DNA from: Sporisorium sorghi
Lineage: Eukaryota > Basidiomycota > Ustilaginomycetes > Ustilaginales > Ustilaginaceae
DNA length: 64,000 nucleotides
NCBI GenBank assembly: GCA_023212695.1
Contig: JALCCG010000041.1
Span: 1-64,000 of the forward strand
Direction: 5' to 3'
How positions within the stretch are numbered: the stretch's first letter is position 1; each line of letters opens with the position of its first letter. The notes beneath the pieces were generated by a model. The model saw only the letters and a program-made list of their open reading frames with translations, made no database searches and was not told the DNA's origin. Position numbers and translations under genes: made by a program. Positions 1 to 64,000 of the stretch are shown here, piece by piece.

Positions 1-332
1 TCCCGGCTACCACCATCGTATAATGCCTACAAAAATAGGCCAACCAGAAAAATCTCTGGCTGACCTAATAATACGAAAGCCACACTATACACGTTTGATC
101 ATTGTGTCGCTGGGCGATTGTATTTTCAATTGAATACCTTTTCCAATATTAACGGCGATGAAGACCTTCACTGCTGTATATTTACTCCTATCGTAAGTAC
201 CGGTACGGAGGAAAAATTAGCGGAGTTGTGGAAAATATCCTATTAGTAAGGATACCTGTATAAAGGCAAACTGGTTGCCTCCTTTGATACGAAATATAAT
301 GAGCTCATTCCCAATCTAGGAGGTCATTGTTA
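1..332. other. Upstream stretch, possible coding remnant
   Basis: No complete gene is visible. On the plus strand, about 154-246 reads as a short open stretch ending in a stop (EDLHCC...TEEKLAELWKIS) and could be the tail of a decayed gene, but I do not recognise it. An imperfect hairpin (CCAGA/TCTGG) lies near 40-56. The last bases carry the ribosome site of the next gene. Confidence 0.3.
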
Positions 333-1290
333 ATGAAAGCCATTGTAATCGATCAACCAGGTGGACCAGAAAGCTTGAAATTGTGCGAGAAGCCGGATCT
401 GCAGCCGACTGCCGGTATGCTTACCATTGATGTTGCATATGCCGGGGTTGGTTATTTTGAAGTGCTGCTGAGCCGTGGCGAATTTATGTCAGATTTCCCA
501 ATGCCGATTACGCCCGGACTAGAAGTATCGGGATATGTACGTGCCATCGGGGAAGGTGTAGAGGGCTTCTACATAGGTCAACCCGTAGCCTCTATGACGC
601 TGCTTGATTTTAACGGGTTTGCGTCTATGGCTAACGTTAGGGGCGGATCTTGACTTGGCGACAGCAGCAGCTTCTATTGTAAATCTGACGACAGCTTACT
701 TGGCAATCAAAGATGTGTATAGAATGAGAACAGGTGACAAAGTACTCGTTCATGCTGCCGTAGGCGGTTTGGGCGGCTTTTTGGGACAAGTTGCAAAGCG
801 TTTGGGAGCCGGCAAAGTATTGGGGACCGTTGGAAACCCAGAGAAAGCCAAGCTTGCCGCTTCCTTCGGATATGACGAATTATTTGTCCGGTCCGAATTT
901 GCTGAGAAGACCCTGAAGTCCACCGGACAGAAAGGCGTTCACGTTGTCTTTGATCCGGTGGGGGGAAGCATGCGCAAACAAAGCTTAGAGGTGCTTTGCC
1001 TCTCGGCCAGTTGGTTGTTGTCGGAAACGCCAGCGGTGAAGAGGATGTCTCGCATTCCTTTAACCAAATATGGTTTTCCAACAAACAGTCCGCTGGTTTT
1101 ACATTAGGCGGATACGCCGAAAGCAATCCTGCAGAAACCGGGAAAGCGGCGCGGGAAGCGTTAAGCATGCTGGCAAGAAAAGAAATCCATGCTGAGATTC
1201 ACGGCGTGTATCCTTTGGAAAAAGCGGCAGAAGCTCTTACACTTTTAGAGCAGAAAAACACTGTCGGCAAACTGGTTTTGAAAGTATAAG
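333..1290 (+). pseudogene. Zinc-type alcohol dehydrogenase / quinone oxidoreductase, broken
   Basis: Remnant of an MDR-superfamily NADPH:quinone oxidoreductase. The start is ATG 333 after a good AGGAGG (about 319-324). The N-terminal GroES-like part reads to the FNGFASMA region (about 632), where the frame runs to a stop at 653. The Rossmann part continues in another frame from about 640 (GADLDLATAAASIVNLTTAY, then HAAVGGLGGFLGQ, the nucleotide-binding glycine motif). A second frameshift near 995 moves the C-terminal part (LPLGQLVVVGNASGEE to KLVLKV) into a third frame. Roughly 20 residues usually found between the two domains also seem missing at the first break. Together the parts cover a typical 320-residue enzyme, so this was a full gene that has been inactivated. 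Confidence 0.85.
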
Positions 1291-1389
1291 CTCGAAGCAA
1301 AACGAGAGAGCTTCACTGTGAGCCTCTTTCCTAAAATACAGTTATTGAAGTAACGAAGACGATAGTTGAATAAAGCGAGATCTAAGAAA

Positions 1390-1413
1390 GGGCCATCCCG
1401 CGAAGGATGGCCC
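1390..1413 (+). terminator. Hairpin downstream of the broken oxidoreductase
   Basis: Perfect 9-bp stem GGGCCATCC/GGATGGCCC with loop CGCGAA. No strong T tract follows, so terminator function is only likely from position. Confidence 0.45.
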
Positions 1414-1421
1414 TATAACTT

Positions 1422-1464
1422 GCCGTTATAAACAACGCGGAGAACCGTATCATAAATAGTGGTA
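1422..1464. repeat. Palindromic repeat family, divergent unit
   Basis: GCCGTTATA...ACGCGGAGAACCGTATCATAAATAGTGG matches the unit at 4674-4715 and shares the ACCGTATCATAA core with units at 3862, 6441 and 11053. It has diverged at its right end. Confidence 0.5.
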
Positions 1465-1749
1465 AAGTGGAGGGTAGAAATTGAATATTGATGCCCAGAC
1501 ATTAATCAAGATGAGAGAGCCTCACACCCAGAAGCTGAACAAAAGCGATCTGCAGGGGCATTTGGGTTCCATAAATATATAGATTCGTGAGTATGTGCCC
1601 TGCCGCATTACCGGCTAGGAAGATTCGGCATAAAAAGTGTATGATACGGTGCAGCAGCAACAGCGCCGATATCTGAGGACGGTGAGAAGGAGGGAAGAGC
1701 AGGAAACACTCTATCATTGATGTGGACCTATAATATAGATACATAAGTA

Positions 1750-1780
1750 ACAGGGCACTCTTCGAAGTAGAGTGCCCTGT
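1750..1780. terminator. Hairpin between convergent units
   Basis: Perfect 12-bp stem ACAGGGCACTCT/AGAGTGCCCTGT with a 7-base loop, in the gap below the 3' end of the minus-strand amidohydrolase. On the plus strand it is followed by a T-rich stretch. It could serve either direction. Confidence 0.6.
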
Positions 1781-1826
1781 TTATAGTGTTTTAGCCAAAT
1801 ATACCATATTACACCGGTAAAAATGA

Positions 1827-3137
1827 TTAACCTAGTTGTTGCACACCTTTGTACCATACGGCTTGGATAGACAAGGTATCCGAGATATTGGTTGTCGGAT
1901 CACCAGCTACCAATACAAGGTCAGCGAGCGCCCCTACGGCAATTTGGCCCCGATCGTTAAGACCAAAGCGACGGGCCGGTTTTGAGGTAGCGGACCGAAG
2001 TGCTTCTATCGGAGTAAACCCGGCCATAACCAGCAATTGCATTTCATGATGAACGCTGGCACCATGCGCGAGGCCTCCGAGATTCTTAACGGGAACGGGG
2101 GAGACATCCGTACCGACCAGAATATCCACTCCGGCACGGTGAAGATCCATCACGTTTCTAAAGCTATTCTCCATATGGCCTTGCGGGAAAGTATTGAAGC
2201 TAGAGTTCAAAATATCGATCCATTCCGGACTTAATTTGGAATAAACACGCGGATCATTCGCCAATTCCGATGCCGGATTCCCAAGAATGGACGAGTTCAA
2301 TACCAAACATGGTGTCACGAACGCGCCTGAATCGGCTATGGATTTCACCAATTTGGCCGTGTGTTCGGGCCTGTCGATAAACAAGTGACCCAATCCTTCC
2401 ACCCCAATATCAATGGCGCTCTGTGAGGAATCAGCAGTCAAGACGTGAGCTATGACGATTTTATCGAACTTATGGGCTTCTTCCACGGCTGCTTTTAGAA
2501 TCTCATCGCTCAAAACAGGCAGGCCAGGAGCAGCCATGACCGTCCCTTCTTCGATCATGATTTTAATATAATCGGCTCCATTCTCCACTTGGGTATGCAC
2601 ATGTTTGATCGCTTCCTCCACAGTCGTTACTTGGGGCACTTCTTCGTGATCGTGAGCGTAAGCGGCTAGCATAGCTTCCCGGTCTTCTTTCGATAACTTC
2701 TCCAATTCCTTTAATATGAAATCAGGGATTTCATCCCCATCCGGAAGCAGTTCATCCGGATGACCGCCTGGAGCGGTGATCGCTGTACCGGCAGAACGGA
2801 CATCGGCGACGTCATTCACATTTTTCAACTGGATCGCCCGCCCTCTTTTCGTAAAATCGCCGTTCATTTCGAGTTCTGTCGTAACGCCGAATTTTAAGGC
2901 ATCCCTTAGTCCACCAATGGAAGTGTGAACATGCGCATCAATCAAGCCTGGCAATAATGTCGCGTTTTTCGCATCAATGATGGTTGCGTTTGCCGGAAGA
3001 TCTCCACTTACCGCAATAATGGTTTCCCCTTTGATGACAACATTTCTTGAATCGATAACCTTTTCCCCGTCGAAAATACGTGCATTTGTAATCGCCGTAA
3101 CTTTTTCTAAAGGAGAGCTTTGGGCTGCATTCTTCAT
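1827..3137 (-). CDS. Metal-dependent amidohydrolase family protein
   Basis: A 436-residue member of the amidohydrolase superfamily, nearest in look to the imidazolonepropionase-like/Xaa-Pro dipeptidase-like group. These cytoplasmic enzymes hydrolyse C-N bonds; the substrate here is unknown. Visible features are an N-terminal beta-sandwich segment (ITNARIFDG), the metal site HVH at residues 69-71 inside GLIDAHVH, later AHVL and GTDVSP motifs, and a C-terminal SKPARRFGLNDRGQIAVG segment closing with ADLVLVAGDP. The start was chosen at MKNAAQ because AGGAGG lies 9 bases upstream; an in-frame upstream extension would run across the promoter. The gene is divergent from a MarR regulator, and the shared intergenic region carries two GTTAG-N4-CTAAC operators, so it is probably the regulator's target. 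Confidence 0.85.
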   Translation of the reverse strand: MKNAAQSSPLEKVTAITNARIFDGEKVIDSRNVVIKGETIIAVSGDLPANATIIDAKNATLLPGLIDAHVHTSIGGLRDALKFGVTTELEMNGDFTKRGRAIQLKNVNDVADVRSAGTAITAPGGHPDELLPDGDEIPDFILKELEKLSKEDREAMLAAYAHDHEEVPQVTTVEEAIKHVHTQVENGADYIKIMIEEGTVMAAPGLPVLSDEILKAAVEEAHKFDKIVIAHVLTADSSQSAIDIGVEGLGHLFIDRPEHTAKLVKSIADSGAFVTPCLVLNSSILGNPASELANDPRVYSKLSPEWIDILNSSFNTFPQGHMENSFRNVMDLHRAGVDILVGTDVSPVPVKNLGGLAHGASVHHEMQLLVMAGFTPIEALRSATSKPARRFGLNDRGQIAVGALADLVLVAGDPTTNISDTLSIQAVWYKGVQQLG

Positions 3138-3177
3138 TTTGTTATTCCTCCTTGGAGTTGTACGTGAATCACTTCGG

Positions 3178-3206
3178 AGTATAACTGTTAGATAACTAAC
3201 TGTCAA
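3178..3206 (-). promoter_or_regulatory. Promoter of the amidohydrolase gene with embedded operator
   Basis: Reading the minus strand, a perfect -35 TTGACA (3206-3201) is followed after exactly 17 bases by -10 TATACT (3183-3178). The palindrome GTTAGATAACTAAC (3187-3200) fills the spacer, a position where a bound MarR dimer would block RNA polymerase. Confidence 0.8.
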
Positions 3207-3221
3207 CAAACTAATATTTAT

Positions 3222-3277
3222 TTGACATGCAAGCTGGATCTCTGTATAGTTTATTTACTTACAGTTAGCTTTCTAAC
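3222..3277 (+). promoter_or_regulatory. Promoter and operator of the marR gene
   Basis: TTGACA (3222-3227), a 17-base spacer and TATAGT (3245-3250) make a near-consensus sigma-A promoter. A second palindrome GTTAGCTTTCTAAC (3264-3277), of the same GTTAG-N4-CTAAC form as the one at 3187-3200, lies just downstream of the expected start point, which fits autorepression. Confidence 0.8.
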
Positions 3278-3296
3278 AATTTGAGGAGGTACGATC

Positions 3297-3725
3297 ATGA
3301 AGCCTCGCAAGGATACGCCTTATCTGGATTTGTTTCAGATTATTGGCCTTAAGTTAAAGAAAAAAGCAGACGAGAGCATAAAAGAGTTGGGGTTAAACGC
3401 TCAACAAGGAAAAATAATTGGTTATATCTACGAGAACCAAGAAACTGAATTAATTCAGAGGGATCTTGCCGATCGGTTTCATCTGCGCGGGGCTAGCATT
3501 ACAAGTATGCTTCAAGGTCTTGAGAAAAGAGGATTCATCGAGCGAAAAATCCCAGCCAATAATGAACGGCAAAAAAATATTTATGTTTTACCAAAGGCCG
3601 TTGAATTGATTGAAGACTTTAATGACTCCTTCCAAAAGGTGGAGGACGAAATCGTTCAAGTCCTTTCCGAAGAGGAGAAGCAAACCTTAAAGGAATTGTT
3701 GATCAAAATAAATGAACGCTTATAA
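3297..3725 (+). CDS. MarR-family transcriptional regulator
   Basis: A 142-residue winged-helix repressor of the MarR family, acting as a DNA-binding dimer. The central DNA-binding region (about residues 40-95) shows the typical order: a helix, ELIQRDLADRFHLRGASITS as recognition segment, then LEKRGFIERK and a wing with NERQKNIYV. The C-terminal helices for dimerisation follow. ATG 3297 has AGGAGG 7 bases upstream. It is divergent from the amidohydrolase, and two identical-form operators flank or lie in both promoters. From this I infer that it represses both genes and is released by a ligand, perhaps the amidohydrolase substrate. Confidence 0.9.
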   Translation: MKPRKDTPYLDLFQIIGLKLKKKADESIKELGLNAQQGKIIGYIYENQETELIQRDLADRFHLRGASITSMLQGLEKRGFIERKIPANNERQKNIYVLPKAVELIEDFNDSFQKVEDEIVQVLSEEEKQTLKELLIKINERL

Positions 3726-4117
3726 TGACTGCGAGGGTGATCTAAGCCTGATGTAAATTAGGCAGCCGATTACTTCGGCGGCTTTGTGTGCATCATTCTG
3801 AAGGCTTGATCATGGCCCAGAGATTGAGCAAAAAAGTTGGGAGTTAAGCGCCGAAGTGGAGTTTTCGCCGATAGACCCGTTAAGGCTGAACCGTATCATA
3901 AGTGACGGCGAAAAATATACTGTACTGTTCTGCTGATCTTCTATCTTTTTGTAATTTATGTTATGTTAGAATCTGGATTTAAAGCCAAGTAGCAGAGGTG
4001 ATTACTCTGAGTGAAGAGTCTATGTTAATTTTAAAACTTCCATTTTATTGGAGAATGATCGATTCAGTAGTGAGTACTTTACATCAATACCCTAATGTTT
4101 AATTAGGAGGGGTAGAC
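3726..4117. other. Intergenic stretch carrying a repeat
   Basis: No gene is visible. About 3757-3915 resembles 10958-11106 (a hairpin-forming GCCGATTACTTCGGCGGC segment, then GAAGGCTTGA and ATGGCCC, ending in the palindromic unit). The last 30 bases carry the AGGAGG of the next gene. Confidence 0.5.
3862..3915. repeat. Palindromic interspersed repeat, unit 1
   Basis: About 54 bases bounded by the inverted arms TTTTCGCCG and CGGCGAAAA, with the inner core GATAGACCCGTTAAG...ACCGTATCATAAGTGA. Nearly identical units lie at 6441-6492 and 11053-11106. Small size, terminal inverted repeats and lack of coding sequence suggest a REP- or MITE-like element. Confidence 0.75.
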
Positions 4118-4501
4118 ATGAGAAGAAAAAAGTTAGTAATCTCGCTGACAATCATATTTGTTATTGCATATGTTTTATTTGGAGTATGGATTGCTAATGA
4201 CACAAAAGTGGTTTTAGAAAAGGCTATGAGTGGAGCAGCCGATTATCCCGAATATATGAACCAAACGACATATCAAAAAATTAATCCAATCGAACGTGGA
4301 GTTGGAAAAGAAAATTTCACGTATGACAAAGAGTTACATCGTATAGGATTTGTTTTTCCCTTGCATTTCTTTTTTGTATCGAAGGTCTATGTAACACAAC
4401 AGTATGAAAATGATAGTCTCGGATTAAAGGAACCTGTCAATTTAAAACTAAAACTGAAATCTGGTAGATGGTATGCTACCAACGCACATATTAAACCTTA
4501 A
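4118..4501 (+). CDS. Small membrane-anchored protein of unknown function
   Basis: A 127-residue protein with a short basic start (MRRKK) and one hydrophobic helix (about residues 6-26), followed by a soluble, mostly polar domain expected outside the membrane. A strong AGGAGG lies 8 bases before ATG 4118. Base composition is AT-rich compared with neighbours to the right. It stands alone and has its own terminator at 4528. I do not recognise the family. Confidence 0.7.
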   Translation: MRRKKLVISLTIIFVIAYVLFGVWIANDTKVVLEKAMSGAADYPEYMNQTTYQKINPIERGVGKENFTYDKELHRIGFVFPLHFFFVSKVYVTQQYENDSLGLKEPVNLKLKLKSGRWYATNAHIKP

Positions 4502-4527
4502 AGAACAAAGAACAAGGTCCCATTTAA

Positions 4528-4556
4528 AGTCGCTAAATTAGCGGCTTTTTTTGTTT
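4528..4556 (+). terminator. Intrinsic terminator of the small membrane protein gene
   Basis: Stem AGTCGCTA/TAGCGGCT (one G-T pair) followed by seven T, 27 bases after the stop codon. Confidence 0.85.
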
Positions 4557-4559
4557 TAT

Positions 4560-4603
4560 CGGTACAAGTTGTTGTCCCGAGCCAAGGACAACAACTTGTA
4601 CCG
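4560..4603. repeat. Perfect 18-bp inverted repeat
   Basis: CGGTACAAGTTGTTGTCC and its exact complement GGACAACAACTTGTACCG are separated by 8 bases. A diverged echo (GGACAAGAACTTGAGG, GTGTACAAGTCC) follows to 4652. There is no T tract, so it is not a simple terminator. Confidence 0.8.
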
Positions 4604-4673
4604 ATTGCCATAAAGGACAAGAACTTGAGGGCTGTCTAAGGTGTACAAGTCCATGCGCTAAACAAAAACTTGC

Positions 4674-4715
4674 GCCGTTACAGACAGCGCGGTGAACCTT
4701 ATCACAAGTGACGGC
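4674..4715. repeat. Palindromic repeat family, unit overlapping the broken lysR 3' end
   Basis: Arms GCCGTTA/TGACGGC enclose CAGACAGCGCGGTGAACCTT, matching the divergent unit at 1422-1464. The stop codon of the shortened LysR frame (4702-4704) lies inside it. Confidence 0.6.
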
Positions 4716-5406
4716 TAAATATTTCTGGGAGAAATTCGGGCCTTCGACGCACGACGTGTGTAGGATGCGTTTGAGGGCGCCTCTGGAAATGCTCGCGCCA
4801 AAAGCGGCGGATGATGGGTAAATCCAAATCATAGCTGATCCATGGCTGGGAGCATAACCACGCTTCAAAAGACTCCTTGTCGTCAAATGTTGGTTCAACG
4901 TAATCAGGAGGTGCCACCAACGCAAACTCCTCCTGCATGTACGGGATATATTCGATTCCAGGGGCAGTAAGCTTTTGCGACATGATGATGATCTCTACCT
5001 TTTCCTCAAGCAGCCAGTCAAGTAGCTTGGGAGCGACACCGAGATAGGCAACGACGCGCATCTGGTAGGTGCCAATATAAGGAGCGATATATTCCCGAAA
5101 AAACTCATGTGCAGACCCGATTCGAAGTACGGGCAAAGAAGTGATCGCACTTGTCTTGAGGGTTTGTGTGGTTACTTCCAAAGCCTCGATTAGCCGAACC
5201 AACTGTGTATATAGTGCTTTGCCTCTCTCAGTCGGAATCATTTTCCGGGGAGCTCGTGTAAATAAAGGTTCACCCACCTCTGCTTCCAGATAAGCCAAAT
5301 GCTGGCTCATGGCTGGCTGGGTCATCATCCTTGTTCTGGCGGCTTCCGATACGGAACTATGCTTGTAGATACTAATAAAGCTTCGGTACCATTCAAAGTC
5401 CGCCAT
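4702..5406 (-). pseudogene. LysR-family regulator, 3' end truncated by a repeat
   Basis: A 234-residue frame with the LysR winged helix-turn-helix at residues 1-65 (SSVSEAARTRMMTQPAMSQH, then LEAEVGEPLFTRAPRKMIPT) and about two thirds of the periplasmic-binding-like effector domain (PVLRIGSAHEFF onward). LysR proteins usually have 290-310 residues; this one ends abruptly at about residue 225-234, where the reading frame enters a copy of the palindromic repeat. The second half of effector subdomain II is missing. It could still make a DNA-binding protein, but it is best read as a truncated gene. It neighbours an MFS remnant and a DJ-1/PfpI gene on the same strand. Confidence 0.8.
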
Positions 5407-5454
5407 GTTCGCTTTCCTCTCTTACTTGAGACATTTCTGGTGCTGTGCTCCTCA

Positions 5455-5618
5455 TATCGTAAACAAAATTCCGATGACTGTCACGAGCGAAGCAACCCAC
5501 GGTACAGCAGGGAGCCCTCCTGCAAAGCCCTAATCAATGACGATACCCCGATATAGGCACCAAGTGCATTGCCCAGATTAAAGGCCGCGATGTTCAATGT
5601 CGAGGCAAGTCCTCACGT
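5455..5618 (-). pseudogene. C-terminal remnant of an MFS transporter
   Basis: On the minus strand, from 5618 downward, the sequence reads GLASTLNIAAFNLGNALGAY in one frame. After a frame slip near 5540 it reads GFAGGLPAVPWVASLVTVIG to a stop near 5455. This is the last one to two membrane helices of an AraJ/YdhP-type drug efflux MFS protein, the same family as the intact gene at 62267-63481 (SHSAGNLGNAAGAF). The rest of the gene is gone. Confidence 0.75.
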
Positions 5619-5621
5619 GTA

Positions 5622-6284
5622 TTATTCGCCTAATTTGCTTAATACTGCATCTGTGACAGCGAGCGTAGACTGAGGATTTTGTCCGGTAATCAGATTGCCG
5701 TCGACCTCTACATGTGTACTCCAGTTTGGTGCCGCTACAAAAATGGCACCCAGATCACGGATTTTGCTCTCCAAGAGGAACGGCAGGTAAGAGCCCAAGC
5801 CTGTCGCTTCTTCTTCTCTGTCGGTGAAAGCATTCACCCGCTTGCCTGCGACCAGCGGCTGTCCATTGGACAAGGTTGCGCCAACGAGACCGGCAGGACC
5901 ATGGCAAACAGCGGCGACGATTTTTCCTGCTTCGTAAAATTCACGAAGCAATTGCTGGAGCTTTTGGTTGTCCGGCAGATCGAACATCGTGCCATGACCG
6001 CCAGGCAGGAATATCCCCTCGAATCCTTCTGCCATCACATCATCCAGCTTTTTGGTATTTTCCAGATGCTTGGAAGCGTCCAGGATTTCTTGTGGTGTTT
6101 GGTCGCCCACGCTGCCCGGGTCAATCGGGCTAGTTCCTCCCTTTGGGCTTGCTACGGTGATTTCATAGCCGTTTTCTTGGAAGGCCATATAAGCCTCCGC
6201 GAATTCCGATAGCCAGATTCCTGTCTTTTTGCCTTCCTGCATATCTGTATGATTGGTGACAACCATTAAGATTTTTTTCCCCAT
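5622..6284 (-). CDS. DJ-1/PfpI-family type 1 glutamine amidotransferase-like protein
   Basis: A 220-residue cytoplasmic protein of the DJ-1/PfpI superfamily, Hsp31-like group, whose members act as glyoxalases, deglycases or chaperones. The nucleophile elbow is AAVCHGP with Cys127, the conserved Glu27 lies in GIWLSEFAEAY, and the oxyanion region is LPGGHGTM (about 93-100). The length is normal and the frame intact. AGGAGG lies 9 bases before the ATG. It follows the MFS remnant on the same strand, so the two may once have formed a detoxification unit with the LysR gene. The exact substrate is unknown. Confidence 0.9.
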   Translation of the reverse strand: MGKKILMVVTNHTDMQEGKKTGIWLSEFAEAYMAFQENGYEITVASPKGGTSPIDPGSVGDQTPQEILDASKHLENTKKLDDVMAEGFEGIFLPGGHGTMFDLPDNQKLQQLLREFYEAGKIVAAVCHGPAGLVGATLSNGQPLVAGKRVNAFTDREEEATGLGSYLPFLLESKIRDLGAIFVAAPNWSTHVEVDGNLITGQNPQSTLAVTDAVLSKLGE

Positions 6285-6440
6285 TTATATTGCCTCCTAT
6301 ACTTTTGAACTCTGCTTACAGGTGTTATTTTACGGCCGCGTTATCAATAAAACAAATTATGTTTTATGTGCATATATATAAATATATTTATACTTTGTAC
6401 GTGGTAAGAGCAGTGCCGCCGCGCGGCACACTTAATCGCA

Positions 6441-6492
6441 TTTTTCGCTGATAGACCCGTTAAGCTGAACCGTACCACAAGTAGGGCGGAAA
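6441..6492. repeat. Palindromic interspersed repeat, unit 2
   Basis: TTTTTCGCTG then GATAGACCCGTTAAGCTGAA and CCGTACCACAAGTAGGGCGG. It has the same order as units 1 and 3, with several substitutions in the right arm. Confidence 0.7.
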
Positions 6493-6532
6493 TTTCGCAA
6501 GAGGGGACCTTTATCCTTCTCAAGGGTCTACC

Positions 6533-6759
6533 CAAGCATTACTTTTTGGTTTGGATAACTGGGTTTTCCATCGAAAATCGAAAATACGAGATGGTGTAAA
6601 TGAAATGACTTCGCCAGTCTCCAACGGGATTTCAGAGATGACTGGAAAAGTGTCCAAACTGTCCAGCAAACGATGCAAAGAGCGAACGAATTAAAAAAAC
6701 TGATTAATGGTCCTTTTATGATCATACCTTTGAAAACTGGGAATAAAATTAAGAAATAG
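6533..6759 (+). pseudogene. Unidentified coding remnant with one frameshift
   Basis: The plus-strand sequence reads QALLFGLDNWVFHRKSKIRD and, after a frame change near 6600, NDFASLQRDFRDDWKSVQTV...ELKKLINGPF to a stop at 6757-6759. The helical, charged composition suggests a real protein tail. I do not recognise the family. Confidence 0.4.
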
Positions 6760-6869
6760 ATGGAAAAAATGTGGACTTCGTTTTGTCATGACTGATTTCG
6801 TCGATTTTAGACCTTTCTTATGAACTGATTATTATTAATTCACAACGATCGTGCGAAAGGATGTGAAGC

Positions 6870-7094
6870 ATGATTAATATTTGGTTTGGTGAAATTCAAA
6901 TCGGCAAAGTATCAAGCTCATCGGGCGTTTTTTCAGGAAGTAATGAACAGTGGAAGTTTAGGAATACATCCAAGCAAAACCAAGCGTTTGGATCTATTAA
7001 CGGAGAAGGGTGCTCGATTACCGATATCCTTGTCGTCCTGAATGATGACGATAAGGTGGATTCATCTTCGAGTTCAAAGCCTACTCAAAAGTGA
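6870..7094 (+). CDS. Small GerPA/GerPF-like protein, first gene of cluster
   Basis: A 74-residue protein with N-terminal strand FGEIQIGKV and one copy of a module found six times in this cluster: a G-x-N turn (GVFSGSNEQ), an aromatic residue, a basic residue, a glycine pair (AFGSINGEG) and the terminal DDDKVD acidic motif. This layout resembles the short GerPA/GerPF spore-coat permeability proteins, an inference from pattern only. An AAAGGATG ribosome site precedes ATG 6870. The stop codon overlaps the GTG of the next gene (GTGA), so the two are probably translationally coupled. Confidence 0.65.
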   Translation: MINIWFGEIQIGKVSSSSGVFSGSNEQWKFRNTSKQNQAFGSINGEGCSITDILVVLNDDDKVDSSSSSKPTQK

Positions 7095-7480
7095 TAAACC
7101 CCTTTCGTAAAAAACAGCACCCGCGTACAGATGAGCTGATTCATGATATCCGTGGGCGATTGGAAGAGATGGAGTCTCTGTTAAAACGCATGGAGCAACA
7201 ACTTAGCCAACCGGAATGCCCTCATCCAGGCATTCAGATCGAGACTGTCCACATTCACCAACCTGTTTTGGAGAATCTGGAATTTAGGCTAGATGCTTTG
7301 GATATCGACCAGCTCAGCGGATCACTCAACTTGGGCAACAACTTCGGAACTAAGTGGATCCGAAGTCGTAGCACATCCAAAGCCAAGAGCGGTTCCTCAA
7401 GCACTGCTGCCAACTCTGAGCCATCCAAGGAGAAAATTCATCCAACGTCGTCAGGCTATCGTTGGAATAATCGGGGGTGA
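7091..7480 (+). CDS. GerPC-like coiled-coil protein
   Basis: A 129-residue protein starting at GTG 7091 within the GTGA overlap with the gene before. Residues about 12-40 form a heptad-like coil (LEEMESLLKRMEQQL). The segment ENLEFRLDALDIDQLSGSLN (about 63-82) resembles the conserved core of GerPC, a component of the GerP spore-coat permeability system, here ending in the NLGNN turn. A Ser/Lys-rich low-complexity tail follows. GerPC is usually about 200 residues, so this is a short relative. It overlaps the next gene by a few bases, forming a tight three-gene run. Confidence 0.65.
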   Translation: MINPFRKKQHPRTDELIHDIRGRLEEMESLLKRMEQQLSQPECPHPGIQIETVHIHQPVLENLEFRLDALDIDQLSGSLNLGNNFGTKWIRSRSTSKAKSGSSSTAANSEPSKEKIHPTSSGYRWNNRG

Positions 7481-7767
7481 TGACTGTGGCTTCTTTTATG
7501 TCACCGCAATTCGTGATCGGGTCGATTCGTATTGGATCCGTGGAAAATGCTTCATGCATCAATATGGGGAATAACCGGCCGGCCGGCTTCGAGAACCATC
7601 AGAAATTGACCCAAGGTTTCGGAGCGGTCAGCGGAGATCGGAACCTGGTAGCCGGCATCCGCTCTTTGCTCAACGATTCCGATTTCCTGGATATGCTTCA
7701 TGTCACGGACGGAGACATTCCCGAATGGCTCAACGGTATCATTTCCAAAAACGAGCACATAAAATAG
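7477..7767 (+). CDS. Small GerPA/GerPF-like protein
   Basis: Up to 96 residues. Several starts are possible: GTG 7477, ATG 7480 (both overlapping the upstream stop) and GTG 7486, which sits best behind GGGGGTGA. It has the GerP-type opening FVIGSIRIGSVENASC and one copy of the cluster module: INMGNNRPAGF, a lysine, GFGAVSGD, and NDSDFLD at the end of the module. No signal peptide or membrane helix is seen. Position and overlap suggest co-expression with the two genes upstream and the Hsp20-like gene downstream. Confidence 0.65.
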   Translation: MMTVASFMSPQFVIGSIRIGSVENASCINMGNNRPAGFENHQKLTQGFGAVSGDRNLVAGIRSLLNDSDFLDMLHVTDGDIPEWLNGIISKNEHIK

Positions 7768-7805
7768 GGAGGAACTTCATTTGGAGAAGGGTAGTGACTG
7801 AAGCG

Positions 7806-8264
7806 ATGGATAAAAAAAAAGCCCCAAATAGCATTTGGCAAGGTTTCCTAAATAATTGGTCTGAGCAGATGCTTTTTGCAAACAAGGAATTGAACGCAAA
7901 AGGCATCGAAAATTTCGTTCAAGATACGATGAAAAATTACATGCCCAAAACTATGCTTCAACAGGCAGGCCTTCATCATTTTGCCGACTCACTCGATTAC
8001 GAGCTGTTCGAAACGCATCAATCCATCTTCATAAGATGGAGTATACCAGCCGATGTTTCGCTGAAGAACATAAGATTTTACGTCAATAGTCGAATTTTAA
8101 AAATCGTACATGGCGATTCTTCCGAGGAGATCGCGCTCCCTCACGATGTGGATCCGGACCAGACATCCTCAAAATATGATCAAGGCGTCTTGGAAATCAG
8201 TCTTTCCAAGACAGGCGATCCAGAGCCGTTTCGGGAGATCTTTGTTCGCGACGGAGGCAAATGA
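7806..8264 (+). CDS. Hsp20/alpha-crystallin-like protein, spore-coat type
   Basis: About 152 residues from ATG 7806; GTG 7794 is an alternative behind GGAG. The C-terminal half is an alpha-crystallin-like domain: a strand-rich segment around FIRWSIPADV, then LPHDVDP and the conserved A/K-x-x-x-G-V-L end (KYDQGVLEISL). The N-terminal half is helical. Among spore formers, CotM and CotP are Hsp20-like coat proteins, and its place among GerP-like genes suggests such a role here, although a cytoplasmic holdase cannot be excluded. Confidence 0.75.
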   Translation: MDKKKAPNSIWQGFLNNWSEQMLFANKELNAKGIENFVQDTMKNYMPKTMLQQAGLHHFADSLDYELFETHQSIFIRWSIPADVSLKNIRFYVNSRILKIVHGDSSEEIALPHDVDPDQTSSKYDQGVLEISLSKTGDPEPFREIFVRDGGK

Positions 8265-8310
8265 CTAAACGTTAATCCGAAAATGATAGGGCATTTGAAG
8301 CAAATTGGCC

Positions 8311-8345
8311 ATTCCTTCAAGCAGAGGCTGTCTGCCCGAAGGAAT
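8311..8345. terminator. Hairpin after the first Hsp20-like gene
   Basis: Outer stem ATTCCTTC/GAAGGAAT and inner stem GCAGA/TCTGC, separated by a symmetric two-base internal loop. There is only a weak T tract, so it may be an attenuator or processing site. Confidence 0.5.
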
Positions 8346-8367
8346 ATCCGTCTTTGCGATGGGAAGC

Positions 8368-8505
8368 TCGGCGAGTTGAGTCATGCAGCTTGTCGAATGC
8401 GGTAGGATATCCACGATCCGGACATTATAGCGGACGGAAGAATAAGGGGATATATCTACGGTCATACAAAATAACCGAGTCATTCATGACACCAAGGAGC
8501 CTTAG
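8368..8505 (+). pseudogene. Deleted copy of the two-module GerP-like gene
   Basis: GGCGAGTTGAGTCAT...TTGTCGAATGCGGTAGG matches the gene at 9747 (position about 9886 on). The match then jumps to its last 60 bases (GGATATATCTACGGTCAT, then AGGAGCCTTAGACGG), with roughly 260 bases lost. It is the decayed left copy of a tandem duplication that also produced the gene pair at 8551 and 10329. Confidence 0.8.
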
Positions 8506-8550
8506 ACGGAATATAAATGTAGAGATAGTCTCCTATTGGGGGTGAGCGGG

Positions 8551-8802
8551 TTGGCTGTAATCATTACGTTGGCAGCGGGAGCTATCAATGTGAATCAAAT
8601 GAATAGGGGAAGCGGAATTTCGATAGGGGAGAACTCGCTACCCGGCTGGAGCCAGAATGGGAAAGACAATTACGGCAACGGTCAAAATATTGGGGCTAAC
8701 GTACAAGTGGGATTCGTGGCTACCGTTGTCGATCCAGATGCAATTGATAACCCTATAGGTGAAATTCAACCTTCCGCTTCGTTACAAAATCAAACGATTT
8801 AA
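8551..8802 (+). CDS. Small GerP-like protein, copy 1 of duplicated gene
   Basis: 83 residues from TTG 8551, chosen because GGGGGTGA lies 5 bases upstream and because the paralogue at 10329 has the same arrangement and exactly the same length. The N-terminal strands (TLAAGAINVNQM) lead into one cluster module: GISIGENSLPGW, a lysine, NYGNGQNIG and DPDAIDN. The two paralogues are closely similar throughout, so the protein is probably under selection although its partner gene upstream has decayed. Confidence 0.7.
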   Translation: MAVIITLAAGAINVNQMNRGSGISIGENSLPGWSQNGKDNYGNGQNIGANVQVGFVATVVDPDAIDNPIGEIQPSASLQNQTI

Positions 8803-8822
8803 GAAAAAGGGAGGCGTGACCC

Positions 8823-9089
8823 ATGGGAGATAAGCCGGTTTTAAAACCTTGCATTCGTTGTGGGCGAATACCGGGCGAGGAAGATGAGTATTGCAGCGAC
8901 TGCGGAGTTCCGATTCTAAACCGTTGTTCGGACGAACCCGGAATATTTGGCAAAGGATGTACTTTTGTGAATCCTCCAACGGCGGTTTATTGCACAAAAT
9001 GTGGGGAGCCTACCGTTTATCAATTAAATGGTTTGATCCAGCCGAAGTATCCCAATGGAAACAGACCCAAGTCTTCGGATATCAATTAG
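8823..9089 (+). CDS. Zinc-ribbon protein in the GerP-like cluster
   Basis: An 88-residue protein with two CxxC zinc-ribbon knuckle pairs: CIRC at residues 10-13 with CSDC at 24-27, then Cys at 35 and 43 with CTKC at 53-56. The ribosome site AAGGGAGG is 8 bases before ATG 8823. Two ribbons in tandem suggest a structural or binding role rather than an enzyme. It lies 20 bases after the GerP-like gene and before the second Hsp20-like gene, so it belongs to the cluster by position. The family is not recognised. Confidence 0.7.
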   Translation: MGDKPVLKPCIRCGRIPGEEDEYCSDCGVPILNRCSDEPGIFGKGCTFVNPPTAVYCTKCGEPTVYQLNGLIQPKYPNGNRPKSSDIN

Positions 9090-9165
9090 TTTCTCATATG
9101 GGGCCGCCGATGATATAGCTTATGTTTGCCTTCCTTAATCAAGATTCTCGCTTGGAGGGATTAGT

Positions 9166-9606
9166 ATGGAGGAGCGGATAAAGACGAATACACCGAAAGA
9201 TTTCTATAGCCAGGTGACTGAGGTACTCGGCGATGACTTTTGGAGTGAAATGAGTGAGCTTCTACCTAATTCGGGTCCTCGGATCGACGTCTTTCATACT
9301 TCAACAACGGTGGTTGTTTTAGTAGAGCTTCCCGGTTTGGAATCGGTGGAGCAAATAAGACTTCAATTAATCGGGCAGACGCTGGAATTGGAAGGCGACT
9401 TGCCTTGTCATTATCCCGTTACCGGTCCTCGGATCACAATAAGTGAGAGGTTCTTTGGCCCGTTCTGTCGGTCGCTGGCTTTGCCGAAGCCTGTGTCCGC
9501 TGAAGCAATTTCCGCGAAGTACACCAAAGGTTTGCTGGTCGTGGTGCTGCAAATTATCCAAGATGAAAATCAAACCCCGATCCAAGTCGATTTTGAACGA
9601 TCCTGA
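9166..9606 (+). CDS. Second Hsp20-like protein
   Basis: A 146-residue alpha-crystallin-domain protein. TTVVVLVELPGLESVEQIRL starts the domain, ERFFGPFCRSLALPK matches the usual ER-F-G-F-R-LP signature, and AKYTKGLLVVVL is the A-x-x-x-x-G-L-L end signature, so the domain is complete. The N-terminal 40 residues are polar. GGAGGG precedes ATG 9166. It is more canonical than the Hsp20-like protein at 7806. Placement inside the GerP-like cluster suggests assembly or protection of coat proteins. Confidence 0.8.
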   Translation: MEERIKTNTPKDFYSQVTEVLGDDFWSEMSELLPNSGPRIDVFHTSTTVVVLVELPGLESVEQIRLQLIGQTLELEGDLPCHYPVTGPRITISERFFGPFCRSLALPKPVSAEAISAKYTKGLLVVVLQIIQDENQTPIQVDFERS

Positions 9607-9746
9607 TCCAGCTAATGATGTTAATAATGAAGAACCCTGTTTACGAAGTAATTAGACTGGGATAGTTCACGACATTGTTTAAGAGAGAAACGGAAAAGTT
9701 TAGAGCATCAGTGTATTCATTACTTCTGATAAAGGAGGTCTAGTCG

Positions 9747-10283
9747 TTGAACGTATCGGGACAGAAGGCAAGCGTCATATTTCAAAAAATGATCGTTAAC
9801 CATCTCGAGGATACTTCGGGGATTTTTATTGGGACCAACCAAGCGATTGGGTGGAGTACGATTAAAAAAACAAACCAAGGATTCGGCGAGTTGAGTCATA
9901 CGGTTTTGTCGAATGCGGTAGGTGTTCTCCATGATGAGGATATTGTAGACTTCACCATTCAGGATTATCATAATATCATCTTAACGGAAGTTCCCAATAA
10001 CCAGCAGCAATGCGCCATTCATTTCGGCTCCCTCCAGACGAATTCTTTAATCAACTCTTGTGCGATTGACTTGGGCGACAATAAGCAATTGGGATGGAGA
10101 ACTGCCCGTAAAGATAACTTTGGAGTTGGCAAACCCATTGGAATCAATTCGCTAAAACGGACCATTGGGGTACTTAACGATAACGATGCCGTGGATGCGA
10201 CGATAATTACAAACCAGCATGACGAAGATATATCTACGGTCATAAAAAATATTCGAATCACTCAGGACACCGAGGAGACTTAG
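9747..10283 (+). CDS. GerP-like protein with two tandem modules
   Basis: 178 residues from TTG 9747, firmly supported by AAAGGAGG 8 bases upstream. It contains two copies of the cluster module: residues about 24-69 (GIFIGTNQAIGW, TNQGFGELSH, HDEDIVD) and about 102-150 (CAIDLGDNKQLGW, NFGVGKPIG, NDNDAVD). The spacing of glycine, tryptophan, lysine and D-x-D-x-x-D residues is the same in each. A linker and a short C-terminal tail complete it. The left duplicate of this gene (8368-8505) is a remnant. Confidence 0.7.
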   Translation: MNVSGQKASVIFQKMIVNHLEDTSGIFIGTNQAIGWSTIKKTNQGFGELSHTVLSNAVGVLHDEDIVDFTIQDYHNIILTEVPNNQQQCAIHFGSLQTNSLINSCAIDLGDNKQLGWRTARKDNFGVGKPIGINSLKRTIGVLNDNDAVDATIITNQHDEDISTVIKNIRITQDTEET

Positions 10284-10328
10284 ATGGAATGTAATTATAG
10301 GGATAGGCTCTTATCGGAGGTGAGTTGG

Positions 10329-10580
10329 TTGGCTATCAACATATCGTTGGGGGCGGGAGCTATTAGTGTGAATCAATTGAATAAGGGGTGCACGATTGCA
10401 GTAGGAGAAAATTCTCAGCCCGGTTGGAGCCAGAAAGGGAAACACAATTACGCTAACTGTCAAAATATAGGGATCAACGTACAAACGGAATTCTTCGCTA
10501 TCGTTTTCGATAAAGATGTGATCGATAACCGGATAAGTGGCATCAAATCTTTCGCTTCGTTGCAAAATCAAATGGCTTAA
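10329..10580 (+). CDS. Small GerP-like protein, copy 2 of duplicated gene
   Basis: 83 residues from TTG 10329 with GGAGGTGA 5 bases upstream. It is a paralogue of the gene at 8551 with the same length and the same module (CTIAVGENSQPGW, NYANCQNIG, DKDVIDN). Some glycines conserved in the other copies are changed (ANC for GNG), suggesting relaxed constraint in this copy. Confidence 0.7.
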   Translation: MAINISLGAGAISVNQLNKGCTIAVGENSQPGWSQKGKHNYANCQNIGINVQTEFFAIVFDKDVIDNRISGIKSFASLQNQMA

Positions 10581-11376
10581 GAAACATCTTTCTATGACAC
10601 CTTGGGATCGATTTGATGAGGCTGTAGAATGGTATCAACTGAGAAATGGGATGGAGGCGAAAAGGAACGGTCCTGACGCCAGCAAAAAAGCTTTTCTTTT
10701 CATACTGATATGGGACAGGCTAACCTAAAATCGTAATTACGGCTTTTTTGGACATGGATACTTTTGGCTTGATGTGGCGATGGCGACTATGGCGATACCG
10801 GCTGAGAGTAGAGAGCGGTTGTTGGATGTATATTTGGAAACGGCAAATGGACAGTGAGCGAATTGAGTATTCTTGAGGGTTTTGCTGGAGTCATGTTTGG
10901 TTACTTCGCTTTCTAGATTAACGGAAACGACAACGAGAGTGGAATCACTGACAATCAGGCCGCCGATGACTTCGGTGGCCTTCTGTCATGTTAAGAAGGC
11001 TTGAATCATAGCCCTTGGAGCGAGTAAGATTGGCAGCTATGTGTCGCGGGGATTTTTCTCCGATAGACCCGTTAAGCTGAACCGTATCATAAGTGACGGC
11101 GAAAAATGTTGTGACAAGAGGGATGTAGATGCAGCCTTATCTCTTCTTTGCAATGATGGGGGAGGCTTAGAAAGGAAAATGCCCCCGTACCTTTGGCAAG
11201 GATTGACGGGAGCATTCCAATCAATTGTTGAAGTAGTGTGACTGTTGGAGGTCGGGGAGCAGTGCTGGCTGGACGGGCCTCCATCCCAGAAGTTCCTGCG
11301 TTGCAGTGCTTGATCTTGGGATATCGAGCCCTGCAAGTGAGTAATACACCAATTGACCTAAAAGGAGCTTGTTAAA
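10581..11376. other. Stretch without recognised genes
   Basis: A 44-codon frame at 10594-10728 (MTPWDRFDEAVEWYQ) ends just before a weak terminator-like palindrome (CGTAATTACG plus six T, 10736-10752), but it has no ribosome site. The rest holds the long repeat copy 10958-11106. A plus-strand frame ending at 11241 (LERKMPPYLWQGLTGAFQS) may be another remnant. Confidence 0.35.
11053..11106. repeat. Palindromic interspersed repeat, unit 3
   Basis: Arms TTTTTCTCCG and CGGCGAAAAA around GATAGACCCGTTAAGCTGAA and CCGTATCATAAGTGA. The similarity to the copy at 3757-3915 extends about 95 bases to the left (from about 10958), including the GCCGATGACTTCGGTGGC hairpin. Confidence 0.75.
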
Positions 11377-11592
11377 ATGACAAACACACCTCAATTACGC
11401 GGTATGGCAAACATTAGTTTCTGGGCAGAGGATCTCAAAGCGGCAAAAGAATGGTATACGAAGCTTCTGGGAGTGGAGCCGTACTTTCAAGATTGGATTA
11501 CCGCATCGGTAGTTGATCCCTTTGGAAACATTATCGGTTTCATTCATGGTCCGCATTATAAAGAAATTTGGGATTCTTTTCACCAAACATAA
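11377..11592 (+). pseudogene. VOC/glyoxalase-family protein with internal deletion
   Basis: A 71-residue frame with a good AAGGAG before ATG 11377. Residues 1-35 (MANISFWAEDLKAAKEWYTK) are the start of a vicinal-oxygen-chelate domain. The frame then jumps to its final strand, ASVVDPFGNIIGFIHGPHY. A complete domain has about 115-125 residues, so around 45 central residues with half of the metal ligands are missing in frame. It is unlikely to be active. Confidence 0.75.
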
Positions 11593-11807
11593 CCTGAACT
11601 TCTAGCTGGTGTTTGTTACGCAAACTTACATCAGCTTTTCTGTGAATCTTGCTGCGCTTCGCACCGCACCGTCTTGGTCTGCCAGTTGCTTCTCCAGCAT
11701 GGCTGGTCTTAACCTTGGGACGATTTTCACGGCGGTTCCCGAAGCGATGTGCTAACCCCATACTCGATTGACCTCCTCTATAATCGCTCTGCATCAGGAG
11801 CGCGGAA

Positions 11808-12698
11808 TTAACCGTCCGATGGGGTGTACTTCCCAACGTCCAGCTCGAAAGTTGCTTCACTGGACGGGTCCAGCTCTACTTGGATGGTTCCTCGATTGTC
11901 GGTCAGCACAAGCATGCGTGAGCCGACGAGAGGAACGCGGTCAGCGCTGGTGCGCATGTGTGCTAATACGACATGAGGGGAACCTTCTGCAATATAAGTT
12001 ACTTCAACTGTGAACATCGGATAATTGAAGAGCCAGTGGTTATCGAATTTTATGGCGGTCAACGTCCCGGCGAATGACGAGCCCTCCACGCGGAGGCGCT
12101 CGATGTCCGCTTGCCGCCGCTGGGCGTGGACGATGGAGCCAGGCAACCGCAGGAGTACGATGACGGCCCAGAGGGCGAAGCCAGCTCCAACGATTGCTCC
12201 GAGTTCTGGTGGGATTGTTGGCGACGTAACTATGGCCTCAAGGTCGAAGGGACGCGATGGATTGTTTATAAGCGTCCAGAGCAGAAGGACTCCCGCAACA
12301 GCAGAGATTCCACCTGCGATCGATAGCATTGAGTACAGGCCGGCGACCCTGATTTGTCCGAATTGATCGTCCGCTCGCGAGTACAGTCCACCGGTCGCAC
12401 CGATCGCGGCGAGCAGCAGTACCACGGCGGCACCCACCGTTACAGGATGACCGAGGAACTTGCTGATCTCCGGTGTCGGCGCAAGGCCGAGCAGGGCGCC
12501 GAACGGCACGGAGCTTACCAGCGCCCATAGTACAGCAGCAGCGAGCAACCATGACAGCAGCGGAGCCACACGTCCGACAGGGCGTCCCGGTTGGAGCGCA
12601 GTCATCCGTCCGTTCTTGTCCGTGGTGGAAAACAGCGGCAGGATCTCAATATGATCTTGCTGCCCGTGCTTTTGCTGACCTTCCACAGTATTCCTCAT
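11808..12698 (-). CDS. Multi-pass membrane protein of unknown function, probably acquired
   Basis: 296 residues. A polar N-terminus of about 40 residues is followed by four or so hydrophobic helices (LLSWLLAAAVLWALV, VGAAVVLLLAAIGA, GISAVAGVLLLWTL, GAIVGAGFALWAVIVLL). A C-terminal beta-rich domain of about 90 residues follows, beginning FAGTLTAIKFDN, of the kind seen in DUF3592-like proteins. GGGAGGG precedes the ATG. The gene is clearly richer in G+C than its neighbours on both sides, with Ala/Val/Leu-rich helices, which suggests horizontal transfer, perhaps from a high-GC Gram-positive. The function is unknown. Confidence 0.7.
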   Translation of the reverse strand: MRNTVEGQQKHGQQDHIEILPLFSTTDKNGRMTALQPGRPVGRVAPLLSWLLAAAVLWALVSSVPFGALLGLAPTPEISKFLGHPVTVGAAVVLLLAAIGATGGLYSRADDQFGQIRVAGLYSMLSIAGGISAVAGVLLLWTLINNPSRPFDLEAIVTSPTIPPELGAIVGAGFALWAVIVLLRLPGSIVHAQRRQADIERLRVEGSSFAGTLTAIKFDNHWLFNYPMFTVEVTYIAEGSPHVVLAHMRTSADRVPLVGSRMLVLTDNRGTIQVELDPSSEATFELDVGKYTPSDG

Positions 12699-12982
12699 TG
12701 GTATGTCCCTCCCGAGAAAGGTTCTCGTACCTCGAGCTGCGAAGGTAGAATCCCCGCGGCGCAGCCGGGCTGATCAACAATAAAATTCAATTTAATATAG
12801 TTGAGAAGCTAAAGGTGAATTTTGTAGGCATCCATAATTTTTCTATATATTACCACATGAATGTTGTCCACTGTAATACCTTCCACATACATTTTTTTAC
12901 GAGTTAGAAGGTAATCATAGATTCGCAATATGGTGTGAGCAACTAACAGTCTTCGTAGATGTGAGGTTTTGCAAGACTTTGA

Positions 12983-13456
12983 TCGCGAAGGTGTACATAT
13001 CCCGATGGAAAGTTTAAGCCAGATCATGCCGTGACACGCTCGGAATTTGTAGTCATGCTAATGAATGCGCTGAAGATGCAAGAAGCAGGATCGGAGCTGA
13101 TATTCACAGATAAGGCTGAGATCGGAGCATGGGCACAGAAAGCAGTCTCACAAGCACTACAACTGGGCATTATTAAGGGCTATGAAGACGGTACCTTCGG
13201 TCCGAATCGAAATATAACGCGCGCTGAGATAGCGATGATGATTGCGAAGACACTCAAGTTACCGAACGAAGAGAACGCGATAACTTCTTTCACAGATGAC
13301 AAGGAAATTCCTGTCTGGGCTAAAGGTGCAGTGGAAGCCCTAAAGGATAATGGCATCATACAAGGAACGGGTACTAACCAATTCAACCCTCGTGCCGAAA
13401 CTACGAGAGCAGAGGCAGCAACCATATTATTAAACATGCTAGATGACTTAAAATAA
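12983..13456 (+). pseudogene. S-layer homology (SLH) domain remnant, 5' truncated
   Basis: An open frame from 12983 with no proper start codon or ribosome site. It contains the end of one SLH motif (YPDGKFKPDHAVTRSEF) and two complete ones (FTDKAEIGAWAQKAV...GYEDGTFGPNRNITRAE and FTDDKEIPVWAKGAV...FNPRAETTRAE). Three C-terminal SLH motifs normally anchor surface proteins to pyruvylated cell-wall polymer. Signal peptide and functional domain are missing, so this is the 3' stump of a larger surface-protein gene. GTG 13031 could only give a 141-residue fragment. A good terminator follows. Confidence 0.8.
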
Positions 13457-13462
13457 AGAATG

Positions 13463-13486
13463 AAAGGCATCCAAGAGGGTGCCTTT
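13463..13486 (+). terminator. Terminator of the SLH remnant
   Basis: Ten-base stem AAAGGCATCC/GGGTGCCTTT with loop AAGA, ending in a TTT-AAATTT tail. Confidence 0.75.
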
Positions 13487-13660
13487 AAATTTAGCTCTAT
13501 AGATGCTGTGAACCGTATGTGATCCAGTATGACGATGTCAGAGGTGTGTTCCGCATCCATCCTTGGAGGTAAGGGATTATTTTGGTAAAAAAGCGTACCC
13601 TCAACTCTTCAACGATACATTGTATAATGTCTGAAAAGGGATCGAAGGAGAGAAGAAGCA

Positions 13661-15031
13661 TTGGGTTTTATCGAAGACTTTAAGCAACATATCCTCCGCA
13701 ACGTCATGAAGGATATCGAAAAAGAATTTCAAAAAACATGGAGCATCGATTATAAAGGGCATGTGATCGAAATTCATCACGCGCTGAAAGAAGAGCAGCT
13801 CATACTGGACGGGCAAATCGTGGACCGCAAGCAGAAGAATCTGATGTTCTATTTGAAGTTGAAGCCGTATTCAACCTTATCCGGCACACTTGATGTAGGC
13901 GATGGCGTGAAGCAGAAGGTGAAGGTCAGGTTTGGAGGTCTTATCCGATTCAAATGCGTCGTCAAAGTGGGTCGGGCCGTCGTATGGAAGGAGTCAATCA
14001 AATTAGACTTTCTTCCGTGGAATCATAAGGAAATGCTGGTTCCTTTCATTGAGCAGCAAGTTCAGATCCACCACCGCGTGATGGATGATGCTTTACCTGA
14101 TGACGAATACGTGTATAGCGACCATCATCCGCGGGTGGCTGCCGGTTATGCCGATCGGCACCTAGATGATGTGCCTACGCCGTTCTTCTCAAGAAAATTG
14201 CTCAAGAGATTCGCGAAGCAGCTTCATCATCCTACGGTCAAGACGCGAAAGGCCACGTACGAGGACATTATATGTGACCGGTTCGCCAGTTACGGAGGGG
14301 AGTTCATCGAACGCTTGGAAAAAGCGAATCTGGATGAAGCGCTTATGCAGCAAGAGGCCGTATGGCTGCTCGAGCATGCCGCCCATCGAGAGGTCGTCAA
14401 ATTCGCCGTCACGGTTCTAGGTCATACGAATTGTGAACCGTTCAAGGAACGTTTGTGCGCGATTGGTATGCATGAGGAATTCACCGAGTACGTTATTTTT
14501 GCCTTGCTTCGTGGTACTCGAGAACCCAACCCGCTGATCTGGAAACTTGCTCAGTCCGTTCAGGGATGGGGCAAAATCGAGGCGGTGGTGCAGCTTGAAG
14601 CAACCACACCTGAAATAAAGCGCTGGTTGCTGACCAAGGGCTGCGAAAGCACCGTTCAACATGGTTATTTGGCCTATACTTGCGCGGTGAAAGGAGAACT
14701 TGCCTCCGCCTTGATGCAAGAGACGATCTCCAAAGAGCTGTACGACGGGACTAGTCGGATCATCGAGAAGATATTGCAGGAGGGTGATCCGGACCTGGTC
14801 GATTATTTGCTTGAACATGCGATCCTTTATCGTTTTGTCAGCCATGCTGCCGTTCATTGCAACAACGAAGGAGACTATCATGCTCTGATGCAATTAGCCC
14901 GATATTTAGCTGACGAAGAGGCATGGGAAGAATCTTTGGAAGATGTATGGAAACAGGAAGAGCGCAGATTGATCCAGCAGAAGCTGCAGCCCTTGATTGA
15001 TGAACCAAGATGGCAATTGAGTCCAACTTGA
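13661..15031 (+). CDS. Uncharacterised alpha-helical repeat-like protein
   Basis: 456 residues from TTG 13661 with AAGGAGAG about 10 bases upstream. The first 130 residues are beta-rich (DYKGHVIEIHHALKEEQLIL, VKVRFGGLIRFKCVVKVG). From about 170 on the protein is a chain of short helices rich in Leu, Ala and Glu, like a HEAT-type or other solenoid, though no repeat consensus is exact. There is no signal peptide, membrane helix or catalytic motif. It stands alone. I do not recognise the family; a cytoplasmic scaffold or immunity-type protein is possible. Confidence 0.7.
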   Translation: MGFIEDFKQHILRNVMKDIEKEFQKTWSIDYKGHVIEIHHALKEEQLILDGQIVDRKQKNLMFYLKLKPYSTLSGTLDVGDGVKQKVKVRFGGLIRFKCVVKVGRAVVWKESIKLDFLPWNHKEMLVPFIEQQVQIHHRVMDDALPDDEYVYSDHHPRVAAGYADRHLDDVPTPFFSRKLLKRFAKQLHHPTVKTRKATYEDIICDRFASYGGEFIERLEKANLDEALMQQEAVWLLEHAAHREVVKFAVTVLGHTNCEPFKERLCAIGMHEEFTEYVIFALLRGTREPNPLIWKLAQSVQGWGKIEAVVQLEATTPEIKRWLLTKGCESTVQHGYLAYTCAVKGELASALMQETISKELYDGTSRIIEKILQEGDPDLVDYLLEHAILYRFVSHAAVHCNNEGDYHALMQLARYLADEEAWEESLEDVWKQEERRLIQQKLQPLIDEPRWQLSPT

Positions 15032-15179
15032 AAAGTAAATTACTCAAGGTCTTGGGGACGGCCCCCGTAATGTAGCTACCCCGTAGAAGTGAAAATGAAG
15101 GCAATTAAAATGAGATTAGCAGGTATCCCGACGAGGGCTCGAAGCTGCGCTTCATCCAGTTCCCGCCTCCGAAAATAAA

Positions 15180-15204
15180 GAAGAACGCCACTACGGCGTT
15201 CTCC
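15180..15204 (+). terminator. Hairpin
   Basis: AGAACGCC/GGCGTTCT with loop ACTAC, followed by CCTTATCGCTTT. It is preceded by a short coding trace (TATCCCGACGAGGGC... reading YPDEGSKLRFIQFP), probably the tail of another lost gene. Confidence 0.5.
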
Positions 15205-15259
15205 TTATCGCTTTAGAGGTATAAAACTTTCCCTATTCATTCAAAAGGGGCAGTGTTGA

Positions 15260-15711
15260 TTAAAACGGGAATTTTCGTTCTTCTATTTGAATAGAAACCC
15301 ATTTGATTTCTGTGAATTCGTCGATCACCCAAGGGTTACCGAAACGGCCCACACCTGAGCCTTTTACACCACCGAATGGTGTATTTTCAATCGCATTGAC
15401 GGTTTGGTCATTCACGTGGGTCATACCAAACTCCAAATCAGCTGCCAGCTGCTACCTTTCTCCAAATCCGCTGTAAAGATGGCTGAGCTCAAACCAAATT
15501 CTGTGTTGTTGGCAATTTTAATGGCATCTTCATCTGATGCTGCTTTAATGATGGATACAATCGGTGAGAAATATTCAGTTTGTGCTAAACGACTGTCAGG
15601 GAACACATTTCCGAATATGGCAGGTGTCACAATATTTCCCTCACGTCTGCTATCCAGCAATACTTCTACACCTGTAGTTTTTGCTTCGGCAATAAATCCT
15701 TGTACTCTTAT
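15260..15711 (-). pseudogene. C-terminal remnant of an aldehyde dehydrogenase
   Basis: On the minus strand the sequence reads RVQGFIAEAKTTGVEVLLDS...FGNVFPDSRLAQTEYFSPIV...NTEFGLSSAIFTADLEKG. After a frame change near 15435 it continues LEFGMTHVNDQTVNAIENTP and FGGVKGSGVGRFGNPWVIDE to the stop at 15260. These are the last third of an NAD(P)-dependent aldehyde dehydrogenase (E-x-FGPI-like and FGG-K-SG-GR motifs). The catalytic Cys/Glu part is missing, and there is a frameshift. Confidence 0.85.
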
Positions 15712-15894
15712 GATTTACTGGTATGCGATGATCTAATTCCGGATATAAATCGAGCATTGCTTCGAGAGTTACAAGATATTTTTCAAAATCGAATGTCCTT
15801 TGTAGGTGATCAGGCTTCTGAAATGGCACGACGTATTATTAATCTGCTATATTATCATTCGCCAATTATGGAGCAAATTAGTGAAAATACCTAA
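15700..15894 (+). pseudogene. Unidentified C-terminal gene fragment
   Basis: The frame reads DLIPDINRALLRELQDIFQN and FVGDQASEMARRIINLLYYH to a stop at 15892-15894. It is joined directly to the end of the aldehyde dehydrogenase remnant with no start region, and a terminator follows. It looks like the helical tail of a regulator, but I cannot name it. Confidence 0.35.
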
Positions 15895-15922
15895 CCCTTT
15901 TAAAATAAAGGTGAAACGTTAC

Positions 15923-15953
15923 GGGCCATCGTACAAGGATGGCTCTTTTTTTG
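15923..15953 (+). terminator. Intrinsic terminator
   Basis: Stem GGGCCATC/GATGGCTC followed by seven T. Confidence 0.85.
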
Positions 15954-16012
15954 CCGTTACGATCGGAAGCCCTCAACTTGTACAGTTTTTGTACAGAATG
16001 GAATGATACAAT

Positions 16013-16052
16013 TCGCGAGGGGGGGAACCCTCGGGTGAGGATTTTTTTTCTG
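16013..16052 (+). promoter_or_regulatory. Leader hairpin before the exopolysaccharide operon
   Basis: CGAGGG/CCCTCG with a short loop and then GGTGAGGATTTTTTTT, about 40 bases before the first ribosome site. A TACAAT box lies just upstream (16007-16012), so the hairpin may be a leader attenuator; it could equally be a terminator of upstream transcription. No GEMM-type c-di-GMP aptamer is visible. Confidence 0.35.
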
Positions 16053-16091
16053 CATAAAAGTATTGCTCCTTAGGGGATGGAGGTCGGCGGT

Positions 16092-17195
16092 TTGAAGTGG
16101 CGAAGTGGACGTAAGGTCTTGTGGATAGGACTTGTCTTATGGTTAGGCGCAGCCTTGGGGATCGGAGGAAGTTTGATCCAAGCCAAGGGGGAAAATGTAA
16201 CGAAACGGTTTATTACGATGAATATGATCAACCCGAATGGCACGATGGCTACCTATTTACAGGGAGCGGAATCGGTCAATCCTGAATGGGCAGCGGGACG
16301 AGAGGCTCTCTCCGAATCCCTTGGGTTCTGGATGCAGGCGGCGCTGGCTAGTCATGACCTTGTTGCATTTGAGAAGAGTTATGACGCATTAACCCGTTAT
16401 TTTACGGCAGATCGTCAATATATTGTATGGAAACTAAATCCTGAAGGCGGGGCGGAAGTCAGCACAAACGCACTTGGTGACGATTTGCGGATTATAGGGG
16501 CTCTGGTGGAAGGTTCCCGGATATGGAAGGGCCACTCCGAATGGACGGCGACTGCCAGCGATCTTGCGGAAACCTTGTTAAGCCGGTCACAAAAGAACGG
16601 GTATCTGGTGGATTTCTACGATTTCTCCACGGAGGAACTGCCCGACACCCTGAGTCTTGCTTATGTGGATCTTTCAGCACTGCGCAGGCTCTTGGAAGAA
16701 GGCATACTGGATATGAAAACGTACAATCGCTATCATTCCCTGCTGCAGGGGATGCCGGATGACGGCGTGTTTTATCCCAAAGCTTATCATGTGGTAAACG
16801 GGGAATATACATATGATGAAAATGTGAATTTAATTGATCAGCTGCTGGTCGCTATGCATGTCGGGGAAACGCAAAGGAGCCAAGAGTCGCTGCTTCAATT
16901 CCTCAAGCAGGAATTGAAGCAGACGGGAAAGATCGCGGGACAGTATAGACGCGCCGACCGAAAGGCCGTGGTGAAATACGAGTCTTCCTCGGTTTATGGT
17001 CTCGCTATCATGTTTGCTATTCAAATGGAGGACAGGCCCTTTGCCGTCAAGCTGAACAAACGTCTGCAGACCTTAAAAGGGAAAGATACCCGTTATCCTG
17101 GGGGGTATGTGTTCGAGAAGAACACGCATGTTTTTGATAACTTGCTTCCTTTATTAGGGGAATATGCTATTGATCGAGGTGGACATGGAAAATAA
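16092..17195 (+). CDS. GH8-like polysaccharide hydrolase, YdaJ type
   Basis: 367 residues from TTG 16092 (GGAGGT 7 bases upstream; ATG 16077 is a poorer choice). An N-terminal signal-anchor helix (VLWIGLVLWLGAALGIGG) places the domain outside the cell. The rest is an alpha/alpha-barrel of the glycoside hydrolase family 8 kind, with REALSESLGFWMQAAL, the acidic STNALGDDLRIIGAL segment and YPGGYVFEKNTHVFDN near the end. B. subtilis YdaJ, in the c-di-GMP-linked ydaJKLMN exopolysaccharide operon, has the same architecture and context. The 3' end overlaps the next gene. A clear paralogue lies at 48060-49175. I infer that it trims or releases the polymer made by the downstream synthase. Confidence 0.8.
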   Translation: MKWRSGRKVLWIGLVLWLGAALGIGGSLIQAKGENVTKRFITMNMINPNGTMATYLQGAESVNPEWAAGREALSESLGFWMQAALASHDLVAFEKSYDALTRYFTADRQYIVWKLNPEGGAEVSTNALGDDLRIIGALVEGSRIWKGHSEWTATASDLAETLLSRSQKNGYLVDFYDFSTEELPDTLSLAYVDLSALRRLLEEGILDMKTYNRYHSLLQGMPDDGVFYPKAYHVVNGEYTYDENVNLIDQLLVAMHVGETQRSQESLLQFLKQELKQTGKIAGQYRRADRKAVVKYESSSVYGLAIMFAIQMEDRPFAVKLNKRLQTLKGKDTRYPGGYVFEKNTHVFDNLLPLLGEYAIDRGGHGK

Positions 17196-18060
17196 AAGAT
17201 GGGTTCAACGCGCAGTCGGGGGATACGCCCTTCTGATCGGTTTAGCAGTGCTGCAGGAGCTATTGGTCTATATCAATGTCTTTAGAGACCAATCCTTTAC
17301 CTTACTGGAGCTGGGATTCGCCATTGGCTGCCTTGCGGCTCTGATGCTGGGCTTCCTGGCCCCTGCCGGGGTCTCGGTCGTTTGTATTTTTGTATATATC
17401 GTGGCTTATTTTGTATGGCTTACGACTTATGCAAAGGTCGATGTGCTGTCCATCTCCTGGCTCTGGCTGCTCCCAGCCAATGTAGCCGTTGCCGCATTCA
17501 TCAAAACCGGGCTGGTTCGCAATAAGCGGCTAATGGAGCGGCTGGAGGAGCTGCAACGAAAGAATCCGGAAGTGGATTTAGCCACCGCGCTAGGCAATAA
17601 GGAAGCTTTTAGGGAAACGCTGATCAAGCAGTCTAATCTCGCTAATCGTTATTCAGATACGTATAACTTCTGCCTGGTCATGTTTAAAATTGAATTTCTG
17701 CCGATGGTGCAGGAATCCCTGGGTTCACAAGGCTATGCCCAACTTCTCGCCTCCTTATCGGAAGGGATACGGAAGCATATTCGGTACGAGGATTACAAAT
17801 TCGCCCTGGACCGGGGAAGATTTATTGTGCTGCTCCCTATGACAGACCAGGAGTATTTAATGACATTGACAGACCGAATTAGGCACGCGCTGGTAGACAT
17901 TCCGTCTCAGGACGGGAAAGGCGGGGAGCTGAATCTGGTGATCCGTGCAGGGGCCCTGGTCTTTGCTAAGGAGCAATTCAGTCAATACGAAGACGCGGAT
18001 GCCGTCATTGCCGCACTTGAACGCAACACGGAGACGGATTTGATCGGAGAATATATATGA
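17185..18060 (+). CDS. Membrane c-di-GMP receptor with degenerate GGDEF domain, YdaK type
   Basis: 291 residues from ATG 17185 (GAGG 5 bases upstream; overlaps the previous gene by 11 bases). Three to four membrane helices (residues about 14-110) precede a GGDEF-fold domain (about 130-290). The signature GGDEF is replaced by DRGRF (209-213), so cyclase activity is not expected. The inhibitory-site motif RxxD is kept as RYED (200-203), exactly five residues before the signature position. B. subtilis YdaK is a known c-di-GMP-binding protein of this design. I infer a membrane receptor that activates the glycosyltransferase encoded two genes downstream. Confidence 0.85.
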   Translation: MENKRWVQRAVGGYALLIGLAVLQELLVYINVFRDQSFTLLELGFAIGCLAALMLGFLAPAGVSVVCIFVYIVAYFVWLTTYAKVDVLSISWLWLLPANVAVAAFIKTGLVRNKRLMERLEELQRKNPEVDLATALGNKEAFRETLIKQSNLANRYSDTYNFCLVMFKIEFLPMVQESLGSQGYAQLLASLSEGIRKHIRYEDYKFALDRGRFIVLLPMTDQEYLMTLTDRIRHALVDIPSQDGKGGELNLVIRAGALVFAKEQFSQYEDADAVIAALERNTETDLIGEYI

Positions 18061-18110
18061 ATTTTTGCGCATTATTCAATAAGCAGCAGGCAGAGAAGGA
18101 GATGTAATAG

Positions 18111-18254
18111 ATGTCTTACACTGCGTGGTTTGTTCCGTTATGCAAGATTGTCAGCCTGATGTTTGCCTTTGCGGTTCTGGGGCTGTTCATTGCAACGCTG
18201 AGCCTTCGGGTTCGTGTGAATCGAAGATACGACCGGAGGAAGAACAGTGGCTGA
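18111..18254 (+). CDS. 47-residue single-pass membrane peptide of the exopolysaccharide operon
   Basis: A short gene with a strong ribosome site (AGAAGGAGATG) and ATG 18111. One membrane helix (about residues 12-32, IVSLMFAFAVLGLFIATLSL) is followed by a very basic cytoplasmic tail (RVRVNRRYDRRKN). The last eight bases overlap the GTG start of the synthase gene, so translation is probably coupled. I do not know a named family. Position suggests a small subunit of the synthase complex. Confidence 0.7.
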   Translation: MSYTAWFVPLCKIVSLMFAFAVLGLFIATLSLRVRVNRRYDRRKNSG

Positions 18255-19548
18255 CGCATTATTAATGTTTTGTATTATCAGCATATGGGGTGCGGTGTTT
18301 CAATCGATCCTGATAATGGTGGGAGCGGTCCGGTTTATTTTCAGACAGAGCCGTAAGGAATGGACCATTCCCGATGCGGATCAGATGGCACATTTCCCCA
18401 AGGTCACCGTCCTGGTCCCCGCGCACAATGAAGAATTGGTGATCGCGGCAACGGCGGAGCATATACTGCGGCTGAATTATCCGAAGGATAAGGTGCAGCT
18501 CATTGTCATTGCCGATAACTGCAGCGATGGTACCGCTGGAAGACTGAAGGCTCTGAACAGCAAGGCAGCGTATCGGGACCGGGATTTCATGGTATTTGAG
18601 CGTTCAGGAACGGGCGGTAAATCGGGGGCGCTTAATGATGCGCTGGCGTTTGCCAAACATGAATGGATTTGTATTTTTGACGCTGACGCGGCGCCGGAGC
18701 GGAACGCACTGTACTTTTTGATCGAGAAAGCAATGGAAGACCCCAAAACCTATGGAGCGGTCTTCGGGCGGAACAAGGCCAGAAACCGTGGGCAGAATTT
18801 TCTCTCCAAATGCATTAATCTGGAGCTGGTTACAGCTCAGCGAATCTATCATACCGGACTGTGGGAGCTGTTCAAGCTGGGAACCATTCCGGGGACGAAT
18901 TTTATTGTGAAAACAGATTTGATCCTTGAGATCGGCGGCTGGGATACGGAGGCAATTACGGAGGATACGGCCATATCCTTCGAGATTATGACCCGGGGAC
19001 AGCTCATCGCGCTGGCTCCCCAGGCAGAAGCTTATCAGCAGGAGCCGGAGCAGCTCAGTGTGTACTTGAAGCAGCGGGAACGCTGGGCCAAAGGGAACTT
19101 TTCCGTTGTGATGGAGAATATCCATCATTTGTTTGATCGGTCAAGCTGGCGCATTAAGCTTCATGTACTGTACTATGCGGCGAGTTATTTCTGGTTTTTA
19201 CTGTCCATTATCGTGTCGGATATCATCATCGGTGTCAATCTGGTTTACTGGATGATTGCACTGTTCAAACCGGATGTGGTGTCACCGTTCCAGTTTGCAG
19301 ATGATGTATATGTTTATCTGATGGTGGCCTGGGGATTGATGTATTACCTTTTTGTACTGCAGATCAATCTGGCGCTGGCAACCGATGTCGGGCAAAGCTC
19401 GATACAGAACTTTATTCTTTCCTGCCTATCGTATTTCACGTATGCTCAGCTATTCCTGCTGATCTCCTTGCGGGCCCTCTATTCTTTTGTTGTAGACAAA
19501 GTGACGGGGAGAAAAGCCAAGTGGTACAAAACGCAGCGATTTGGATGA
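18247..19548 (+). CDS. Family 2 glycosyltransferase, processive exopolysaccharide synthase (YdaM type)
   Basis: 433 residues from GTG 18247. One N-terminal membrane helix, a cytosolic GT-A domain and three to four C-terminal helices form the usual synthase/translocator layout. Motifs in order: VLVPAHNEE, DNCSDGT, GTGGKSGALNDAL, the metal-binding DADA, the catalytic TEDTAIS and QRERWAKG, matching the D, DxD, ED and QxxRW series of BcsA/PgaC-like enzymes. There is no PilZ domain, so c-di-GMP control would have to come from a partner such as the degenerate GGDEF protein upstream. The polymer is unknown. B. subtilis YdaL- and YdaN-like genes are not present here. Confidence 0.9.
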   Translation: MADALLMFCIISIWGAVFQSILIMVGAVRFIFRQSRKEWTIPDADQMAHFPKVTVLVPAHNEELVIAATAEHILRLNYPKDKVQLIVIADNCSDGTAGRLKALNSKAAYRDRDFMVFERSGTGGKSGALNDALAFAKHEWICIFDADAAPERNALYFLIEKAMEDPKTYGAVFGRNKARNRGQNFLSKCINLELVTAQRIYHTGLWELFKLGTIPGTNFIVKTDLILEIGGWDTEAITEDTAISFEIMTRGQLIALAPQAEAYQQEPEQLSVYLKQRERWAKGNFSVVMENIHHLFDRSSWRIKLHVLYYAASYFWFLLSIIVSDIIIGVNLVYWMIALFKPDVVSPFQFADDVYVYLMVAWGLMYYLFVLQINLALATDVGQSSIQNFILSCLSYFTYAQLFLLISLRALYSFVVDKVTGRKAKWYKTQRFG

Positions 19549-19570
19549 GGGGACCGTTGCAGGAGAAGTT

Positions 19571-19580
19571 CTGATATAAT
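19571..19580 (+). promoter_or_regulatory. Extended -10 promoter of the AAC(3)-family gene
   Basis: CTGATATAAT contains TGnTATAAT, the extended -10 form, 22 bases before the start codon. No good -35 is visible, as is usual for this promoter class. Confidence 0.55.
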
Positions 19581-19601
19581 GGGCCGGAGGAGGGGAAGAA
19601 C

Positions 19602-20390
19602 ATGCACACTATGGAGAGCTTAATGAAGCAATTGGAGCAGCTTGGCATTGACGGCTCCGGGACGCTGCTGATCCATTCTTCAATGAAAAGCATAGGCCCG
19701 GTCGAGGGTGGCGCGGACACTGTATTGGATGCGTTTACATCGCACATGCAAGAGGGGCTGCTGGTGCTGCCCACTCATACGTGGTCTTACATCAATGAGG
19801 AACATCCGAAATTTTACGTGGATCAATCACCTGTGTGCGTCGGGATCCTGCCCGAACTTTTTCGCAAACGTCCAGGTGTGGTGCGTTCGCTGCACCCCAC
19901 GCATTCGGTGGCCGCATTAGGCAGGGATTCCATAGCGTTCACAAGTGACGATCACCATTTCGATACGCCGTGCGCCAGGGGTTCCTCCTGGGGGAAACTG
20001 CTCGACCGAAGGGCGGCCATTTTGTTGGTGGGGGTCGATTTAAAGCGCAACACCTTTATTCATGGAATCGAAGAGTGGGTGGACATACAGGGCAGGTTAA
20101 CGGATGGGCATGAGAAGCTGTACACGGTTTTACCCGATGGCACGGAAATTCCGGTACCTTCCCGCAGACATTGCGGGTTGTCGTGGTCGGAGCATTTCTG
20201 GAAAGTCGATGAGGTCCTTGAAAGTCAAGGCGCGATGCATAAGGGGCGGTTTGGCGATGCCGTTGTCCGGGTATGCGATGCAGCTGCGGTGACGGATATC
20301 CTGACCGAGATGCTCAGGGACAATCGGGATTTATTCTCGGATAATCAGCCCTTGGAGGGTCAGCATGCTGAAGGAAGAGTTCGTTTATAA
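19602..20390 (+). CDS. AAC(3)-family aminoglycoside N-acetyltransferase-like protein
   Basis: 262 residues with all the marks of the antibiotic N-acetyltransferase (AAC(3)) fold: LLIHSSMKSIGPVEGGADTV near the start, LPTHTWS, RSLHPTHSVAALG with the catalytic His, HFDTPCARGSSWGKLLD, and LLVGVDLKRNTFIHGIEE. It would transfer acetyl from acetyl-CoA to an amine in the cytosol. Chromosomal relatives in Bacillus and Paenibacillus are common and not always resistance genes; B. subtilis YokD is one. GGAGGAGGGG precedes ATG 19602. It follows the synthase gene by 53 bases and has its own promoter and terminator. Confidence 0.85.
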   Translation: MHTMESLMKQLEQLGIDGSGTLLIHSSMKSIGPVEGGADTVLDAFTSHMQEGLLVLPTHTWSYINEEHPKFYVDQSPVCVGILPELFRKRPGVVRSLHPTHSVAALGRDSIAFTSDDHHFDTPCARGSSWGKLLDRRAAILLVGVDLKRNTFIHGIEEWVDIQGRLTDGHEKLYTVLPDGTEIPVPSRRHCGLSWSEHFWKVDEVLESQGAMHKGRFGDAVVRVCDAAAVTDILTEMLRDNRDLFSDNQPLEGQHAEGRVRL

Positions 20391-20581
20391 TACATAGGAT
20401 ATATATCCGTTTTCACATTCGAAAGAGGAGATAGCCTGAGTTGTCTGCCGCTATTAAATCGGTTTGGCATAAGGCAAGGATTTCGGGAAATGTAAAAAAT
20501 CGTCCTTCGAAGATACGACCTATTGGAATGCTATCAATTGACCCTTGAGAAGCATCCAGCGGCTGAAAATAAAGGGAATTT

Positions 20582-20618
20582 AAGAGCGCTCACCTGTCAG
20601 GTAGCGCTCTTATTTAAG
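20582..20618. terminator. Bidirectional terminator
   Basis: AAGAGCGCT/AGCGCTCTT with an inner ACCTG/CAGGT extension. It lies between the converging acetyltransferase gene and the minus-strand gene at 20626, with T-rich flanks on both sides. Confidence 0.8.
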
Positions 20619-20625
20619 GTGAACC

Positions 20626-21498
20626 CTATCCTAAGGCGTCTGCTTGCAGATCGGTCACCTTAAGTTTGGACTTAAAAGCCTCCATATTGTCTATCAGATA
20701 CTTACTATTTTCGAATCCGGTCTGGGCAATGATGTTGTTGATATCCTGGACGAACTCGGGCAAGCTGGCGGTTGAGGCATGTTCGAATCTGTTCTCACCC
20801 GCGATGTCCCCGAACTGTCGTGCAGCTTCCTCCCGGTATTCCTCCACCCAATCCTTGCGAGTCGATACGTTCTTGGCAAAGTTCAGCAGGATGCTGTTCC
20901 AATCTTTTCCGTTCACTATCGCTTCTTGCAGCTTGTCCAGCGTGCTCGGCTCGAATTTCTTCATCATATAGGTTAGATCTATATAATCATCCGGGGCTCC
21001 AACCGGCCTCTGCGGCGGTGTTTCGTAATGGACCTCATTTGTCTCAGGATCCACCGTTCTGGTTTGGGAGATGGCTCCGATTTGACGGATCGTATTCATG
21101 AATTCCGCTGCTTCGTCATCTTCCATGTAGTTATCCGCCATATACTGGGCTTGAGTGAGTCCTAATTCCAATAACGCCGCTCGTTCTGCCTCTCCGGTCA
21201 CGTCTGTAATGAAATTGGACTGAATGATGCCGTAAACGGCTTCCTTCACCTCCGGGGGTTGATCGGTGAGAAGACGATTCAGCGAATCATTGATTTGAGT
21301 GGTTCCAAAATAGACAGCCGAATGATTCACAATATCCGATGCCGCCAACTGTCTGGCAGCCGGGCTGATCTCCACGCTGTCGGTGTTATGCGGAATTATG
21401 GGCATCATGTCTGTGACCAGGGAAGGCTTCTCCGCATTCTGCTTTGAGTTTATGTATAGGTTTAAGTCTTGTTGGGTCGAGCTATGAATCTTCATCAT
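20626..21498 (-). CDS. Conserved-type protein of unknown function
   Basis: 290 residues, cytoplasmic, helical and acidic, with no signal peptide. The N-terminus has a disordered segment and the short motif SVEISPAARQLAAS (about 41-54), a style seen near the start of flagellar and swarming-related proteins, but that similarity is weak. Two methionines open the frame after an AGGGGTG site. It is convergent with the acetyltransferase gene and divergent from the hybrid kinase. I do not recognise the family. Confidence 0.7.
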   Translation of the reverse strand: MMKIHSSTQQDLNLYINSKQNAEKPSLVTDMMPIIPHNTDSVEISPAARQLAASDIVNHSAVYFGTTQINDSLNRLLTDQPPEVKEAVYGIIQSNFITDVTGEAERAALLELGLTQAQYMADNYMEDDEAAEFMNTIRQIGAISQTRTVDPETNEVHYETPPQRPVGAPDDYIDLTYMMKKFEPSTLDKLQEAIVNGKDWNSILLNFAKNVSTRKDWVEEYREEAARQFGDIAGENRFEHASTASLPEFVQDINNIIAQTGFENSKYLIDNMEAFKSKLKVTDLQADALG

Positions 21499-21771
21499 TA
21501 ACGCACCCCTATCCTATGTATTCCCATTGCTCTTCTTTCTACCTCATAGTATCGGAATAATCTTCCATATTCTTTAGGTTTTAATGGATAGAAAATGGCG
21601 ATAGCGCTTCATAGAATCCGGGGGAACCGAGCGCAGCATCAGACTGGGCCTATTATAGCTTCATAATATAGACACAAGGATATCTCAATCCTTCTTCCTA
21701 CCGCGATGTTAGATGTGGTAGATTATGGGTGAACGCCTATATTAGTGAATGGATTAGGAGAGGAATATTCC

Positions 21772-24700
21772 TTGGTAAAGGACCCGCCAAGCTACCAAAT
21801 AAGAAAGAGCCATATCCTGTTATGGATAGGGTTATTCATCATCGTTCTATCGAGCATGCGCATATTGTGGATGGATTGGTTTCCTGATCAACGACAGGTT
21901 CCCATAAAGAACGGGCAATTGGATTTGCGTGATTGGAAGGCTGAAGATGGCGGCATTCTGTTGCTTGATGGGGAATGGGAGGTTTACCCTTCACAATGGC
22001 TGCAAGGGGGCAGCCGGCAGCATGCAACGGGCGAGCTGGAGCCGAGGCTGATCTCGGTTCCCGGAGGATGGAATGAGGCTTTGCCTGGTGAAGGCGAGAA
22101 GCCAACTCCATATGGATTCGCATCCTATCGCCTGCGAATTCTTGTAGATCCGGAAGAGGCTACTAATTATAGTATTCGCGTACCCAGCGTGCGTACGTCA
22201 TCCGAGTTATATGTCAACGGCCGATTGCTTGCCAAATCCGGGCAGGTGGCGGACGTGAAGGAAGAATATACAGCGAAGAACCTGCCTTATTCCACAAGCT
22301 TTGCGGCAGACGACAACGGCGTCATTGAACTCGTGATTCAGGCCGCAAATTATGTGGATAGTCGAAACAGCGGCATTGTCAGGTCCGTTACATTCGGTTC
22401 CGAGGAAGCTCTTGCAAGGGCAATGAAACTTTCCGTTTCGATGCAGACGCTGGGGGCCGTCATATTTCTTATGCACTCTGTCTATGCACTCATTTTGTTT
22501 TTGCTGGGAAATCGGGAAAAGAGACTGCTTTATTTTTCTTTGCTGGCTCTATGTATAACCATCAGCAACGTATTCAGCAACGATGAGAAGCTGTTTCACC
22601 AATTATTTTACATTGGAAGCGATTGGGATTTCCGGCTTTCCAATATGGCATTCATCATCGGATGTTATGCGTTGTTGGAATGCACGAATCATCGGGAGCT
22701 TCCTTATTGGAGCAGGATGTATCCTGTTTACACGGCCATCAATCTGGGGACTGCGGGCATTACGATGTTTCTGGCTCCCCATCAGGTGATTATGCTCTTC
22801 CCGGTTTATTTCTTGTTGGCCGCTGTAGCTGTCGTGATTACAATCATGGCCATCTTTAAAAGAGTCATCCAGGATATCAAACACCATCTGTTATTGCTGT
22901 GTTCCATGCTCGTACTGGTTCATCATCTGTTATGGTCGTTATTCTGGCGGGAAAGCGGCTTGAGTATGATCCACTATCCGGTTGATTTGGTGATCTCGAT
23001 GGGATGCCTGGCCTCGATCTGGTTCAAGGGTTATTTCAACATGCATGCAAATACCAGGGAGCTTGCCGCAACCTTGCAAAGAGTGAATGACCATAAGGAT
23101 CAGTTCTTGGCAAACACCTCACATGAATTTAAGAACCCGCTCCATAGCATGTTAAACATGTCTCAATCCGTTCTGAAAAGGGAACGCCCTTCGCTGCAAA
23201 ACAGGAGCATCAAAGAGCTTGAAACGATTCTGGCTGTAGGGCGTCAGCTGACCCTAATCTTAAATGATCTGATTGATGTGATGAGTTTACGGGAAGGCAA
23301 TCCGCGGCTGCAGAAAAAAACTATATCGATTCAGCCTATTGTGACCGGCGTCATCGATATGCTGCAGCTTAACGCAGAAGTGAAGTCGGTAGCTACCTTG
23401 AATCAGATTCCGGAAGATTTTCCTTCCGTCATGGCGGATGAGAGCCGGGTGATTCAGATCGTGTTCAACTTGCTGCACAATGCCGTGAAATATACGAACG
23501 AAGGGAACATAACGATTCAAGCATTTGCAGATTCCGGAAGAGCTTATATCGTGATTGCTGACACGGGGATCGGAATGGATGAAGACATGCTGAAGCGTCT
23601 ATTCCTTCCGTATGAGCAAGCGAGTGCTAGCGAGACCATGATTGAAGGCGGCTTTGGGTTAGGTTTAAGTATAAGCAAGCAGCTCATTGAGCTTCATCAA
23701 GGTACTTTAGAAGTATCCTCTGCACCGGGAGAGGGCTCGACGTTTACCTTCTCGTTAGAGCTGGCAGGTATGAACGCAGAGGAGGAGCAGAGCGGATCAA
23801 ACCCGTTCGAGCCAGTGGGATTACGATGGACGCCGATCCAGGAAACAGCCGCAGCCGGCTTGGAAGAAGTGGAACGAATGCCGCCAGCTGCAAAACAACC
23901 GGTTGTAATCGAGAATAGTCGTGATCGCCCGCGTCTGTTAATTGTGGATGACGATCCCGTCAACCTGCAAGTGCTAGAAGCCATATTGCCACCTGACGAA
24001 TATGATGTAACAATGGCAACCAGCGGTAAAGAAGTGTTGGCTGTTCTGGATGCTCAGGAATGGGATCTGGTCATCTCCGATATTATGATGCCGCAGATGT
24101 CCGGTTATGAGCTGACTCGAAGGATTCGTGAGCGTTTTACACTCACGGAGCTCCCGGTGCTGCTTCTTACTGCAAGAAGCCAGCCGAAGGATATCCAAAG
24201 CGGATTTTTGGCGGGAGCGAACGATTATGTGACCAAGCCGGTGGAAGCAATAGAGATCCGGTCGCGGATCGAGGCGCTGACCACGATTAAACAAACGGTC
24301 CGGGAACAACTACGACTCGAAGCGGCATGGCTGCAAGCTCAAATCCAGCCTCATTTTTTATTCAATGCATTAAGTGCTGTAACCGCTCTAAGCGACGTGA
24401 ATCTGGATAAGATGCGTACCTTGCTTGATGAGTTCAGCCATTTTTTGAGGTATAAATTCAGGTTCCAGAATACGGATGGACTTGTTCCGATTGAAGAGGA
24501 GCTGAGTCTAATTCGATCTTACGTCTACATTGAAAGTGTTCGGTTTGAAGACAGGCTGCAGGTTGTATGGGAGCTGGATGACTGCGAGGAATTAAAAGTT
24601 CCGTTCCTTTCGATCCAGCCTTTAGTGGAAAATGCGATCAGACACGGCATTATGAAGCGCACGCGCGGAGGTAAAATACATATTCGGATTGCTGTCCGAA

Positions 24701-24918
24701 CCACGCATGCAGAGATAACGGTTCAAGACGACGGTGTCGGCATGAGTGAAGCTAAATTGCAGCAAATATTGGATAGAAAAGCAGAGAATCGGTCGGGCGT
24801 CGGCTTGATCAATACGGACCAGCGGTTAAAACGGCATTTCGGAGCAGGACTCCGTATCCAGAGTGTGTTAGGTAAAGGGACCGAGGTAACTTTTCATGTG
24901 CGTCTCGGAATGAAGTGA
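21772..24918 (+). CDS. Hybrid sensor histidine kinase with a second LytS-type kinase domain
   Basis: About 1048 residues from TTG 21772 (AGGAGAGG 8 bases upstream; GTG 21745 is possible). Order: one membrane helix; an extracellular beta-sandwich (residues about 60-210, LLLDGEWEVYP) like 7TMR-DISMED2; seven membrane helices (about 220-420); HisKA with the phospho-acceptor His451 in NTSHEFKNP; HATPase with DTGIGMDEDM and GLGLSISKQL; a receiver domain with Asp770 in SDIMMPQMSG; then a His_kinase domain with QIQPHFLFNAL (His861) and a second ATPase domain with LVENAIRHG and DDGVGMS. Two complete kinase cores in one chain are unusual, though large sensors of this kind occur in Paenibacillus. No response-regulator gene is adjacent. 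Ligand unknown. Confidence 0.9.
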   Translation: MVKDPPSYQIRKSHILLWIGLFIIVLSSMRILWMDWFPDQRQVPIKNGQLDLRDWKAEDGGILLLDGEWEVYPSQWLQGGSRQHATGELEPRLISVPGGWNEALPGEGEKPTPYGFASYRLRILVDPEEATNYSIRVPSVRTSSELYVNGRLLAKSGQVADVKEEYTAKNLPYSTSFAADDNGVIELVIQAANYVDSRNSGIVRSVTFGSEEALARAMKLSVSMQTLGAVIFLMHSVYALILFLLGNREKRLLYFSLLALCITISNVFSNDEKLFHQLFYIGSDWDFRLSNMAFIIGCYALLECTNHRELPYWSRMYPVYTAINLGTAGITMFLAPHQVIMLFPVYFLLAAVAVVITIMAIFKRVIQDIKHHLLLLCSMLVLVHHLLWSLFWRESGLSMIHYPVDLVISMGCLASIWFKGYFNMHANTRELAATLQRVNDHKDQFLANTSHEFKNPLHSMLNMSQSVLKRERPSLQNRSIKELETILAVGRQLTLILNDLIDVMSLREGNPRLQKKTISIQPIVTGVIDMLQLNAEVKSVATLNQIPEDFPSVMADESRVIQIVFNLLHNAVKYTNEGNITIQAFADSGRAYIVIADTGIGMDEDMLKRLFLPYEQASASETMIEGGFGLGLSISKQLIELHQGTLEVSSAPGEGSTFTFSLELAGMNAEEEQSGSNPFEPVGLRWTPIQETAAAGLEEVERMPPAAKQPVVIENSRDRPRLLIVDDDPVNLQVLEAILPPDEYDVTMATSGKEVLAVLDAQEWDLVISDIMMPQMSGYELTRRIRERFTLTELPVLLLTARSQPKDIQSGFLAGANDYVTKPVEAIEIRSRIEALTTIKQTVREQLRLEAAWLQAQIQPHFLFNALSAVTALSDVNLDKMRTLLDEFSHFLRYKFRFQNTDGLVPIEEELSLIRSYVYIESVRFEDRLQVVWELDDCEELKVPFLSIQPLVENAIRHGIMKRTRGGKIHIRIAVRTTHAEITVQDDGVGMSEAKLQQILDRKAENRSGVGLINTDQRLKRHFGAGLRIQSVLGKGTEVTFHVRLGMK

Positions 24919-25241
24919 CAACGTAAGAGCAGTTTGAAACGCAGCCCGGTGTGGTTGCGTTTTTTTATGATTACTCGCTCGAACGCGGGCGGCTCTACGG
25001 AGGTTCGCTGACTTGGTTTGGCATATTGCCGCATCCTAAATTGGATCATCTGAGGTGCGAAGCCAAATTTCGCTATCTCATCTATGGATGCTGCAGCTAC
25101 TCCTTGCGTTTTTCTCCAGGCACAGCTTGGAGTGGGTCTTATTGTATTACAAGATTTTAAGCTGACAGCCGCAACTTCCTGGTATATAAACGGGATGTTG
25201 AAAGCTTGAATACTCCGGTGAGTATTAACCTCCAAGCCTTG
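24919..25241. other. Intergenic stretch between convergent genes
   Basis: A terminator for the kinase gene (AACGCA/TGCGTT plus seven T, 24938-24967) is followed by about 270 bases in which I see no gene, RNA or repeat. Confidence 0.6.
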
Positions 25242-26330
25242 TTACCGCACCACAACTAACAGTACAATAATTCCGAGCCAAATCAGCCAGGTTACTGGGT
25301 GACCGAAATTTAATCCCCAGCCGACTCCGAACCTTTTCTCGACGATTAGGTTTGGATCTTTGCGATTGAAATAAATCATACCTAATAGCCATTTATCATC
25401 ATCATGGACAGGTCTGACATTGGAGTAATCGGCAGATCGTTCCAAGCGGCTTCCGCCCTGACCAGCCCAGAACGATAAGGCGAAGGCGTATAGGATGATA
25501 AAGGCTATTATGATTAGGATAATGGGGATAGCGAAATTGATGTTAAGCAGAGACATCATGTTTAGTTGCACGACGGAAAACAGGATAACTATTAAGAAGC
25601 TTGCTGTGATCATAAAACATGACCAAGTACGGCGGAAAGTTACGTCTTGTCTGATGGAACGGTCAGGATCAGTGGGTTGAACCTGCTGCTTCACTCTGCG
25701 AATACTCCAATTCTCAAATATGAACAAAAGTGTTATGAACACTTGCACTATCGTAGGCATAAACACAGAACTATAAGATTTAGTTGCATAGCGGTCTACG
25801 TTCCAACTGCTGTTGTAATGGATCGGAATCTGATCAGGAATCAGATCGTAGTTGCGTAGCACAGTTACAATACTAACAATAATAATTAAAACATGAATGA
25901 GGAACCAATAACTAGACAAGCCAATGTTTCTTTTCCGAAATCCAGTGTCCACTGCCATGATCGATGGTTCCGGAGCAATAGGCAGCATAGGTAGTAACCT
26001 TTTCATTTTGAAATGATAGCTAATGTTTATGATTAGGGAGATTACGACCATGGCGAGTGAATAAGTGACAATGATCCAACTTTGTTGCTTGGAATGTTCA
26101 TCACCGTATATTAGGCAGATGATACAAACAATGAATAGGATGGTATGCAAGGTAGCACTAATCCTGGCATATGACTTCCGCATCTGGCGCAAAGGCTCAC
26201 TGTGGAATTGTACAGCGCTGACGGTGACCCCAAAACTAATCGTTTCTCTTGTTAAATAAGGCATGCTTACCATGAGTACAATGGTAGGTACAAATACAAA
26301 GACCATTACTATAACAGGCATTATCGTCAT
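25242..26330 (-). CDS. DUF1648/DUF5808-type integral membrane protein
   Basis: 362 residues with about nine hydrophobic helices. The segment DLIPDQIPIHYNSSWNVDRY (about 172-191) fits the DUF1648 signature (iP-x-H-fn, then the dr motif). The C-terminal MIYFNRKDPNLIVEKRFGVG and LNFGHPVTWL fit DUF5808. Proteins of this kind in Bacilli include YdhH/SdpI-like relatives; some SdpI-type members give immunity or signalling, but that is not shown here. AGGAGG precedes the ATG. It stands alone, convergent with the kinase gene. Confidence 0.75.
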   Translation of the reverse strand: MTIMPVIVMVFVFVPTIVLMVSMPYLTRETISFGVTVSAVQFHSEPLRQMRKSYARISATLHTILFIVCIICLIYGDEHSKQQSWIIVTYSLAMVVISLIINISYHFKMKRLLPMLPIAPEPSIMAVDTGFRKRNIGLSSYWFLIHVLIIIVSIVTVLRNYDLIPDQIPIHYNSSWNVDRYATKSYSSVFMPTIVQVFITLLFIFENWSIRRVKQQVQPTDPDRSIRQDVTFRRTWSCFMITASFLIVILFSVVQLNMMSLLNINFAIPIILIIIAFIILYAFALSFWAGQGGSRLERSADYSNVRPVHDDDKWLLGMIYFNRKDPNLIVEKRFGVGWGLNFGHPVTWLIWLGIIVLLVVVR

Positions 26331-26412
26331 ATCATTCGCCTCCTCTTATACATAAGTGTGTATTCGAAAACTCTATAACCCTTATAACATAATTGAAGAA
26401 GGGATTATTCCA

Positions 26413-26808
26413 ATGCAGATCTCAGATGATGGTATTATTAAGCCTCAATATGCTTGGCGGGGAATAACGCTGAATAATAATGAACATCTGACACTTTATC
26501 CGAGGGATGAGACCCGTGGACTATATGCAGTCAAAGATACAAATATGAGCATTAGATATCAACTAAACAGATCTGCTAATCATTATGCTTGGCTTAGAGC
26601 TTATTACACCCCACCTTATGAATGGAGATCAAGGGTACAATACAAACAGTAACAGACACATATAAGGCTCCAGTTTCAGATTATTATATAGGATTTCTTC
26701 GTAATCTGTCCTCTGATGCATTTACCATCAATATATTTGAAATCAAGTTTTATTGCCAACCTTGGGTAAACCGATGTTCTGTTTCTTATGGGCATAGTAA
26801 GAGGACTT
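26413..26808 (+). pseudogene. Hypothetical protein gene split by a frameshift
   Basis: From ATG 26413 (AAGAAGGG upstream) the frame reads MQISDDGIIKPQYAWRGITL and YYTPPYEW, then runs into a stop at 26652. The neighbouring frame continues in the same style from about 26622 (IKGTIQTVTDTYKAPVSDYY, IGFLRNLSSDAFTINIFEIK) to 26810. The join suggests one protein of about 130 residues with a single-base indel near 26620. The family is unknown. A sequencing error is possible. Confidence 0.5.
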
Positions 26809-27098
26809 AAAAAACACTAATTGTCTTCTCCGTACATAACACGACGAAATGTGACATAATGGAAGCGAAAAAGGTCCGTGTTTCCCAAAGATCCCCCATT
26901 TTGAATAAAAGCATTGGCAACGTTCGTTTTGGAGGGGAACTTGGAGAAGGCCTGAAATAATTTAACGGCTTTTAAATAGCATATAACTATCATATAATAG
27001 AAATATCATATTTTTTTTGACCGGGAAGGGATGTACACTGTCTTGAATGAGAGCGCCTACATCTTTTCTTCAAATATTAACGTGTAAGGACGGTAAAC

Positions 27099-28604
27099 AT
27101 GAGCAACCGACAAACCGAAACAGACGTTATTTTAATTGGTGCCGGAATTATGAGTGCGACTCTGGGAACATTGCTGAAGGAATTGGTGCCGGACTGGAAA
27201 ATCACTGTGTTTGAGAAGCTGGCAAGCGCAGGGGAAGAAAGCTCTAACGAATGGAATAATGCGGGGACGGGGCATGCTGCGCTGTGCGAGCTTAACTACA
27301 CAGCTGAACGACCGGACGGTTCTGTAGATATTAGCAAAGCGATAGACGTGAATGAGCAGTTTCAAGTTTCTATGCAGTTTTGGTCTTATCTGGTGAATGC
27401 CAATCTGATTCATAATCCGCAGGATTTTATCATGCCATTGCCTCATATGAGTTTAGTGCAAGGGGCAGAAGATGTCGCGTATTTGAGAAAACGTTATGAA
27501 ACGATGTCCAATCACCCTCTGTTTCAAGGGATGGAGTACTCCGATGACCCGAAACAGCTGATGGAATGGATTCCGCTGATCATGAAAGACCGTACATCGA
27601 ATGAGCCCATAGCGGCCACGAAAAGTGACTCGGGTACGGACGTTAACTTTGGCGCTTTAACGCGCATGCTGTTCGAGCACTTAAAGAATCAGAACACCGA
27701 TATCAAATACAAGCATAGCGTGGATGATATCAAACGCACGAGCGATGGCTCATGGGAATTGAAAGTGCGGAATGATCACGGTCAAGTCGAGCGCCATACC
27801 GCCAAATTCGTCTTCATCGGCGGCGGCGGCGGAAGTCTGCCACTGCTTCAAAAATGCGGTATCCCTGAGGGAAAACATACCGGAGGCTTCCCGATCAGCG
27901 GACTGTTCATGGTCTGTAACAATCCTGAGGTTGTAGCGGAGCATCATGCCAAAGTATATGGCAAAGCGAAGGTGGGGGCGCCTCCGATGTCGGTTCCGCA
28001 TCTGGACACCCGATTCATTGATCATCAGAAATCGCTGCTCTTCGGACCTTTTGCCGGCTTCTCGCCAAAGTTCCTGAAGACCGGTTCCATGTTTGACTTA
28101 TTCGGTTCGATCAAACCGAATAATGTGCTGACGATGCTGGCAGCAGGTGCCAAGAACCTGTCATTGACCAAATACCTGGTCCAGCAAGTCATGTTGTCCA
28201 AAGAAAAGCGCATGGAAGAGCTGCGCGAGTTTATCCCGAATGCCAAGATCGAAGATTGGGATATGTTGGTGGCCGGTCAACGTGTGCAGGTGATCAAAGA
28301 TACGGATATCGGCGGTAAAGGAACGCTTCGATTCGGTACGGAAGTGGTTAGCGCCGCTGACGGATCGATTGCAGCCTTGCTGGGCGCTTCTCCAGGGGCT
28401 TCCACCGCTGTTTCGGTTATGCTGGAGGTTGTCGAAAAATGCTTCCCGCAGCATGTTAAAGCGTGGGAGCCGAAAATAAGGGAAATGATTCCTTCCTATG
28501 GCTTGTCGCTGTCGGAGAATCCGGAACTTATTCAAGATATGCATGCTTCCACCGCGCAGGCGCTCGGTCTGAACAGTAATTCGAAGCTTCAAATCGCGCG
28601 TTAA
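27099..28604 (+). CDS. mqo: Malate:quinone oxidoreductase
   Basis: 501 residues, full length. This membrane-associated FAD enzyme oxidises L-malate to oxaloacetate and passes electrons to quinone, linking the citric-acid cycle to respiration. The N-terminal FAD-binding motif is [20 protein letters not shown] (residues 8-27). The family segments [33 protein letters not shown] and [13 protein letters not shown] are all present. AAGGACGG precedes ATG 27099. It stands alone with a strong terminator at 28633. Mqo often replaces or supports malate dehydrogenase. Confidence 0.95.
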
Positions 28605-28632
28605 GGGGCATTAGTCCAATAAGCATCACAGG

Positions 28633-28666
28633 AGAGCAGAACAATCAGGTTCTGCTCTTTTTTTTG
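28633..28666 (+). terminator. Terminator of mqo
   Basis: AGAGCAGAAC/GTTCTGCTCT stem followed by eight T. Confidence 0.9.
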
Positions 28667-28669
28667 CAT

Positions 28670-28744
28670 AAAAAAACCCCGATTCGACCGGGGGGATTAT
28701 TTATTTAGAAGGGCTGCCGCTTCCAACTTGCGAAGGGGCAGCCC
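28670..28744 (-). terminator. Tandem hairpins downstream of the helicase gene
   Basis: Reading the minus strand, GGGCTGCC/GGCAGCCC (28744-28711) comes first. Then CCCCGGTCGAATCGGGG is followed by seven T (to 28670). The second is a canonical intrinsic terminator. Confidence 0.8.
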
Positions 28745-28756
28745 AGGTGTAATCAT

Positions 28757-30205
28757 TTATTTATTTCCCTTACGTACCTTGAGCAGCTTGCCTTTCACTG
28801 TGGTGTTCTGCATCATCTCGAGCACCATAGGACCTTTGCCATTGAGTATCTCCACATCGGTCACAAAATCAAAAATGGTAATGATCCCGATGTCATCCGC
28901 GGTGATCCCATCCAGCTTCGCAATCGTTCCAACGAAGTCCACGGCGCGAAGCTTTTTCTTCTTGCCGCCATTGAAATTAAGCTTCATGATCTGCTGGTTC
29001 AGCTGCTCACGCTTGTCTTTTTTCAGCTTAGGCCGAATATTCAGCTTGCGTTCGAACGCTTCCCGGCATTCATCAACCTTCTCTTCAGAGGGAGCGGTCA
29101 TCTTCGGAATAGCAAAGCCAATATACGCTTCGATATCGGCTAATCTCCCGGAATCCCTTGGGGTAACGAGGGTAATAGCACTGCCGGTCTGGCCGGCTCG
29201 CCCCGTACGTCCTGTGCGGTGTACGTAGCTTTCCTTCTCCAGCGGGATATCGTAGTTGATGACATGAGTGATATTGGAGATGTCGATCCCCCTGGCAGCA
29301 ACGTCGGTCGCAATGAGATAGCGGAATTGCCCTCGTCGGAATGCGTGCATCACTTCGAAACGCTCTTCCTGCTCCATGCCGCCATGAATTCGATCACACG
29401 GGTACCCGAGATCAGCCAGCGCCCGGAATAGGGTATCTACATGCTCTTGTGTCCGGCAAAACACAATGCAGCTGTCTGGATTCGTGGTGATGAGCAGATT
29501 TTGCAGAACCGCGAGTTTATCTGCCTCTTTGACCTGGACCTGAGCGTGGTCAATCGTCGCAGTTGTGAGCCCGCTTGCCTTAATCTCGATCTGCTCCGGG
29601 TGATTCATGTACTTGTGGGCGAGTTTAGCCACATCCTCGGGAAACGTAGCCGAGAACAGCATGGTCACCCTGTTGCGAGGGAGGGCTTGAATGATCGACT
29701 GTACCTGCTCAATAAAACCCATGTTCAGCATCTCATCCGCTTCGTCGATGACGAGATGCGAGATCCGATCCAGTGACAGCGATCCGCGCTCTATATGGTC
29801 CAGCACCCGCCCCGGCGTGCCTACAACGATATGCGTTCTTTGCTTGAGCTCGGCTTTTTGCATATGGAAGGGATGTCTCCCATACAAGGGAGTCGCCTTG
29901 ATTCTCTTGAAGCGTCCAATATTCGTAATGTCCTCGTTGACCTGCAGGGCGAGTTCACGGGTGGGGGTTAGGATTAAGGCCTGCGGCTTATTCTCATTCC
30001 ATTCCACTTGCTCACAGAGCGGAATGCCGTAGGCGGCGGTTTTGCCGCTGCCGGTCTGGGATTTGACAACAAGATCCCGTTTCTCCAGCGCAACGGGTAT
30101 GACCTCTGTTTGCACCTCAGTTGGTGTCGTGTAGCCGAGACTATCGAGCGCTCTCCTAATCTCTTCACTTAATGGATAATCTGTAAAACGCTTGTCGCTC
30201 ATCAT
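28757..30205 (-). CDS. dbpA: DEAD-box RNA helicase, DbpA/YxiN type
   Basis: 482 residues. Helicase core 1 (about 1-210) has the Q motif, SQTGSGKT (motif I), [19 protein letters not shown] as IDEADEM, and SAT. Core 2 (about 215-375) has [18 protein letters not shown] and [10 protein letters not shown]. The C-terminal 75 residues ([20 protein letters not shown] onward) are the DbpA RNA-recognition fold that binds 23S rRNA hairpin 92, so a role in 50S ribosome assembly is expected. AAGAGG lies before two ATG codons (30205 and 30202). Confidence 0.92.
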
Positions 30206-30271
30206 TAACCTCTTCTACGTTATATTCGAATACCTATTTATACAGGCTTATACCATGCATTTATCGTATAC

Positions 30272-30880
30272 CTATCTATTATACTCCGAATCTTTCGGTT
30301 GTATTTGTTTTATCCAGAAATCAGGGGGTTCATAGACAATGAGGGAGTAGTCCAGTTCATGGCCTTGAGCAGTTGCTAATTGAACGAGCAGTTTTTTATT
30401 TAGATCAAAAGGTCGTAAAGCGCTCGTTTTTATCGATATTACCTGGACCCCGTCCCGTGAAGGCTTCCCACTGAGAACGATTTGATTGCCATGTGTGTAC
30501 ACATATGTAACCGTTGTCTGAAAAACAACGATATATAGATCAAGGTCCGTTCTATTCTGGAACACGGGGAACTCAATGCCTACATTTTGCTTAAAGTCTA
30601 ATTCGCTGGAGATTCCGATGTCATATGTTGTGAATAATCGGTGAAGCGCATAATGTATGCGCATAGGCATGTAGCTCCATCGGCCACCCCAATAGGTGCT
30701 ATGCCAGTGTTCTTCATATACAGGTCTTCGAAAGTCCGGATCATTCTTCAGTATTATAAAGGGAACGGCCGTACCTTTCTGGAGAACCTCTGAAATCGGG
30801 ATGATGTCTTTAGGATAGAATGAGTCATCAATTATATCTTCTGGCCATTCCATAATGGTCTGGGGCTTGGATGGTTCCAA
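30272..30880 (-). CDS. Hypothetical protein
   Basis: Up to 202 residues; the start is uncertain (TTG 30880 or ATG 30853, neither with a good ribosome site). Aromatic-rich motif EEHWHSTYWGGRWSYMPMRI (about 56-75), with mixed alpha/beta content and no signal peptide or membrane helix. The intact 600-base frame and typical codon use support a real gene. It lies between the helicase gene and a divergent SMI1-type gene. Family not recognised. Confidence 0.6.
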   Translation of the reverse strand: MEPSKPQTIMEWPEDIIDDSFYPKDIIPISEVLQKGTAVPFIILKNDPDFRRPVYEEHWHSTYWGGRWSYMPMRIHYALHRLFTTYDIGISSELDFKQNVGIEFPVFQNRTDLDLYIVVFQTTVTYVYTHGNQIVLSGKPSRDGVQVISIKTSALRPFDLNKKLLVQLATAQGHELDYSLIVYEPPDFWIKQIQPKDSEYNR

Positions 30881-30936
30881 TCGTTCTAAACGATGTTTAA
30901 CATCCTCGCCCTCTGGAGGGGGACAGGCTGGAATGG

Positions 30937-30942
30937 TATAAT
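30937..30942 (+). promoter_or_regulatory. Extended -10 of the SMI1/KNR4 gene
   Basis: TGGTATAAT (TGnTATAAT form) lies about 36 bases before the start codon at 30978. Confidence 0.45.
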
Positions 30943-30977
30943 CTCAGAAAGAATGATTAGAGTGGGAGGCATGAACG

Positions 30978-31865
30978 ATGAGTGAGGAGCTTTTGGAGCA
31001 GCTGGAAGAGTGGCATGAAGAGGATGAATATGAAGAAATTGTCGATGCCATTATGGAAATTCCCGCAGAAGAACGGGATTATGTGCTGATCAGCCATTTG
31101 GGCAGAGCGATGAGTAATCTTGAGCGTTATGAAGAGGCAGTTGAGCAGTTCTTGCTGATTGCAGAAGAGGGTAAGGATGATCCGCTGTGGCATTACCGCA
31201 TAGGCCTTGCTTATTACTATCTGGAGCAATATGAGGATGCCCGGAGAGCGTTTGAAGTGGCTGATCACTTGGAGCCCGGTGATGACGATACTTTGGAATT
31301 TCTGGAATGGATTCGAAACAAAACTGCTCCGAAGCCTGTAGTGGAATCTGCGGTTATGGCCTATACGGATCCTGACGTGCTGAGCTTTTGGAATGATAGC
31401 GCCCCTGCGGCAGAGAAATATGTTTCAGCCCCGCCGACAGATGATGTAATTGAGTCGGTGGAGGAAGCACTGGTCTTCAAACTGCCCGCATCTTACGTAA
31501 ATATGATGAAATTACATAATGGGGGGATTCCCCACAATCGGTATTTCCCTCTGGGAGAAGCAACAGCTGAGGGAAAAGACGCCATTGAGATTTCCGGTAT
31601 TCTGGGAATTGGACGAGAGAAGAAAAAATCATTGGCCGGAAGCTTAGGCAGCCGATTTATGATTGAGACGGGCGGTTATCCGGAGGTTGGCGTGGTCATA
31701 TGTGACTGTCCTTCAGAATCCGAGGTCGTCATGCTGGATTACCGTTCATCCGGCAACGACGGGGAGCCCGAGGTTATCCATGTGGATAAAGGACAGGATT
31801 ACAAGATCACCCGGATTGGCGTAAACTTCGAGGCCTTCATTAACGGATTGGTGAGTAAGGGGTAA
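30978..31865 (+). CDS. TPR and SMI1/KNR4 domain protein
   Basis: 295 residues. Residues about 35-110 contain two to three tetratricopeptide-like helical pairs (GRAMSNLERYEEAVEQFLLI and GLAYYYLEQYEDARRAFEVA). The C-terminal half is a SMI1/KNR4 (SUKH-like) domain, from VEEALVFKLPASYVNMMKLH onward with the MLDY strand near 255. SUKH proteins are common immunity proteins of polymorphic toxin systems or regulatory adaptors; no toxin gene is next to this one. GGGAGG precedes ATG 30978. A 15-bp-stem terminator follows. Confidence 0.8.
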   Translation: MSEELLEQLEEWHEEDEYEEIVDAIMEIPAEERDYVLISHLGRAMSNLERYEEAVEQFLLIAEEGKDDPLWHYRIGLAYYYLEQYEDARRAFEVADHLEPGDDDTLEFLEWIRNKTAPKPVVESAVMAYTDPDVLSFWNDSAPAAEKYVSAPPTDDVIESVEEALVFKLPASYVNMMKLHNGGIPHNRYFPLGEATAEGKDAIEISGILGIGREKKKSLAGSLGSRFMIETGGYPEVGVVICDCPSESEVVMLDYRSSGNDGEPEVIHVDKGQDYKITRIGVNFEAFINGLVSKG

Positions 31866-32243
31866 CAAAGATTCAGAAACATGCGATTTACAACGCAAGA
31901 AAATGCCTCTACAAAAAGGCCCAACTTCTCTGTAACTGTATAGAGGAAGTTGGGCCTTTTGCGTTATGAACCATAAATTGATGTAAACTGAGCCTGTGGA
32001 GGAAGCCGTTCATGCATTCATGGAGTTTGATAGCAACATGGGAGAACTGTATTCTGTACACAGACGATTGATGGTCTGGGTTGCAGACGAGGAGCAACAT
32101 GATTTTCAAATCCACGGATTTTACCAGCACCATGGGTAGTGCTGCAGATCCACCCATGCGTAATGCAATTTTTTTCATGTCCTAAAATATTCCAACCTAT
32201 GCTAAAATGTAAACAAAACAGAAACGTTAGGGAGGCATTTATT
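31866..32243. other. Intergenic stretch with terminator and coding trace
   Basis: A strong hairpin (31914-31960) is followed on the plus strand by about 50 codons of protein-like sequence (31990-32140, EEAVHAFMEFDSNMGELYSV and HRRLMVWVADEEQHDFQIHG) without a start. This suggests a decayed gene tail. Near 32205 a TGCTAAAAT box may drive the next gene. Confidence 0.35.
31914..31960. terminator. Strong bidirectional terminator
   Basis: Perfect 15-bp stem AAAAGGCCCAACTTC/GAAGTTGGGCCTTTT. Confidence 0.9.
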
Positions 32244-32984
32244 TTGATAGGGCGCAGTGGGAATCCAATACTCAAGGAAGAAACGTTTGAGAAGAGTGGG
32301 TATTACAATGACCAGGAAACGATGACGATTGGCGGAACGGTGAACAAATCGTTCATGCTGCTCGCGCTGCTGATCGGGGCAGCGGTCATTTCGTGGGTGA
32401 TGTTTTTCAACGGGTATGAGGTATTCCCGTTCATGATCGGCGGAGCGATAGGCGGTTTTGTCCTGGCGCTGGTCATCAGCTTTGTGCCGAAGGCAGCACC
32501 GTATTTGGCACCAATATATGCGGTTCTGGAAGGCTTCTTCCTTGGGGCATTGTCCGCACATTACGAATATCTGTACTATGGAATCACGCTGCAGGCGGCC
32601 TTACTGACGATGTGCATATTCCTGGGCATGCTGCTCGCTTATAAGACAGGTCTGATCCGGGCGACCCCAGGCTTCAAAAAGGGAATTATTGCAGCCACGA
32701 TCGGCATTGCGCTTGTATATCTGCTTAGTATGGTTCTGGGCCTGTTTGGTGTAGCCGTGCCTTACCTTCATGACAGCACCCCGATCGGCATCGGGATTTC
32801 GATTGTCATCATCATCATAGCTGCACTGAATTTCGTGCTCGACTTTAACTTCATCGAAGAGGGAGCACAGCAAGGCGCACCCAAATATATGGAGTGGTAC
32901 GGTTCCTTCGGTCTCTTGGTTACCCTCGTATGGCTGTATATTGAAATCATCCGCTTGCTCTCGAAGCTGGCGAATCGGGATTAA
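32244..32984 (+). CDS. Bax inhibitor-1/YccA family membrane protein
   Basis: 246 residues from TTG 32244, with AGGGAGG 8 bases upstream. Six to seven membrane helices start at about residue 34. The family hallmarks are present: APIYAVLEGFFLGALSAHYE in the middle, the polar segment between helices 6 and 7, and the C-terminal LNFVLDFNFIEEGAQQGAPK followed by WYGSFGLLVTLVWLY. B. subtilis YetJ, a pH-dependent calcium leak, belongs to the wider family. A TTG start with an upstream in-frame extension was rejected for lack of ribosome sites. A terminator (ATCGCTG/CAGCGAT) follows at 33008-33042. Confidence 0.88.
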   Translation: MIGRSGNPILKEETFEKSGYYNDQETMTIGGTVNKSFMLLALLIGAAVISWVMFFNGYEVFPFMIGGAIGGFVLALVISFVPKAAPYLAPIYAVLEGFFLGALSAHYEYLYYGITLQAALLTMCIFLGMLLAYKTGLIRATPGFKKGIIAATIGIALVYLLSMVLGLFGVAVPYLHDSTPIGIGISIVIIIIAALNFVLDFNFIEEGAQQGAPKYMEWYGSFGLLVTLVWLYIEIIRLLSKLANRD

Positions 32985-33174
32985 CGCTTTATTTTAGAAT
33001 GTGAATGATCGCTGTCGGGATGTCCTCGGCAGCGATTTTTTAATATATGGGATGGGGCATGGGTCCGCAGAATAATTAATTCTCGAAAGTAAAACCCTAT
33101 AAAGTGCGACTTGTGTTTAAATAATAAGTAGGGTAGATATCGTCATCATTAAACTGCGTGAAGAAGGAGATCCC

Positions 33175-34653
33175 ATGACAGACAAGAAAGCCATGATAGA
33201 TATAGGTTGGAATTTAGACAACAGTTATGCTCAATTGCCGGAAACTTTTTTTGCAAAACAGGCTCCCACGCCTGTGCGTGCACCGGAATTGATTGTGCTT
33301 AATGCGCCACTGGCGGCATCTCTTGGTTTAAACGCCAAGGCGCTGCAAAGCCCGGAGGGTGCAGCCGTGTTGGCGGGTAACGAAATGCCCGAAGGAGCCT
33401 TGCCGCTGGCACAGGCCTATGCCGGGCACCAATTCGGGTATTTTACGATGCTCGGTGACGGCCGGGCGGTTCTGCTGGGCGAACAGCTCACGCCGCAGGG
33501 CAAACGGGTGGATATTCAGCTTAAGGGTTCAGGCCGGACACCATATTCCCGCGGAGGGGATGGCCGGGCGGCTCTAGGCCCGATGCTGCGCGAATATATC
33601 ATCAGTGAAGCCATGCATGCCCTGGGTATTCCGACCACCCGCAGCTTGGCGGTCGTGTCCACCGGTCAGCCTGTTACGCGTGAAAAGGATCTGCCGGGTG
33701 CGATTCTGACCCGCATAGCGGCCAGCCATCTGCGCGTCGGTACGTTTCAGTATGTAAGGGGGGCGGGGACAACCGAGGATCTGCGGATTCTCGCGGATTA
33801 TACCCTGCAGCGGCATTACCCGGATGCAGAGCCTGGAGCTGGTGCTAACCGCTATCTGGTCCTGCTGCAGGAAGTTATCAAGCGCCAGGCCGCTCTTATT
33901 GCCAAGTGGCAGCTCGTAGGTTTTATTCATGGGGTCATGAACACCGATAATATGACCCTGAGCGGCGAAACGATTGATTATGGTCCTTGTGCTTTCATGG
34001 ATACCTTTGATCCCAATACGGTATTTAGTTCTATAGATTCCCAAGGGCGCTACGCCTATGTCAACCAGCCCTATATTGCGGCGTGGAATCTTGCCCGATT
34101 GGCGGAGGCCTTGCTGCCGCTGCTGCATGATGAGGAGGAGCAGGCTGTCAAGCTGGCCGAGGGTGCCATCGGCGCATTTACCGATCTGTATCATGAGCAG
34201 TGGCTCGCAGGCATGAGAGCCAAGCTGGGAATTTTTCATATGGAGGAGGAAGACGAAGCCTTGATTGAGGATCTTCTCAAGATGATGAAAAATCATCAGG
34301 CCGACTACACCAACACCTTCCGTGCTTTAACCTTTAATAAGCTGGAGGACACGCCTTTGCAAGGCACACCGGAGTTTGCCTCCTGGTATGAGCGCTGGCA
34401 GGCCAGACTTGGCAGGCAGCAGGAATCGTGGGATGATGCCCGCGAGCTTATGCGCAGCAGCAATCCTGCCGTCATTCCGCGCAACCATCGGGTGGAGGAA
34501 GCGCTGGAAGCAGCAGAGCAGGAAGGGGACTACAGCGTGATGCAAGAGCTGCTGGACGTTCTGGCAGAGCCTTATGCGCATTCCCCGGAGCAGGCGGAAT
34601 ATGCAGTCGTGCCTAAGGGGTCCCGTCCTTACCGGACCTATTGCGGAACGTAA
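33175..34653 (+). CDS. selO: SelO/YdiU family protein adenylyltransferase
   Basis: 492 residues, normal length. A pseudokinase-fold enzyme that transfers AMP from ATP to Ser/Thr/Tyr of target proteins and takes part in redox homeostasis. Conserved motifs: [31 protein letters not shown] (ATP grip), [18 protein letters not shown], the catalytic [11 protein letters not shown] and the metal-binding [10 protein letters not shown]. The chain ends in CGT, with Cys third from the end, the place where eukaryotic SelO carries selenocysteine. GAAGGAGA precedes ATG 33175. A textbook terminator follows. Confidence 0.93.
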
Positions 34654-34662
34654 GGGAATAGA

Positions 34663-34699
34663 GGGTCAAGCAAGGAAGCTTCTTGCTTGACCCTTTTTT
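34663..34699 (+). terminator. Terminator of selO
   Basis: GGGTCAAGCAAG/CTTGCTTGACCC stem then six T. Confidence 0.95.
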
Positions 34700-34760
34700 A
34701 TATGGGCTCAGCCTTGTCCATCTGTTACTTCCGAATTCCGCATGAATTCAAATACAACAC

Positions 34761-34792
34761 AAAAAAGCCCCTGGACCTAGAGTCCAAGGGCT
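34761..34792 (-). terminator. Minus-strand terminator-like hairpin without a gene
   Basis: Read on the minus strand, AGCCC..GGAC/GTCC..GGGCT is followed by six T. No minus-strand gene lies immediately to its right, so it may be a leftover of a lost gene. Confidence 0.5.
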
Positions 34793-34926
34793 GTATATCG
34801 TATGGCTATTTTATTCGAGACCTTATTCAACATCATAGCAGAACCGAAAGAAACAGTCTATATTTTTGCCCGGAAATACCATAGAGTGAGGAAGCCGGCA
34901 AAACAAATGAACGGGAGCGTGGTTTC

Positions 34927-35919
34927 ATGGGGTGGACTTGTCATCTCGATCAAGCGGATTTACAGGAGTATGTCGAGAAAGTTCTGGGTACCGGTTATGT
35001 TGTGGCGGAAGTGACGAGGATGCATGGTGGCGCGCAGAAGGTCGTCTATAAGATTCATTGCGATAACGGTTTTGTCTGCGTGCTGTATGTGTGGGATTTA
35101 ACGATGAATTATTTTCAGGAAGAAATAGCGAACGAGCATGATGTGCACGAACGGTCCTTTGGCGCTCATTCGTTTGAAATGAATAACAGATGGCTAAGGG
35201 AACACGGCATTTCAACAGCTGCTCTGTATGACCTTCATGTCCATACGAAACAGAGCCGTTACCCGTTTGACTATGCTCTTGTTGAGTATATCGAGGGACA
35301 GAAGGCGGAGGCTTATGTTCAGCACCCGGATCAACGGGTCCAAGATGAGGTGCTGGAGCGGCTGGGCGACATGATCGCAGGTATGCATGCACATCAAAGA
35401 CAGATCTATGGAAAACCTGATCCAAGCGAAGGGCGGCGCCAGGAGCCATGCCATCTTATGCAGCTGGATAACGCCAAGGAACAGCTCTCATACGTTGTCT
35501 TGCATCATGCAGCGATCCGAGACCATCACGACAGGCTGATTGCTATATTGAATGAGCTTGAATCCAGAATAGATTCCCGTAAGCGGTACGGTTATATCCA
35601 TGGGGAGCTGGGGCCGGACCACGTCTTGGTCACGGAACGCTTCGAGCCGTATCTTATTGATATTGAAGGTGCGCAATTCTTCGACACCGAGCATGAACAT
35701 ACGTTTCTTGAGATTCGATTCGGAGAGAGCTACCGGTATTTCAGACCAACCGGGCTGGATCCGAACCGAATGTTATTCTACCGCCTGCATCACTACATCT
35801 CGCTAACCTCGGGCGGCTTGAAGCTGCTTCACCGCGGGTTTCCCGATCCGGCCTTTGCTCGAAGCCTGGCCGATTACCATGCCCGGAACATCCTGCGATT
35901 CATAGAGGAATGGAGATGA
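34927..35919 (+). CDS. Aminoglycoside-phosphotransferase-fold (APH-like) kinase, altered active site
   Basis: 330 residues of the APH/choline-kinase fold. The N-lobe (about 1-110) has HGGAQKVVYKIHCDNG in place of the nucleotide loop. The C-lobe carries YIHGELGPDHVLV (about 222-234), where the usual Brenner-type motif is HGDlhpgN. The catalytic Asp is Glu and the metal-binding Asn is His, while the following LIDIEGA keeps the second metal-binding Asp. It may be a divergent small-molecule kinase or a pseudokinase. Start ATG 34927 behind GGGAGCG. Single gene with its own terminator. Confidence 0.8.
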   Translation: MGWTCHLDQADLQEYVEKVLGTGYVVAEVTRMHGGAQKVVYKIHCDNGFVCVLYVWDLTMNYFQEEIANEHDVHERSFGAHSFEMNNRWLREHGISTAALYDLHVHTKQSRYPFDYALVEYIEGQKAEAYVQHPDQRVQDEVLERLGDMIAGMHAHQRQIYGKPDPSEGRRQEPCHLMQLDNAKEQLSYVVLHHAAIRDHHDRLIAILNELESRIDSRKRYGYIHGELGPDHVLVTERFEPYLIDIEGAQFFDTEHEHTFLEIRFGESYRYFRPTGLDPNRMLFYRLHHYISLTSGGLKLLHRGFPDPAFARSLADYHARNILRFIEEWR

Positions 35920-36022
35920 TCCTCGAGGAGGGAGGCCGTGGCAGGCGGAACGGACTTACAATACGGTTCAACGGTGCCGTAATGAGCACTTACCGGAGCC
36001 TGCAACACCTGCTACAGCATAA

Positions 36023-36064
36023 ACAGCCGATGATCTGCATGTTATGCAATCATCGGCTGTTTTG
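36023..36064 (+). terminator. Terminator of the APH-like gene
   Basis: ACAGCCGATGAT/ATCATCGGCTGT with a T-rich tail (TTTTGTT). Confidence 0.85.
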
Positions 36065-36113
36065 TTAGTAGTGGTGATCGGCGCTTGGCTCAAGAAGCTC
36101 AAACCTCGCTCTA

Positions 36114-37274
36114 TTACTTGGAGGCCTGCTGCTTCTCGTTCAAATGCTCGGTCAGGAATGTTATAATTCCGTCCTCCGCATCCTGGGAGTACTGCCAGAC
36201 CATCGCGCCGGCGAGGTCCTTGTTCAGGATGTAGCTGATCTTTTCCTGCAAGGCCTCCTTATCCTCGTAACTGATGAAGGTATTGCCGTTAAAGAGGTAG
36301 GCGGCCTTGGCTTTGTTGTCATAATAACGCTTGAAGCCGTTTTTGTTCAGGTAGGCTTTCTCGATCTGTTTGTAATTGAGATTTACCTTGTCGATGTCAA
36401 TCGGCGTTCCGGGTGCGAAGAGACCATCTTTGCTGCCCTCGACCTCCTTGACGTTCTTCCAGCCGTACGAATAGGCAGGGACACCCAGCAGCAGCTTCCT
36501 GCTGTCGATATCGTGGTCCAGGTACATGGAGATGATCCCGTCGATGGAGTGCTTGGATTTCCCCTTGCTGTCCACGTACAGATTGGAGTTAAACCCGGTT
36601 GTGTCCGACCACTTGCCGGTCAGGTCATAGGTCATCACGTTGATGTAATCCACGTATTTCTCCACTTTTTTGACCTCAACATTGTCGAAATACCAATCCT
36701 GTGTCCCCGAGGCGAAGGTCAGCAGGTACTTCTTGTTCTTATGGGGCAGACGGTACAGCTTCTCCCGCAGTTCCTTCATCAGACTGGTGAAATTCTTCGT
36801 ATCCTCAGGGCGTGCTTTCTGTGTATTCCAGGCATGGAATGCCGGATACTCCCAGTCAATATCTACCCCATCCAGATCCAGCTCCTTGACCATATGGATG
36901 ATACTTTCCGTGAACAGATAGCGGTTCCCGTCCAGGGAAGCATCGGAGAAGCCGTCTGCACCATAGCCCCCGATCGCCAGCACCATCTGGGTCTTCGGAT
37001 TATGCCTTTTCAAATTCTTGATATTTTCTTTGATCTGGTTGTTGGTGGTGCTGTCTTCATGGAAATAGAGGTCCGTTCCCTTAATCTTGGCAAAAGCGAT
37101 AAAAGCGATGTCGACGCCCTTCTCTGACAGCTTGATATTCTTGTAGTCCTGCCAGGCCTCCACGTATACAGCCGTTATCTTCCGGTCTTCCGCTGAGGAG
37201 ATCTGATAGAAATATAAGCCCATACCCCCAAGCAGCAGCACGATAAACATCTTGGTATATATCGTTATTCTCAT
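36114..37274 (-). CDS. Glycoside hydrolase family 18 protein, membrane-anchored
   Basis: 386 residues. A signal-anchor helix (MFIVLLLGGMGLYFYQ, about 9-24) is followed by a complete GH18 TIM barrel: AIGGYGADGFS, the catalytic LDLDGVDIDWEYP with the DxxDxDxE motif, YVDYINVMTYDLTGKW and MVWQYSQDAEDG at the end. GH18 enzymes cleave beta-1,4-linked N-acetylglucosamine polymers. It is the last gene of a three-gene unit, 5 bases after the acyltransferase and downstream of a GT2 synthase, so it probably processes the polymer they make, perhaps a GlcNAc-containing one. Confidence 0.88.
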   Translation of the reverse strand: MRITIYTKMFIVLLLGGMGLYFYQISSAEDRKITAVYVEAWQDYKNIKLSEKGVDIAFIAFAKIKGTDLYFHEDSTTNNQIKENIKNLKRHNPKTQMVLAIGGYGADGFSDASLDGNRYLFTESIIHMVKELDLDGVDIDWEYPAFHAWNTQKARPEDTKNFTSLMKELREKLYRLPHKNKKYLLTFASGTQDWYFDNVEVKKVEKYVDYINVMTYDLTGKWSDTTGFNSNLYVDSKGKSKHSIDGIISMYLDHDIDSRKLLLGVPAYSYGWKNVKEVEGSKDGLFAPGTPIDIDKVNLNYKQIEKAYLNKNGFKRYYDNKAKAAYLFNGNTFISYEDKEALQEKISYILNKDLAGAMVWQYSQDAEDGIITFLTEHLNEKQQASK

Positions 37275-37279
37275 CGTAG

Positions 37280-38371
37280 TTAACCCCGCCCGCCGAATAG
37301 AATGTAGGTTGCCGTTTTACTTAGGTTCAGCACCTTGACGGTGATGTAGCTGATGGCGAAGATGATGGAGATATTCACGATCAGGCTGAGGGACGCTTCC
37401 AGAAACGTAGCCTCGACCTCGGTTCTGCCGGACAGCATCATCTCCACCAGCAGGTGAATCAGATAGATGCTGAAGCTGGCCCTGGAGACCGAACTGATCA
37501 GCTTCTGGATTTTGTGGTTTACTTGATCGCTGATCGTGGCTTCCTTCTCCTTGAAGAAAACAAACAAGCCGACCGCCATGAAGAAGGTGGTCATGGAATA
37601 GTTGCCGTAGAACATCTCATCCAGCACACCGCTGCGCAGCGAGAGAAAATAAGTGGCTACCGGCGTGAGGAAGAACGAGACGATGCCCAGATTGTATAAT
37701 ATATTTTTGAGCTTTAGCGGCAGCTCGTAATGGAACAGATAGTACCCCAGTATAAAATAGCCCAGGAATCCCATGAAGAACGGAATGTTCATAATCGGAA
37801 TGTTAATATATTGATCAGTTGCCCGGAATACCGTGTCCGAGATGAAGCGATACGCAATGCTGACGATAAACCATAACAGCAGGTAGTACCTGAGATCCTT
37901 CTCGCTGCAGGATTTGATAAACTTGCTGATCAGCGGTACCGTCATATAGATGGCAATAATGGCATACAGGAACCAGAGATGCACATAATTCCGGTCGGTC
38001 AGCAGCCGATAACCGAAATCGACCACGAACTCATAGGCGTTCATGCGGCTTCTCATAATGTAGTACTGATTGTACAAGCCATAGATGAGCGACCAGGTCA
38101 GGAGGGGAATGAGCAGCGGCAGCACGCGCTTCACGTAGAATTCCCGGTAGGTCGTGATTTGGGTTCGGAGAATCATGGCGCCGCTGATCATGAAGAATAC
38201 CGGCACGGCGAAGCGGGAAATGGAATTAAACCCGTTGCTGATCCACCATGAGGAGGAATTGAAGTCATTCGTGCTGGTCAGCACCTCCGCTGTATAATGC
38301 AATATAATGACGGCAACGATGGATAGAATTCTTAGAATATCTACGTATACGATTCTTTTATTTGGAACCAT
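37280..38371 (-). CDS. Acyltransferase 3 family membrane protein (IcaC/OatA-like)
   Basis: 363 residues with about ten membrane helices. The N-terminal YVDILRILSIVAVIILH contains the conserved D/R and the His of the acyltransferase-3 family, followed by SRFAVPVFFMISGAMIL. Family members transfer acetyl or succinyl groups to sugars across the membrane or, as IcaC in staphylococci, modify or export poly-N-acetylglucosamine. It lies 29 bases after the GT2 synthase and 5 before the GH18 gene. No extracytoplasmic esterase domain is fused. Confidence 0.87.
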   Translation of the reverse strand: MVPNKRIVYVDILRILSIVAVIILHYTAEVLTSTNDFNSSSWWISNGFNSISRFAVPVFFMISGAMILRTQITTYREFYVKRVLPLLIPLLTWSLIYGLYNQYYIMRSRMNAYEFVVDFGYRLLTDRNYVHLWFLYAIIAIYMTVPLISKFIKSCSEKDLRYYLLLWFIVSIAYRFISDTVFRATDQYINIPIMNIPFFMGFLGYFILGYYLFHYELPLKLKNILYNLGIVSFFLTPVATYFLSLRSGVLDEMFYGNYSMTTFFMAVGLFVFFKEKEATISDQVNHKIQKLISSVSRASFSIYLIHLLVEMMLSGRTEVEATFLEASLSLIVNISIIFAISYITVKVLNLSKTATYILFGGRG

Positions 38372-38400
38372 GCTGTTTGAGCAGCCTCCTTCTTCATGAC

Positions 38401-39753
38401 TTAATTCGATCCTGCGGCGATGTTCTGGCTGATGGTAGCAACGCCTTTCCGCTCCACGAAGCCCCAGCCCTCATCATTGTCAAAATATTTAAATGTGCCC
38501 GCAATATTGATGTACAGCAGCAAATTCCGGTAGGTTAACAGTTCCACCTGGCTGAACAGGAACATTCTCATATAATCCATAAACGTATACGTACTGCCGT
38601 ACTTACGGCATAAGTACAAGGAAATGATGACCTGGGCCGCATTGAGCAGCACGCTTATAAGCAGGAACAGGATGGCATGCAGCAGGTTTCCGCCAAAAAT
38701 CAGCGTCTGCCCCAGATAAAATATCGTGGTAAATGCCGAGAGGGTTCCCAGCATAAACCCATCAATAGCAAAAAACAGGCTCACGCTGACGCTGAATTTC
38801 TGGGACAGCCTGGACCAGTAGATCAGGATGCAATCAACAAATGCCTTCTGCCAGCGAATCCGCTGCTTGTAGAAGTTCTGGAGATTCTCGGGGCATTCGG
38901 TATAACATACCGCTTCGGGCGCGTATACCAGCTTTTTCTTCAGTCGATTGGCTTTGATATATTCATGAATTTTCAAGGTAATGTCGATATCCTCGCCTAC
39001 CGTGCTGCGGAAGCCGGCCACATGGACCAGAACGTCCTTGTAAAAGGCACCAAAGGCGCCTGAAATCACAACGATCGAATTAAAATGCGATTGCGTAAGC
39101 TTGCGGACATAGAAGCCGTGTGTATAATTGATGATCTGGCTCTTAATGAGCCCTTTTCCACGAAATTTCTCCACAATCGCACCGTTCTCATCCCTCACAG
39201 CACCCTGCACAATCTTGACGGTACCGCCAAGCGCAATGATGTTGTCATCATGAAAATATTGATTCACATACTTGAGCGAGTCGGCTTCCAGCATGCTGTC
39301 TGCATCCAGGGTAATCACGATATCCGAGGCGGCATAATCGATGCCCGCATTCAGCGAATCCGCTTTTCCGCCATTCTGCTTGTCGATAACATAAATATGG
39401 TGGTAGAGATTGGAACGATAGAATCCTTTGATCGGTTTATAGGTCAGCTTGTTGTCTGCCAGCCTGTCATCCGGCTGTAAATCCAGCAGCTCGTCAAGCG
39501 TGGACATCGTCCCATCCTTGGAGCCGTCGTTGATGATCATGATCTCATAGTTGCTGTAATGCAGACCGGCCATGGCATCGATGCAATTTCGGATCGTCAG
39601 CTCCTCATTGTAGGCGGGAACGAGCACCGAAATTGATTTTTCGTCAAGATCCGCATTCAGCTTCTTCACTTTGCTGCATAGCAGCGGAATTACCGTATAC
39701 AGGGCTTGAAACACCAGAAATACACCGGCTAATCCATAAAAAAAGTACTCCAA
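38401..39753 (-). CDS. Family 2 glycosyltransferase, PgaC/IcaA-like polymer synthase
   Basis: 450 residues from TTG 39753, with AGGAG 8 bases upstream; longer in-frame extensions lack ribosome sites. An N-terminal membrane helix (FFYGLAGVFLVFQALY), then a cytosolic GT-A domain with SVLVPAYNEE, NDGSKDGT, KQNGGKADSLNAGI, DADSML, VGEDIDIT and QRIRWQKA, and four C-terminal helices. The arrangement D, DxD, ED, QxxRW marks a processive beta-glycan synthase. With the acyltransferase and GH18 genes downstream it resembles poly-GlcNAc systems, but product identity is an inference. The divergent RsbQ/PAS-GGDEF pair begins 460 bases away. Confidence 0.9.
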   Translation of the reverse strand: MEYFFYGLAGVFLVFQALYTVIPLLCSKVKKLNADLDEKSISVLVPAYNEELTIRNCIDAMAGLHYSNYEIMIINDGSKDGTMSTLDELLDLQPDDRLADNKLTYKPIKGFYRSNLYHHIYVIDKQNGGKADSLNAGIDYAASDIVITLDADSMLEADSLKYVNQYFHDDNIIALGGTVKIVQGAVRDENGAIVEKFRGKGLIKSQIINYTHGFYVRKLTQSHFNSIVVISGAFGAFYKDVLVHVAGFRSTVGEDIDITLKIHEYIKANRLKKKLVYAPEAVCYTECPENLQNFYKQRIRWQKAFVDCILIYWSRLSQKFSVSVSLFFAIDGFMLGTLSAFTTIFYLGQTLIFGGNLLHAILFLLISVLLNAAQVIISLYLCRKYGSTYTFMDYMRMFLFSQVELLTYRNLLLYINIAGTFKYFDNDEGWGFVERKGVATISQNIAAGSN

Positions 39754-40215
39754 ACTCCTCACTCCTCTCTTCTCTATCTCTCTGTGTGATGAAGACCAGT
39801 ATGGTGCGCCAACTCTATGGGATTTGAGGTGAATCGGCGCTTTCTCTATATCGATCAATGTCAAGGGGGAAATTTGGTTACGCAGGGATACTATCATCCA
39901 TTTACAACCTTTCATTCCATATAAACCCAGATAACATCTTATGTAATAAACTATCGTAATTGGCTCCCAAAAGTAAAATCGCGCTATGGAGCAAGAAAAC
40001 GAATACATAGATGCTTTTCGAGTACAGCCTCTGTTTTGGTGCATCTTTCTATATTTTAGGCGGCTAAAGCGATTTAACGAGGAATGAAATCTGGAACATT
40101 TCGTGTAACTTCGATAGAACTGGACTTAAATCGACGTCCTTCTTCAGGAATGACTTGATATTTACAGGGGGTCCCTTAGAATGGTAGAGAAGAAGATGAT
40201 AGAGGAGTTCAGGAC
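39754..40215. other. Divergent intergenic region between synthase and rsbQ-like genes
   Basis: No gene or RNA structure is recognised. A TTGACA on the minus strand (about 39867-39862) has no convincing -10. I looked for a c-di-GMP riboswitch (GEMM) and did not find one. The plus-strand end has a GAGGAG site for the next gene. Confidence 0.5.
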
Positions 40216-41010
40216 ATGAATGAGGTTGTTGTACGAAACAACGTGAAAGTGATAGGAGACGGGGAGCGCACACTCATGCTGGCGCATGGATTCGGCTGCG
40301 ACCAGAGCATGTGGAAATATATCTTGCCTGCCTTCGAGCCGCATTATCGCATCGTGCTGTTCGATTACGTAGGCTCGGGACGATCCGAGCTATCGGCGTA
40401 TACATCGGAGAGGTACAGCAGCCTGGACGGGTACGTGCAGGATGTGCTGGATATCATGGAAGCGCTGCAGCTTCAGGACGTTATCTTCATAGGTCATTCC
40501 GTGAGCTCCATGATCGGGATGCTGGCATCCATCCAGCGGCCGGACTATTTTGAACAATTAATTATGATCGGACCTTCAGCCCGCTATTTGAATGGTGACG
40601 GGTATGTTGGAGGTTTTGATAAAAGCGATGTGACCGAATTGCTGGCGATGATGGAGATGAACTTCGCGGGCTGGGCGAGCTTTCTCGCGCCGATTGCCAT
40701 GAACAATCCAGAGCTTCCCAAGCTGATCAAAGAACTGGAACGAAGTTTCATCTCCACAGACCCTGGGATTACCAGAGAGTTTGCCGAGGTGACCTTTTTC
40801 TCGGACTGCCGGAATGAATTGTCTCGCGTTACCGTGCCTGTGCTCATTATGCAGTGTTCGGATGACAGCATCGTGCCGATTGCAGCCGGCGAATATTTAC
40901 ATAAACACCTCCATAACAGTACATTCCGCCTCATGGAGGCAAAAGGCCATTATCCGCATATCAGTCATCCGGAGGAAACCATTACGATAATTCAGGAGTA
41001 TCTGAAATAA
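40216..41010 (+). CDS. RsbQ-like alpha/beta hydrolase
   Basis: 264 residues, complete alpha/beta-hydrolase fold. The oxyanion loop HGFGCDQSMWKYI (about 24-36), nucleophile Ser95 in GHSVSS, the acid in QCSDDSIVP and the base His in KGHYPHISHP are all present and match B. subtilis RsbQ closely in pattern. RsbQ makes an unknown small molecule that activates the PAS domain of the RsbP phosphatase. Here the next gene, 51 bases downstream, encodes a PAS protein with a diguanylate cyclase domain instead, so the hydrolase probably feeds a c-di-GMP switch. Confidence 0.88.
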   Translation: MNEVVVRNNVKVIGDGERTLMLAHGFGCDQSMWKYILPAFEPHYRIVLFDYVGSGRSELSAYTSERYSSLDGYVQDVLDIMEALQLQDVIFIGHSVSSMIGMLASIQRPDYFEQLIMIGPSARYLNGDGYVGGFDKSDVTELLAMMEMNFAGWASFLAPIAMNNPELPKLIKELERSFISTDPGITREFAEVTFFSDCRNELSRVTVPVLIMQCSDDSIVPIAAGEYLHKHLHNSTFRLMEAKGHYPHISHPEETITIIQEYLK

Positions 41011-41061
41011 GCGTGTATTCTAAGGATGAGGGCCCGTACGGAAAGGATCGATCAATAAGCA

Positions 41062-42057
41062 ATGGATGAGCGATTGAAATATGCACCCTGCGGTTATGTC
41101 TCCATAACCCAGCAAGGCATCGTAAGAGAGGTGAACCAAACCTTCCTTCATATGATGGGATACCTTGAAGAAGACGTGGTGCAGAAGCATTTTGAAGCGA
41201 TGATGTCGACGGCAAACAAGCTGATATTCCACTCCTATTTCTATCCGCATATCCATCTTGACGGACATGTGGAAGAGCTGTTTATCCGTTTAAAGAACAG
41301 TCGGGGCGATTCTGTTCCCTTCATATTGAATGGTCGACGGTTTGAGCGGGAAGGCGAAGAATGGCTGGACTGCGTACTGGTGCAGATGGGAAGGCGCATT
41401 GATTATGAGATGGAGCTGAGGACGGCCAAGAGGCAGATTGAGGAAGCGTATTGGGAGAAGGATCGGGCGCTTGGCGAGCTGAAGCATATTCATATGGAGA
41501 TTGAACGGAAGCAGACGGAGCTGATGGAGATTAATGCGGTCTTGGTCGAATTGTCGAATACGGACAAGCTGACAGGACTGAAGAACCGCAGGTTCTTTCA
41601 AGAGCAGCTCGAAGAGCAGCTGAGACTTTACAGCCAATCAGGACGTCCATTCTCCTTGTTCCTCATCGACATCGATCATTTCAAGCGCGTGAACGACACA
41701 TGGGGACATGCGGTGGGAGATGAGGTTCTGGTTGATGTAGCGGGTATACTGAAATCCTGTGCACGTGAAGGAGATGTCGTGGCCCGTTATGGCGGGGAAG
41801 AGTTCGTGATGATTCTGCCGGGGCTGGATGTGGCGGAAGCAAGGGAGATTGCGGAGCAGTTCAGGCGCGCAGTCAATGATGCCATCTGGACAACAGGCAG
41901 CATTACCATCAGCATCGGCATGATCACAGCGACGCCGGAGGACCACGAGGCGGCACTCCTGCAAAAAGCGGATCAGGCTCTGTATGCCTCCAAGCAAAAC
42001 GGCAGAAACCAGGTCACCCATCATGTGGATTTGAAGCTTCCCGGGTATTCGCACTAA
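41062..42057 (+). CDS. PAS-domain diguanylate cyclase partnered with the RsbQ-like hydrolase
   Basis: 331 residues. PAS domain at about 1-110 (YVSITQQGIVREVNQTFLHM), a coiled-coil linker at about 115-165, then a GGDEF domain at 165-325. The active-site GGEEF (244-248) is intact, and a c-di-GMP inhibitory site RxxD (REGD, 235-238) lies five residues before it, so it should make c-di-GMP from GTP with product feedback. No membrane helix. ATG 41062 follows AAAGGA. It is co-directional with the hydrolase and divergent from the synthase operon, whose product it may control. Confidence 0.92.
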   Translation: MDERLKYAPCGYVSITQQGIVREVNQTFLHMMGYLEEDVVQKHFEAMMSTANKLIFHSYFYPHIHLDGHVEELFIRLKNSRGDSVPFILNGRRFEREGEEWLDCVLVQMGRRIDYEMELRTAKRQIEEAYWEKDRALGELKHIHMEIERKQTELMEINAVLVELSNTDKLTGLKNRRFFQEQLEEQLRLYSQSGRPFSLFLIDIDHFKRVNDTWGHAVGDEVLVDVAGILKSCAREGDVVARYGGEEFVMILPGLDVAEAREIAEQFRRAVNDAIWTTGSITISIGMITATPEDHEAALLQKADQALYASKQNGRNQVTHHVDLKLPGYSH

Positions 42058-42083
42058 TAATGACGATTGTTTTGATTGCTACA

Positions 42084-42130
42084 AAAAGCCATAACCCAGG
42101 TGAGCTAAGGCTCGCATGGTTATGGCTTTT
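42084..42130 (+). terminator. Terminator of the hydrolase-cyclase unit
   Basis: 13-bp stem AAAAGCCATAACC/GGTTATGGCTTTT. It may also serve the catalase-like gene from the other side. Confidence 0.85.
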
Positions 42131-42265
42131 CAGGTTTATCCGAGTATTTCAGGTGGGTGTCGTCTCGCACGCTTCATCATGCTTCGCCAAGTGGCGAGCA
42201 GCCAGAGACTTCGTCCCTCAGGACAGACGTTTACCGGGCAAGGCGGACCCCAAACACCGCTTGAA

Positions 42266-43231
42266 TTACTGTCCGGCACTGCGCCGGTTGTACGAGTCGG
42301 TGTACGTGCTGTGCCGGAAGTGCAGAATCGGGTCATCGGACAGCGCCATGCCCTCCGCCATGACGGTGGGGTCCATGAGCAGCCCCTCGGGCTCCTCGAT
42401 GATGTCGGTGACGTAGAGATGGCCAAGGATGACTCGTTTACGGTCGTCCGGCCATGCGCGGGTAGGATCATCTGTGGGATCGCCGGCTTCCCCGAAAATG
42501 GCATCCAGCTGGAATACAGCTGGTGCTGTCTCAAGGCGAAGGTGCAGCTCGTCCATCAGATAATCCTCTGGCTGCTGTGCGGCATCCTTGATAGACAGCG
42601 TCTCCACACCGCCTTCCGGCAGCCATTCGAATTTCACGGGCCGGGCATTTCCCTGCGAGTCGAGGAACAAGTAGGCATGGATGCAATAATAATGACAGGC
42701 AGCATAGCTGGCCGGCGGCTTTAGAAGTTTTACAGCCAGAAGGCTTTCTTTGCTCTCCGAGAAATGGATGATGATCTCTCGAATCAGATCTATCGGTCCC
42801 CGCTCGCCTTCCCGAGTCTCGTTAACGGTCTTCATGATGTCAAGAAACGATTCGGGTGTACGGGCAAAAAAGACCGGCACCGTGGCCCCTACCAAGTAAG
42901 TAACATCGCCCCCAGGCAGGGTGAATTGGACGGCCATCCCTTTGGCCGGAGATAACAGGTCAGCCATGGCCGGGTTGGTTGAAACGCCGGAGAAGCGGAC
43001 GATTGCGGGCGTCTCCGCCTGTTCCTGCATATGAGGGGCCGTGGTAAAGGCTGCGCCCAGGCCGCTCGACCGGAAGCTGGCACGGCAGCAGAATCCCTTG
43101 GCATGCGCCCGGCGGTAGCCGGGATGCACGCCGGACAGATCCTCAAGGGCATTCACCGTTTGCGACGTGATATCGGATGGAGCAGAATCCGGAACCGGAT
43201 GAGTACGGCCAGACTGCGCGTCTGTCATCAT
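42266..43231 (-). CDS. Small catalase-family heme peroxidase
   Basis: 321 residues, the size of the minimal catalase-related peroxidases (SrpA-like) rather than the 480-residue monofunctional catalases. It shows RRAHAKGFCCRASF with the distal His, VRFSGVSTNPAMADL, the KGMAVQF strand and near the end DDPILHFRHSTYTDSYNRR, which holds the proximal R-x-x-x-Y region. Such enzymes use peroxide to oxidise organic substrates, with weak catalase activity. Start ATG 43231 behind GAGGAGGAAG. Single gene. Confidence 0.85.
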   Translation of the reverse strand: MMTDAQSGRTHPVPDSAPSDITSQTVNALEDLSGVHPGYRRAHAKGFCCRASFRSSGLGAAFTTAPHMQEQAETPAIVRFSGVSTNPAMADLLSPAKGMAVQFTLPGGDVTYLVGATVPVFFARTPESFLDIMKTVNETREGERGPIDLIREIIIHFSESKESLLAVKLLKPPASYAACHYYCIHAYLFLDSQGNARPVKFEWLPEGGVETLSIKDAAQQPEDYLMDELHLRLETAPAVFQLDAIFGEAGDPTDDPTRAWPDDRKRVILGHLYVTDIIEEPEGLLMDPTVMAEGMALSDDPILHFRHSTYTDSYNRRSAGQ

Positions 43232-43307
43232 CTCTTCCTCCTCGCGTTGTCATTAATTACCACGAGAGTGTGCCCCATTAACTTGTTTTTTATGAGAGTA
43301 GGGGAAT

Positions 43308-44222
43308 CTACATGAATTCGTAGAAGTAACGAATGAAATGAAAAAAGATCGGCGAGGTGTAGGTCAGGCTGTCCACCCGGCTTAAGTAGCTTTTCTTCAA
43401 CGCATCGAACCGTCCATCGTCGCCGATTAATAGATCCCGCTTCAGCACCGATACCGTCAAGCTGCCGAAGAAGCCGCTGAGGCTGATCAGCATGCCGGAT
43501 AAGAGGGCGAAGGTCGGGCTGAGCGGCGTCAGATAGGGGTAGATGAGGTAGGCGCATCCTGTTGTTGCAAGAAACGCACAGGCAAAGCCTTCCCAAGTCA
43601 GGTTGGGGTTCGATGTTGGCACGATTCTGCGTCTGCCAAAATAGAGGGAAGCGATGGTGTGCGCCACATCGTTGAGCTGTGTTAATACAACGAGAAACAG
43701 CACGAGTCCTGCTCCATACTGGGGCGACGCAAATTGGAAGTAGGCCAGGTGGCTGAGCCCGAACACCATCAGCATCAGACCCCACTGGGTCGAGCTGACG
43801 CTGCGCATGAACCCGACGGTGCCTTTGTTGATCAATCGCGGGAGCGGCAGCACCAGGAATACATAAATCGGTATGAATACAATAAACATGCCGTACCATT
43901 CGATATAGATCCAGTAGAACTGGACAGGTATGGTTAAATACGCCCACAGGAACAGTCGGCGGTCGGCTTTTCTTGTTTTGATCATGGAGAAATACTCTTT
44001 GAGCGTAAAGAAAGTAAGCACCATCAGGGATAGCAGAGAAACGACGGGATTCAGAAACGTCGCCAGGCAGAAGATGACCAGCATGCCCCACCAGGTTTTG
44101 ATGCGGAATCCTACATCGGTATAATCGATATTCGGCTGCGTCTTGCTCATCACATAATAGAGGAGCTGAATGACCGACAGGACGGAGAATATCAGGATTA
44201 AGGTTAGTATCGAGCTTTCCAT
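43308..44222 (-). CDS. Phosphatidate cytidylyltransferase-like (CdsA) membrane protein
   Basis: 304 residues with about eight membrane helices. The C-terminal part has the CTP-transferase signature: NPNLTWEGFACAF, SGFFGSLTVSVLKRD and then SYLSRVDSLTYTSPIFFHF, close to the S-x8-K/R-x-x-x-x-K-D...D-R-x-D-S pattern. CdsA makes CDP-diacylglycerol for phospholipid synthesis. Divergence from the housekeeping type and isolated position suggest a second copy, like E. coli YnbB. The ribosome site is weak. Confidence 0.82.
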   Translation of the reverse strand: MESSILTLILIFSVLSVIQLLYYVMSKTQPNIDYTDVGFRIKTWWGMLVIFCLATFLNPVVSLLSLMVLTFFTLKEYFSMIKTRKADRRLFLWAYLTIPVQFYWIYIEWYGMFIVFIPIYVFLVLPLPRLINKGTVGFMRSVSSTQWGLMLMVFGLSHLAYFQFASPQYGAGLVLFLVVLTQLNDVAHTIASLYFGRRRIVPTSNPNLTWEGFACAFLATTGCAYLIYPYLTPLSPTFALLSGMLISLSGFFGSLTVSVLKRDLLIGDDGRFDALKKSYLSRVDSLTYTSPIFFHFIRYFYEFM

Positions 44223-44329
44223 ATGCCTATCATCACCAACTTGTCACGGGTAGGATTTTTCGTTCTGCTGCAGGAATCATATGTTATTATGAAGGAATAA
44301 CTCCAAATTGATAAGGGGAAATTTCGTAA

Positions 44330-44866
44330 ATGGTAGACGATCGCTCGGTCTTTATACTGCTTACCAATACCGGAACGCTCTTTACAAAAGTCATTCAGGG
44401 CTATACGAGAGCACCTTACAATCATGCTTCGATCTCCTTTAACCGGGAGCTGTCGGAGTTATATAGCTTCGGAAGAAAGAATCCGAACAACCCGCTGAAC
44501 GGCGGGTTTGTGAAGGAGGATCTGAGGACGGGAACGTTCAGCAAGTACCCCAATACGACATGTGTCATCTATGAGCTTCGGGTGTCTGAACGCGACATCG
44601 AGAAAATGAAGCGGGTCTTGCAGGCCTTCATCCGAAAGGACAAAAAATACTTTTATAATATATTGGGTGTGCTGGGCATCGCGCTCAAGGAACCGATTGA
44701 GTTCAGCAATTCCTACTTCTGCTCGCAATTTGTGGCAGAGATTCTGCACCGATCCGGCGTCAGGCTGTGGGATAAGCTGCCTGCCCTGGTAACGCCGGAC
44801 GATTTTCGCCAAAGCGAGCGCCTGAACTTGATATATGAAGGAAAGCTAAGCGAGTACGAGGCTTGA
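44330..44866 (+). CDS. YiiX/NlpC-P60-like permuted papain-fold peptidase
   Basis: 178 residues. Permuted papain-like fold with the catalytic His in APYNHASISFNREL (about residue 32) and the catalytic Cys in SYFCSQFVAEIL (about 131). FSFGR-like strand LYSFGRKNP lies between. There is no signal peptide. Relatives hydrolyse lipid or peptide amide bonds, but substrates are mostly unknown. Starts at ATG 44330 after AAGGGGAAA, divergent from the CdsA-like gene. Confidence 0.8.
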   Translation: MVDDRSVFILLTNTGTLFTKVIQGYTRAPYNHASISFNRELSELYSFGRKNPNNPLNGGFVKEDLRTGTFSKYPNTTCVIYELRVSERDIEKMKRVLQAFIRKDKKYFYNILGVLGIALKEPIEFSNSYFCSQFVAEILHRSGVRLWDKLPALVTPDDFRQSERLNLIYEGKLSEYEA

Positions 44867-44890
44867 ACTTGGCGGCAAGTGCGCGGCCGC

Positions 44891-45040
44891 TTGCAATCCT
44901 CCTCCTACGCTCCCCTACCCGGGCATCCGAATTACGAACCGATGATGAAGGAACTGCGCAGTAGTATATTTGATCGAAATGAGCAGGAGGGCCACGTGTT
45001 TTTTGATTATGAGACGAGGGTGTATTGGGGAGAGGTTTAA
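44891..45040 (+). pseudogene. C-terminal remnant of a class I SAM-dependent methyltransferase
   Basis: An open frame without start reads LQSSSYAPLPGHPNYEPMMK and ELRSSIFDRNEQEGHVFFDY, then ETRVYWGEV and a stop. This is the usual last 45 residues of class I methyltransferases (SYxPxPGHPNYEPM...FDY-x-TRVY-G). The SAM-binding part is absent. Confidence 0.75.
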
Positions 45041-45121
45041 CAGAGTTTATTGTTTAAGCGCCGCTCGCCCGGGGTACTGGTACTACGAGTGCACCGATGA
45101 ACTAAAAAGGAGCGGATGATC

Positions 45122-45622
45122 ATGGAAGTCCATGTCAGATCTTTTTTCGTGAACGATGATGGAGAGGTCCCTAACAATCCTGAGCTGCCCGTCATTGTAT
45201 ACAATGGCGTGTTCGCGGATGACCCGAGCGGGCTGGAGGCAGCCTTTAACCGGCATCAATGGAGCGGCAGCTGGGCAGGCGGCGTATATGATTATCATCA
45301 TTATCACAGCAACACGCACGAAGTTCTGGGCGTGAGGTCCGGAAGCGCGACCGTCCTCGTGGGCGGTGACGCAGGGGAGAGGCTGGAGATTTCTTCAGGC
45401 GATGTGATTGTGCTGCCAGCAGGTACTGCACATATGAAGCTGAGCAGCAGCCCTGATTTTGAAGTGATTGGTGCTTATCCCGAAGGGAACACGCCGAATC
45501 TGAGGGAGCGGAATCCGACGGATCGCGCGCAGGCCATCCACGAAATCAGAAGTGTCCCCGTCCCGGATACCGACCCGGTATTTGGCAAGGAAGGACCGCT
45601 GCTGCATAAATGGGTGAAATGA
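45122..45622 (+). CDS. Cupin-domain protein
   Basis: 166 residues from ATG 45122 (AAGGAG 9 bases upstream; ATG 45116 also possible). Single cupin barrel: YDYHHYHSNTHEVLGVRSG gives the HxH and E ligands of motif 1, and SSGDVIVLPAGTAHMKLS gives the motif 2 His. A metal-dependent enzyme or sugar-binding regulator is possible. It resembles the YjlB type of cupin. A long GC-rich terminator hairpin ends the unit (45662-45717). Confidence 0.85.
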   Translation: MEVHVRSFFVNDDGEVPNNPELPVIVYNGVFADDPSGLEAAFNRHQWSGSWAGGVYDYHHYHSNTHEVLGVRSGSATVLVGGDAGERLEISSGDVIVLPAGTAHMKLSSSPDFEVIGAYPEGNTPNLRERNPTDRAQAIHEIRSVPVPDTDPVFGKEGPLLHKWVK

Positions 45623-45661
45623 TAAGATCGATAACCGCCGTATGGGAAGTAAAGAGATCGG

Positions 45662-45717
45662 GAGGCCGGCACTAAGACTGCGCATGCTGCGCAGGGCAGG
45701 TGCGGCCTCTTTTTTTA
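45662..45717 (+). terminator. Terminator after the cupin gene
   Basis: Outer stem AGGCCG/CGGCCT, inner stem CTGCGC/GCGCAG, ending in eight T. Confidence 0.8.
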
Positions 45718-45813
45718 TATACAGGAAATTGTAATGGAACTTGGCCCATGCTATCTTAAATAATGGAAGGTTTGGGTACATGGTTTTCAATTCTGCTAGT
45801 GGAGGTGCGGTAT

Positions 45814-46830
45814 ATGAAAGCGCTTTTTATTGGAGGGACCGGAACGATCAGCTCGGCAATCACGAAGCAGCTGCTGGAACAGGGGTGTGAGCTCTATCTG
45901 TTGAACCGGGGGAATCGAAATGACGCGCTGCCGGAGGGAGCGCATGTGCTGCAAGCTGATATTCATGATGAGGATCATGTGGCACAGCTCGTTTCGGACC
46001 TGCATTTTGACGTGGTGGCTGATTTCATCGCCTTTGAACCAGCCCATCTGGAGAGGGATTACCGCCTGTTTGAAGAGCGAACCAAGCAGTTCATTTTTAT
46101 CAGCTCGGCTTCAGCCTATCAAACGCCTTTGTCCGATTATCGCATTACCGAGGGCACGCCATTATCGAATCCGTATTGGGAATATTCCCGTAATAAAATA
46201 GCATGTGAAGACTATCTGATGAAGCAGTACCGCGAGACAGGCTTTCCGGTTACGATCGTTAGACCGAGCCATACGTATGATGAACGCTCGATACCGCTTG
46301 GTGTTCATGGCAGCAAGGGGAGCTGGCAGGTCGTGAAGCGGATGCTGGAGAATAAACCCGTTATTATTCATGGAGATGGAACATCCCTGTGGACGTTGAC
46401 GCACAACAGCGATTTTGCCAAAGGCTTCATCGGCCTGATGGGCAACATTCATGCCATTGGGGAGTCGGTGCACATTACGTCGGATGAGTCGCTCACCTGG
46501 AATCAGATTTACGGAATCATTGCGGATGCGCTTGGCGTACAGCTGAATGCGGTCCATGTGTCTTCCGAGTTCCTGGATGCCACCAGCACGCAGGATTTCC
46601 GCGGCTCGTTATGGGGTGATAAAGCCAACAGCGTTGTGTTTGATAACAGCAAGCTGAAACGGCTGGCTCCTGACTTCGTGGCAGCCATTCGCGCGGATCA
46701 GGGTATCAAGCAGACGGTGCGCCATATTCTGTCCCATCCGGAGCTGCAGCGGGAGGACGCGGAGTTTGATGAATGGTGTGACAAGGTGATCTCCGCATTG
46801 GAGAAAGCGAAGTCCCTTGTCAACGAATAG
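45814..46830 (+). CDS. NAD-dependent epimerase/dehydratase (extended SDR)
   Basis: 338 residues from ATG 45814 (GGAGGTG upstream). N-terminal Rossmann motif FIGGTGTISSAITKQL (G-x-x-G-x-x-S form), then ADIHDEDHV, FISSASAY, the catalytic-type YSRNKIACEDYL (Tyr-x-x-x-Lys) and IVRPSHTYDE. It resembles the sugar-nucleotide epimerase-like and YfcH/chloroplast CSP41-like group; the substrate is unknown. Located between the cupin gene and phnA, with its own terminator (46840-46870). Confidence 0.85.
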   Translation: MKALFIGGTGTISSAITKQLLEQGCELYLLNRGNRNDALPEGAHVLQADIHDEDHVAQLVSDLHFDVVADFIAFEPAHLERDYRLFEERTKQFIFISSASAYQTPLSDYRITEGTPLSNPYWEYSRNKIACEDYLMKQYRETGFPVTIVRPSHTYDERSIPLGVHGSKGSWQVVKRMLENKPVIIHGDGTSLWTLTHNSDFAKGFIGLMGNIHAIGESVHITSDESLTWNQIYGIIADALGVQLNAVHVSSEFLDATSTQDFRGSLWGDKANSVVFDNSKLKRLAPDFVAAIRADQGIKQTVRHILSHPELQREDAEFDEWCDKVISALEKAKSLVNE

Positions 46831-46839
46831 TGTTATCAA

Positions 46840-46870
46840 GGGCACCCCGACCGAGGGGTGTCCTTTTTTT
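46840..46870 (+). terminator. Terminator of the SDR gene
   Basis: GGGCACCCC/GGGGTGTCC (one G-T pair) and seven T. A TTGCGG-17-TATAAA promoter for the next gene starts inside the T tract. Confidence 0.85.
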
Positions 46871-46961
46871 GCGGATTTCCGTTAAGCCTTTTATAAAAGA
46901 AGGAATATGTTAGAATGGTACGATATGTTGAAACATAAACAGAACGGGAGAATATGAAATC

Positions 46962-47303
46962 ATGTCGAATTTGCCGAATTGTCCGAAATGTAACTCAGAA
47001 TATACGTATGAAGACGGGAATCTTCTGGTTTGCCCTGAATGTGCCCATGAATGGACCCTGGAGTCTGAAGCGGAGCATGACCAAGAGGCCAGGATCGTGA
47101 AAGACGCGAACGGAAATGTCCTGGTCGACGGTGACTCCGTAACGGTGATCAAAGATCTGAAAGTAAAGGGCAGCTCCTCCGTACTGAAAATAGGCACCAA
47201 GGTGAAAAATATCCGTCTGGTTGACGGCGATCACGATATCGATTGCAAAATCGACGGATTTGGCGCGATGAAATTGAAATCGGAATTTGTGAAAAAGATT
47301 TAA
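46962..47303 (+). CDS. phnA: PhnA/YjdM-type zinc-ribbon protein
   Basis: 113 residues, full length. The N-terminal zinc ribbon has CPKC (about 7-10) and CPEC (about 24-27), then the PhnA core: [40 protein letters not shown] and [20 protein letters not shown]. The family is named after the phosphonate locus but its role is not settled. The stop is followed 35 bases later by the exporter gene. Confidence 0.93.
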
Positions 47304-47338
47304 ATTGTGCCCGCAGTCGTGAAGAAAGCAGGTGTAAC

Positions 47339-48052
47339 GTGGATATTGTTCTGTTCGTGTTCATTATACTTGTGGCATCCATACTCCAGACCAGCACCGG
47401 GTTCGGGTTCTCCATCCTGGCGACTCCGTTTCTGCTGCTGCTATTCCAGCCGGCTGAAGCGATTCAGATCAACCTGGTTCTATCCCTTGTGATTTCAGCT
47501 GCGCTGATCGCCAAGATTCGCAAGGATATCGACTATGGCATCTTAAAAAGATTGGTCATCGGAAGCGCAGCCGGTCTGCCTGCAGGGATCATCGTGTTCT
47601 CGCTCATCGATATCGATGCTTTGAAATTAGGCGTGAGCCTCATCATTCTGGCCCTAACCGCGCTGCTGATGCTGAAGTTTAGAATCCGCCAGAACCGGGG
47701 CAGAGATTTGGCAGTGGGAGGACTATCGGGCTCTCTGACAACCAGTATTGGTATGCCAGGCCCGCCGTTACTGTTATATTTCTCCGGCACGGATACGCAG
47801 AAGGCCAAGCTTCGAGGGACAACCCTGGCCTTCTATTTGTTCATATATTCGCTCAGCCTGATCATTCAGGTGACGGTGGCGGGAACGAGCAAGACGGTCT
47901 GGATGTCCAGCGGAATCGCACTTCCCTTGGTCTTCGCCGGGCTGTTCATCGGACAACGTTTATTCAACGTCATTAACCAGCGGGTGTTTCAAATCTTCAC
48001 CTACATCATCTTAATCTTTACGGGTGTGTACATGCTGATCGAGAGCCTGTAA
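47339..48052 (+). CDS. TauE/SafE-family anion exporter
   Basis: 237 residues from GTG 47339 (AAAGCAGG upstream). Seven to eight helices. First helix with LVASILQTSTGFGFSILATP, the family hallmark in which QTxTGFGF lines the path, and a matching repeat at SLTTSIGMPGPPLLLYFSGT in the second half. TauE/SafE proteins export sulfite or organosulfonates, but the substrate here is open. It follows phnA closely and may be co-transcribed. Confidence 0.87.
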   Translation: MDIVLFVFIILVASILQTSTGFGFSILATPFLLLLFQPAEAIQINLVLSLVISAALIAKIRKDIDYGILKRLVIGSAAGLPAGIIVFSLIDIDALKLGVSLIILALTALLMLKFRIRQNRGRDLAVGGLSGSLTTSIGMPGPPLLLYFSGTDTQKAKLRGTTLAFYLFIYSLSLIIQVTVAGTSKTVWMSSGIALPLVFAGLFIGQRLFNVINQRVFQIFTYIILIFTGVYMLIESL

Positions 48053-48059
48053 TGAAGAG

Positions 48060-49175
48060 TTATCGTGCCGTGTTCTTCAGCATCGCCTCTGCGAGCAGGG
48101 GAAACAGGTTATCAAAAGCATGCGTATTGCCGTCAAATACATAACCTCCCGGATAAGCGGGATCTTGGCCCCGGAATTGGGTCATACGATCGTATAATTG
48201 CTGTGCCCAAGGGAGGTCATCCGTTTTCAGCGCGAGAATTATGGCCAGAGCGTATACAGCAGGGGACTCATAAGCCGCGTCCGGCTTGCGGGTCTCCCGG
48301 TGGTAGCGGCCAACCAGCTGTCCGTTCTGCTGAAACTCTTCCTTGAGGAAAGGTATAAGCTTCCTCGGTGGATGGTTCATCTCCGCCAGGTGAATGCCAA
48401 CGATCAGCTGGTCAATCAGATTGACCGAGGTGTCGTATTCATATTGGCCGGAGCCGATCTGAAAAGTCTTGGGATAGAAGACGCCGTCATTCGGCATATG
48501 GAACAGCAGGTCTTGGTATCGTGCATAATCCTGGCTGGACAGAATTCCGATCTGCTCCATCTCCCGCAGTGCGGATATATCTGCATAGACCAGGCTTAAC
48601 ACGGCTGGCGATTCATTCCGCTCAAAATCATGATAATCCACCAAATATCCTTTGGTTTGAGAGGAGGCCTGCAATGTCGACCCGATCCTTTTTGCCAATG
48701 GAAGATAGGACTCGTTGTTGTCCCACAGTCTGGATGCCTTCAGCAAGGCGTCCAGGATTCGCAGATCATCGCCCAGCGCATTCGTGGTTACGTCGGATCG
48801 TCCGTCCGGTCTAAGCTTCCACCGGATATAGGTCTCCTTGTTCTGGTGAAGGAAATAAGTTGTAAGCAGCTGAACGCTCTCATCGAACCTTGCCTGATCA
48901 CCGGATAGGATGGCGTACTGCATCCAGAGCCCGAGTGACTCGGATAACGCTTCTCTGCCTGCAACGATATCCGGGTGCTCTGAAGGAGCCGGCTTGAGAT
49001 AGGTAGCCAGCGTACCGTTATCGTTCCGCATATGTTCTTCGATAAACGCAGCGGTCATGTCGGGGTTCTCCCTGTTCTGAAGGATGGAATAAGTTATAAA
49101 AAAGATGCCGGTAAAAGCAAGGGTGGCGGTGATTGCAAGAATGGTTTTCTTGCGGGTCGAAAATCGCTTTGTCAT
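48060..49175 (-). CDS. GH8-like polysaccharide hydrolase, second YdaJ-type paralogue
   Basis: 371 residues, a paralogue of the protein at 16092-17195 over its whole length. A signal-anchor (TILAITATLAFTGIFFITY) is followed by a GH8-like alpha/alpha barrel: GTLATYLKPA, REALSESLGLWMQYAI, TTNALGDDLRILDALL, SLVYADISALREME and YPGGYVFDGNTHAFDNLFPL. It is not in an operon with a synthase but lies near a polysaccharide deacetylase gene on the same strand. GAGGTG precedes the ATG. It probably acts on a surface glycan. Confidence 0.8.
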   Translation of the reverse strand: MTKRFSTRKKTILAITATLAFTGIFFITYSILQNRENPDMTAAFIEEHMRNDNGTLATYLKPAPSEHPDIVAGREALSESLGLWMQYAILSGDQARFDESVQLLTTYFLHQNKETYIRWKLRPDGRSDVTTNALGDDLRILDALLKASRLWDNNESYLPLAKRIGSTLQASSQTKGYLVDYHDFERNESPAVLSLVYADISALREMEQIGILSSQDYARYQDLLFHMPNDGVFYPKTFQIGSGQYEYDTSVNLIDQLIVGIHLAEMNHPPRKLIPFLKEEFQQNGQLVGRYHRETRKPDAAYESPAVYALAIILALKTDDLPWAQQLYDRMTQFRGQDPAYPGGYVFDGNTHAFDNLFPLLAEAMLKNTAR

Positions 49176-49300
49176 AGGTTCACCTCGAACATACTATTCT
49201 ACACTTGCGTGCCAATGCCTTTAAGAAGAGCTGGGGATGGCTGCATACAGCCTTTTTTTGATTATAGCTTTGTTGATTATAAGCTTTGTTATACCCCAAA

Positions 49301-49352
49301 AAGGGCTGTACCCTGGATGTTTGAAGTACAAAACATCCAGGGTACAGCCCTT
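49301..49352 (-). terminator. Terminator of the deacetylase operon, 22-bp perfect stem
   Basis: AAGGGCTGTACCCTGGATGT plus TT, with its exact complement 8 bases away. On the minus strand the stem is followed by TTT. It lies 20 bases after the deacetylase stop. Confidence 0.85.
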
Positions 49353-49372
49353 ATGTATAAGCATAGGATCGG

Positions 49373-50650
49373 CTATTGCAAACGGACAATCTTCAAACTC
49401 TGATCCTGCAGATGCTGAATGATTCGCGGCAAGGCATCCACAACCGCCTGCGATTCGTGCAGAAGAATAATGGAGCCGGAAGCCTCGATGTGCTGGACAT
49501 AATCCAGGATTTTATCCTCGTCGCGAGTCAGCCAATCCTCAGGGTCCCGGTTCCAGAGCACCATTTTGTTGCCTTGGTGACGGCTTAATGCTTCGGTCTG
49601 GCCATCAAACGCCCCGTAAGGCGGGCGGAAGAGCACCAATTTCTCGTGCGTAATATTCTCAATGAGTTCAGCCACGCGGGTCAGTTCCATTTCCTGCTGT
49701 TTATAGGATAGGCTCGACATTTGGCTATGGGTCATGGAGTGGCTGCCGATCGAAAATCCATTGGCATGGATAGCCTGGACATAATCGGGATGTTTTTTCA
49801 CATTGGTGCCCACAAAGAAGAACGTGCCGCCCACCCCATATTTTTGCAAGATGTTCATGATATCCACGGAGTGCTTGGAGGGTCCATCATCGAATGTTAG
49901 AGCTACATAGCCTTTGGGAATGCTGAAGCTGATAAACTCATCAAGCTCCAGATATGGAACGGTGTCAGAAGGAAGATGATGATCCTCCGGCTGTTTCTCA
50001 GTTTCCTCCTCCAGCGAAGCTACGGGTTTAGCCATTATCGTATGTCGGTTCTCGGCCAGCAGCTGGATGACCGTTTCTACCTCCACCGCGGCCGTTGTTG
50101 CTTGGCGGGGCTGAATGCCACTTGGATCTGAGTAATTAAATGAACTTAATAACAACACAAAGATCAAACTCATCATGGTTGCGCTTACCAGCTTTAGCGG
50201 AAGCCGATGCCTTTTCCTTCCGGAACGTCGGGCGTCTATACCCTCCTCGGTCGGTACTGCTATGGGTTCATCAGGCTCAGATCGATACGCAGACAGGAAG
50301 GGCAAAGTATGTAAGTCATCCAAACGCCTTGCATTCTTAATCGACTCTAATTCGTTTCTGAAAGAAACCGAGCACGCGAATTGAAACCGATCACTATGAT
50401 CACGATATGTACGCGTAATTAAACCCATGTATTGCTGTTGATTTACATCCCATACGGTTTGCAAGGATAATCGGTATTTGTGAATCCCGTTGAATTCCGA
50501 CACGGCTGCTATATTCTCGATGGTATCGGTATCAGTGATCCATATTAGCTCTGCCGATTCAGTGAAGGACAGCTTGATTCGTAGACCGAAGACTTCGGAA
50601 TCCCTCTCGATAGCCAGCAGTTCAATGACTTTTCCATAGGAGTCTGACAT
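49373..50650 (-). CDS. Membrane-anchored polysaccharide deacetylase (NodB domain)
   Basis: 425 residues. A cytosolic N-terminal domain of about 150 residues of unknown type leads to one membrane helix (LKLVSATMMSLIFVLLLSS). The C-terminal NodB domain of carbohydrate esterase 4 (about 240-425) follows: ALTFDDGPS (catalytic base and metal Asp), GSHSMTHSQMS (metal His pair), RPPYGAFD, WNRDPEDW and ILLHES. Such enzymes remove N-acetyl groups from GlcNAc polymers or peptidoglycan. With the GT2/GH18 locus 10 kb away, a role in the same polymer is possible. It follows the coiled-coil gene by 41 bases. Confidence 0.87.
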   Translation of the reverse strand: MSDSYGKVIELLAIERDSEVFGLRIKLSFTESAELIWITDTDTIENIAAVSEFNGIHKYRLSLQTVWDVNQQQYMGLITRTYRDHSDRFQFACSVSFRNELESIKNARRLDDLHTLPFLSAYRSEPDEPIAVPTEEGIDARRSGRKRHRLPLKLVSATMMSLIFVLLLSSFNYSDPSGIQPRQATTAAVEVETVIQLLAENRHTIMAKPVASLEEETEKQPEDHHLPSDTVPYLELDEFISFSIPKGYVALTFDDGPSKHSVDIMNILQKYGVGGTFFFVGTNVKKHPDYVQAIHANGFSIGSHSMTHSQMSSLSYKQQEMELTRVAELIENITHEKLVLFRPPYGAFDGQTEALSRHQGNKMVLWNRDPEDWLTRDEDKILDYVQHIEASGSIILLHESQAVVDALPRIIQHLQDQSLKIVRLQ

Positions 50651-50691
50651 GAAGGCCCCCCTTTCTCTAGATGTTAGATTACGGGCTGTAT

Positions 50692-51432
50692 TTATTCAGA
50701 TGATGTGCTGGAAGCCGATGTCTTCGGTGAGAAGGAGAAGGACATTTTCTCGGTAAAATCATTGATGGTCTGCATCAGTCTGGCTTTATCATCCAGAATA
50801 TTCTGGTATTGCTCCGCGTATTTCTCGTTTGCGATCTCCAGCTCGCGGACCTTCTCTTCAAGCGAGCTGATCTTGAGCATGCTTTGATATTGTGAATGGT
50901 TAGCCTCTTCATAGAGCTTGTTATATTTGGCGGTCTCCGTTTCGAGCTGGTTGGAGAGCTTCTCGTACGCCAGGTTCGATGTCAGCTGATATTCCTTGTA
51001 GTCCTCAAGCAGCTGGTCGTAACTCATCTGTTTGTTGGTCAGCACATTCTCGAGCTCGCGGATCTCTTTGTTCTTCTCCTGAACGAGCTGATCTCTCTTG
51101 ATCTGCTCGTGCTTATACCGGTTAATCGTTTCGTTTGCGGTTAAGAGCTGGTCCTCCAAGCCTTTATTCTTATAAGACAGCAATTGGCGTTCCTTCAGCA
51201 TGTTCTCGATGGACACAATGACGTCAAGGCCGATTTTGTCCTGATTATCCTTGGAGAACAGATGTTTATTGCTTTCTGCAGCAGGCATCTCAGCCTCTAC
51301 GGAATAAGCCGTTTCCTCTTCTGCCGCTGCGGCGATCTCCTGGTATTCGGTGTTGTTCTTCTCGGGTTGGCTCTGATTCGAGCGAGCATTCTTAAACCAG
51401 ACCATACCTTTTTTTTCTGTTTCCCTGGCCAA
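50692..51432 (-). CDS. Long coiled-coil protein upstream of the deacetylase gene
   Basis: 246 residues from TTG 51432, with TAGGAGT 7 bases upstream. Residues about 80-230 are an almost continuous coiled coil (ENMLKERQLLSYKNKGLEDQ, KNKEIRELENVLTNKQ, SSLEEKVRELEIANEKYAEQ). The N-terminus is polar and the tail Ser-rich. No membrane helix. It forms an operon with the membrane deacetylase whose N-terminal domain is cytosolic, so the two may interact. No family name recognised. Confidence 0.72.
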   Translation of the reverse strand: MARETEKKGMVWFKNARSNQSQPEKNNTEYQEIAAAAEEETAYSVEAEMPAAESNKHLFSKDNQDKIGLDVIVSIENMLKERQLLSYKNKGLEDQLLTANETINRYKHEQIKRDQLVQEKNKEIRELENVLTNKQMSYDQLLEDYKEYQLTSNLAYEKLSNQLETETAKYNKLYEEANHSQYQSMLKISSLEEKVRELEIANEKYAEQYQNILDDKARLMQTINDFTEKMSFSFSPKTSASSTSSE

Positions 51433-51546
51433 AATATCAACTCCTATATATTTCAATGAATGTCATATGAGATTAGAGTAAAAGACCCTACTAATAGTCA
51501 TCGGTAAAAACACCCTAAAAACTTTGCCCTGTTCCCTTGTGAAAAC

Positions 51547-51575
51547 AAAAAAAAGCCCCACAGCGTTGTGGGGGC
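51547..51575 (-). terminator. Terminator of the GDPD gene
   Basis: On the minus strand GCCCCCACA/TGTGGGGC is followed by eight T. It lies about 85 bases after the GDPD stop. Confidence 0.9.
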
Positions 51576-51660
51576 ATGAAAGCGGCAAATCAGCCGTTCC
51601 TTATGGACGAAAGAGCGGGGACTCTGATAGAAAAAAAGGATGTGCAGATGCTGCACTCCT

Positions 51661-52647
51661 CTATTCAGGCTTCTGAATGATCAGTTTCGGGGCGATGACA
51701 TCCACCCGATTCGTCCAAATTCCGCCGCTGTAATCGTCTGGCAGCCGCTGCAGATCCAGCTCGGAGTCAAAGCCCTCCGACCAGCCCCCGTCTCCGGCAA
51801 CCAGGATGACGCGCGTATTGATGCTGTCCATCCGGTTCAGGAATTTATCGGGCCAGCCCCATAAATAGCGGGCATACTTCTCCGGGATGTGCAGCTGGGT
51901 GTTGCGGCAGACCGAGGGAATGTAACCGCTCCAGCCGGCTCCGGCGTAGGATACAAGACAGCTCTTGAGTGTATCCATCGACATGACGCGCAGAGAAGGC
52001 AGCTGCGATTTTAACGTACGAATCGGTTGATCGTCCCCGTAAACGGTCAGCTGGCTAAGACGCTTCAGCGGCAGCCCGGCCAGATAGTCCGCAAGCAGCT
52101 TCCCTTCCTCTGGGTCTGTGCTTTTGATATGGATAAGAAATTCCCCGTCCGGGAATTCCGTTAACACTTCCTCTAATGATGGAATCAGGCCCACGCCCTT
52201 GCCGCGGAACGGATAGGTGGCCCCTTGATCAGCCGTGTAGCCATACCCGATGTCTATTTTTTTCAGCTGGTCCATGGTATAATCCTTGACCGAGCCCTCC
52301 ACATTGGTGCGGCAATCCAGAGTCCAGTCGTGGAACACAGCGATCTGACCGTCCTTGGTCGGCTTGACATCCAGCTCCACGATATCGGCACCGGCCTCAA
52401 ACGCAGCTTCCATGGACGGAAGGGTATTTTCCAGATAGGCATGCTCCGGCACATAGATGCGGGAAGCGGTGCAAGTGTCAGCCTCAATGCCCTCCATCGG
52501 GAAGGTCTGACCGAGCCCGCGATGGGCCAGCAGCAGCGGCTCTCCATGACGGTCTTCGGTGAATAGCGATGTATTATTAACAAATAGAAATACAAACAGA
52601 ACGACAAAAAACAGTATGATATTCTTCCATCTTTTTAGTGTTCGCAT
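51661..52647 (-). CDS. Glycerophosphodiester phosphodiesterase family protein
   Basis: 328 residues from ATG 52647 (GGGGGATTGG upstream). N-terminal membrane anchor (IILFFVVLFVFLFV), then a GDPD TIM barrel: LLAHRGLGQTFP with the catalytic His-Arg, the AYLENTLPS metal Glu, ADIVELDVKPTKDGQIAVFH with ELD and the second His, and IHIKSTDPEE. It would hydrolyse glycerophosphodiesters or polyol-phosphate wall polymers outside the membrane. An insertion between the first strand and ENT makes the loop longer than usual. Divergent from the FHA-regulator gene. Confidence 0.88.
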   Translation of the reverse strand: MRTLKRWKNIILFFVVLFVFLFVNNTSLFTEDRHGEPLLLAHRGLGQTFPMEGIEADTCTASRIYVPEHAYLENTLPSMEAAFEAGADIVELDVKPTKDGQIAVFHDWTLDCRTNVEGSVKDYTMDQLKKIDIGYGYTADQGATYPFRGKGVGLIPSLEEVLTEFPDGEFLIHIKSTDPEEGKLLADYLAGLPLKRLSQLTVYGDDQPIRTLKSQLPSLRVMSMDTLKSCLVSYAGAGWSGYIPSVCRNTQLHIPEKYARYLWGWPDKFLNRMDSINTRVILVAGDGGWSEGFDSELDLQRLPDDYSGGIWTNRVDVIAPKLIIQKPE

Positions 52648-52840
52648 GATCCAATCCCCCAAAATCGTTTACAATAAGCAGTAATAGTAGATTTGATTAA
52701 CTTCTCTCTCTAAGTTCTCTATTTCTTTCTCTTATTTAAATCTTAGTGATTTTGGGCGCATACTCAATGGCTGGAGCATGACAATTGCATAATAGCGAAC
52801 TGATAAATACGATAGGTAATTTAAGGAAACAGGAGGGAGC

Positions 52841-53536
52841 ATGATGGACAAATCCTCCTTTTTGATGGTGGAGCGGGGGAATCCCTACGAGCGTGGAGAC
52901 GTAATACCGTTAACCAAACCGATGATGGTGCTTGGCCGCAAGGGGCAGCACTTTCATCCGGATATTGCGTTTGATAATATTTTTGTGTCCCGGCGGCATG
53001 CGGCGCTGCTGTATAGAAACGGGCATTTCAGCATTAAGGATCTGGACAGCAAGCATGGAACCTACGTCAATAAGGAGCGGCTGGCTCCTCAAGAGGAAGT
53101 TCCCCTTCAGCATGGGGATATCATTGTGCTGGCGGGCGATCTTATCGTGCTGTCCTTCTCGATTCTGAGCATGGATGAGACGATGGACATCACGCCGCTG
53201 ATCAAACATCTGGCCGCTATTGAGACGTCCGGCGGATTTCAGCTGAACCCTTTTAAGCAGGAGATGGTATATGGCGAAGACGTGTACGCTTTTTCGGAAA
53301 AAGAGTACAAGTGCATGGAGCTGCTTATTCATCATCAAGGCCAGTTTGTGTCCAAGGAGCAGCTGAAGACCTACGTGTGGCCCGAGCGAAGCTGCAGCAC
53401 GGACGAAGTGCCCGACGTGAGCTCGGAGGAGCTGAACGCGCTGATCTATCGGGTGCGCAAGAAGACGCGGAATATTCTGGCGATTGAGAGCATCCGTGGA
53501 AAGGGTTATATCCTTCAGTCCGAAGATGAGCGGTAA
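52841..53536 (+). CDS. FHA-domain / winged-helix transcriptional regulator fusion
   Basis: 231 residues. N-terminal FHA domain (about 20-115) with LGRKG, FVSRRHAAL and LDSKHGTYVN, the conserved phosphothreonine-binding residues. C-terminal OmpR-type winged helix (about 145-228) with FSEKEYKCMELLIHHQGQFV, EELNALIYRVRKKT and IRGKGYIL. There is no receiver domain, so DNA binding would be governed by binding to a phosphothreonine protein, that is by a Ser/Thr kinase rather than a histidine kinase. AGGAGGG precedes ATG 52841. Divergent from the GDPD gene, a possible target. Confidence 0.88.
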   Translation: MMDKSSFLMVERGNPYERGDVIPLTKPMMVLGRKGQHFHPDIAFDNIFVSRRHAALLYRNGHFSIKDLDSKHGTYVNKERLAPQEEVPLQHGDIIVLAGDLIVLSFSILSMDETMDITPLIKHLAAIETSGGFQLNPFKQEMVYGEDVYAFSEKEYKCMELLIHHQGQFVSKEQLKTYVWPERSCSTDEVPDVSSEELNALIYRVRKKTRNILAIESIRGKGYILQSEDER

Positions 53537-53571
53537 TCATGTTTGCATAATTCAGATAAAAAACAGACAGG

Positions 53572-53609
53572 CAGGCTCTTCCTCATTTTGCGGGAGGAGC
53601 CTGTTTTTT
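53572..53609 (+). terminator. Terminator of the FHA-regulator gene
   Basis: CAGGCTCTTCC/GGAGGAGCCTG (near-perfect) followed by six T. Confidence 0.9.
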
Positions 53610-53750
53610 AGCTGAATTTACGGCAATGGGGAAGAGTGAAGCCATTTATTTTCAAGGATTATGGATAGCGAAAGGGAACCTGATGATGTGTATCGAAGTG
53701 TAACAGCATAGAATTTTGAATGGACCATTCAGAGAGGTGAGTATGGGAGC

Positions 53751-55379
53751 ATGAAGATGAAGCATGAACAACCGATCGGCATTGCCGTTAACCAGCTGGG
53801 CTACCGGAGCCAGGACACCAAGATTGCGGTTATCCCTGGTCAGGGAGGTCGTTTTCATCTTGTAGATGATCAGAACGGGGAGACGGTTTGGCATGGGAGC
53901 ACATCGCCTGCCATCGTGGATGCTGCCAGTGGGCAGACGGTAAGCCGGGGAGATTTCACGGGGTATGAAGCTCCAGGCACCTACCGGATCGAAACGGAGG
54001 ATGGGCAGACCTCGGCTCCTTTTGTCATTGCGGAGTCTGTCTATGAGGATGCACACCGCGCATTATTGAAAGCGTTTTATTACTTCCGGTGCGGGATGGC
54101 CTTGGACGAGTTGCACGCTGGACCATGGAAGCATGAAGCGTGTCATCTCGCACCTGCCATCGTTTATGGAGAGGAATCCAGGCAAGTGGATGCCTGGGGA
54201 GGGTGGCATGACGCCGGGGACTATGGCAAGTATGTCGTTCCGGGCGCCAAGGCGGTAGCCGATCTGCTGCTGGCCTTCGAGCTGTACCCGGAGGCATTTG
54301 CACAGCCGCTGCCATTGCCGGAAAGTGACGGCTCCATGCCGGATGTGCTCCATGAATGCCGGTATGAGCTGGAGTGGATGCAGCGCATGCAGGATGAGGA
54401 GTCGGGAGGGCTGTTCCACAAGCTCACGACTTTGCAGTTCCCGGGAGGAGACGTCATGCCGGAGGACGATACGGCCGCACTGTACCTGTCGCCGATATCG
54501 GCGACAGCAACCGGTTGTTATGCTGCCATTATGGCAATGTCGGCGCGGATCTACGCCCCTTACGACGAGCCCTTCGCTGCCAGCTGCCTGAAGGCGGCAG
54601 AACGCGCTTGGGCATGGCTGGCGGAACATCCGGATATGCCGGGCTTCCGCAACCCGGCGGATATTGCTACGGGTGAATACGGTGACGGTCAGGATGCCGA
54701 TGAACGATACTGGGCGGCGGCCGAGCTGTATCGCACCACGGGTGAAGGGCGTTACCATGAGGCTTTCCAAGCGTTAGCCAAGCAGAATGCCTTCGGTAAA
54801 TATGAACTGGGCTGGGCCGACATGGGCGGCTATGGAACCTTTGCCTATCTGATGTCGGAGCGGGAAGAAGACCCGGAATTGGCGGAAGTTTTGATGCGGG
54901 GTTTAATTCAACGTGCGGACGAGCTTGCCGCGGTCAGTGAACGGGACGGGTATGGTATTTCACTTCATCCGGATCAATACATCTGGGGCAGCAACATGCT
55001 GGTATTAAATCACGCGATGCTCCTGCTGATAGCGGGCAGATTGTCCGGCACCGAAAACTATGAGTCCCATGTACATGAGCATGTACACTATTTGTTCGGA
55101 GCTAACGTGATGGGGATGAGTTACGTCACCGGGTACGGGGCGAAGCCGATCCTGTATCCGCATCATCGCCCTTCCGAAGGAGACGGCGTTAAGGCGCCCG
55201 TTCCAGGTCTCGTCTCAGGCGGTCCGAATAAGGGGCTTCAGGATGATTATGCGCTTAAGCACTTGGCAGGCAAGGCGCCGGCAGCTTCTTTTGCCGATGT
55301 GATGGAGAGTTACTCTACCAACGAAGTGACCATCTATTGGAACTCGCCGGCTGTGTTGGTATTATCCCATTTTGTATAG
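53751..55379 (+). CDS. Glycoside hydrolase family 9 enzyme without signal peptide
   Basis: 542 residues. An N-terminal Ig-like CelD_N domain (about 8-95, IGIAVNQLGYRSQDTKIAVI) is followed by the GH9 (alpha/alpha)6 barrel. Active-site motifs: GGWHDAGDYGKYVVPGA (catalytic-base Asp pair), YVTGYGAKPILYPHHRPSEG with the substrate-binding HHR, and SYSTNEVTIYWNSP with the catalytic acid Glu. There is no secretion signal, carbohydrate-binding module or dockerin, so it should act in the cytosol on imported oligosaccharides; several such GH9 members act on beta-glucosides or glucosamine oligomers. ATG 53757 is an alternative start, better spaced from GGGAG. Terminator at 55403-55443. Confidence 0.9.
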   Translation: MKMKHEQPIGIAVNQLGYRSQDTKIAVIPGQGGRFHLVDDQNGETVWHGSTSPAIVDAASGQTVSRGDFTGYEAPGTYRIETEDGQTSAPFVIAESVYEDAHRALLKAFYYFRCGMALDELHAGPWKHEACHLAPAIVYGEESRQVDAWGGWHDAGDYGKYVVPGAKAVADLLLAFELYPEAFAQPLPLPESDGSMPDVLHECRYELEWMQRMQDEESGGLFHKLTTLQFPGGDVMPEDDTAALYLSPISATATGCYAAIMAMSARIYAPYDEPFAASCLKAAERAWAWLAEHPDMPGFRNPADIATGEYGDGQDADERYWAAAELYRTTGEGRYHEAFQALAKQNAFGKYELGWADMGGYGTFAYLMSEREEDPELAEVLMRGLIQRADELAAVSERDGYGISLHPDQYIWGSNMLVLNHAMLLLIAGRLSGTENYESHVHEHVHYLFGANVMGMSYVTGYGAKPILYPHHRPSEGDGVKAPVPGLVSGGPNKGLQDDYALKHLAGKAPAASFADVMESYSTNEVTIYWNSPAVLVLSHFV

Positions 55380-55402
55380 GAAACATAGGGAATGCACAGA
55401 GG

Positions 55403-55443
55403 AAAAAGAAACGCCAAAGAGAGTCTCCGGCGTTTCTTTTTTA
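55403..55443 (+). terminator. Terminator of the GH9 gene
   Basis: AAAGAAACGCC/GGCGTTTCTTT followed by further T. Confidence 0.85.
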
Positions 55444-55503
55444 CTAGTTTTCCAATCTGGTCCGGCTTGCCTAGTACATGGATTATCTCAAACGATTGAT
55501 TCG

Positions 55504-55784
55504 TTATTTCTTCGACGGTGCTTCATTTTTGTGCTCAATCACATGCAATACTTTGCATCATTCAAGAAGGCATCGGCAAAATAATCCGGCTTGCCGCTCG
55601 TGGTGAAGAAACCTTCTACTTCAGCGTTGGAAGGCGCAGCCTCACCTCCGATCAGAGAAGCACTGATGGTATAGCCATGCACAAATACCTGGTAGAACGG
55701 CTCGCTGGCTCCCTTTTTGCTGTAATTCAGCATCCACGTTTTTTGATCCGGCTTCTCCTTGGGCTCCCAGTTCTCTTTTTGCAT
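55504..55784 (-). pseudogene. Small conserved-type protein, frameshift near the 3' end
   Basis: Good AGGAGG and ATG 55784 on the minus strand. The frame reads MQKENWEPKEKPDQKTWMLN, then QVFVHGYTISASLIGGE and KPDYFADAFLNDAK, where it meets an early stop. Moving one base near 55552 continues as VLHVIEHKNEAPSKK to a stop at 55504. A protein of about 94 residues is likely in relatives; the break removes only the polar tail, so the 81-residue form could still work. The family is unknown. Confidence 0.55.
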
Positions 55785-56016
55785 TCAGAGGGCCCTCCTG
55801 GGTAAGCAGCTTACACCCTATATTGTCTCTATGGCAGAAAAAGGTTCGGTCCCTCTTCTTATTTTTTTGCAAAAGGCTAAAGCGCAAGAGGACAGCTATC
55901 GGTTCGTTGAACTTAGGAAGATAGGTGTACGAGCTCCGTGAAATTCGCCCATTGGCAGGGTAATATCACTCATAAAATTGGAATTTACAGGGTGGTGCGG
56001 TCATGCGAATCTTCGA

Positions 56017-56031
56017 ATGAAAACGCGAGCC
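56017..56031 (+). promoter_or_regulatory. Catabolite-responsive element (cre)-like site
   Basis: ATGAAAACGCGAGCC fits the CcpA consensus WTGNAANCGNWNNCW except at the two W positions in its right half. Carbon-catabolite control of mannitol genes is usual in Bacillota. Confidence 0.4.
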
Positions 56032-56071
56032 ATCATGTATTTTCAAAAAAACGACATGATCCTTTTAAAAG

Positions 56072-56093
56072 TTGTCAACAATATTCTTGACGA
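56072..56093. promoter_or_regulatory. Inverted repeat upstream of mtlA, candidate MtlR site
   Basis: TTGTCAA-N8-TTGACGA, a near-perfect inverted repeat in the right place for the activator MtlR encoded downstream. Assignment is by position. Confidence 0.4.
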
Positions 56094-56206
56094 AACCCGC
56101 TTTTCCTTTCGTTGAGCCTTTTGCCGGGCTGACTTAACATATAGATGTCAGAGCAAGGCGACAACACAATATTCTATTGTTCAAATATGACTAGGAGGTC
56201 AATACG

Positions 56207-57640
56207 ATGTCCAATGAGACAAATACAAACGCTTCCAAAGGTATCCGGGTAAGGGTTCAACAGCTCGGCCGTCTCCTTAGCGGCATGGTGATGCCGAATA
56301 TCGGCGCGTTCATCGCTTGGGGTCTGATTACGGCTCTGTTCATCCCGACCGGCTGGTTCCCTAACGAGAAACTCGGGGAATTGGTTGGCCCGATGATCAC
56401 GTATCTGCTCCCGCTCTTAATCGGTTATACTGGCGGACAGATGGTCCATGGCAAGCGCGGTGCGGTTATCGGTGCTGTGGCAACGATCGGCGTCATTGTC
56501 GGGGCGGATATCCCGATGTTCCTCGGCGCCATGATTGTTGGTCCGATTGCAGCTTGGGTATTGAAGCAATTCGACAAGCTGATTGACGGCAAAATCAAAT
56601 CCGGCTTCGAAATGCTGGTCAACAACTTCTCGCTCGGTATTATCGGGGGCGCGCTAACCCTGGTGGCTTACACCGGAATCGGGCCGCTGGTACAGGGAAT
56701 TACCAGAGCACTCTCGGCTGGCGTGGATGTACTGGTCAATGCCAACCTGCTGCCGCTCGTTAACATTATCATTGAGCCGGCGAAAGTGCTGTTCCTTAAC
56801 AATGCAATCAACCATGGAATTTTCAGTCCAATCGCCTCGGAAGAATCAGCACGCCTTGGCCAATCTGTACTGTATATGCTGGAATCGAATCCAGGCCCAG
56901 GGCTCGGTATCTTGCTCGCCTATTGGTTCTTCGGACGCGGTTCTGCCAAATCTTCCGCGCCGGGCGCGGTTGTGATTCACTTCCTGGGCGGTATTCATGA
57001 GATTTACTTCCCATACGTTCTGATGAAGCCGGTTCTGATTCTGGCCGCGATTGCGGGCGGTGTTGCCGGAACCTTCACCTTCCAGATCCTTGGAGCCGGA
57101 TTGGCGGGTCCTGCGTCGCCGGGCAGCATCCTTGCTTACATCGCCATGGCGCCTAAGGGCGGACTGCTTCCTGTGCTGGCAGGTGTCCTTGTTGCAACGA
57201 TTGTGTCCTTTATCGTAGCGGTATTGCTGCTGAAAACAGGCAAACAGACAGAAGAAGAGCCGAATCTTGAAGAAGCCTCCGCGAAGATGAAGGAAATGAA
57301 GACAGGCGGCATGAACGACCAAGTTGCTCCTGCTTCTGCGGCTGTTGCCAATCTGGATAAAGACAATGTGAACAAAATCGTGTTTGCTTGCGATGCCGGC
57401 ATGGGCTCCAGCGCAATGGGCGCTTCGGTGCTTAGAAAGAAACTGCAGCAAGCGGGTGTCAACATTACCGTTGTGAACTCGGCGGTAAGTGAAATACCGG
57501 ATGACGCGGATATTGTCATCACCCAGAAGACACTCACCGAGCGGGCCATCGCCAAGAATCCGAATGCGGAGCATATCTCCATCGACAACTTCTTGAAGAG
57601 TCCGAGATATGATGAGCTGGTGGAACGACTCAAAGACTAA
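56207..57640 (+). CDS. mtlA: Mannitol-specific PTS enzyme IICB
   Basis: 477 residues. Membrane IIC domain (about 15-345) with GGIHEIYFPYVLMKP, the signature of mannitol and fructose-type IIC proteins. A linker rich in Glu and Lys leads to the IIB domain (about 385-477) with the phospho-accepting Cys in FACDAGMGSSAMGAS. The separate IIA is MtlF, two genes downstream. It imports mannitol while phosphorylating it to mannitol 1-phosphate. AGGAGG is ideally spaced. First gene of mtlA-mtlR-mtlF-mtlD. Confidence 0.96.
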   Translation: MSNETNTNASKGIRVRVQQLGRLLSGMVMPNIGAFIAWGLITALFIPTGWFPNEKLGELVGPMITYLLPLLIGYTGGQMVHGKRGAVIGAVATIGVIVGADIPMFLGAMIVGPIAAWVLKQFDKLIDGKIKSGFEMLVNNFSLGIIGGALTLVAYTGIGPLVQGITRALSAGVDVLVNANLLPLVNIIIEPAKVLFLNNAINHGIFSPIASEESARLGQSVLYMLESNPGPGLGILLAYWFFGRGSAKSSAPGAVVIHFLGGIHEIYFPYVLMKPVLILAAIAGGVAGTFTFQILGAGLAGPASPGSILAYIAMAPKGGLLPVLAGVLVATIVSFIVAVLLLKTGKQTEEEPNLEEASAKMKEMKTGGMNDQVAPASAAVANLDKDNVNKIVFACDAGMGSSAMGASVLRKKLQQAGVNITVVNSAVSEIPDDADIVITQKTLTERAIAKNPNAEHISIDNFLKSPRYDELVERLKD

Positions 57641-57711
57641 ATAGTTCTGCATCATATGACACGCTGGCGTAATTACGCCGGCGTTGTCTCCATTTCATGA
57701 AGAAGGGAGCC

Positions 57712-59781
57712 ATGCGTCTGGGACAAATCACTGCCCGCCAGCGACAAATCCTTCTGCTCCTGATGAGCAGGACCGAGGGCATGACAGCTGCGGAAATAGC
57801 GGCTGAGATCGGGGTCAGCGTCAGGACGGTTCACCGGGAAATGGAGGAGATTGAGAAAGGACTGCAAGGCGCAGACGTTCTGCTTCATAAAAAGTCGGGA
57901 ACGGGCATCCGGCTGGAAGGAGAGACGCCTGAGGGTATCGCCCAGCTGCGGAAACGCCTGCTTGAAGGTAAGCCTGCCGATTATTCCGTGGAAGAGCGCA
58001 AAATCCTCATGTTATGTGCTTTGCTTGAGGCTGATGAACCCATCAAACTGTTTGCCCTGGCCCACAGTCTGAAGGTGACCGTGCCTACCGTCAGCAGCGA
58101 TCTGGATGAGCTGGAGCCCTTAATGAAGAGGTTCAAGCTTAATCTGATCCGCCGCAGAGGTTACGGGGTTGAGCTTGAAGGCACGGAAGCCGTAAGGCGA
58201 AGGGCCATTTGCAGGCTTGCGGAGGAATATCTCGATTATTCGGATCTTGTCGGGGACGGTTACAGCGATGCCCGAGAGCCGGTGACGGCCCGGCTGCTCT
58301 CCATGGTTGGTAAACCGGTGCTGCTGGATGTGGAGAAAAGCTTGTGGGATATGAACTGGAGCTGGACGGAGAGCCTTAGCGAAAGTGCCTATACCTCCAT
58401 GCTGATTGCCTTATCGGTTTCCGTGAAGCGGATCAGGCAGGGACGGCGTATGGAGGAGGCCGATATCGCCACTCAGGATGGAGCCTCCCCCTCCATGGAG
58501 GAAGCCAGAGATTTTGCCGTTCGTCTCGGTGAAACACTGGAGATCCCTTTTACGGATTCAGAAATGAAATATATCTCGAATTTGTTCGAGGCAGCCAGGG
58601 ATATGTCCGAGGTCAGTGAGCTGGCCCATACGGATGTGGAAATGGTGGAGATGGCGCACCGCCTGATCGAGCGGGTGCAGCGGCGCACCGGCATTCCGTT
58701 TCAAGAGGATCGCACGCTGCGGGCAGGCTTGGTGGAGCATATCGGTGCAGCCATGAAACGGATTCGGGAAGGGACTCGGATTCGGAATCCGCTGCTGAGT
58801 CCGATCCGGAAGGATTATGAGGAGCTGTTCGGGATTGTCCGGCATTCGGTTGATGAGCTGAGGCTGGGCTTGACCATCCCGGATGAGGAAATCGGGTTTC
58901 TGGTTATGCATTTTGGGGCGTCAAGTGAACGCCTGAACCAGCTGGGACACCATCTGAAAGCCATCCTCGTATGCTCCAGCGGTCTTAGCTCCTCAAGGCT
59001 TCTCGGAACCCGGCTGAACAAGGAGATGCCTCAGATTGAGGTGCTTGGCAACGTGTCATGGTATGAAGCGGCTCGAATGCCGAAGGAGCAATATGATCTC
59101 ATTATATCGACCATAGATCTTCCGCTGCCGAAGGATCGATATGTGAGATTAAGCCCGCTGCTGACAGCGGATGATAAAGAGGCGCTGCTTCAATATATCC
59201 AGAGCACGTCCGTGAAGCCGGGTGGAAGCGGCACGGCCGTCAACCGGATCGAAGAACAGCGTAAAGCTGCATCATTCGAACGGCTTCGCCTGCAGGCCGC
59301 GCTGATGAATGCGATTGTATCGCTCCTGGACGGCTTTCATGTGCATGATCTGGATAACCGTCCGGATGACCTGGAGGGTACGTTGAACGAGGCCTTGGCC
59401 AAGGTATACGAGTGCGGTGCGGTCAGCGATGCGGGGAAGGTGAAGGAGCGGTTGCTTGAGCGTGAACGGATGGGCACTCAGCTCATCCCGGATACGACGC
59501 TGGCTTTGTTCCATACGCGCAGCCGTTATATCGCCTGCCCGTCGCTTACCCTGTTCCGGTTAGCGCATGCCGCACCGCTTGAGGATGGGGCGGAAGCAGG
59601 GGTCATTCTGCTGATGCTGGCACCGAAGCAGCTCCCGAAGGAGAGCCTGGAGGTGCTCAGCGAGATCAGTGCGATGCTGCTCGGCTCCGAGCTGATTGAG
59701 CTGATGGAGCGGGGCGGCGAGGACGAAATTCGGTCATACCTGGCTGAAGAGCTGCAGCATTTTTTCAATCACAGACCATAG
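57712..59781 (+). CDS. mtlR: MtlR-type PRD-containing transcriptional activator
   Basis: 689 residues from ATG 57712 (AAGAAGG upstream; ATG 57697 has no ribosome site). Domains in order: helix-turn-helix (TAAEIAAEIGVSVRTVHREM), a second HTH/Mga-like region, PRD1 (about 185-260), PRD2 (about 300-400, with LVEHIGAA and LVMHFGASS histidines), a GatB-like IIB domain with the Cys in LVCSSGLSSSRLLG, and an MtlA-like IIA domain with LALFHTRS His. PTS phosphorylation of these His and Cys residues sets activity, and unphosphorylated MtlA-IIB recruits the protein to the membrane in relatives. It lies inside the operon that it controls. Confidence 0.93.
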   Translation: MRLGQITARQRQILLLLMSRTEGMTAAEIAAEIGVSVRTVHREMEEIEKGLQGADVLLHKKSGTGIRLEGETPEGIAQLRKRLLEGKPADYSVEERKILMLCALLEADEPIKLFALAHSLKVTVPTVSSDLDELEPLMKRFKLNLIRRRGYGVELEGTEAVRRRAICRLAEEYLDYSDLVGDGYSDAREPVTARLLSMVGKPVLLDVEKSLWDMNWSWTESLSESAYTSMLIALSVSVKRIRQGRRMEEADIATQDGASPSMEEARDFAVRLGETLEIPFTDSEMKYISNLFEAARDMSEVSELAHTDVEMVEMAHRLIERVQRRTGIPFQEDRTLRAGLVEHIGAAMKRIREGTRIRNPLLSPIRKDYEELFGIVRHSVDELRLGLTIPDEEIGFLVMHFGASSERLNQLGHHLKAILVCSSGLSSSRLLGTRLNKEMPQIEVLGNVSWYEAARMPKEQYDLIISTIDLPLPKDRYVRLSPLLTADDKEALLQYIQSTSVKPGGSGTAVNRIEEQRKAASFERLRLQAALMNAIVSLLDGFHVHDLDNRPDDLEGTLNEALAKVYECGAVSDAGKVKERLLERERMGTQLIPDTTLALFHTRSRYIACPSLTLFRLAHAAPLEDGAEAGVILLMLAPKQLPKESLEVLSEISAMLLGSELIELMERGGEDEIRSYLAEELQHFFNHRP

Positions 59782-59797
59782 AAAGAGGGAGACTAAC

Positions 59798-60238
59798 ATG
59801 AATAACATACTGTCCAAAGATAAAGTCGTATTGAATGCGAAGGCAAATGATAAAAGCGAGGCCATCCGCATGGCGGGGAATCTGCTGGTGCAGGCAGGCC
59901 ACGTATCAGAGGATTACGTAGATAAGATGCTGGAGCGCGAAGAGATTGCATCCACTTATATGGGCGGGGGACTCGCGATTCCTCACGGCACCAAGGAAGC
60001 CAAAGGCATGGTTATCTCTACGGGATTGTCCATCGTTCGCTTCCCGGAAGGCGTTGATTTCGGCGGAGACGAGCCGGCGTTCATCGTCATTGGGATCGCG
60101 GCCGCTGGCGGTGACCATATGGAGATTCTGACAAACGTTGCGATGATCTTCACAGATGACGAGAGCATTGAGAAGGTGATGAACGCATCGAGCGAAGAGG
60201 AGATTCTGGCCATCTTCGAAGGAGGAATGGGCGCATGA
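59798..60238 (+). CDS. mtlF: Mannitol-specific PTS enzyme IIA
   Basis: 146 residues. Stand-alone IIA domain of the mannitol/fructose family, phosphorylated by HPr and passing the group to the IIB of MtlA. The active His lies in GGGLAIPHGTKEAKG (about residue 65). NKVEEIAST-type segment REEIASTYMG precedes it. AAAGAGGGAGA precedes ATG 59798. Its last four bases overlap the mtlD start (ATGA), showing translational coupling. Confidence 0.95.
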   Translation: MNNILSKDKVVLNAKANDKSEAIRMAGNLLVQAGHVSEDYVDKMLEREEIASTYMGGGLAIPHGTKEAKGMVISTGLSIVRFPEGVDFGGDEPAFIVIGIAAAGGDHMEILTNVAMIFTDDESIEKVMNASSEEEILAIFEGGMGA

Positions 60239-61404
60239 AGGCAGTCCATTTCGGAGCAGGGAACATCGGGCGCGGGTTTATAGGGCTTCTGTTGTCCCAG
60301 GCAGGTTACGAGGTTTGTTTTGTCGATGTGAACGAGGAGCTGGTTTCGGAGCTGAAGGCTCGTGGAGAATATCCTGTAACACTGGCCAGCGAAGGGCAGG
60401 AGACAACGGTTGTAAAGGGCATTACGGCCCTCAACAGCGCTTCGGAGCCGGAGGCTGCCGCGCGTGCGGTGGCAGAAGCCGATCTCGTCACAACAGCGGT
60501 AGGCGTGAACATTCTGAAGTTTATTGCCGGTACCATTGCCGAAGGGCTAAAGCTTCGGTTGCAGGGAGAATCGGCACCGCTGCATATTATTGCATGCGAG
60601 AATGCCATCGGCGGCAGTACGCAGCTGAAAGAGCATGTGTACGGTAAGCTGGATGATGAGACGAAGCAGAAGGCCGACCAGCGGGTGGCTTTCCCGGATG
60701 CAGCCGTAGACCGGATCGTGCCGCTGCAGCAGCATGAGGACCGCTTGAAGGTGGTGGTGGAGCCGTTCTATGAGTGGGCGGTGGATCGCTCGCAGATGTT
60801 TGAAGGCTACACGCCGGTAGAAGGCATTCACTATGTGGACCGCCTGGAGCCGTACATTGAGCGCAAGCTGTTTACGGTGAATACCGGTCACTGCTCTGCT
60901 GCCTATGTAGGCTTCCTGAAAGGCTATGAGACGATTCAGGACGCCATGAAGGATGACGAGGTGGCGGCCCATGTGCGCGCGGTGCTGGAGGAAACGGGGG
61001 CTGCGCTTGTGCATAAACATGGCTTCAATTCTGCCGAGCATGGAGCGTATATTGACACCATTCTGGAGCGGTTCCGTAATCCGGCGCTGACAGACGAGGT
61101 ATCCCGCGTCGGACGCTCCCCGATTCGGAAGCTGTCTCCCGGCGACCGGCTGGTATCTCCAGCGATGCTGGCATTCGAGAGCGGGCTCCCTTACAAGAGT
61201 CTGGCCAAATCCATGGCAGCGGCCTTGTTGTTTGATGTGCCCGAAGACCCGGAAAGCGTAGAACTGCAAGCCTCCGTACGGGATATCGGAGTAAGCGACA
61301 CGGCTTCCCAATATACCGGTATGGCTGGCGAGCATCCGATTATGGGTGAGCTGATGGAGCAATATGAAGCCTTGAAGGCGGAGACTGAGGCTGGGCGGTC
61401 ATAA
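60235..61404 (+). CDS. mtlD: Mannitol-1-phosphate 5-dehydrogenase
   Basis: 389 residues. Converts mannitol 1-phosphate and NAD to fructose 6-phosphate and NADH. The N-terminal Rossmann motif is HFGAGNIGRGFIG (5-17). The polyol-dehydrogenase active site is KLFTVNTGHCSAAY (K-x5-N-x2-H). ENAIGGS and VAFPDAAVDRIVP fit the long-chain mannitol dehydrogenase family. Overlaps mtlF by four bases. The operon ends in a strong terminator at 61421. Confidence 0.96.
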   Translation: MKAVHFGAGNIGRGFIGLLLSQAGYEVCFVDVNEELVSELKARGEYPVTLASEGQETTVVKGITALNSASEPEAAARAVAEADLVTTAVGVNILKFIAGTIAEGLKLRLQGESAPLHIIACENAIGGSTQLKEHVYGKLDDETKQKADQRVAFPDAAVDRIVPLQQHEDRLKVVVEPFYEWAVDRSQMFEGYTPVEGIHYVDRLEPYIERKLFTVNTGHCSAAYVGFLKGYETIQDAMKDDEVAAHVRAVLEETGAALVHKHGFNSAEHGAYIDTILERFRNPALTDEVSRVGRSPIRKLSPGDRLVSPAMLAFESGLPYKSLAKSMAAALLFDVPEDPESVELQASVRDIGVSDTASQYTGMAGEHPIMGELMEQYEALKAETEAGRS

Positions 61405-61420
61405 TTTTTAGCTATGAGAG

Positions 61421-61462
61421 AAAACCCCTGATTTTCTTTACGGAGAAATCAGGGGTTTTTTG
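61421..61462 (+). terminator. Terminator of the mannitol operon
   Basis: 14-bp stem AAAACCCCTGATTT/AAATCAGGGGTTTT and a T tract. Confidence 0.95.
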
Positions 61463-61618
61463 GGCTCGCTTCAGGATGAGCTCCGCTTCCTCAACGCTGG
61501 TGTCCAGCTGCCAGGGAGGAATTCCATAATTTCCATCCGTTGATTTTCAGAAAATTTTCGCTTATTTTCGGAATTAAGAGTACACTAGAAGTAAGAAACC
61601 GAAGTGGATGTGATGAAC

Positions 61619-62095
61619 ATGGCAGAAGAACTGATCTTGACCCAAGAGGGCTATGATAAACTCCAGGAGGAACTGGATGACCTCAAATATGTAAAACGCA
61701 AAGAGTTAGCGGAACGGATCAAGCTTGCGATCAGCTATGGTGACTTGAAGGAGAACAGCGAGTACCACTCGGCCAAGAACGACCAGGCGTTTATGGAAAC
61801 GCGCATCATTATCCTAGAAAAAACACTGAACAGCGCCCGGATTGTCGACTCCAAGCAGGTAAGCTCGACAACGGTGAATGTCGGTTCGAATGTCGTCCTG
61901 AACGACATCGAGTTTGCAGAGAAGCTTGAATATCAGGTTGTAGGCCCGGCAGAAGCAGACGTGTTGAATAATAAAGTCTCCTATGAAAGCCCGCTCGGCA
62001 AAGCACTGATGGGCAAAGCGGTTGGCGACCAAGTCAACGTGGATGCACCGATGGGCATCGTCAAGTACGAGCTGCTGGAGATCAAGGTGTTGTAA
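61619..62095 (+). CDS. greA: Transcription elongation factor GreA
   Basis: 158 residues from ATG 61619; ATG 61613 or GTG 61604 are close alternatives. The N-terminal coiled-coil finger (residues 1-75) has LTQEGYDKLQEELDDLKYVK and SYGDLKENSEYHSAKNDQAF, holding the acidic tip residues that stimulate RNA cleavage in backtracked polymerase. The C-terminal FKBP-like domain ends in SPLGKALMGKAVGDQVNVDA. Stand-alone here, between the mannitol operon and an MFS gene. Confidence 0.94.
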   Translation: MAEELILTQEGYDKLQEELDDLKYVKRKELAERIKLAISYGDLKENSEYHSAKNDQAFMETRIIILEKTLNSARIVDSKQVSSTTVNVGSNVVLNDIEFAEKLEYQVVGPAEADVLNNKVSYESPLGKALMGKAVGDQVNVDAPMGIVKYELLEIKVL

Positions 62096-62218
62096 ACGAT
62101 CGATCATTTGCGTCTAACGCCATGATGGATGGGATCCTTGGAACTGCTGGCTGTCTGCATAGCAGACGTTATTCAGATTGCCGCAGCATCTGTAGATGGA
62201 TGAACTCATATATAAATG

Positions 62219-62259
62219 AAAGGCGTAATCCGGGAGTGTCATGTCCGGTTACGCCTTTT
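62219..62259. terminator. Bidirectional terminator between greA and the MFS gene
   Basis: AAAGGCGTAA-T-CCGG/CCGG-T-TACGCCTTT stem, T-rich on the plus side. Confidence 0.85.
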
Positions 62260-62266
62260 CTCATGA

Positions 62267-63481
62267 TTATGCCCCAGCCGCAGCAGCCTTGCGCTCATAC
62301 ATATAGCAGGCTACCCCGAGAATGAAGGCAAGTCCTACTAATGCAGCTCCTACCCAAGGCAGGGAGGTTAAGCTCAAATGGGTAATGACCAATCCGCCAA
62401 TGAAGGCTCCCGCTGCATTTCCGAGATTACCGGCGGAGTGGCTTGCCGTAGAGGCAAGTGCCGGGGCCGACTGGGCAAGACTCATCACGCGTACCTGCAT
62501 CCCGGGCATCACAGCGAAGGAGGCAGCGCCCCAGAGCACGATGGTCAGCACAGCAGTCACCGGATGATAGATGGTAACGGTGAAGATGGTCAGGATAACG
62601 GCAGTCGTGAAGTAGACGCCCAGAATGGAGGGCAATAGCTTCCAGTCTGCAAGTCTTCCGCCCACGATGTTACCCGCGGTCACGCCGATGCCGAACAGCA
62701 CCAGAATCCAGGTGACGCTGGGCTCTGCAAAGCCGGTGATCTCAATGAGCAGCGGAGCAATATAGGTGAATACAGCGAACAGGCCCGCGTTGCCAAGCGC
62801 TCCGATGAGCAGGAAGAGAAGCAGTCCTGGCTTCATAAGGGCTGTGATCTGCTGGGCGATGCTCGAGGCCTGCTCCTGGCGGATCTTCGGAATGAAGATC
62901 AGAATACCAATCAATGCGATAACGCCCATAATGGCAATCGCCCCGAAGGAGGCGCGCCAGCCCATCGTTTGACCGATGAAGGTACCGATCGGAACCCCGA
63001 TGATGTTGGCTATCGTTAACCCTGCCATCATGATCGATACGGCCCCGGCTCGCTTGTCCGGCCGTACCAGGTTCGAGGCGATAACGGCTCCCACACCGAA
63101 GAAGGTGCCGTGTGTCAGTGCCGTCAGCATCCGGGCACCCATCAGCACGGCATAGTTGGGAGCGAAGACCGATACGCCGTTGCCCAGAATGAATAAACCC
63201 ATGAGCAGCAGGAGCAGCTTCTTTTGCGGGATTTGGTGGGTAAGAACGGTCAGGATAGGAGCTCCTACAGCTACCCCGAGCGCATACATCGTAATCAGCT
63301 GTCCGGCAGAGGCGATGCTGACGTTCAGATCGTCCGCGACGTTCGGGAGTATTCCCATGATCACGAATTCCGTCATTCCAATGGCAAAAGCGCCTACAGT
63401 AAGAGACAATATCGAGATGGGAAACGGCTCTTTAGGCCCTTTGTTCCCAGTGGCCTGCTGCGATAATTCCATGATGTTCAA
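62267..63481 (-). CDS. MFS drug-efflux transporter, AraJ/YdhP type
   Basis: 404 residues from TTG 63481 (AAAGG 5 bases upstream; ATG 63472 possible). Twelve membrane helices. The N-terminal AIGMTEFVIMGILPNVADDL is the hallmark of the DHA1 arabinose-efflux subgroup, and PQKKLLLLLMGLFILGNG is the loop 2-3 motif. Drug or sugar efflux by proton antiport is expected; the substrate is unknown. The remnant at 5455-5618 belongs to the same family. Confidence 0.9.
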   Translation of the reverse strand: MNIMELSQQATGNKGPKEPFPISILSLTVGAFAIGMTEFVIMGILPNVADDLNVSIASAGQLITMYALGVAVGAPILTVLTHQIPQKKLLLLLMGLFILGNGVSVFAPNYAVLMGARMLTALTHGTFFGVGAVIASNLVRPDKRAGAVSIMMAGLTIANIIGVPIGTFIGQTMGWRASFGAIAIMGVIALIGILIFIPKIRQEQASSIAQQITALMKPGLLLFLLIGALGNAGLFAVFTYIAPLLIEITGFAEPSVTWILVLFGIGVTAGNIVGGRLADWKLLPSILGVYFTTAVILTIFTVTIYHPVTAVLTIVLWGAASFAVMPGMQVRVMSLAQSAPALASTASHSAGNLGNAAGAFIGGLVITHLSLTSLPWVGAALVGLAFILGVACYMYERKAAAAGA

Positions 63482-63667
63482 GTCAACCTTTCTGCTGTGT
63501 ATGTTAAAGATATAAACCCAATCTATATTATCGGATTTGAAAGTGGGCCTGTTACATATTATTTAACGTTCTCCGATGATAATCAAGAATTTTATTTTTG
63601 GGCAAAATGGACATGCTGATCATGTAAGCTTATTCGGCATACCAGCTTGTCCGCTATGTAAAGCTTG

Positions 63668-63692
63668 AGAGAGTACCATCTCGGCACTCTCT
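63668..63692 (-). terminator. Hairpin downstream of the edge gene
   Basis: AGAGAGTACC/GGCACTCTCT stem (one mismatch) about 70 bases after the stop of the minus-strand gene at the window edge. T tract weak. Confidence 0.45.
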
Positions 63693-63762
63693 TCATGAAG
63701 CAAGCAAACGATTGTGGTCATCCCATACAGTCGGTTGATCCTGTCCCTTTGCTGTGATGGAT

Positions 63763-64000
63763 TTAGAAACAGGTAAACGACTCGATTCTCCCCAGATCAA
63801 ATCCTGAGAATACCCACATCCTCCCGGTCCAGCGAAAGCCGGCAACCGATGTCCGGCCAACAAAGGTCGGATAAAACCAGAAGCCCGGCCCATTTCTCGG
63901 CCAAATATAGGTGTTGCGGAATAGACAGCCCGTAATAGCTCCAGGGTCAACGGCAAAGGTAGCTGCAAGCGGTTGTTGGGGTACAGTCTGCGGGGGTGGA
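63763..64000 (-). CDS. Small conserved-type protein, 5' end outside the window
   Basis: The minus-strand frame entering from 64000 and ending at the stop 63765-63763 reads PPPQTVPQQPLAATFAVDPG, then CLFRNTYIWPRNGPGFWFYP, TFVGRTSVAGFRW and DLGRIESFTCF. This style (RNTYIWPRNG...FVGRTS...GFRW...SFTCF) matches a family of small hypothetical proteins of spore formers that I recall without a known function. Pro/Gln-rich start, then an aromatic-rich beta domain. A longer overlapping open frame on the same strand (63693-63968) is not the coding frame. Confidence 0.65.
   Translation of the reverse strand, partial: PPPQTVPQQPLAATFAVDPGAITGCLFRNTYIWPRNGPGFWFYPTFVGRTSVAGFRWTGRMWVFSGFDLGRIESFTCF

Follow-up and report, generated by a model that had tools for sequence, protein, structure and literature searches.

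A putative divergent GerP-family spore-coat gene cluster with Hsp20-type members in P. glucanolyticus

Gene content of the cluster

The window, i.e. the entire 64,000-nucleotide stretch of DNA analysed here, has a single mismatch over 16,789 bases to a public assembly of Paenibacillus glucanolyticus, a soil bacterium. We identified nine small genes on its forward strand, five of which encode six GerP-type modules. The first gene, g1 (6870–7094), encodes a 74-aa protein with a single GerPA/PF-type module and overlaps by 4 bases with g2 (7091–7480), whose 129-aa GerPC-like product combines a coil with the core motif of GerPC. A single GerPA/PF-type module is also encoded by g3 (7480–7767), for which a start at 7477, 7480 or 7486 can be chosen, making its overlap with g2 either 1 or 4 bases, and by g6 (8551–8802, start at 8536 or 8551), which has a conserved C-terminal tail. 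Between these two lie g4 (7806–8264), encoding a divergent Hsp20/CS-domain protein, and, upstream of g6, the degenerate remains of another copy of g9 (g9', 8368–8535). The double zinc-ribbon protein g7 (8823–9089) and the Hsp20/alpha-crystallin protein g8 (9166–9606) are followed by g9 (9747–10283), which encodes two GerPA/PF-type modules, and by g10 (10329–10580, start at 10284 or 10329), a duplicate of g6 that abuts g9. The GerPC-like gene, both Hsp20 genes and the zinc-ribbon gene are thus interspersed among the module genes, and all nine reading frames are intact, with overlapping starts. The cluster is flanked by a 43-bp direct repeat on the forward strand (6440–6482 and 11052–11094). No part of the window matched Rfam.

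The original prediction had anticipated this layout correctly, including the gene positions, the six modules in five genes, the coil of g2, the two Hsp20 proteins, the zinc ribbon and the overlapping or nearly touching arrangement of the GerPC-like gene with module genes. The module itself was put at about 45 residues, but the repeating unit is nearer 60. The decayed g9 copy and the 43-bp repeats had no part in that prediction.

Relationship to GerPA, GerPF and GerPC

The module genes recover one another at E values of 1e-4 to 1e-12 (3e-29 for g6 and g10, row L007). Because of these mutual matches and because the modules and their partners recur in other genomes, the pattern exceeds chance. 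Homology to known GerP proteins is remote. At E ≤ 1, none of the window's g1, g3, g6, g9 and g10 matched the gerPA family PF10676 (Pfam cut-off, 27.3 bits), and genomes G000 and G001 yielded no PF10676 matches. Their families do, however, contain members that match at E ≤ 0.1: 23 of the 27 in the g9 family (best, 4.8e-8) and 20 of the 25 in the g3 family (best, 9.4e-5), although not the window's own g9 or g3, as well as 8 of 20 in a mixed module set (best, 1.5e-7). Precomputed PF10676 assignments are present in 14 of 43 g9 homologues. In profile–profile comparisons, four module families scored 48–96% against GerPA, as opposed to less than 1% for control pairings; against the canonical GerPA profile, the g1 family reached 63% (E 7e-5) and the g6 family 95.5% (E 1.3e-8). 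The predicted resemblance to GerPA/GerPF therefore holds by profile at the family level, while the window's own modules fall below the Pfam cut-off, and these modules appear to form a divergent GerP branch. Module-type labels (g1, g3, g6 or g9) at the loci of relatives are best-HMM or best-BLAST assignments that are approximate between types, and the locus counts given below use class alone (module, GerPC-like, Hsp20, zinc ribbon).

The most conserved member of the cluster is g3, with 39–85% identity to 24 relatives. It has 463 homologues at E ≤ 1e-3, of which 120 are listed; among the matches listed, the relative P0079 is named 'Spore coat protein' in UniRef. Structure predictions for g3 (90 sequences; mean pLDDT 67, pTM 0.28) and g9 (27 sequences; mean pLDDT 32, pTM 0.26) were too poor for a fold search, and no solved structure was recovered below an E value of 0.4 with a profile built from g3 relatives.

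The GerPC resemblance of g2, also predicted originally, is borne out by a profile–profile score of 96.1% (E 3.3e-9) over 55 columns that comprise the coil and the core motif in the N-terminal half of GerPC. The window's g2 nevertheless scores 16.7 bits against PF10737, below the cut-off of 22.4, which two of its orthologues exceed (25.4 bits for G004:C6 and 23.0 bits for G007:C4); in the g2 family, with the window's member included, 21 of 25 proteins match GerPC at E ≤ 0.1. The alignment stops just past the core, and the C-terminal half of GerPC, a protein of about 200 aa, is absent. None of the window's genes gave a profile match to GerPB, GerPD or GerPE. Among relatives, single weak matches to GerPB and GerPE were seen.

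Hsp20-type and zinc-ribbon proteins

Both Hsp20-type proteins exceed the PF00011 cut-off of 20.8 bits, g8 with 31.7 bits and g4 with 22.0 bits, the latter across just 35 residues. Within the 24-member g4 family, 11 proteins match HSP20 and 16 match CS at E ≤ 0.1, and the family profile recovers the small heat shock protein (sHsp) structures 6ewn and 4rzk. The zinc-ribbon protein g7 has paired CxxC motifs, with cysteines that are kept in its relatives, and scores 28.5 bits against PF12773 (cut-off, 27.3). Its family is present at 13 of the 17 loci L008–L024 and at none of the 24 loci L025–L048; another relative (3e-23) is encoded in P. abyssi, at its canonical gerP locus.

Conserved neighbourhood and linkage of Hsp20 to GerP genes

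The neighbourhood is conserved in other genomes: a GerPC-like gene, an Hsp20 gene and at least two module genes are found together in 41 of the 42 loci recovered via g9, and the g8 family is likewise represented in 41 of 42. More distant loci, recovered via g3, have a PF00011-confirmed Hsp20 gene nearby in 15 of 20 cases, as opposed to 0.28 expected; the other five gave no PF00011 match. A very divergent g4-type Hsp20-like gene adjoins gerPA in all 20 Paenibacillus loci examined (L087–L106), and a genome-wide PF00011 search misses every one of these 20 genes. Of the 19 Paenibacillus genomes that carry such a gerP-linked gene, 13 encode an ordinary Hsp20 elsewhere. In B. tequilensis, a cotP-like locus (L054) encodes two GerPF-like proteins beside an Hsp20 protein with a PF00011 match. 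Since Hsp20-type genes also stand beside canonical gerPA in Paenibacillus and in this cotP-like locus, their adjacency to GerP-family genes is not peculiar to the window's cluster. The expectation that the B. subtilis gerP operon itself has no Hsp20 member fits the 4-kb operon of B. tequilensis (L050), the sole Bacillus gerP operon fetched. The same linkage speaks against the suggestion of an undescribed system as far as an unrelated new system is meant, and in favour of a divergent GerP branch with a recurrent sHsp partner. A function in coat assembly or permeability, as originally proposed, is plausible.

Distribution and history of the cluster

Distribution within the genus is patchy. The cluster was found in only one of 100 genomes of the genus, so in P. 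glucanolyticus it was probably acquired, and its branch in the tree is long. Canonical GerPA/PF or GerPC was not detected in P. glucanolyticus. Most of the other carriers examined also have canonical gerP, which indicates that elsewhere the cluster supplements gerP and does not replace it.

Part of the cluster has been duplicated: positions 10227–10526 (300 bp) are 78% identical to 8449–8748, g6 and g10 being paralogues, and the blocks of g9' are 80% and 82% identical to the first module of g9 and to the g9/g10 junction. The two flanking 43-bp repeats are 91% identical to each other, their 25-bp core occurs twice in the window at up to 3 mismatches (0 expected), and a third copy lies outside the cluster at 3862–3916 (96% over 55 bases). 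On the left, DNA similarity to five relatives stops at 6301–6393, and the LysR–PfpI gene pair of this flank is present in these five fetched genomes. No right-flank synteny was found in the five, so an insertion lacks the direct proof of an empty site. As a candidate source, phages and plasmids were rejected, with g9 matching neither collection at E 1e-5; in a PHROG search of the nine proteins (E ≤ 1e-3), the zinc ribbon was the sole match.

Sporulation markers do not discriminate carriers, since nearly the whole sample has both genes: Spo0A is present in 23 of 23 g3-positive genomes and in 345 of all 398, and SpoIVA in 21 of 23 g3-positive genomes and in 52 of 57 sampled negatives. The two g3-positive genomes with no SpoIVA match measure 1.8 and 2.0 Mb.

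A sigma-K-like pattern occurs in 23 of 94 upstream regions, as opposed to 2.2 in shuffled sequences, whereas a sigma-A-like pattern shows no such excess (5 versus 5.2). With a stricter -35 element, the sigma-K excess shrinks to 6 versus 1.1. The three upstream regions of the window's own locus (L007) contain no match to the sigma-K -10 element, and of the 27 regions of L008–L024 just 2 have one.

Proposed function and alternatives

The passage of small germinants through the spore coat is a long-standing question, and knowledge of the GerP proteins comes mainly from the phenotypes of mutants. We consider that the cluster probably constitutes a divergent GerP-family spore-coat system, a mother-cell module for permeability or assembly with its own small-Hsp partner. 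According to this model, the GerPA/GerPF modules reside in five small proteins, and the short GerPC-like protein would provide the coil and the GerPC core motif. The proteins would be produced by the mother cell late in sporulation, when the two dedicated Hsp20-type proteins may maintain the solubility of the module subunits and be built into the coat together with them. Once embedded there, the products could set permeability to small germinants, as is thought for the classical gerP products. The zinc-ribbon protein would be an accessory of some Paenibacillaceae versions, and the P. glucanolyticus version probably came from a Cohnella-like donor and was then partly duplicated.

The alternative that survives best, although we regard it as rather unlikely, is that these are structural coat proteins (CotP/CotM-like and GerPF-like) serving resistance or cross-linking instead of permeability, with Hsp20 proteins as building blocks and not chaperones. 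One paper describes CotP as a protein of the spore coat (PMC4893254), and cotM and cotP are among the coat genes repressed by GerE (PMC11841064), in keeping with such a role, as are the UniRef name of P0079 and the lack of a PF10676 match in 76 of 100 Paenibacillus genomes, where canonical GerPA/PF would thus be dispensable. On the other hand, in the superfamily to which the modules and the GerPC-like protein belong, the operon mutant is slow to germinate, and coat removal abolishes this defect (PMC2817736); this counterpoint is weakened in turn by the gerPE and gerPF-null mutants of the same paper, which decoating failed to rescue.

It is improbable that the Hsp20 proteins are general stress chaperones encoded beside GerP genes merely through shared late-starvation expression. 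An hsp20 knock-out in B. thuringiensis does lower sporulation and alter many pathways (PMC6737285), so that a general role of an Hsp20 in starved cells exists. However, the linkage is far above chance, spans several taxa and takes different forms (an Hsp20 gene inside the cluster, divergently oriented to gerPA or following gerPF), and the Paenibacillus gerP-linked gene is too divergent for PF00011 in genomes that mostly have an ordinary Hsp20 elsewhere. We give very little weight to the idea that the cluster is an import, mobile or in decay, that currently serves no purpose in P. glucanolyticus. Such a scenario would account for the single occurrence in 100 genomes, the flanking repeats, the decayed g9 copy and the long branch but not for the integrity of all nine reading frames, with their overlapping starts, a near-identical cluster in another public assembly or the lack of g9 matches in phage and plasmid collections.

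The recurrent link between GerP modules and a divergent Hsp20 suggests a specific hypothesis, namely that the Hsp20 is a chaperone or co-structural partner dedicated to the coat. More broadly, and only tentatively, GerP modules and dedicated divergent Hsp20 proteins may form one conserved sporulation machine across Bacillota. The sHsp would then not be a stress chaperone but a permanent partner in the assembly, or a structural component, of the coat layer that governs germinant permeability, and P. glucanolyticus would have no GerP-type system other than a horizontally acquired one.

Comparison with known systems

GerP proteins are located in the inner coat and are thought to form germinant channels (PMC11841064), and CotP and GerPA–PF are tabulated with counts in a B. 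subtilis spore paper (PMC8005191). In the open-access literature searched, a single genome report mentions gerP with Hsp20 and the spore coat, as well as GerPF with small heat shock, and it gives the genes in separate tables. The cluster resembles the gerPABCDEF operon in its module type, with a conserved Gly/Asn core and mostly a closing D-x-D-x-x-D, in the GerPC core motif and in its small, partly overlapping genes. It differs from this six-gene operon in order and content: it encodes three proteins that have one module each and are of other subtypes, a duplicate, a protein with two modules, a GerPC-like protein shortened to its N-terminal half, and Hsp20 and zinc-ribbon proteins inside the cluster, and it lacks profile matches to GerPB, GerPD and GerPE.

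In Paenibacillus, a g4-type Hsp20-like gene stands beside gerPA at the gerP loci L087–L106, in strain RC67 (L049), in P. sedimenti (L051) and in P. abyssi (L052), and after gerPF at a further RC67 locus (L053); a g7-type zinc ribbon is found at L052. Unlike the cluster, the Paenibacillus gerP loci have the canonical gerP set, usually with the Hsp20-like gene divergent from gerPA. The 5.5-kb B. tequilensis locus, which we take to be cotP with the ydgA–ydgB region of the B. subtilis group, resembles the cluster in having an Hsp20 gene immediately next to genes of GerPF type, but it has just two of the latter and one Hsp20 gene, and GerPC-like and zinc-ribbon genes were not found there. CotM and CotP are alpha-crystallin-type spore coat proteins. 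An operon ydgA–ydgB is named in PMC11925247. Like CotM and CotP, g4 and g8 would place the Hsp20 family in the spore coat; unlike them, they appear to represent other, divergent Hsp20 subfamilies linked to GerP modules.

Organization of the cluster

Nine intact small genes lie on the forward strand between positions 6870 and 10580 of the window and, as the original prediction described, GerP-type modules are interleaved there with coil, Hsp20-type and zinc-ribbon proteins. One module is encoded by each of g1, g3, g6 and g10 and two by g9; g2 encodes a short coil protein, g4 and g8 encode Hsp20-type proteins (22.0 bits over 35 residues and 31.7 bits, respectively) and g7 a double zinc ribbon (28.5 bits), the last three all scoring above the Pfam cut-offs. 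The overlap of g1, g2 and g3 and the abutment of g9 and g10 suggest translational coupling within each group. A decayed copy of g9, not mentioned in that prediction, was detected in front of g6 (about 8368–8535). Together with a repeat that is 78% identical (8449–8748 and 10227–10526), this copy points to duplication of a g9-g6 block with subsequent loss, g10 being a second copy of g6; g9 and g6 adjoin in most relatives. The g6 and g10 families have a conserved C-terminal tail, Q-x-Q-x-[LAI], which is found in the window, other Paenibacillus, Cohnella, Oceanobacillus and Bacillus, is absent from the related locus L031, and contains glutamines that could be cross-linking sites. Downstream of the cluster, the window encodes a protein with an S-layer-homology (SLH) domain (13031–13456; PF00395, 107 bits).

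Homology to GerP proteins

A Pfam search of the window's module proteins gave no relevant match, and g2 reached 16.7 bits against the GerPC profile, below its cut-off of 22.4, so that none of the window's own proteins is a strict member of PF10676 (GerPA/GerPF) or PF10737 (GerPC). Their families are nevertheless within reach of these models. At E≤0.1, PF10676 matched 23 of 27 members of the g9 family, 20 of 25 members of the g3 family and 8 of 20 members of a mixed module set, counts that include the window's own protein, itself a non-match; it is annotated in the database for 14 of 43 g9 homologues. PF10737 matched 21 of 25 members of the g2 family, and two g2 orthologues exceeded its cut-off in a genome search. 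In profile-profile comparisons with canonical GerP sets drawn from gerP loci, g2 matched GerPC (96.1%, E 3.3e-9) and g6 matched GerPA (95.5%, E 1.3e-8), followed by g3 (66%, E 5.5e-5), g1 (63%, E 7e-5) and g9 (48%, E 1.9e-4). Control pairings of modules with GerPC, and of Hsp20 and zinc-ribbon profiles with either, all remained below 1%. The window's modules have diverged too far to be caught by the Pfam GerPA model, and the GerP resemblance first proposed from pattern holds as similarity of families and not as Pfam membership: the modules and g2 are remotely homologous to GerP proteins.

Conservation and linkage to Hsp20-type genes

Alignment of g9 yielded 42 loci, Paenibacillus glucanolyticus itself among them. 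Members labelled g3, g2, g8, g6 and g9 are each present in 41, and all loci except L024 combine a GerPC-like gene, an Hsp20-type gene and at least two modules, so the neighbourhood survey that had been proposed finds the surroundings conserved. The genes g7 and g4 occur in 13 and 11, respectively, of the 17 loci L008–L024, and both are absent from all 24 loci L025–L048. The g3 profile recovered 463 proteins at E≤1e-3 out of 7,986 candidates scored, with Brevibacillus, Alicyclobacillus, Schinkia, Halobacillus and Bacillus among the 120 matches listed; it matched 11 of the 197 genomes sampled from the P. glucanolyticus family and 23 of the 398 sampled from the whole phylum.

One main rival reading, that the Hsp20 proteins are general stress chaperones, has to be weighed against their linkage to the modules. 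Of 20 distant loci found with g3 and taken with wide flanks, 17 contain an Hsp20-type gene and 13 a GerPC-like gene according to the cluster HMMs. An independent search with Pfam HSP20 confirmed 15 of the 20 versus 0.28 expected from the 59 HSP20 matches in those genomes, an expectation uncorrected for genome kinship. A g4-type ORF also adjoins gerPA, in divergent transcription, in all 20 gerPA-type (PF10676) loci examined, which come from 19 Paenibacillus genomes; in one of these (L087) a small gerPA-like ORF lies between the two. Because all of them belong to one genus they count as a single evolutionary sample, a conserved arrangement and not 20 independent events. None of these 20 ORFs reached E 1e-3 with PF00011 (HSP20) in a genome-wide search, so they are labelled Hsp20 by way of the g4 family: their sequences align with g4, 11 of 24 aligned family members match HSP20 and 16 the related CS domain (E≤0.1), and the joint family profile retrieves small heat-shock protein structures from the PDB (6ewn, E 3.4e-9).

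Further cases came from six fetched loci (L049–L054). An Hsp20-type gene lies beside gerPA in Paenibacillus sp. RC67, P. sedimenti and P. abyssi, the last with a g7-type zinc ribbon too, and follows a gerPF-type gene in the second gerP operon of RC67. In P. abyssi (L052, 3456–4456) a second small gerP-like set, comprising a short GerPC-like protein, a zinc ribbon and an ORF that is GerPB-like by eye, is located upstream of the canonical gerPA. In the 4 kb covered, no Hsp20-type gene accompanies the canonical gerP operon of B. tequilensis; another locus of that species, which we take to be the cotP-ydgA-ydgB region, contains two GerPF-like genes with one Hsp20 gene and a presumably DUF421-like gene.

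Upstream regions

Promoter patterns were scanned in 94 upstream regions of the 42 loci and in 200 shuffled sets. A sigma-K-like pattern was found in 23 regions versus 2.2 in shuffles (maximum 7 in 200 sets), its stricter form in 6 versus 1.1 (maximum 4), and the sigma-K -10 element alone in 26 versus 4.8. Sigma-E-like patterns numbered 3 versus 0.1 and sigma-A-like patterns 5 versus 5.2. Fifteen of the 26 -10 matches represent a single site that related Paenibacillus conserve in front of the Hsp20 gene; further matches lie in Oceanobacillus, in Neobacillus and in two Bacillus (L025, L026, L027 and L030). Only 2 of 27 upstream regions in L008–L024, and none of the three in the window's sequence, had a -10 match.

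Origin of the contig and of the cluster

The window differs from P. glucanolyticus NBRC 15330 by one mismatch in 16,789 bases, and the assembly that contains it comprises 23.2 Mb in 469 contigs. The contig thus looks like a bacterial contaminant of another organism's larger genome project, and genome-level questions were answered with the NBRC 15330 genome instead of that assembly. Among 100 sampled genomes of the genus, the g3 profile matched this genome alone, all three matches falling within the cluster. PF10676 matched 24 of the 100, NBRC 15330 not among them, and PF10737 had no match in that genome; in the 76 genomes without a PF10676 match, any divergent modules like those of the window would escape that profile, but outside NBRC 15330 the g3 profile has no match either. 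In an unrooted concatenated tree, the window groups with Cohnella thermotolerans and C. lubricantis against the other 15 loci with 100% support.

The simplest explanation is horizontal acquisition, the alternative being multiple loss. The left flank resembles that of five relatives as far as 6301–6393, just before the left copy of a 43-bp repeat that flanks the cluster on both sides; given a third copy at 3862–3916, this repeat is dispersed and does not prove an insertion. It falls in a degenerate repeat family (3756–3916, 6440–6492 and 10953–11107) whose 25-bp core is unaltered in two copies and interrupted by a single extra base in the third. These repeats resemble the ends of an old insertion element; they had no match in Rfam, nor was a transposase identified.

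Proposed role and comparison with known systems

Published work places GerP proteins in the inner coat and proposes that they make up germinant channels (PMC11841064). B. anthracis without the gerP operon is reported to germinate slowly until the coat is removed; gerPE- and gerPF-null mutants were not rescued by coat removal, and the authors discuss a possible role beyond the coat (PMC2817736). CotP is named as a coat protein (PMC4893254), and tables in a paper on B. subtilis spores give CotP and GerPA–GerPF with counts (PMC8005191). Structure prediction of the modules as monomers gave no confident fold. The modules may assemble as oligomers, which the linked Hsp20 proteins would hold or build. 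The other main rival is a purely structural role of the cluster in the coat.

The constituent protein families are already known. Neither the cluster as a whole nor so wide a link between GerP and Hsp20 genes turned up in the open-access literature searched; an earlier mention is possible in key gerP papers in subscription journals, outside that scope. The cluster does not match the six-gene layout of the gerP operon. Eleven of 14 carrier genomes examined have a strong PF10676 match (>86 bits) outside the cluster; of the other three, G002 has one partial match of 32.6 bits, and NBRC 15330 and G014 have none, so the cluster usually exists alongside canonical gerP and is not a plain substitute for it.
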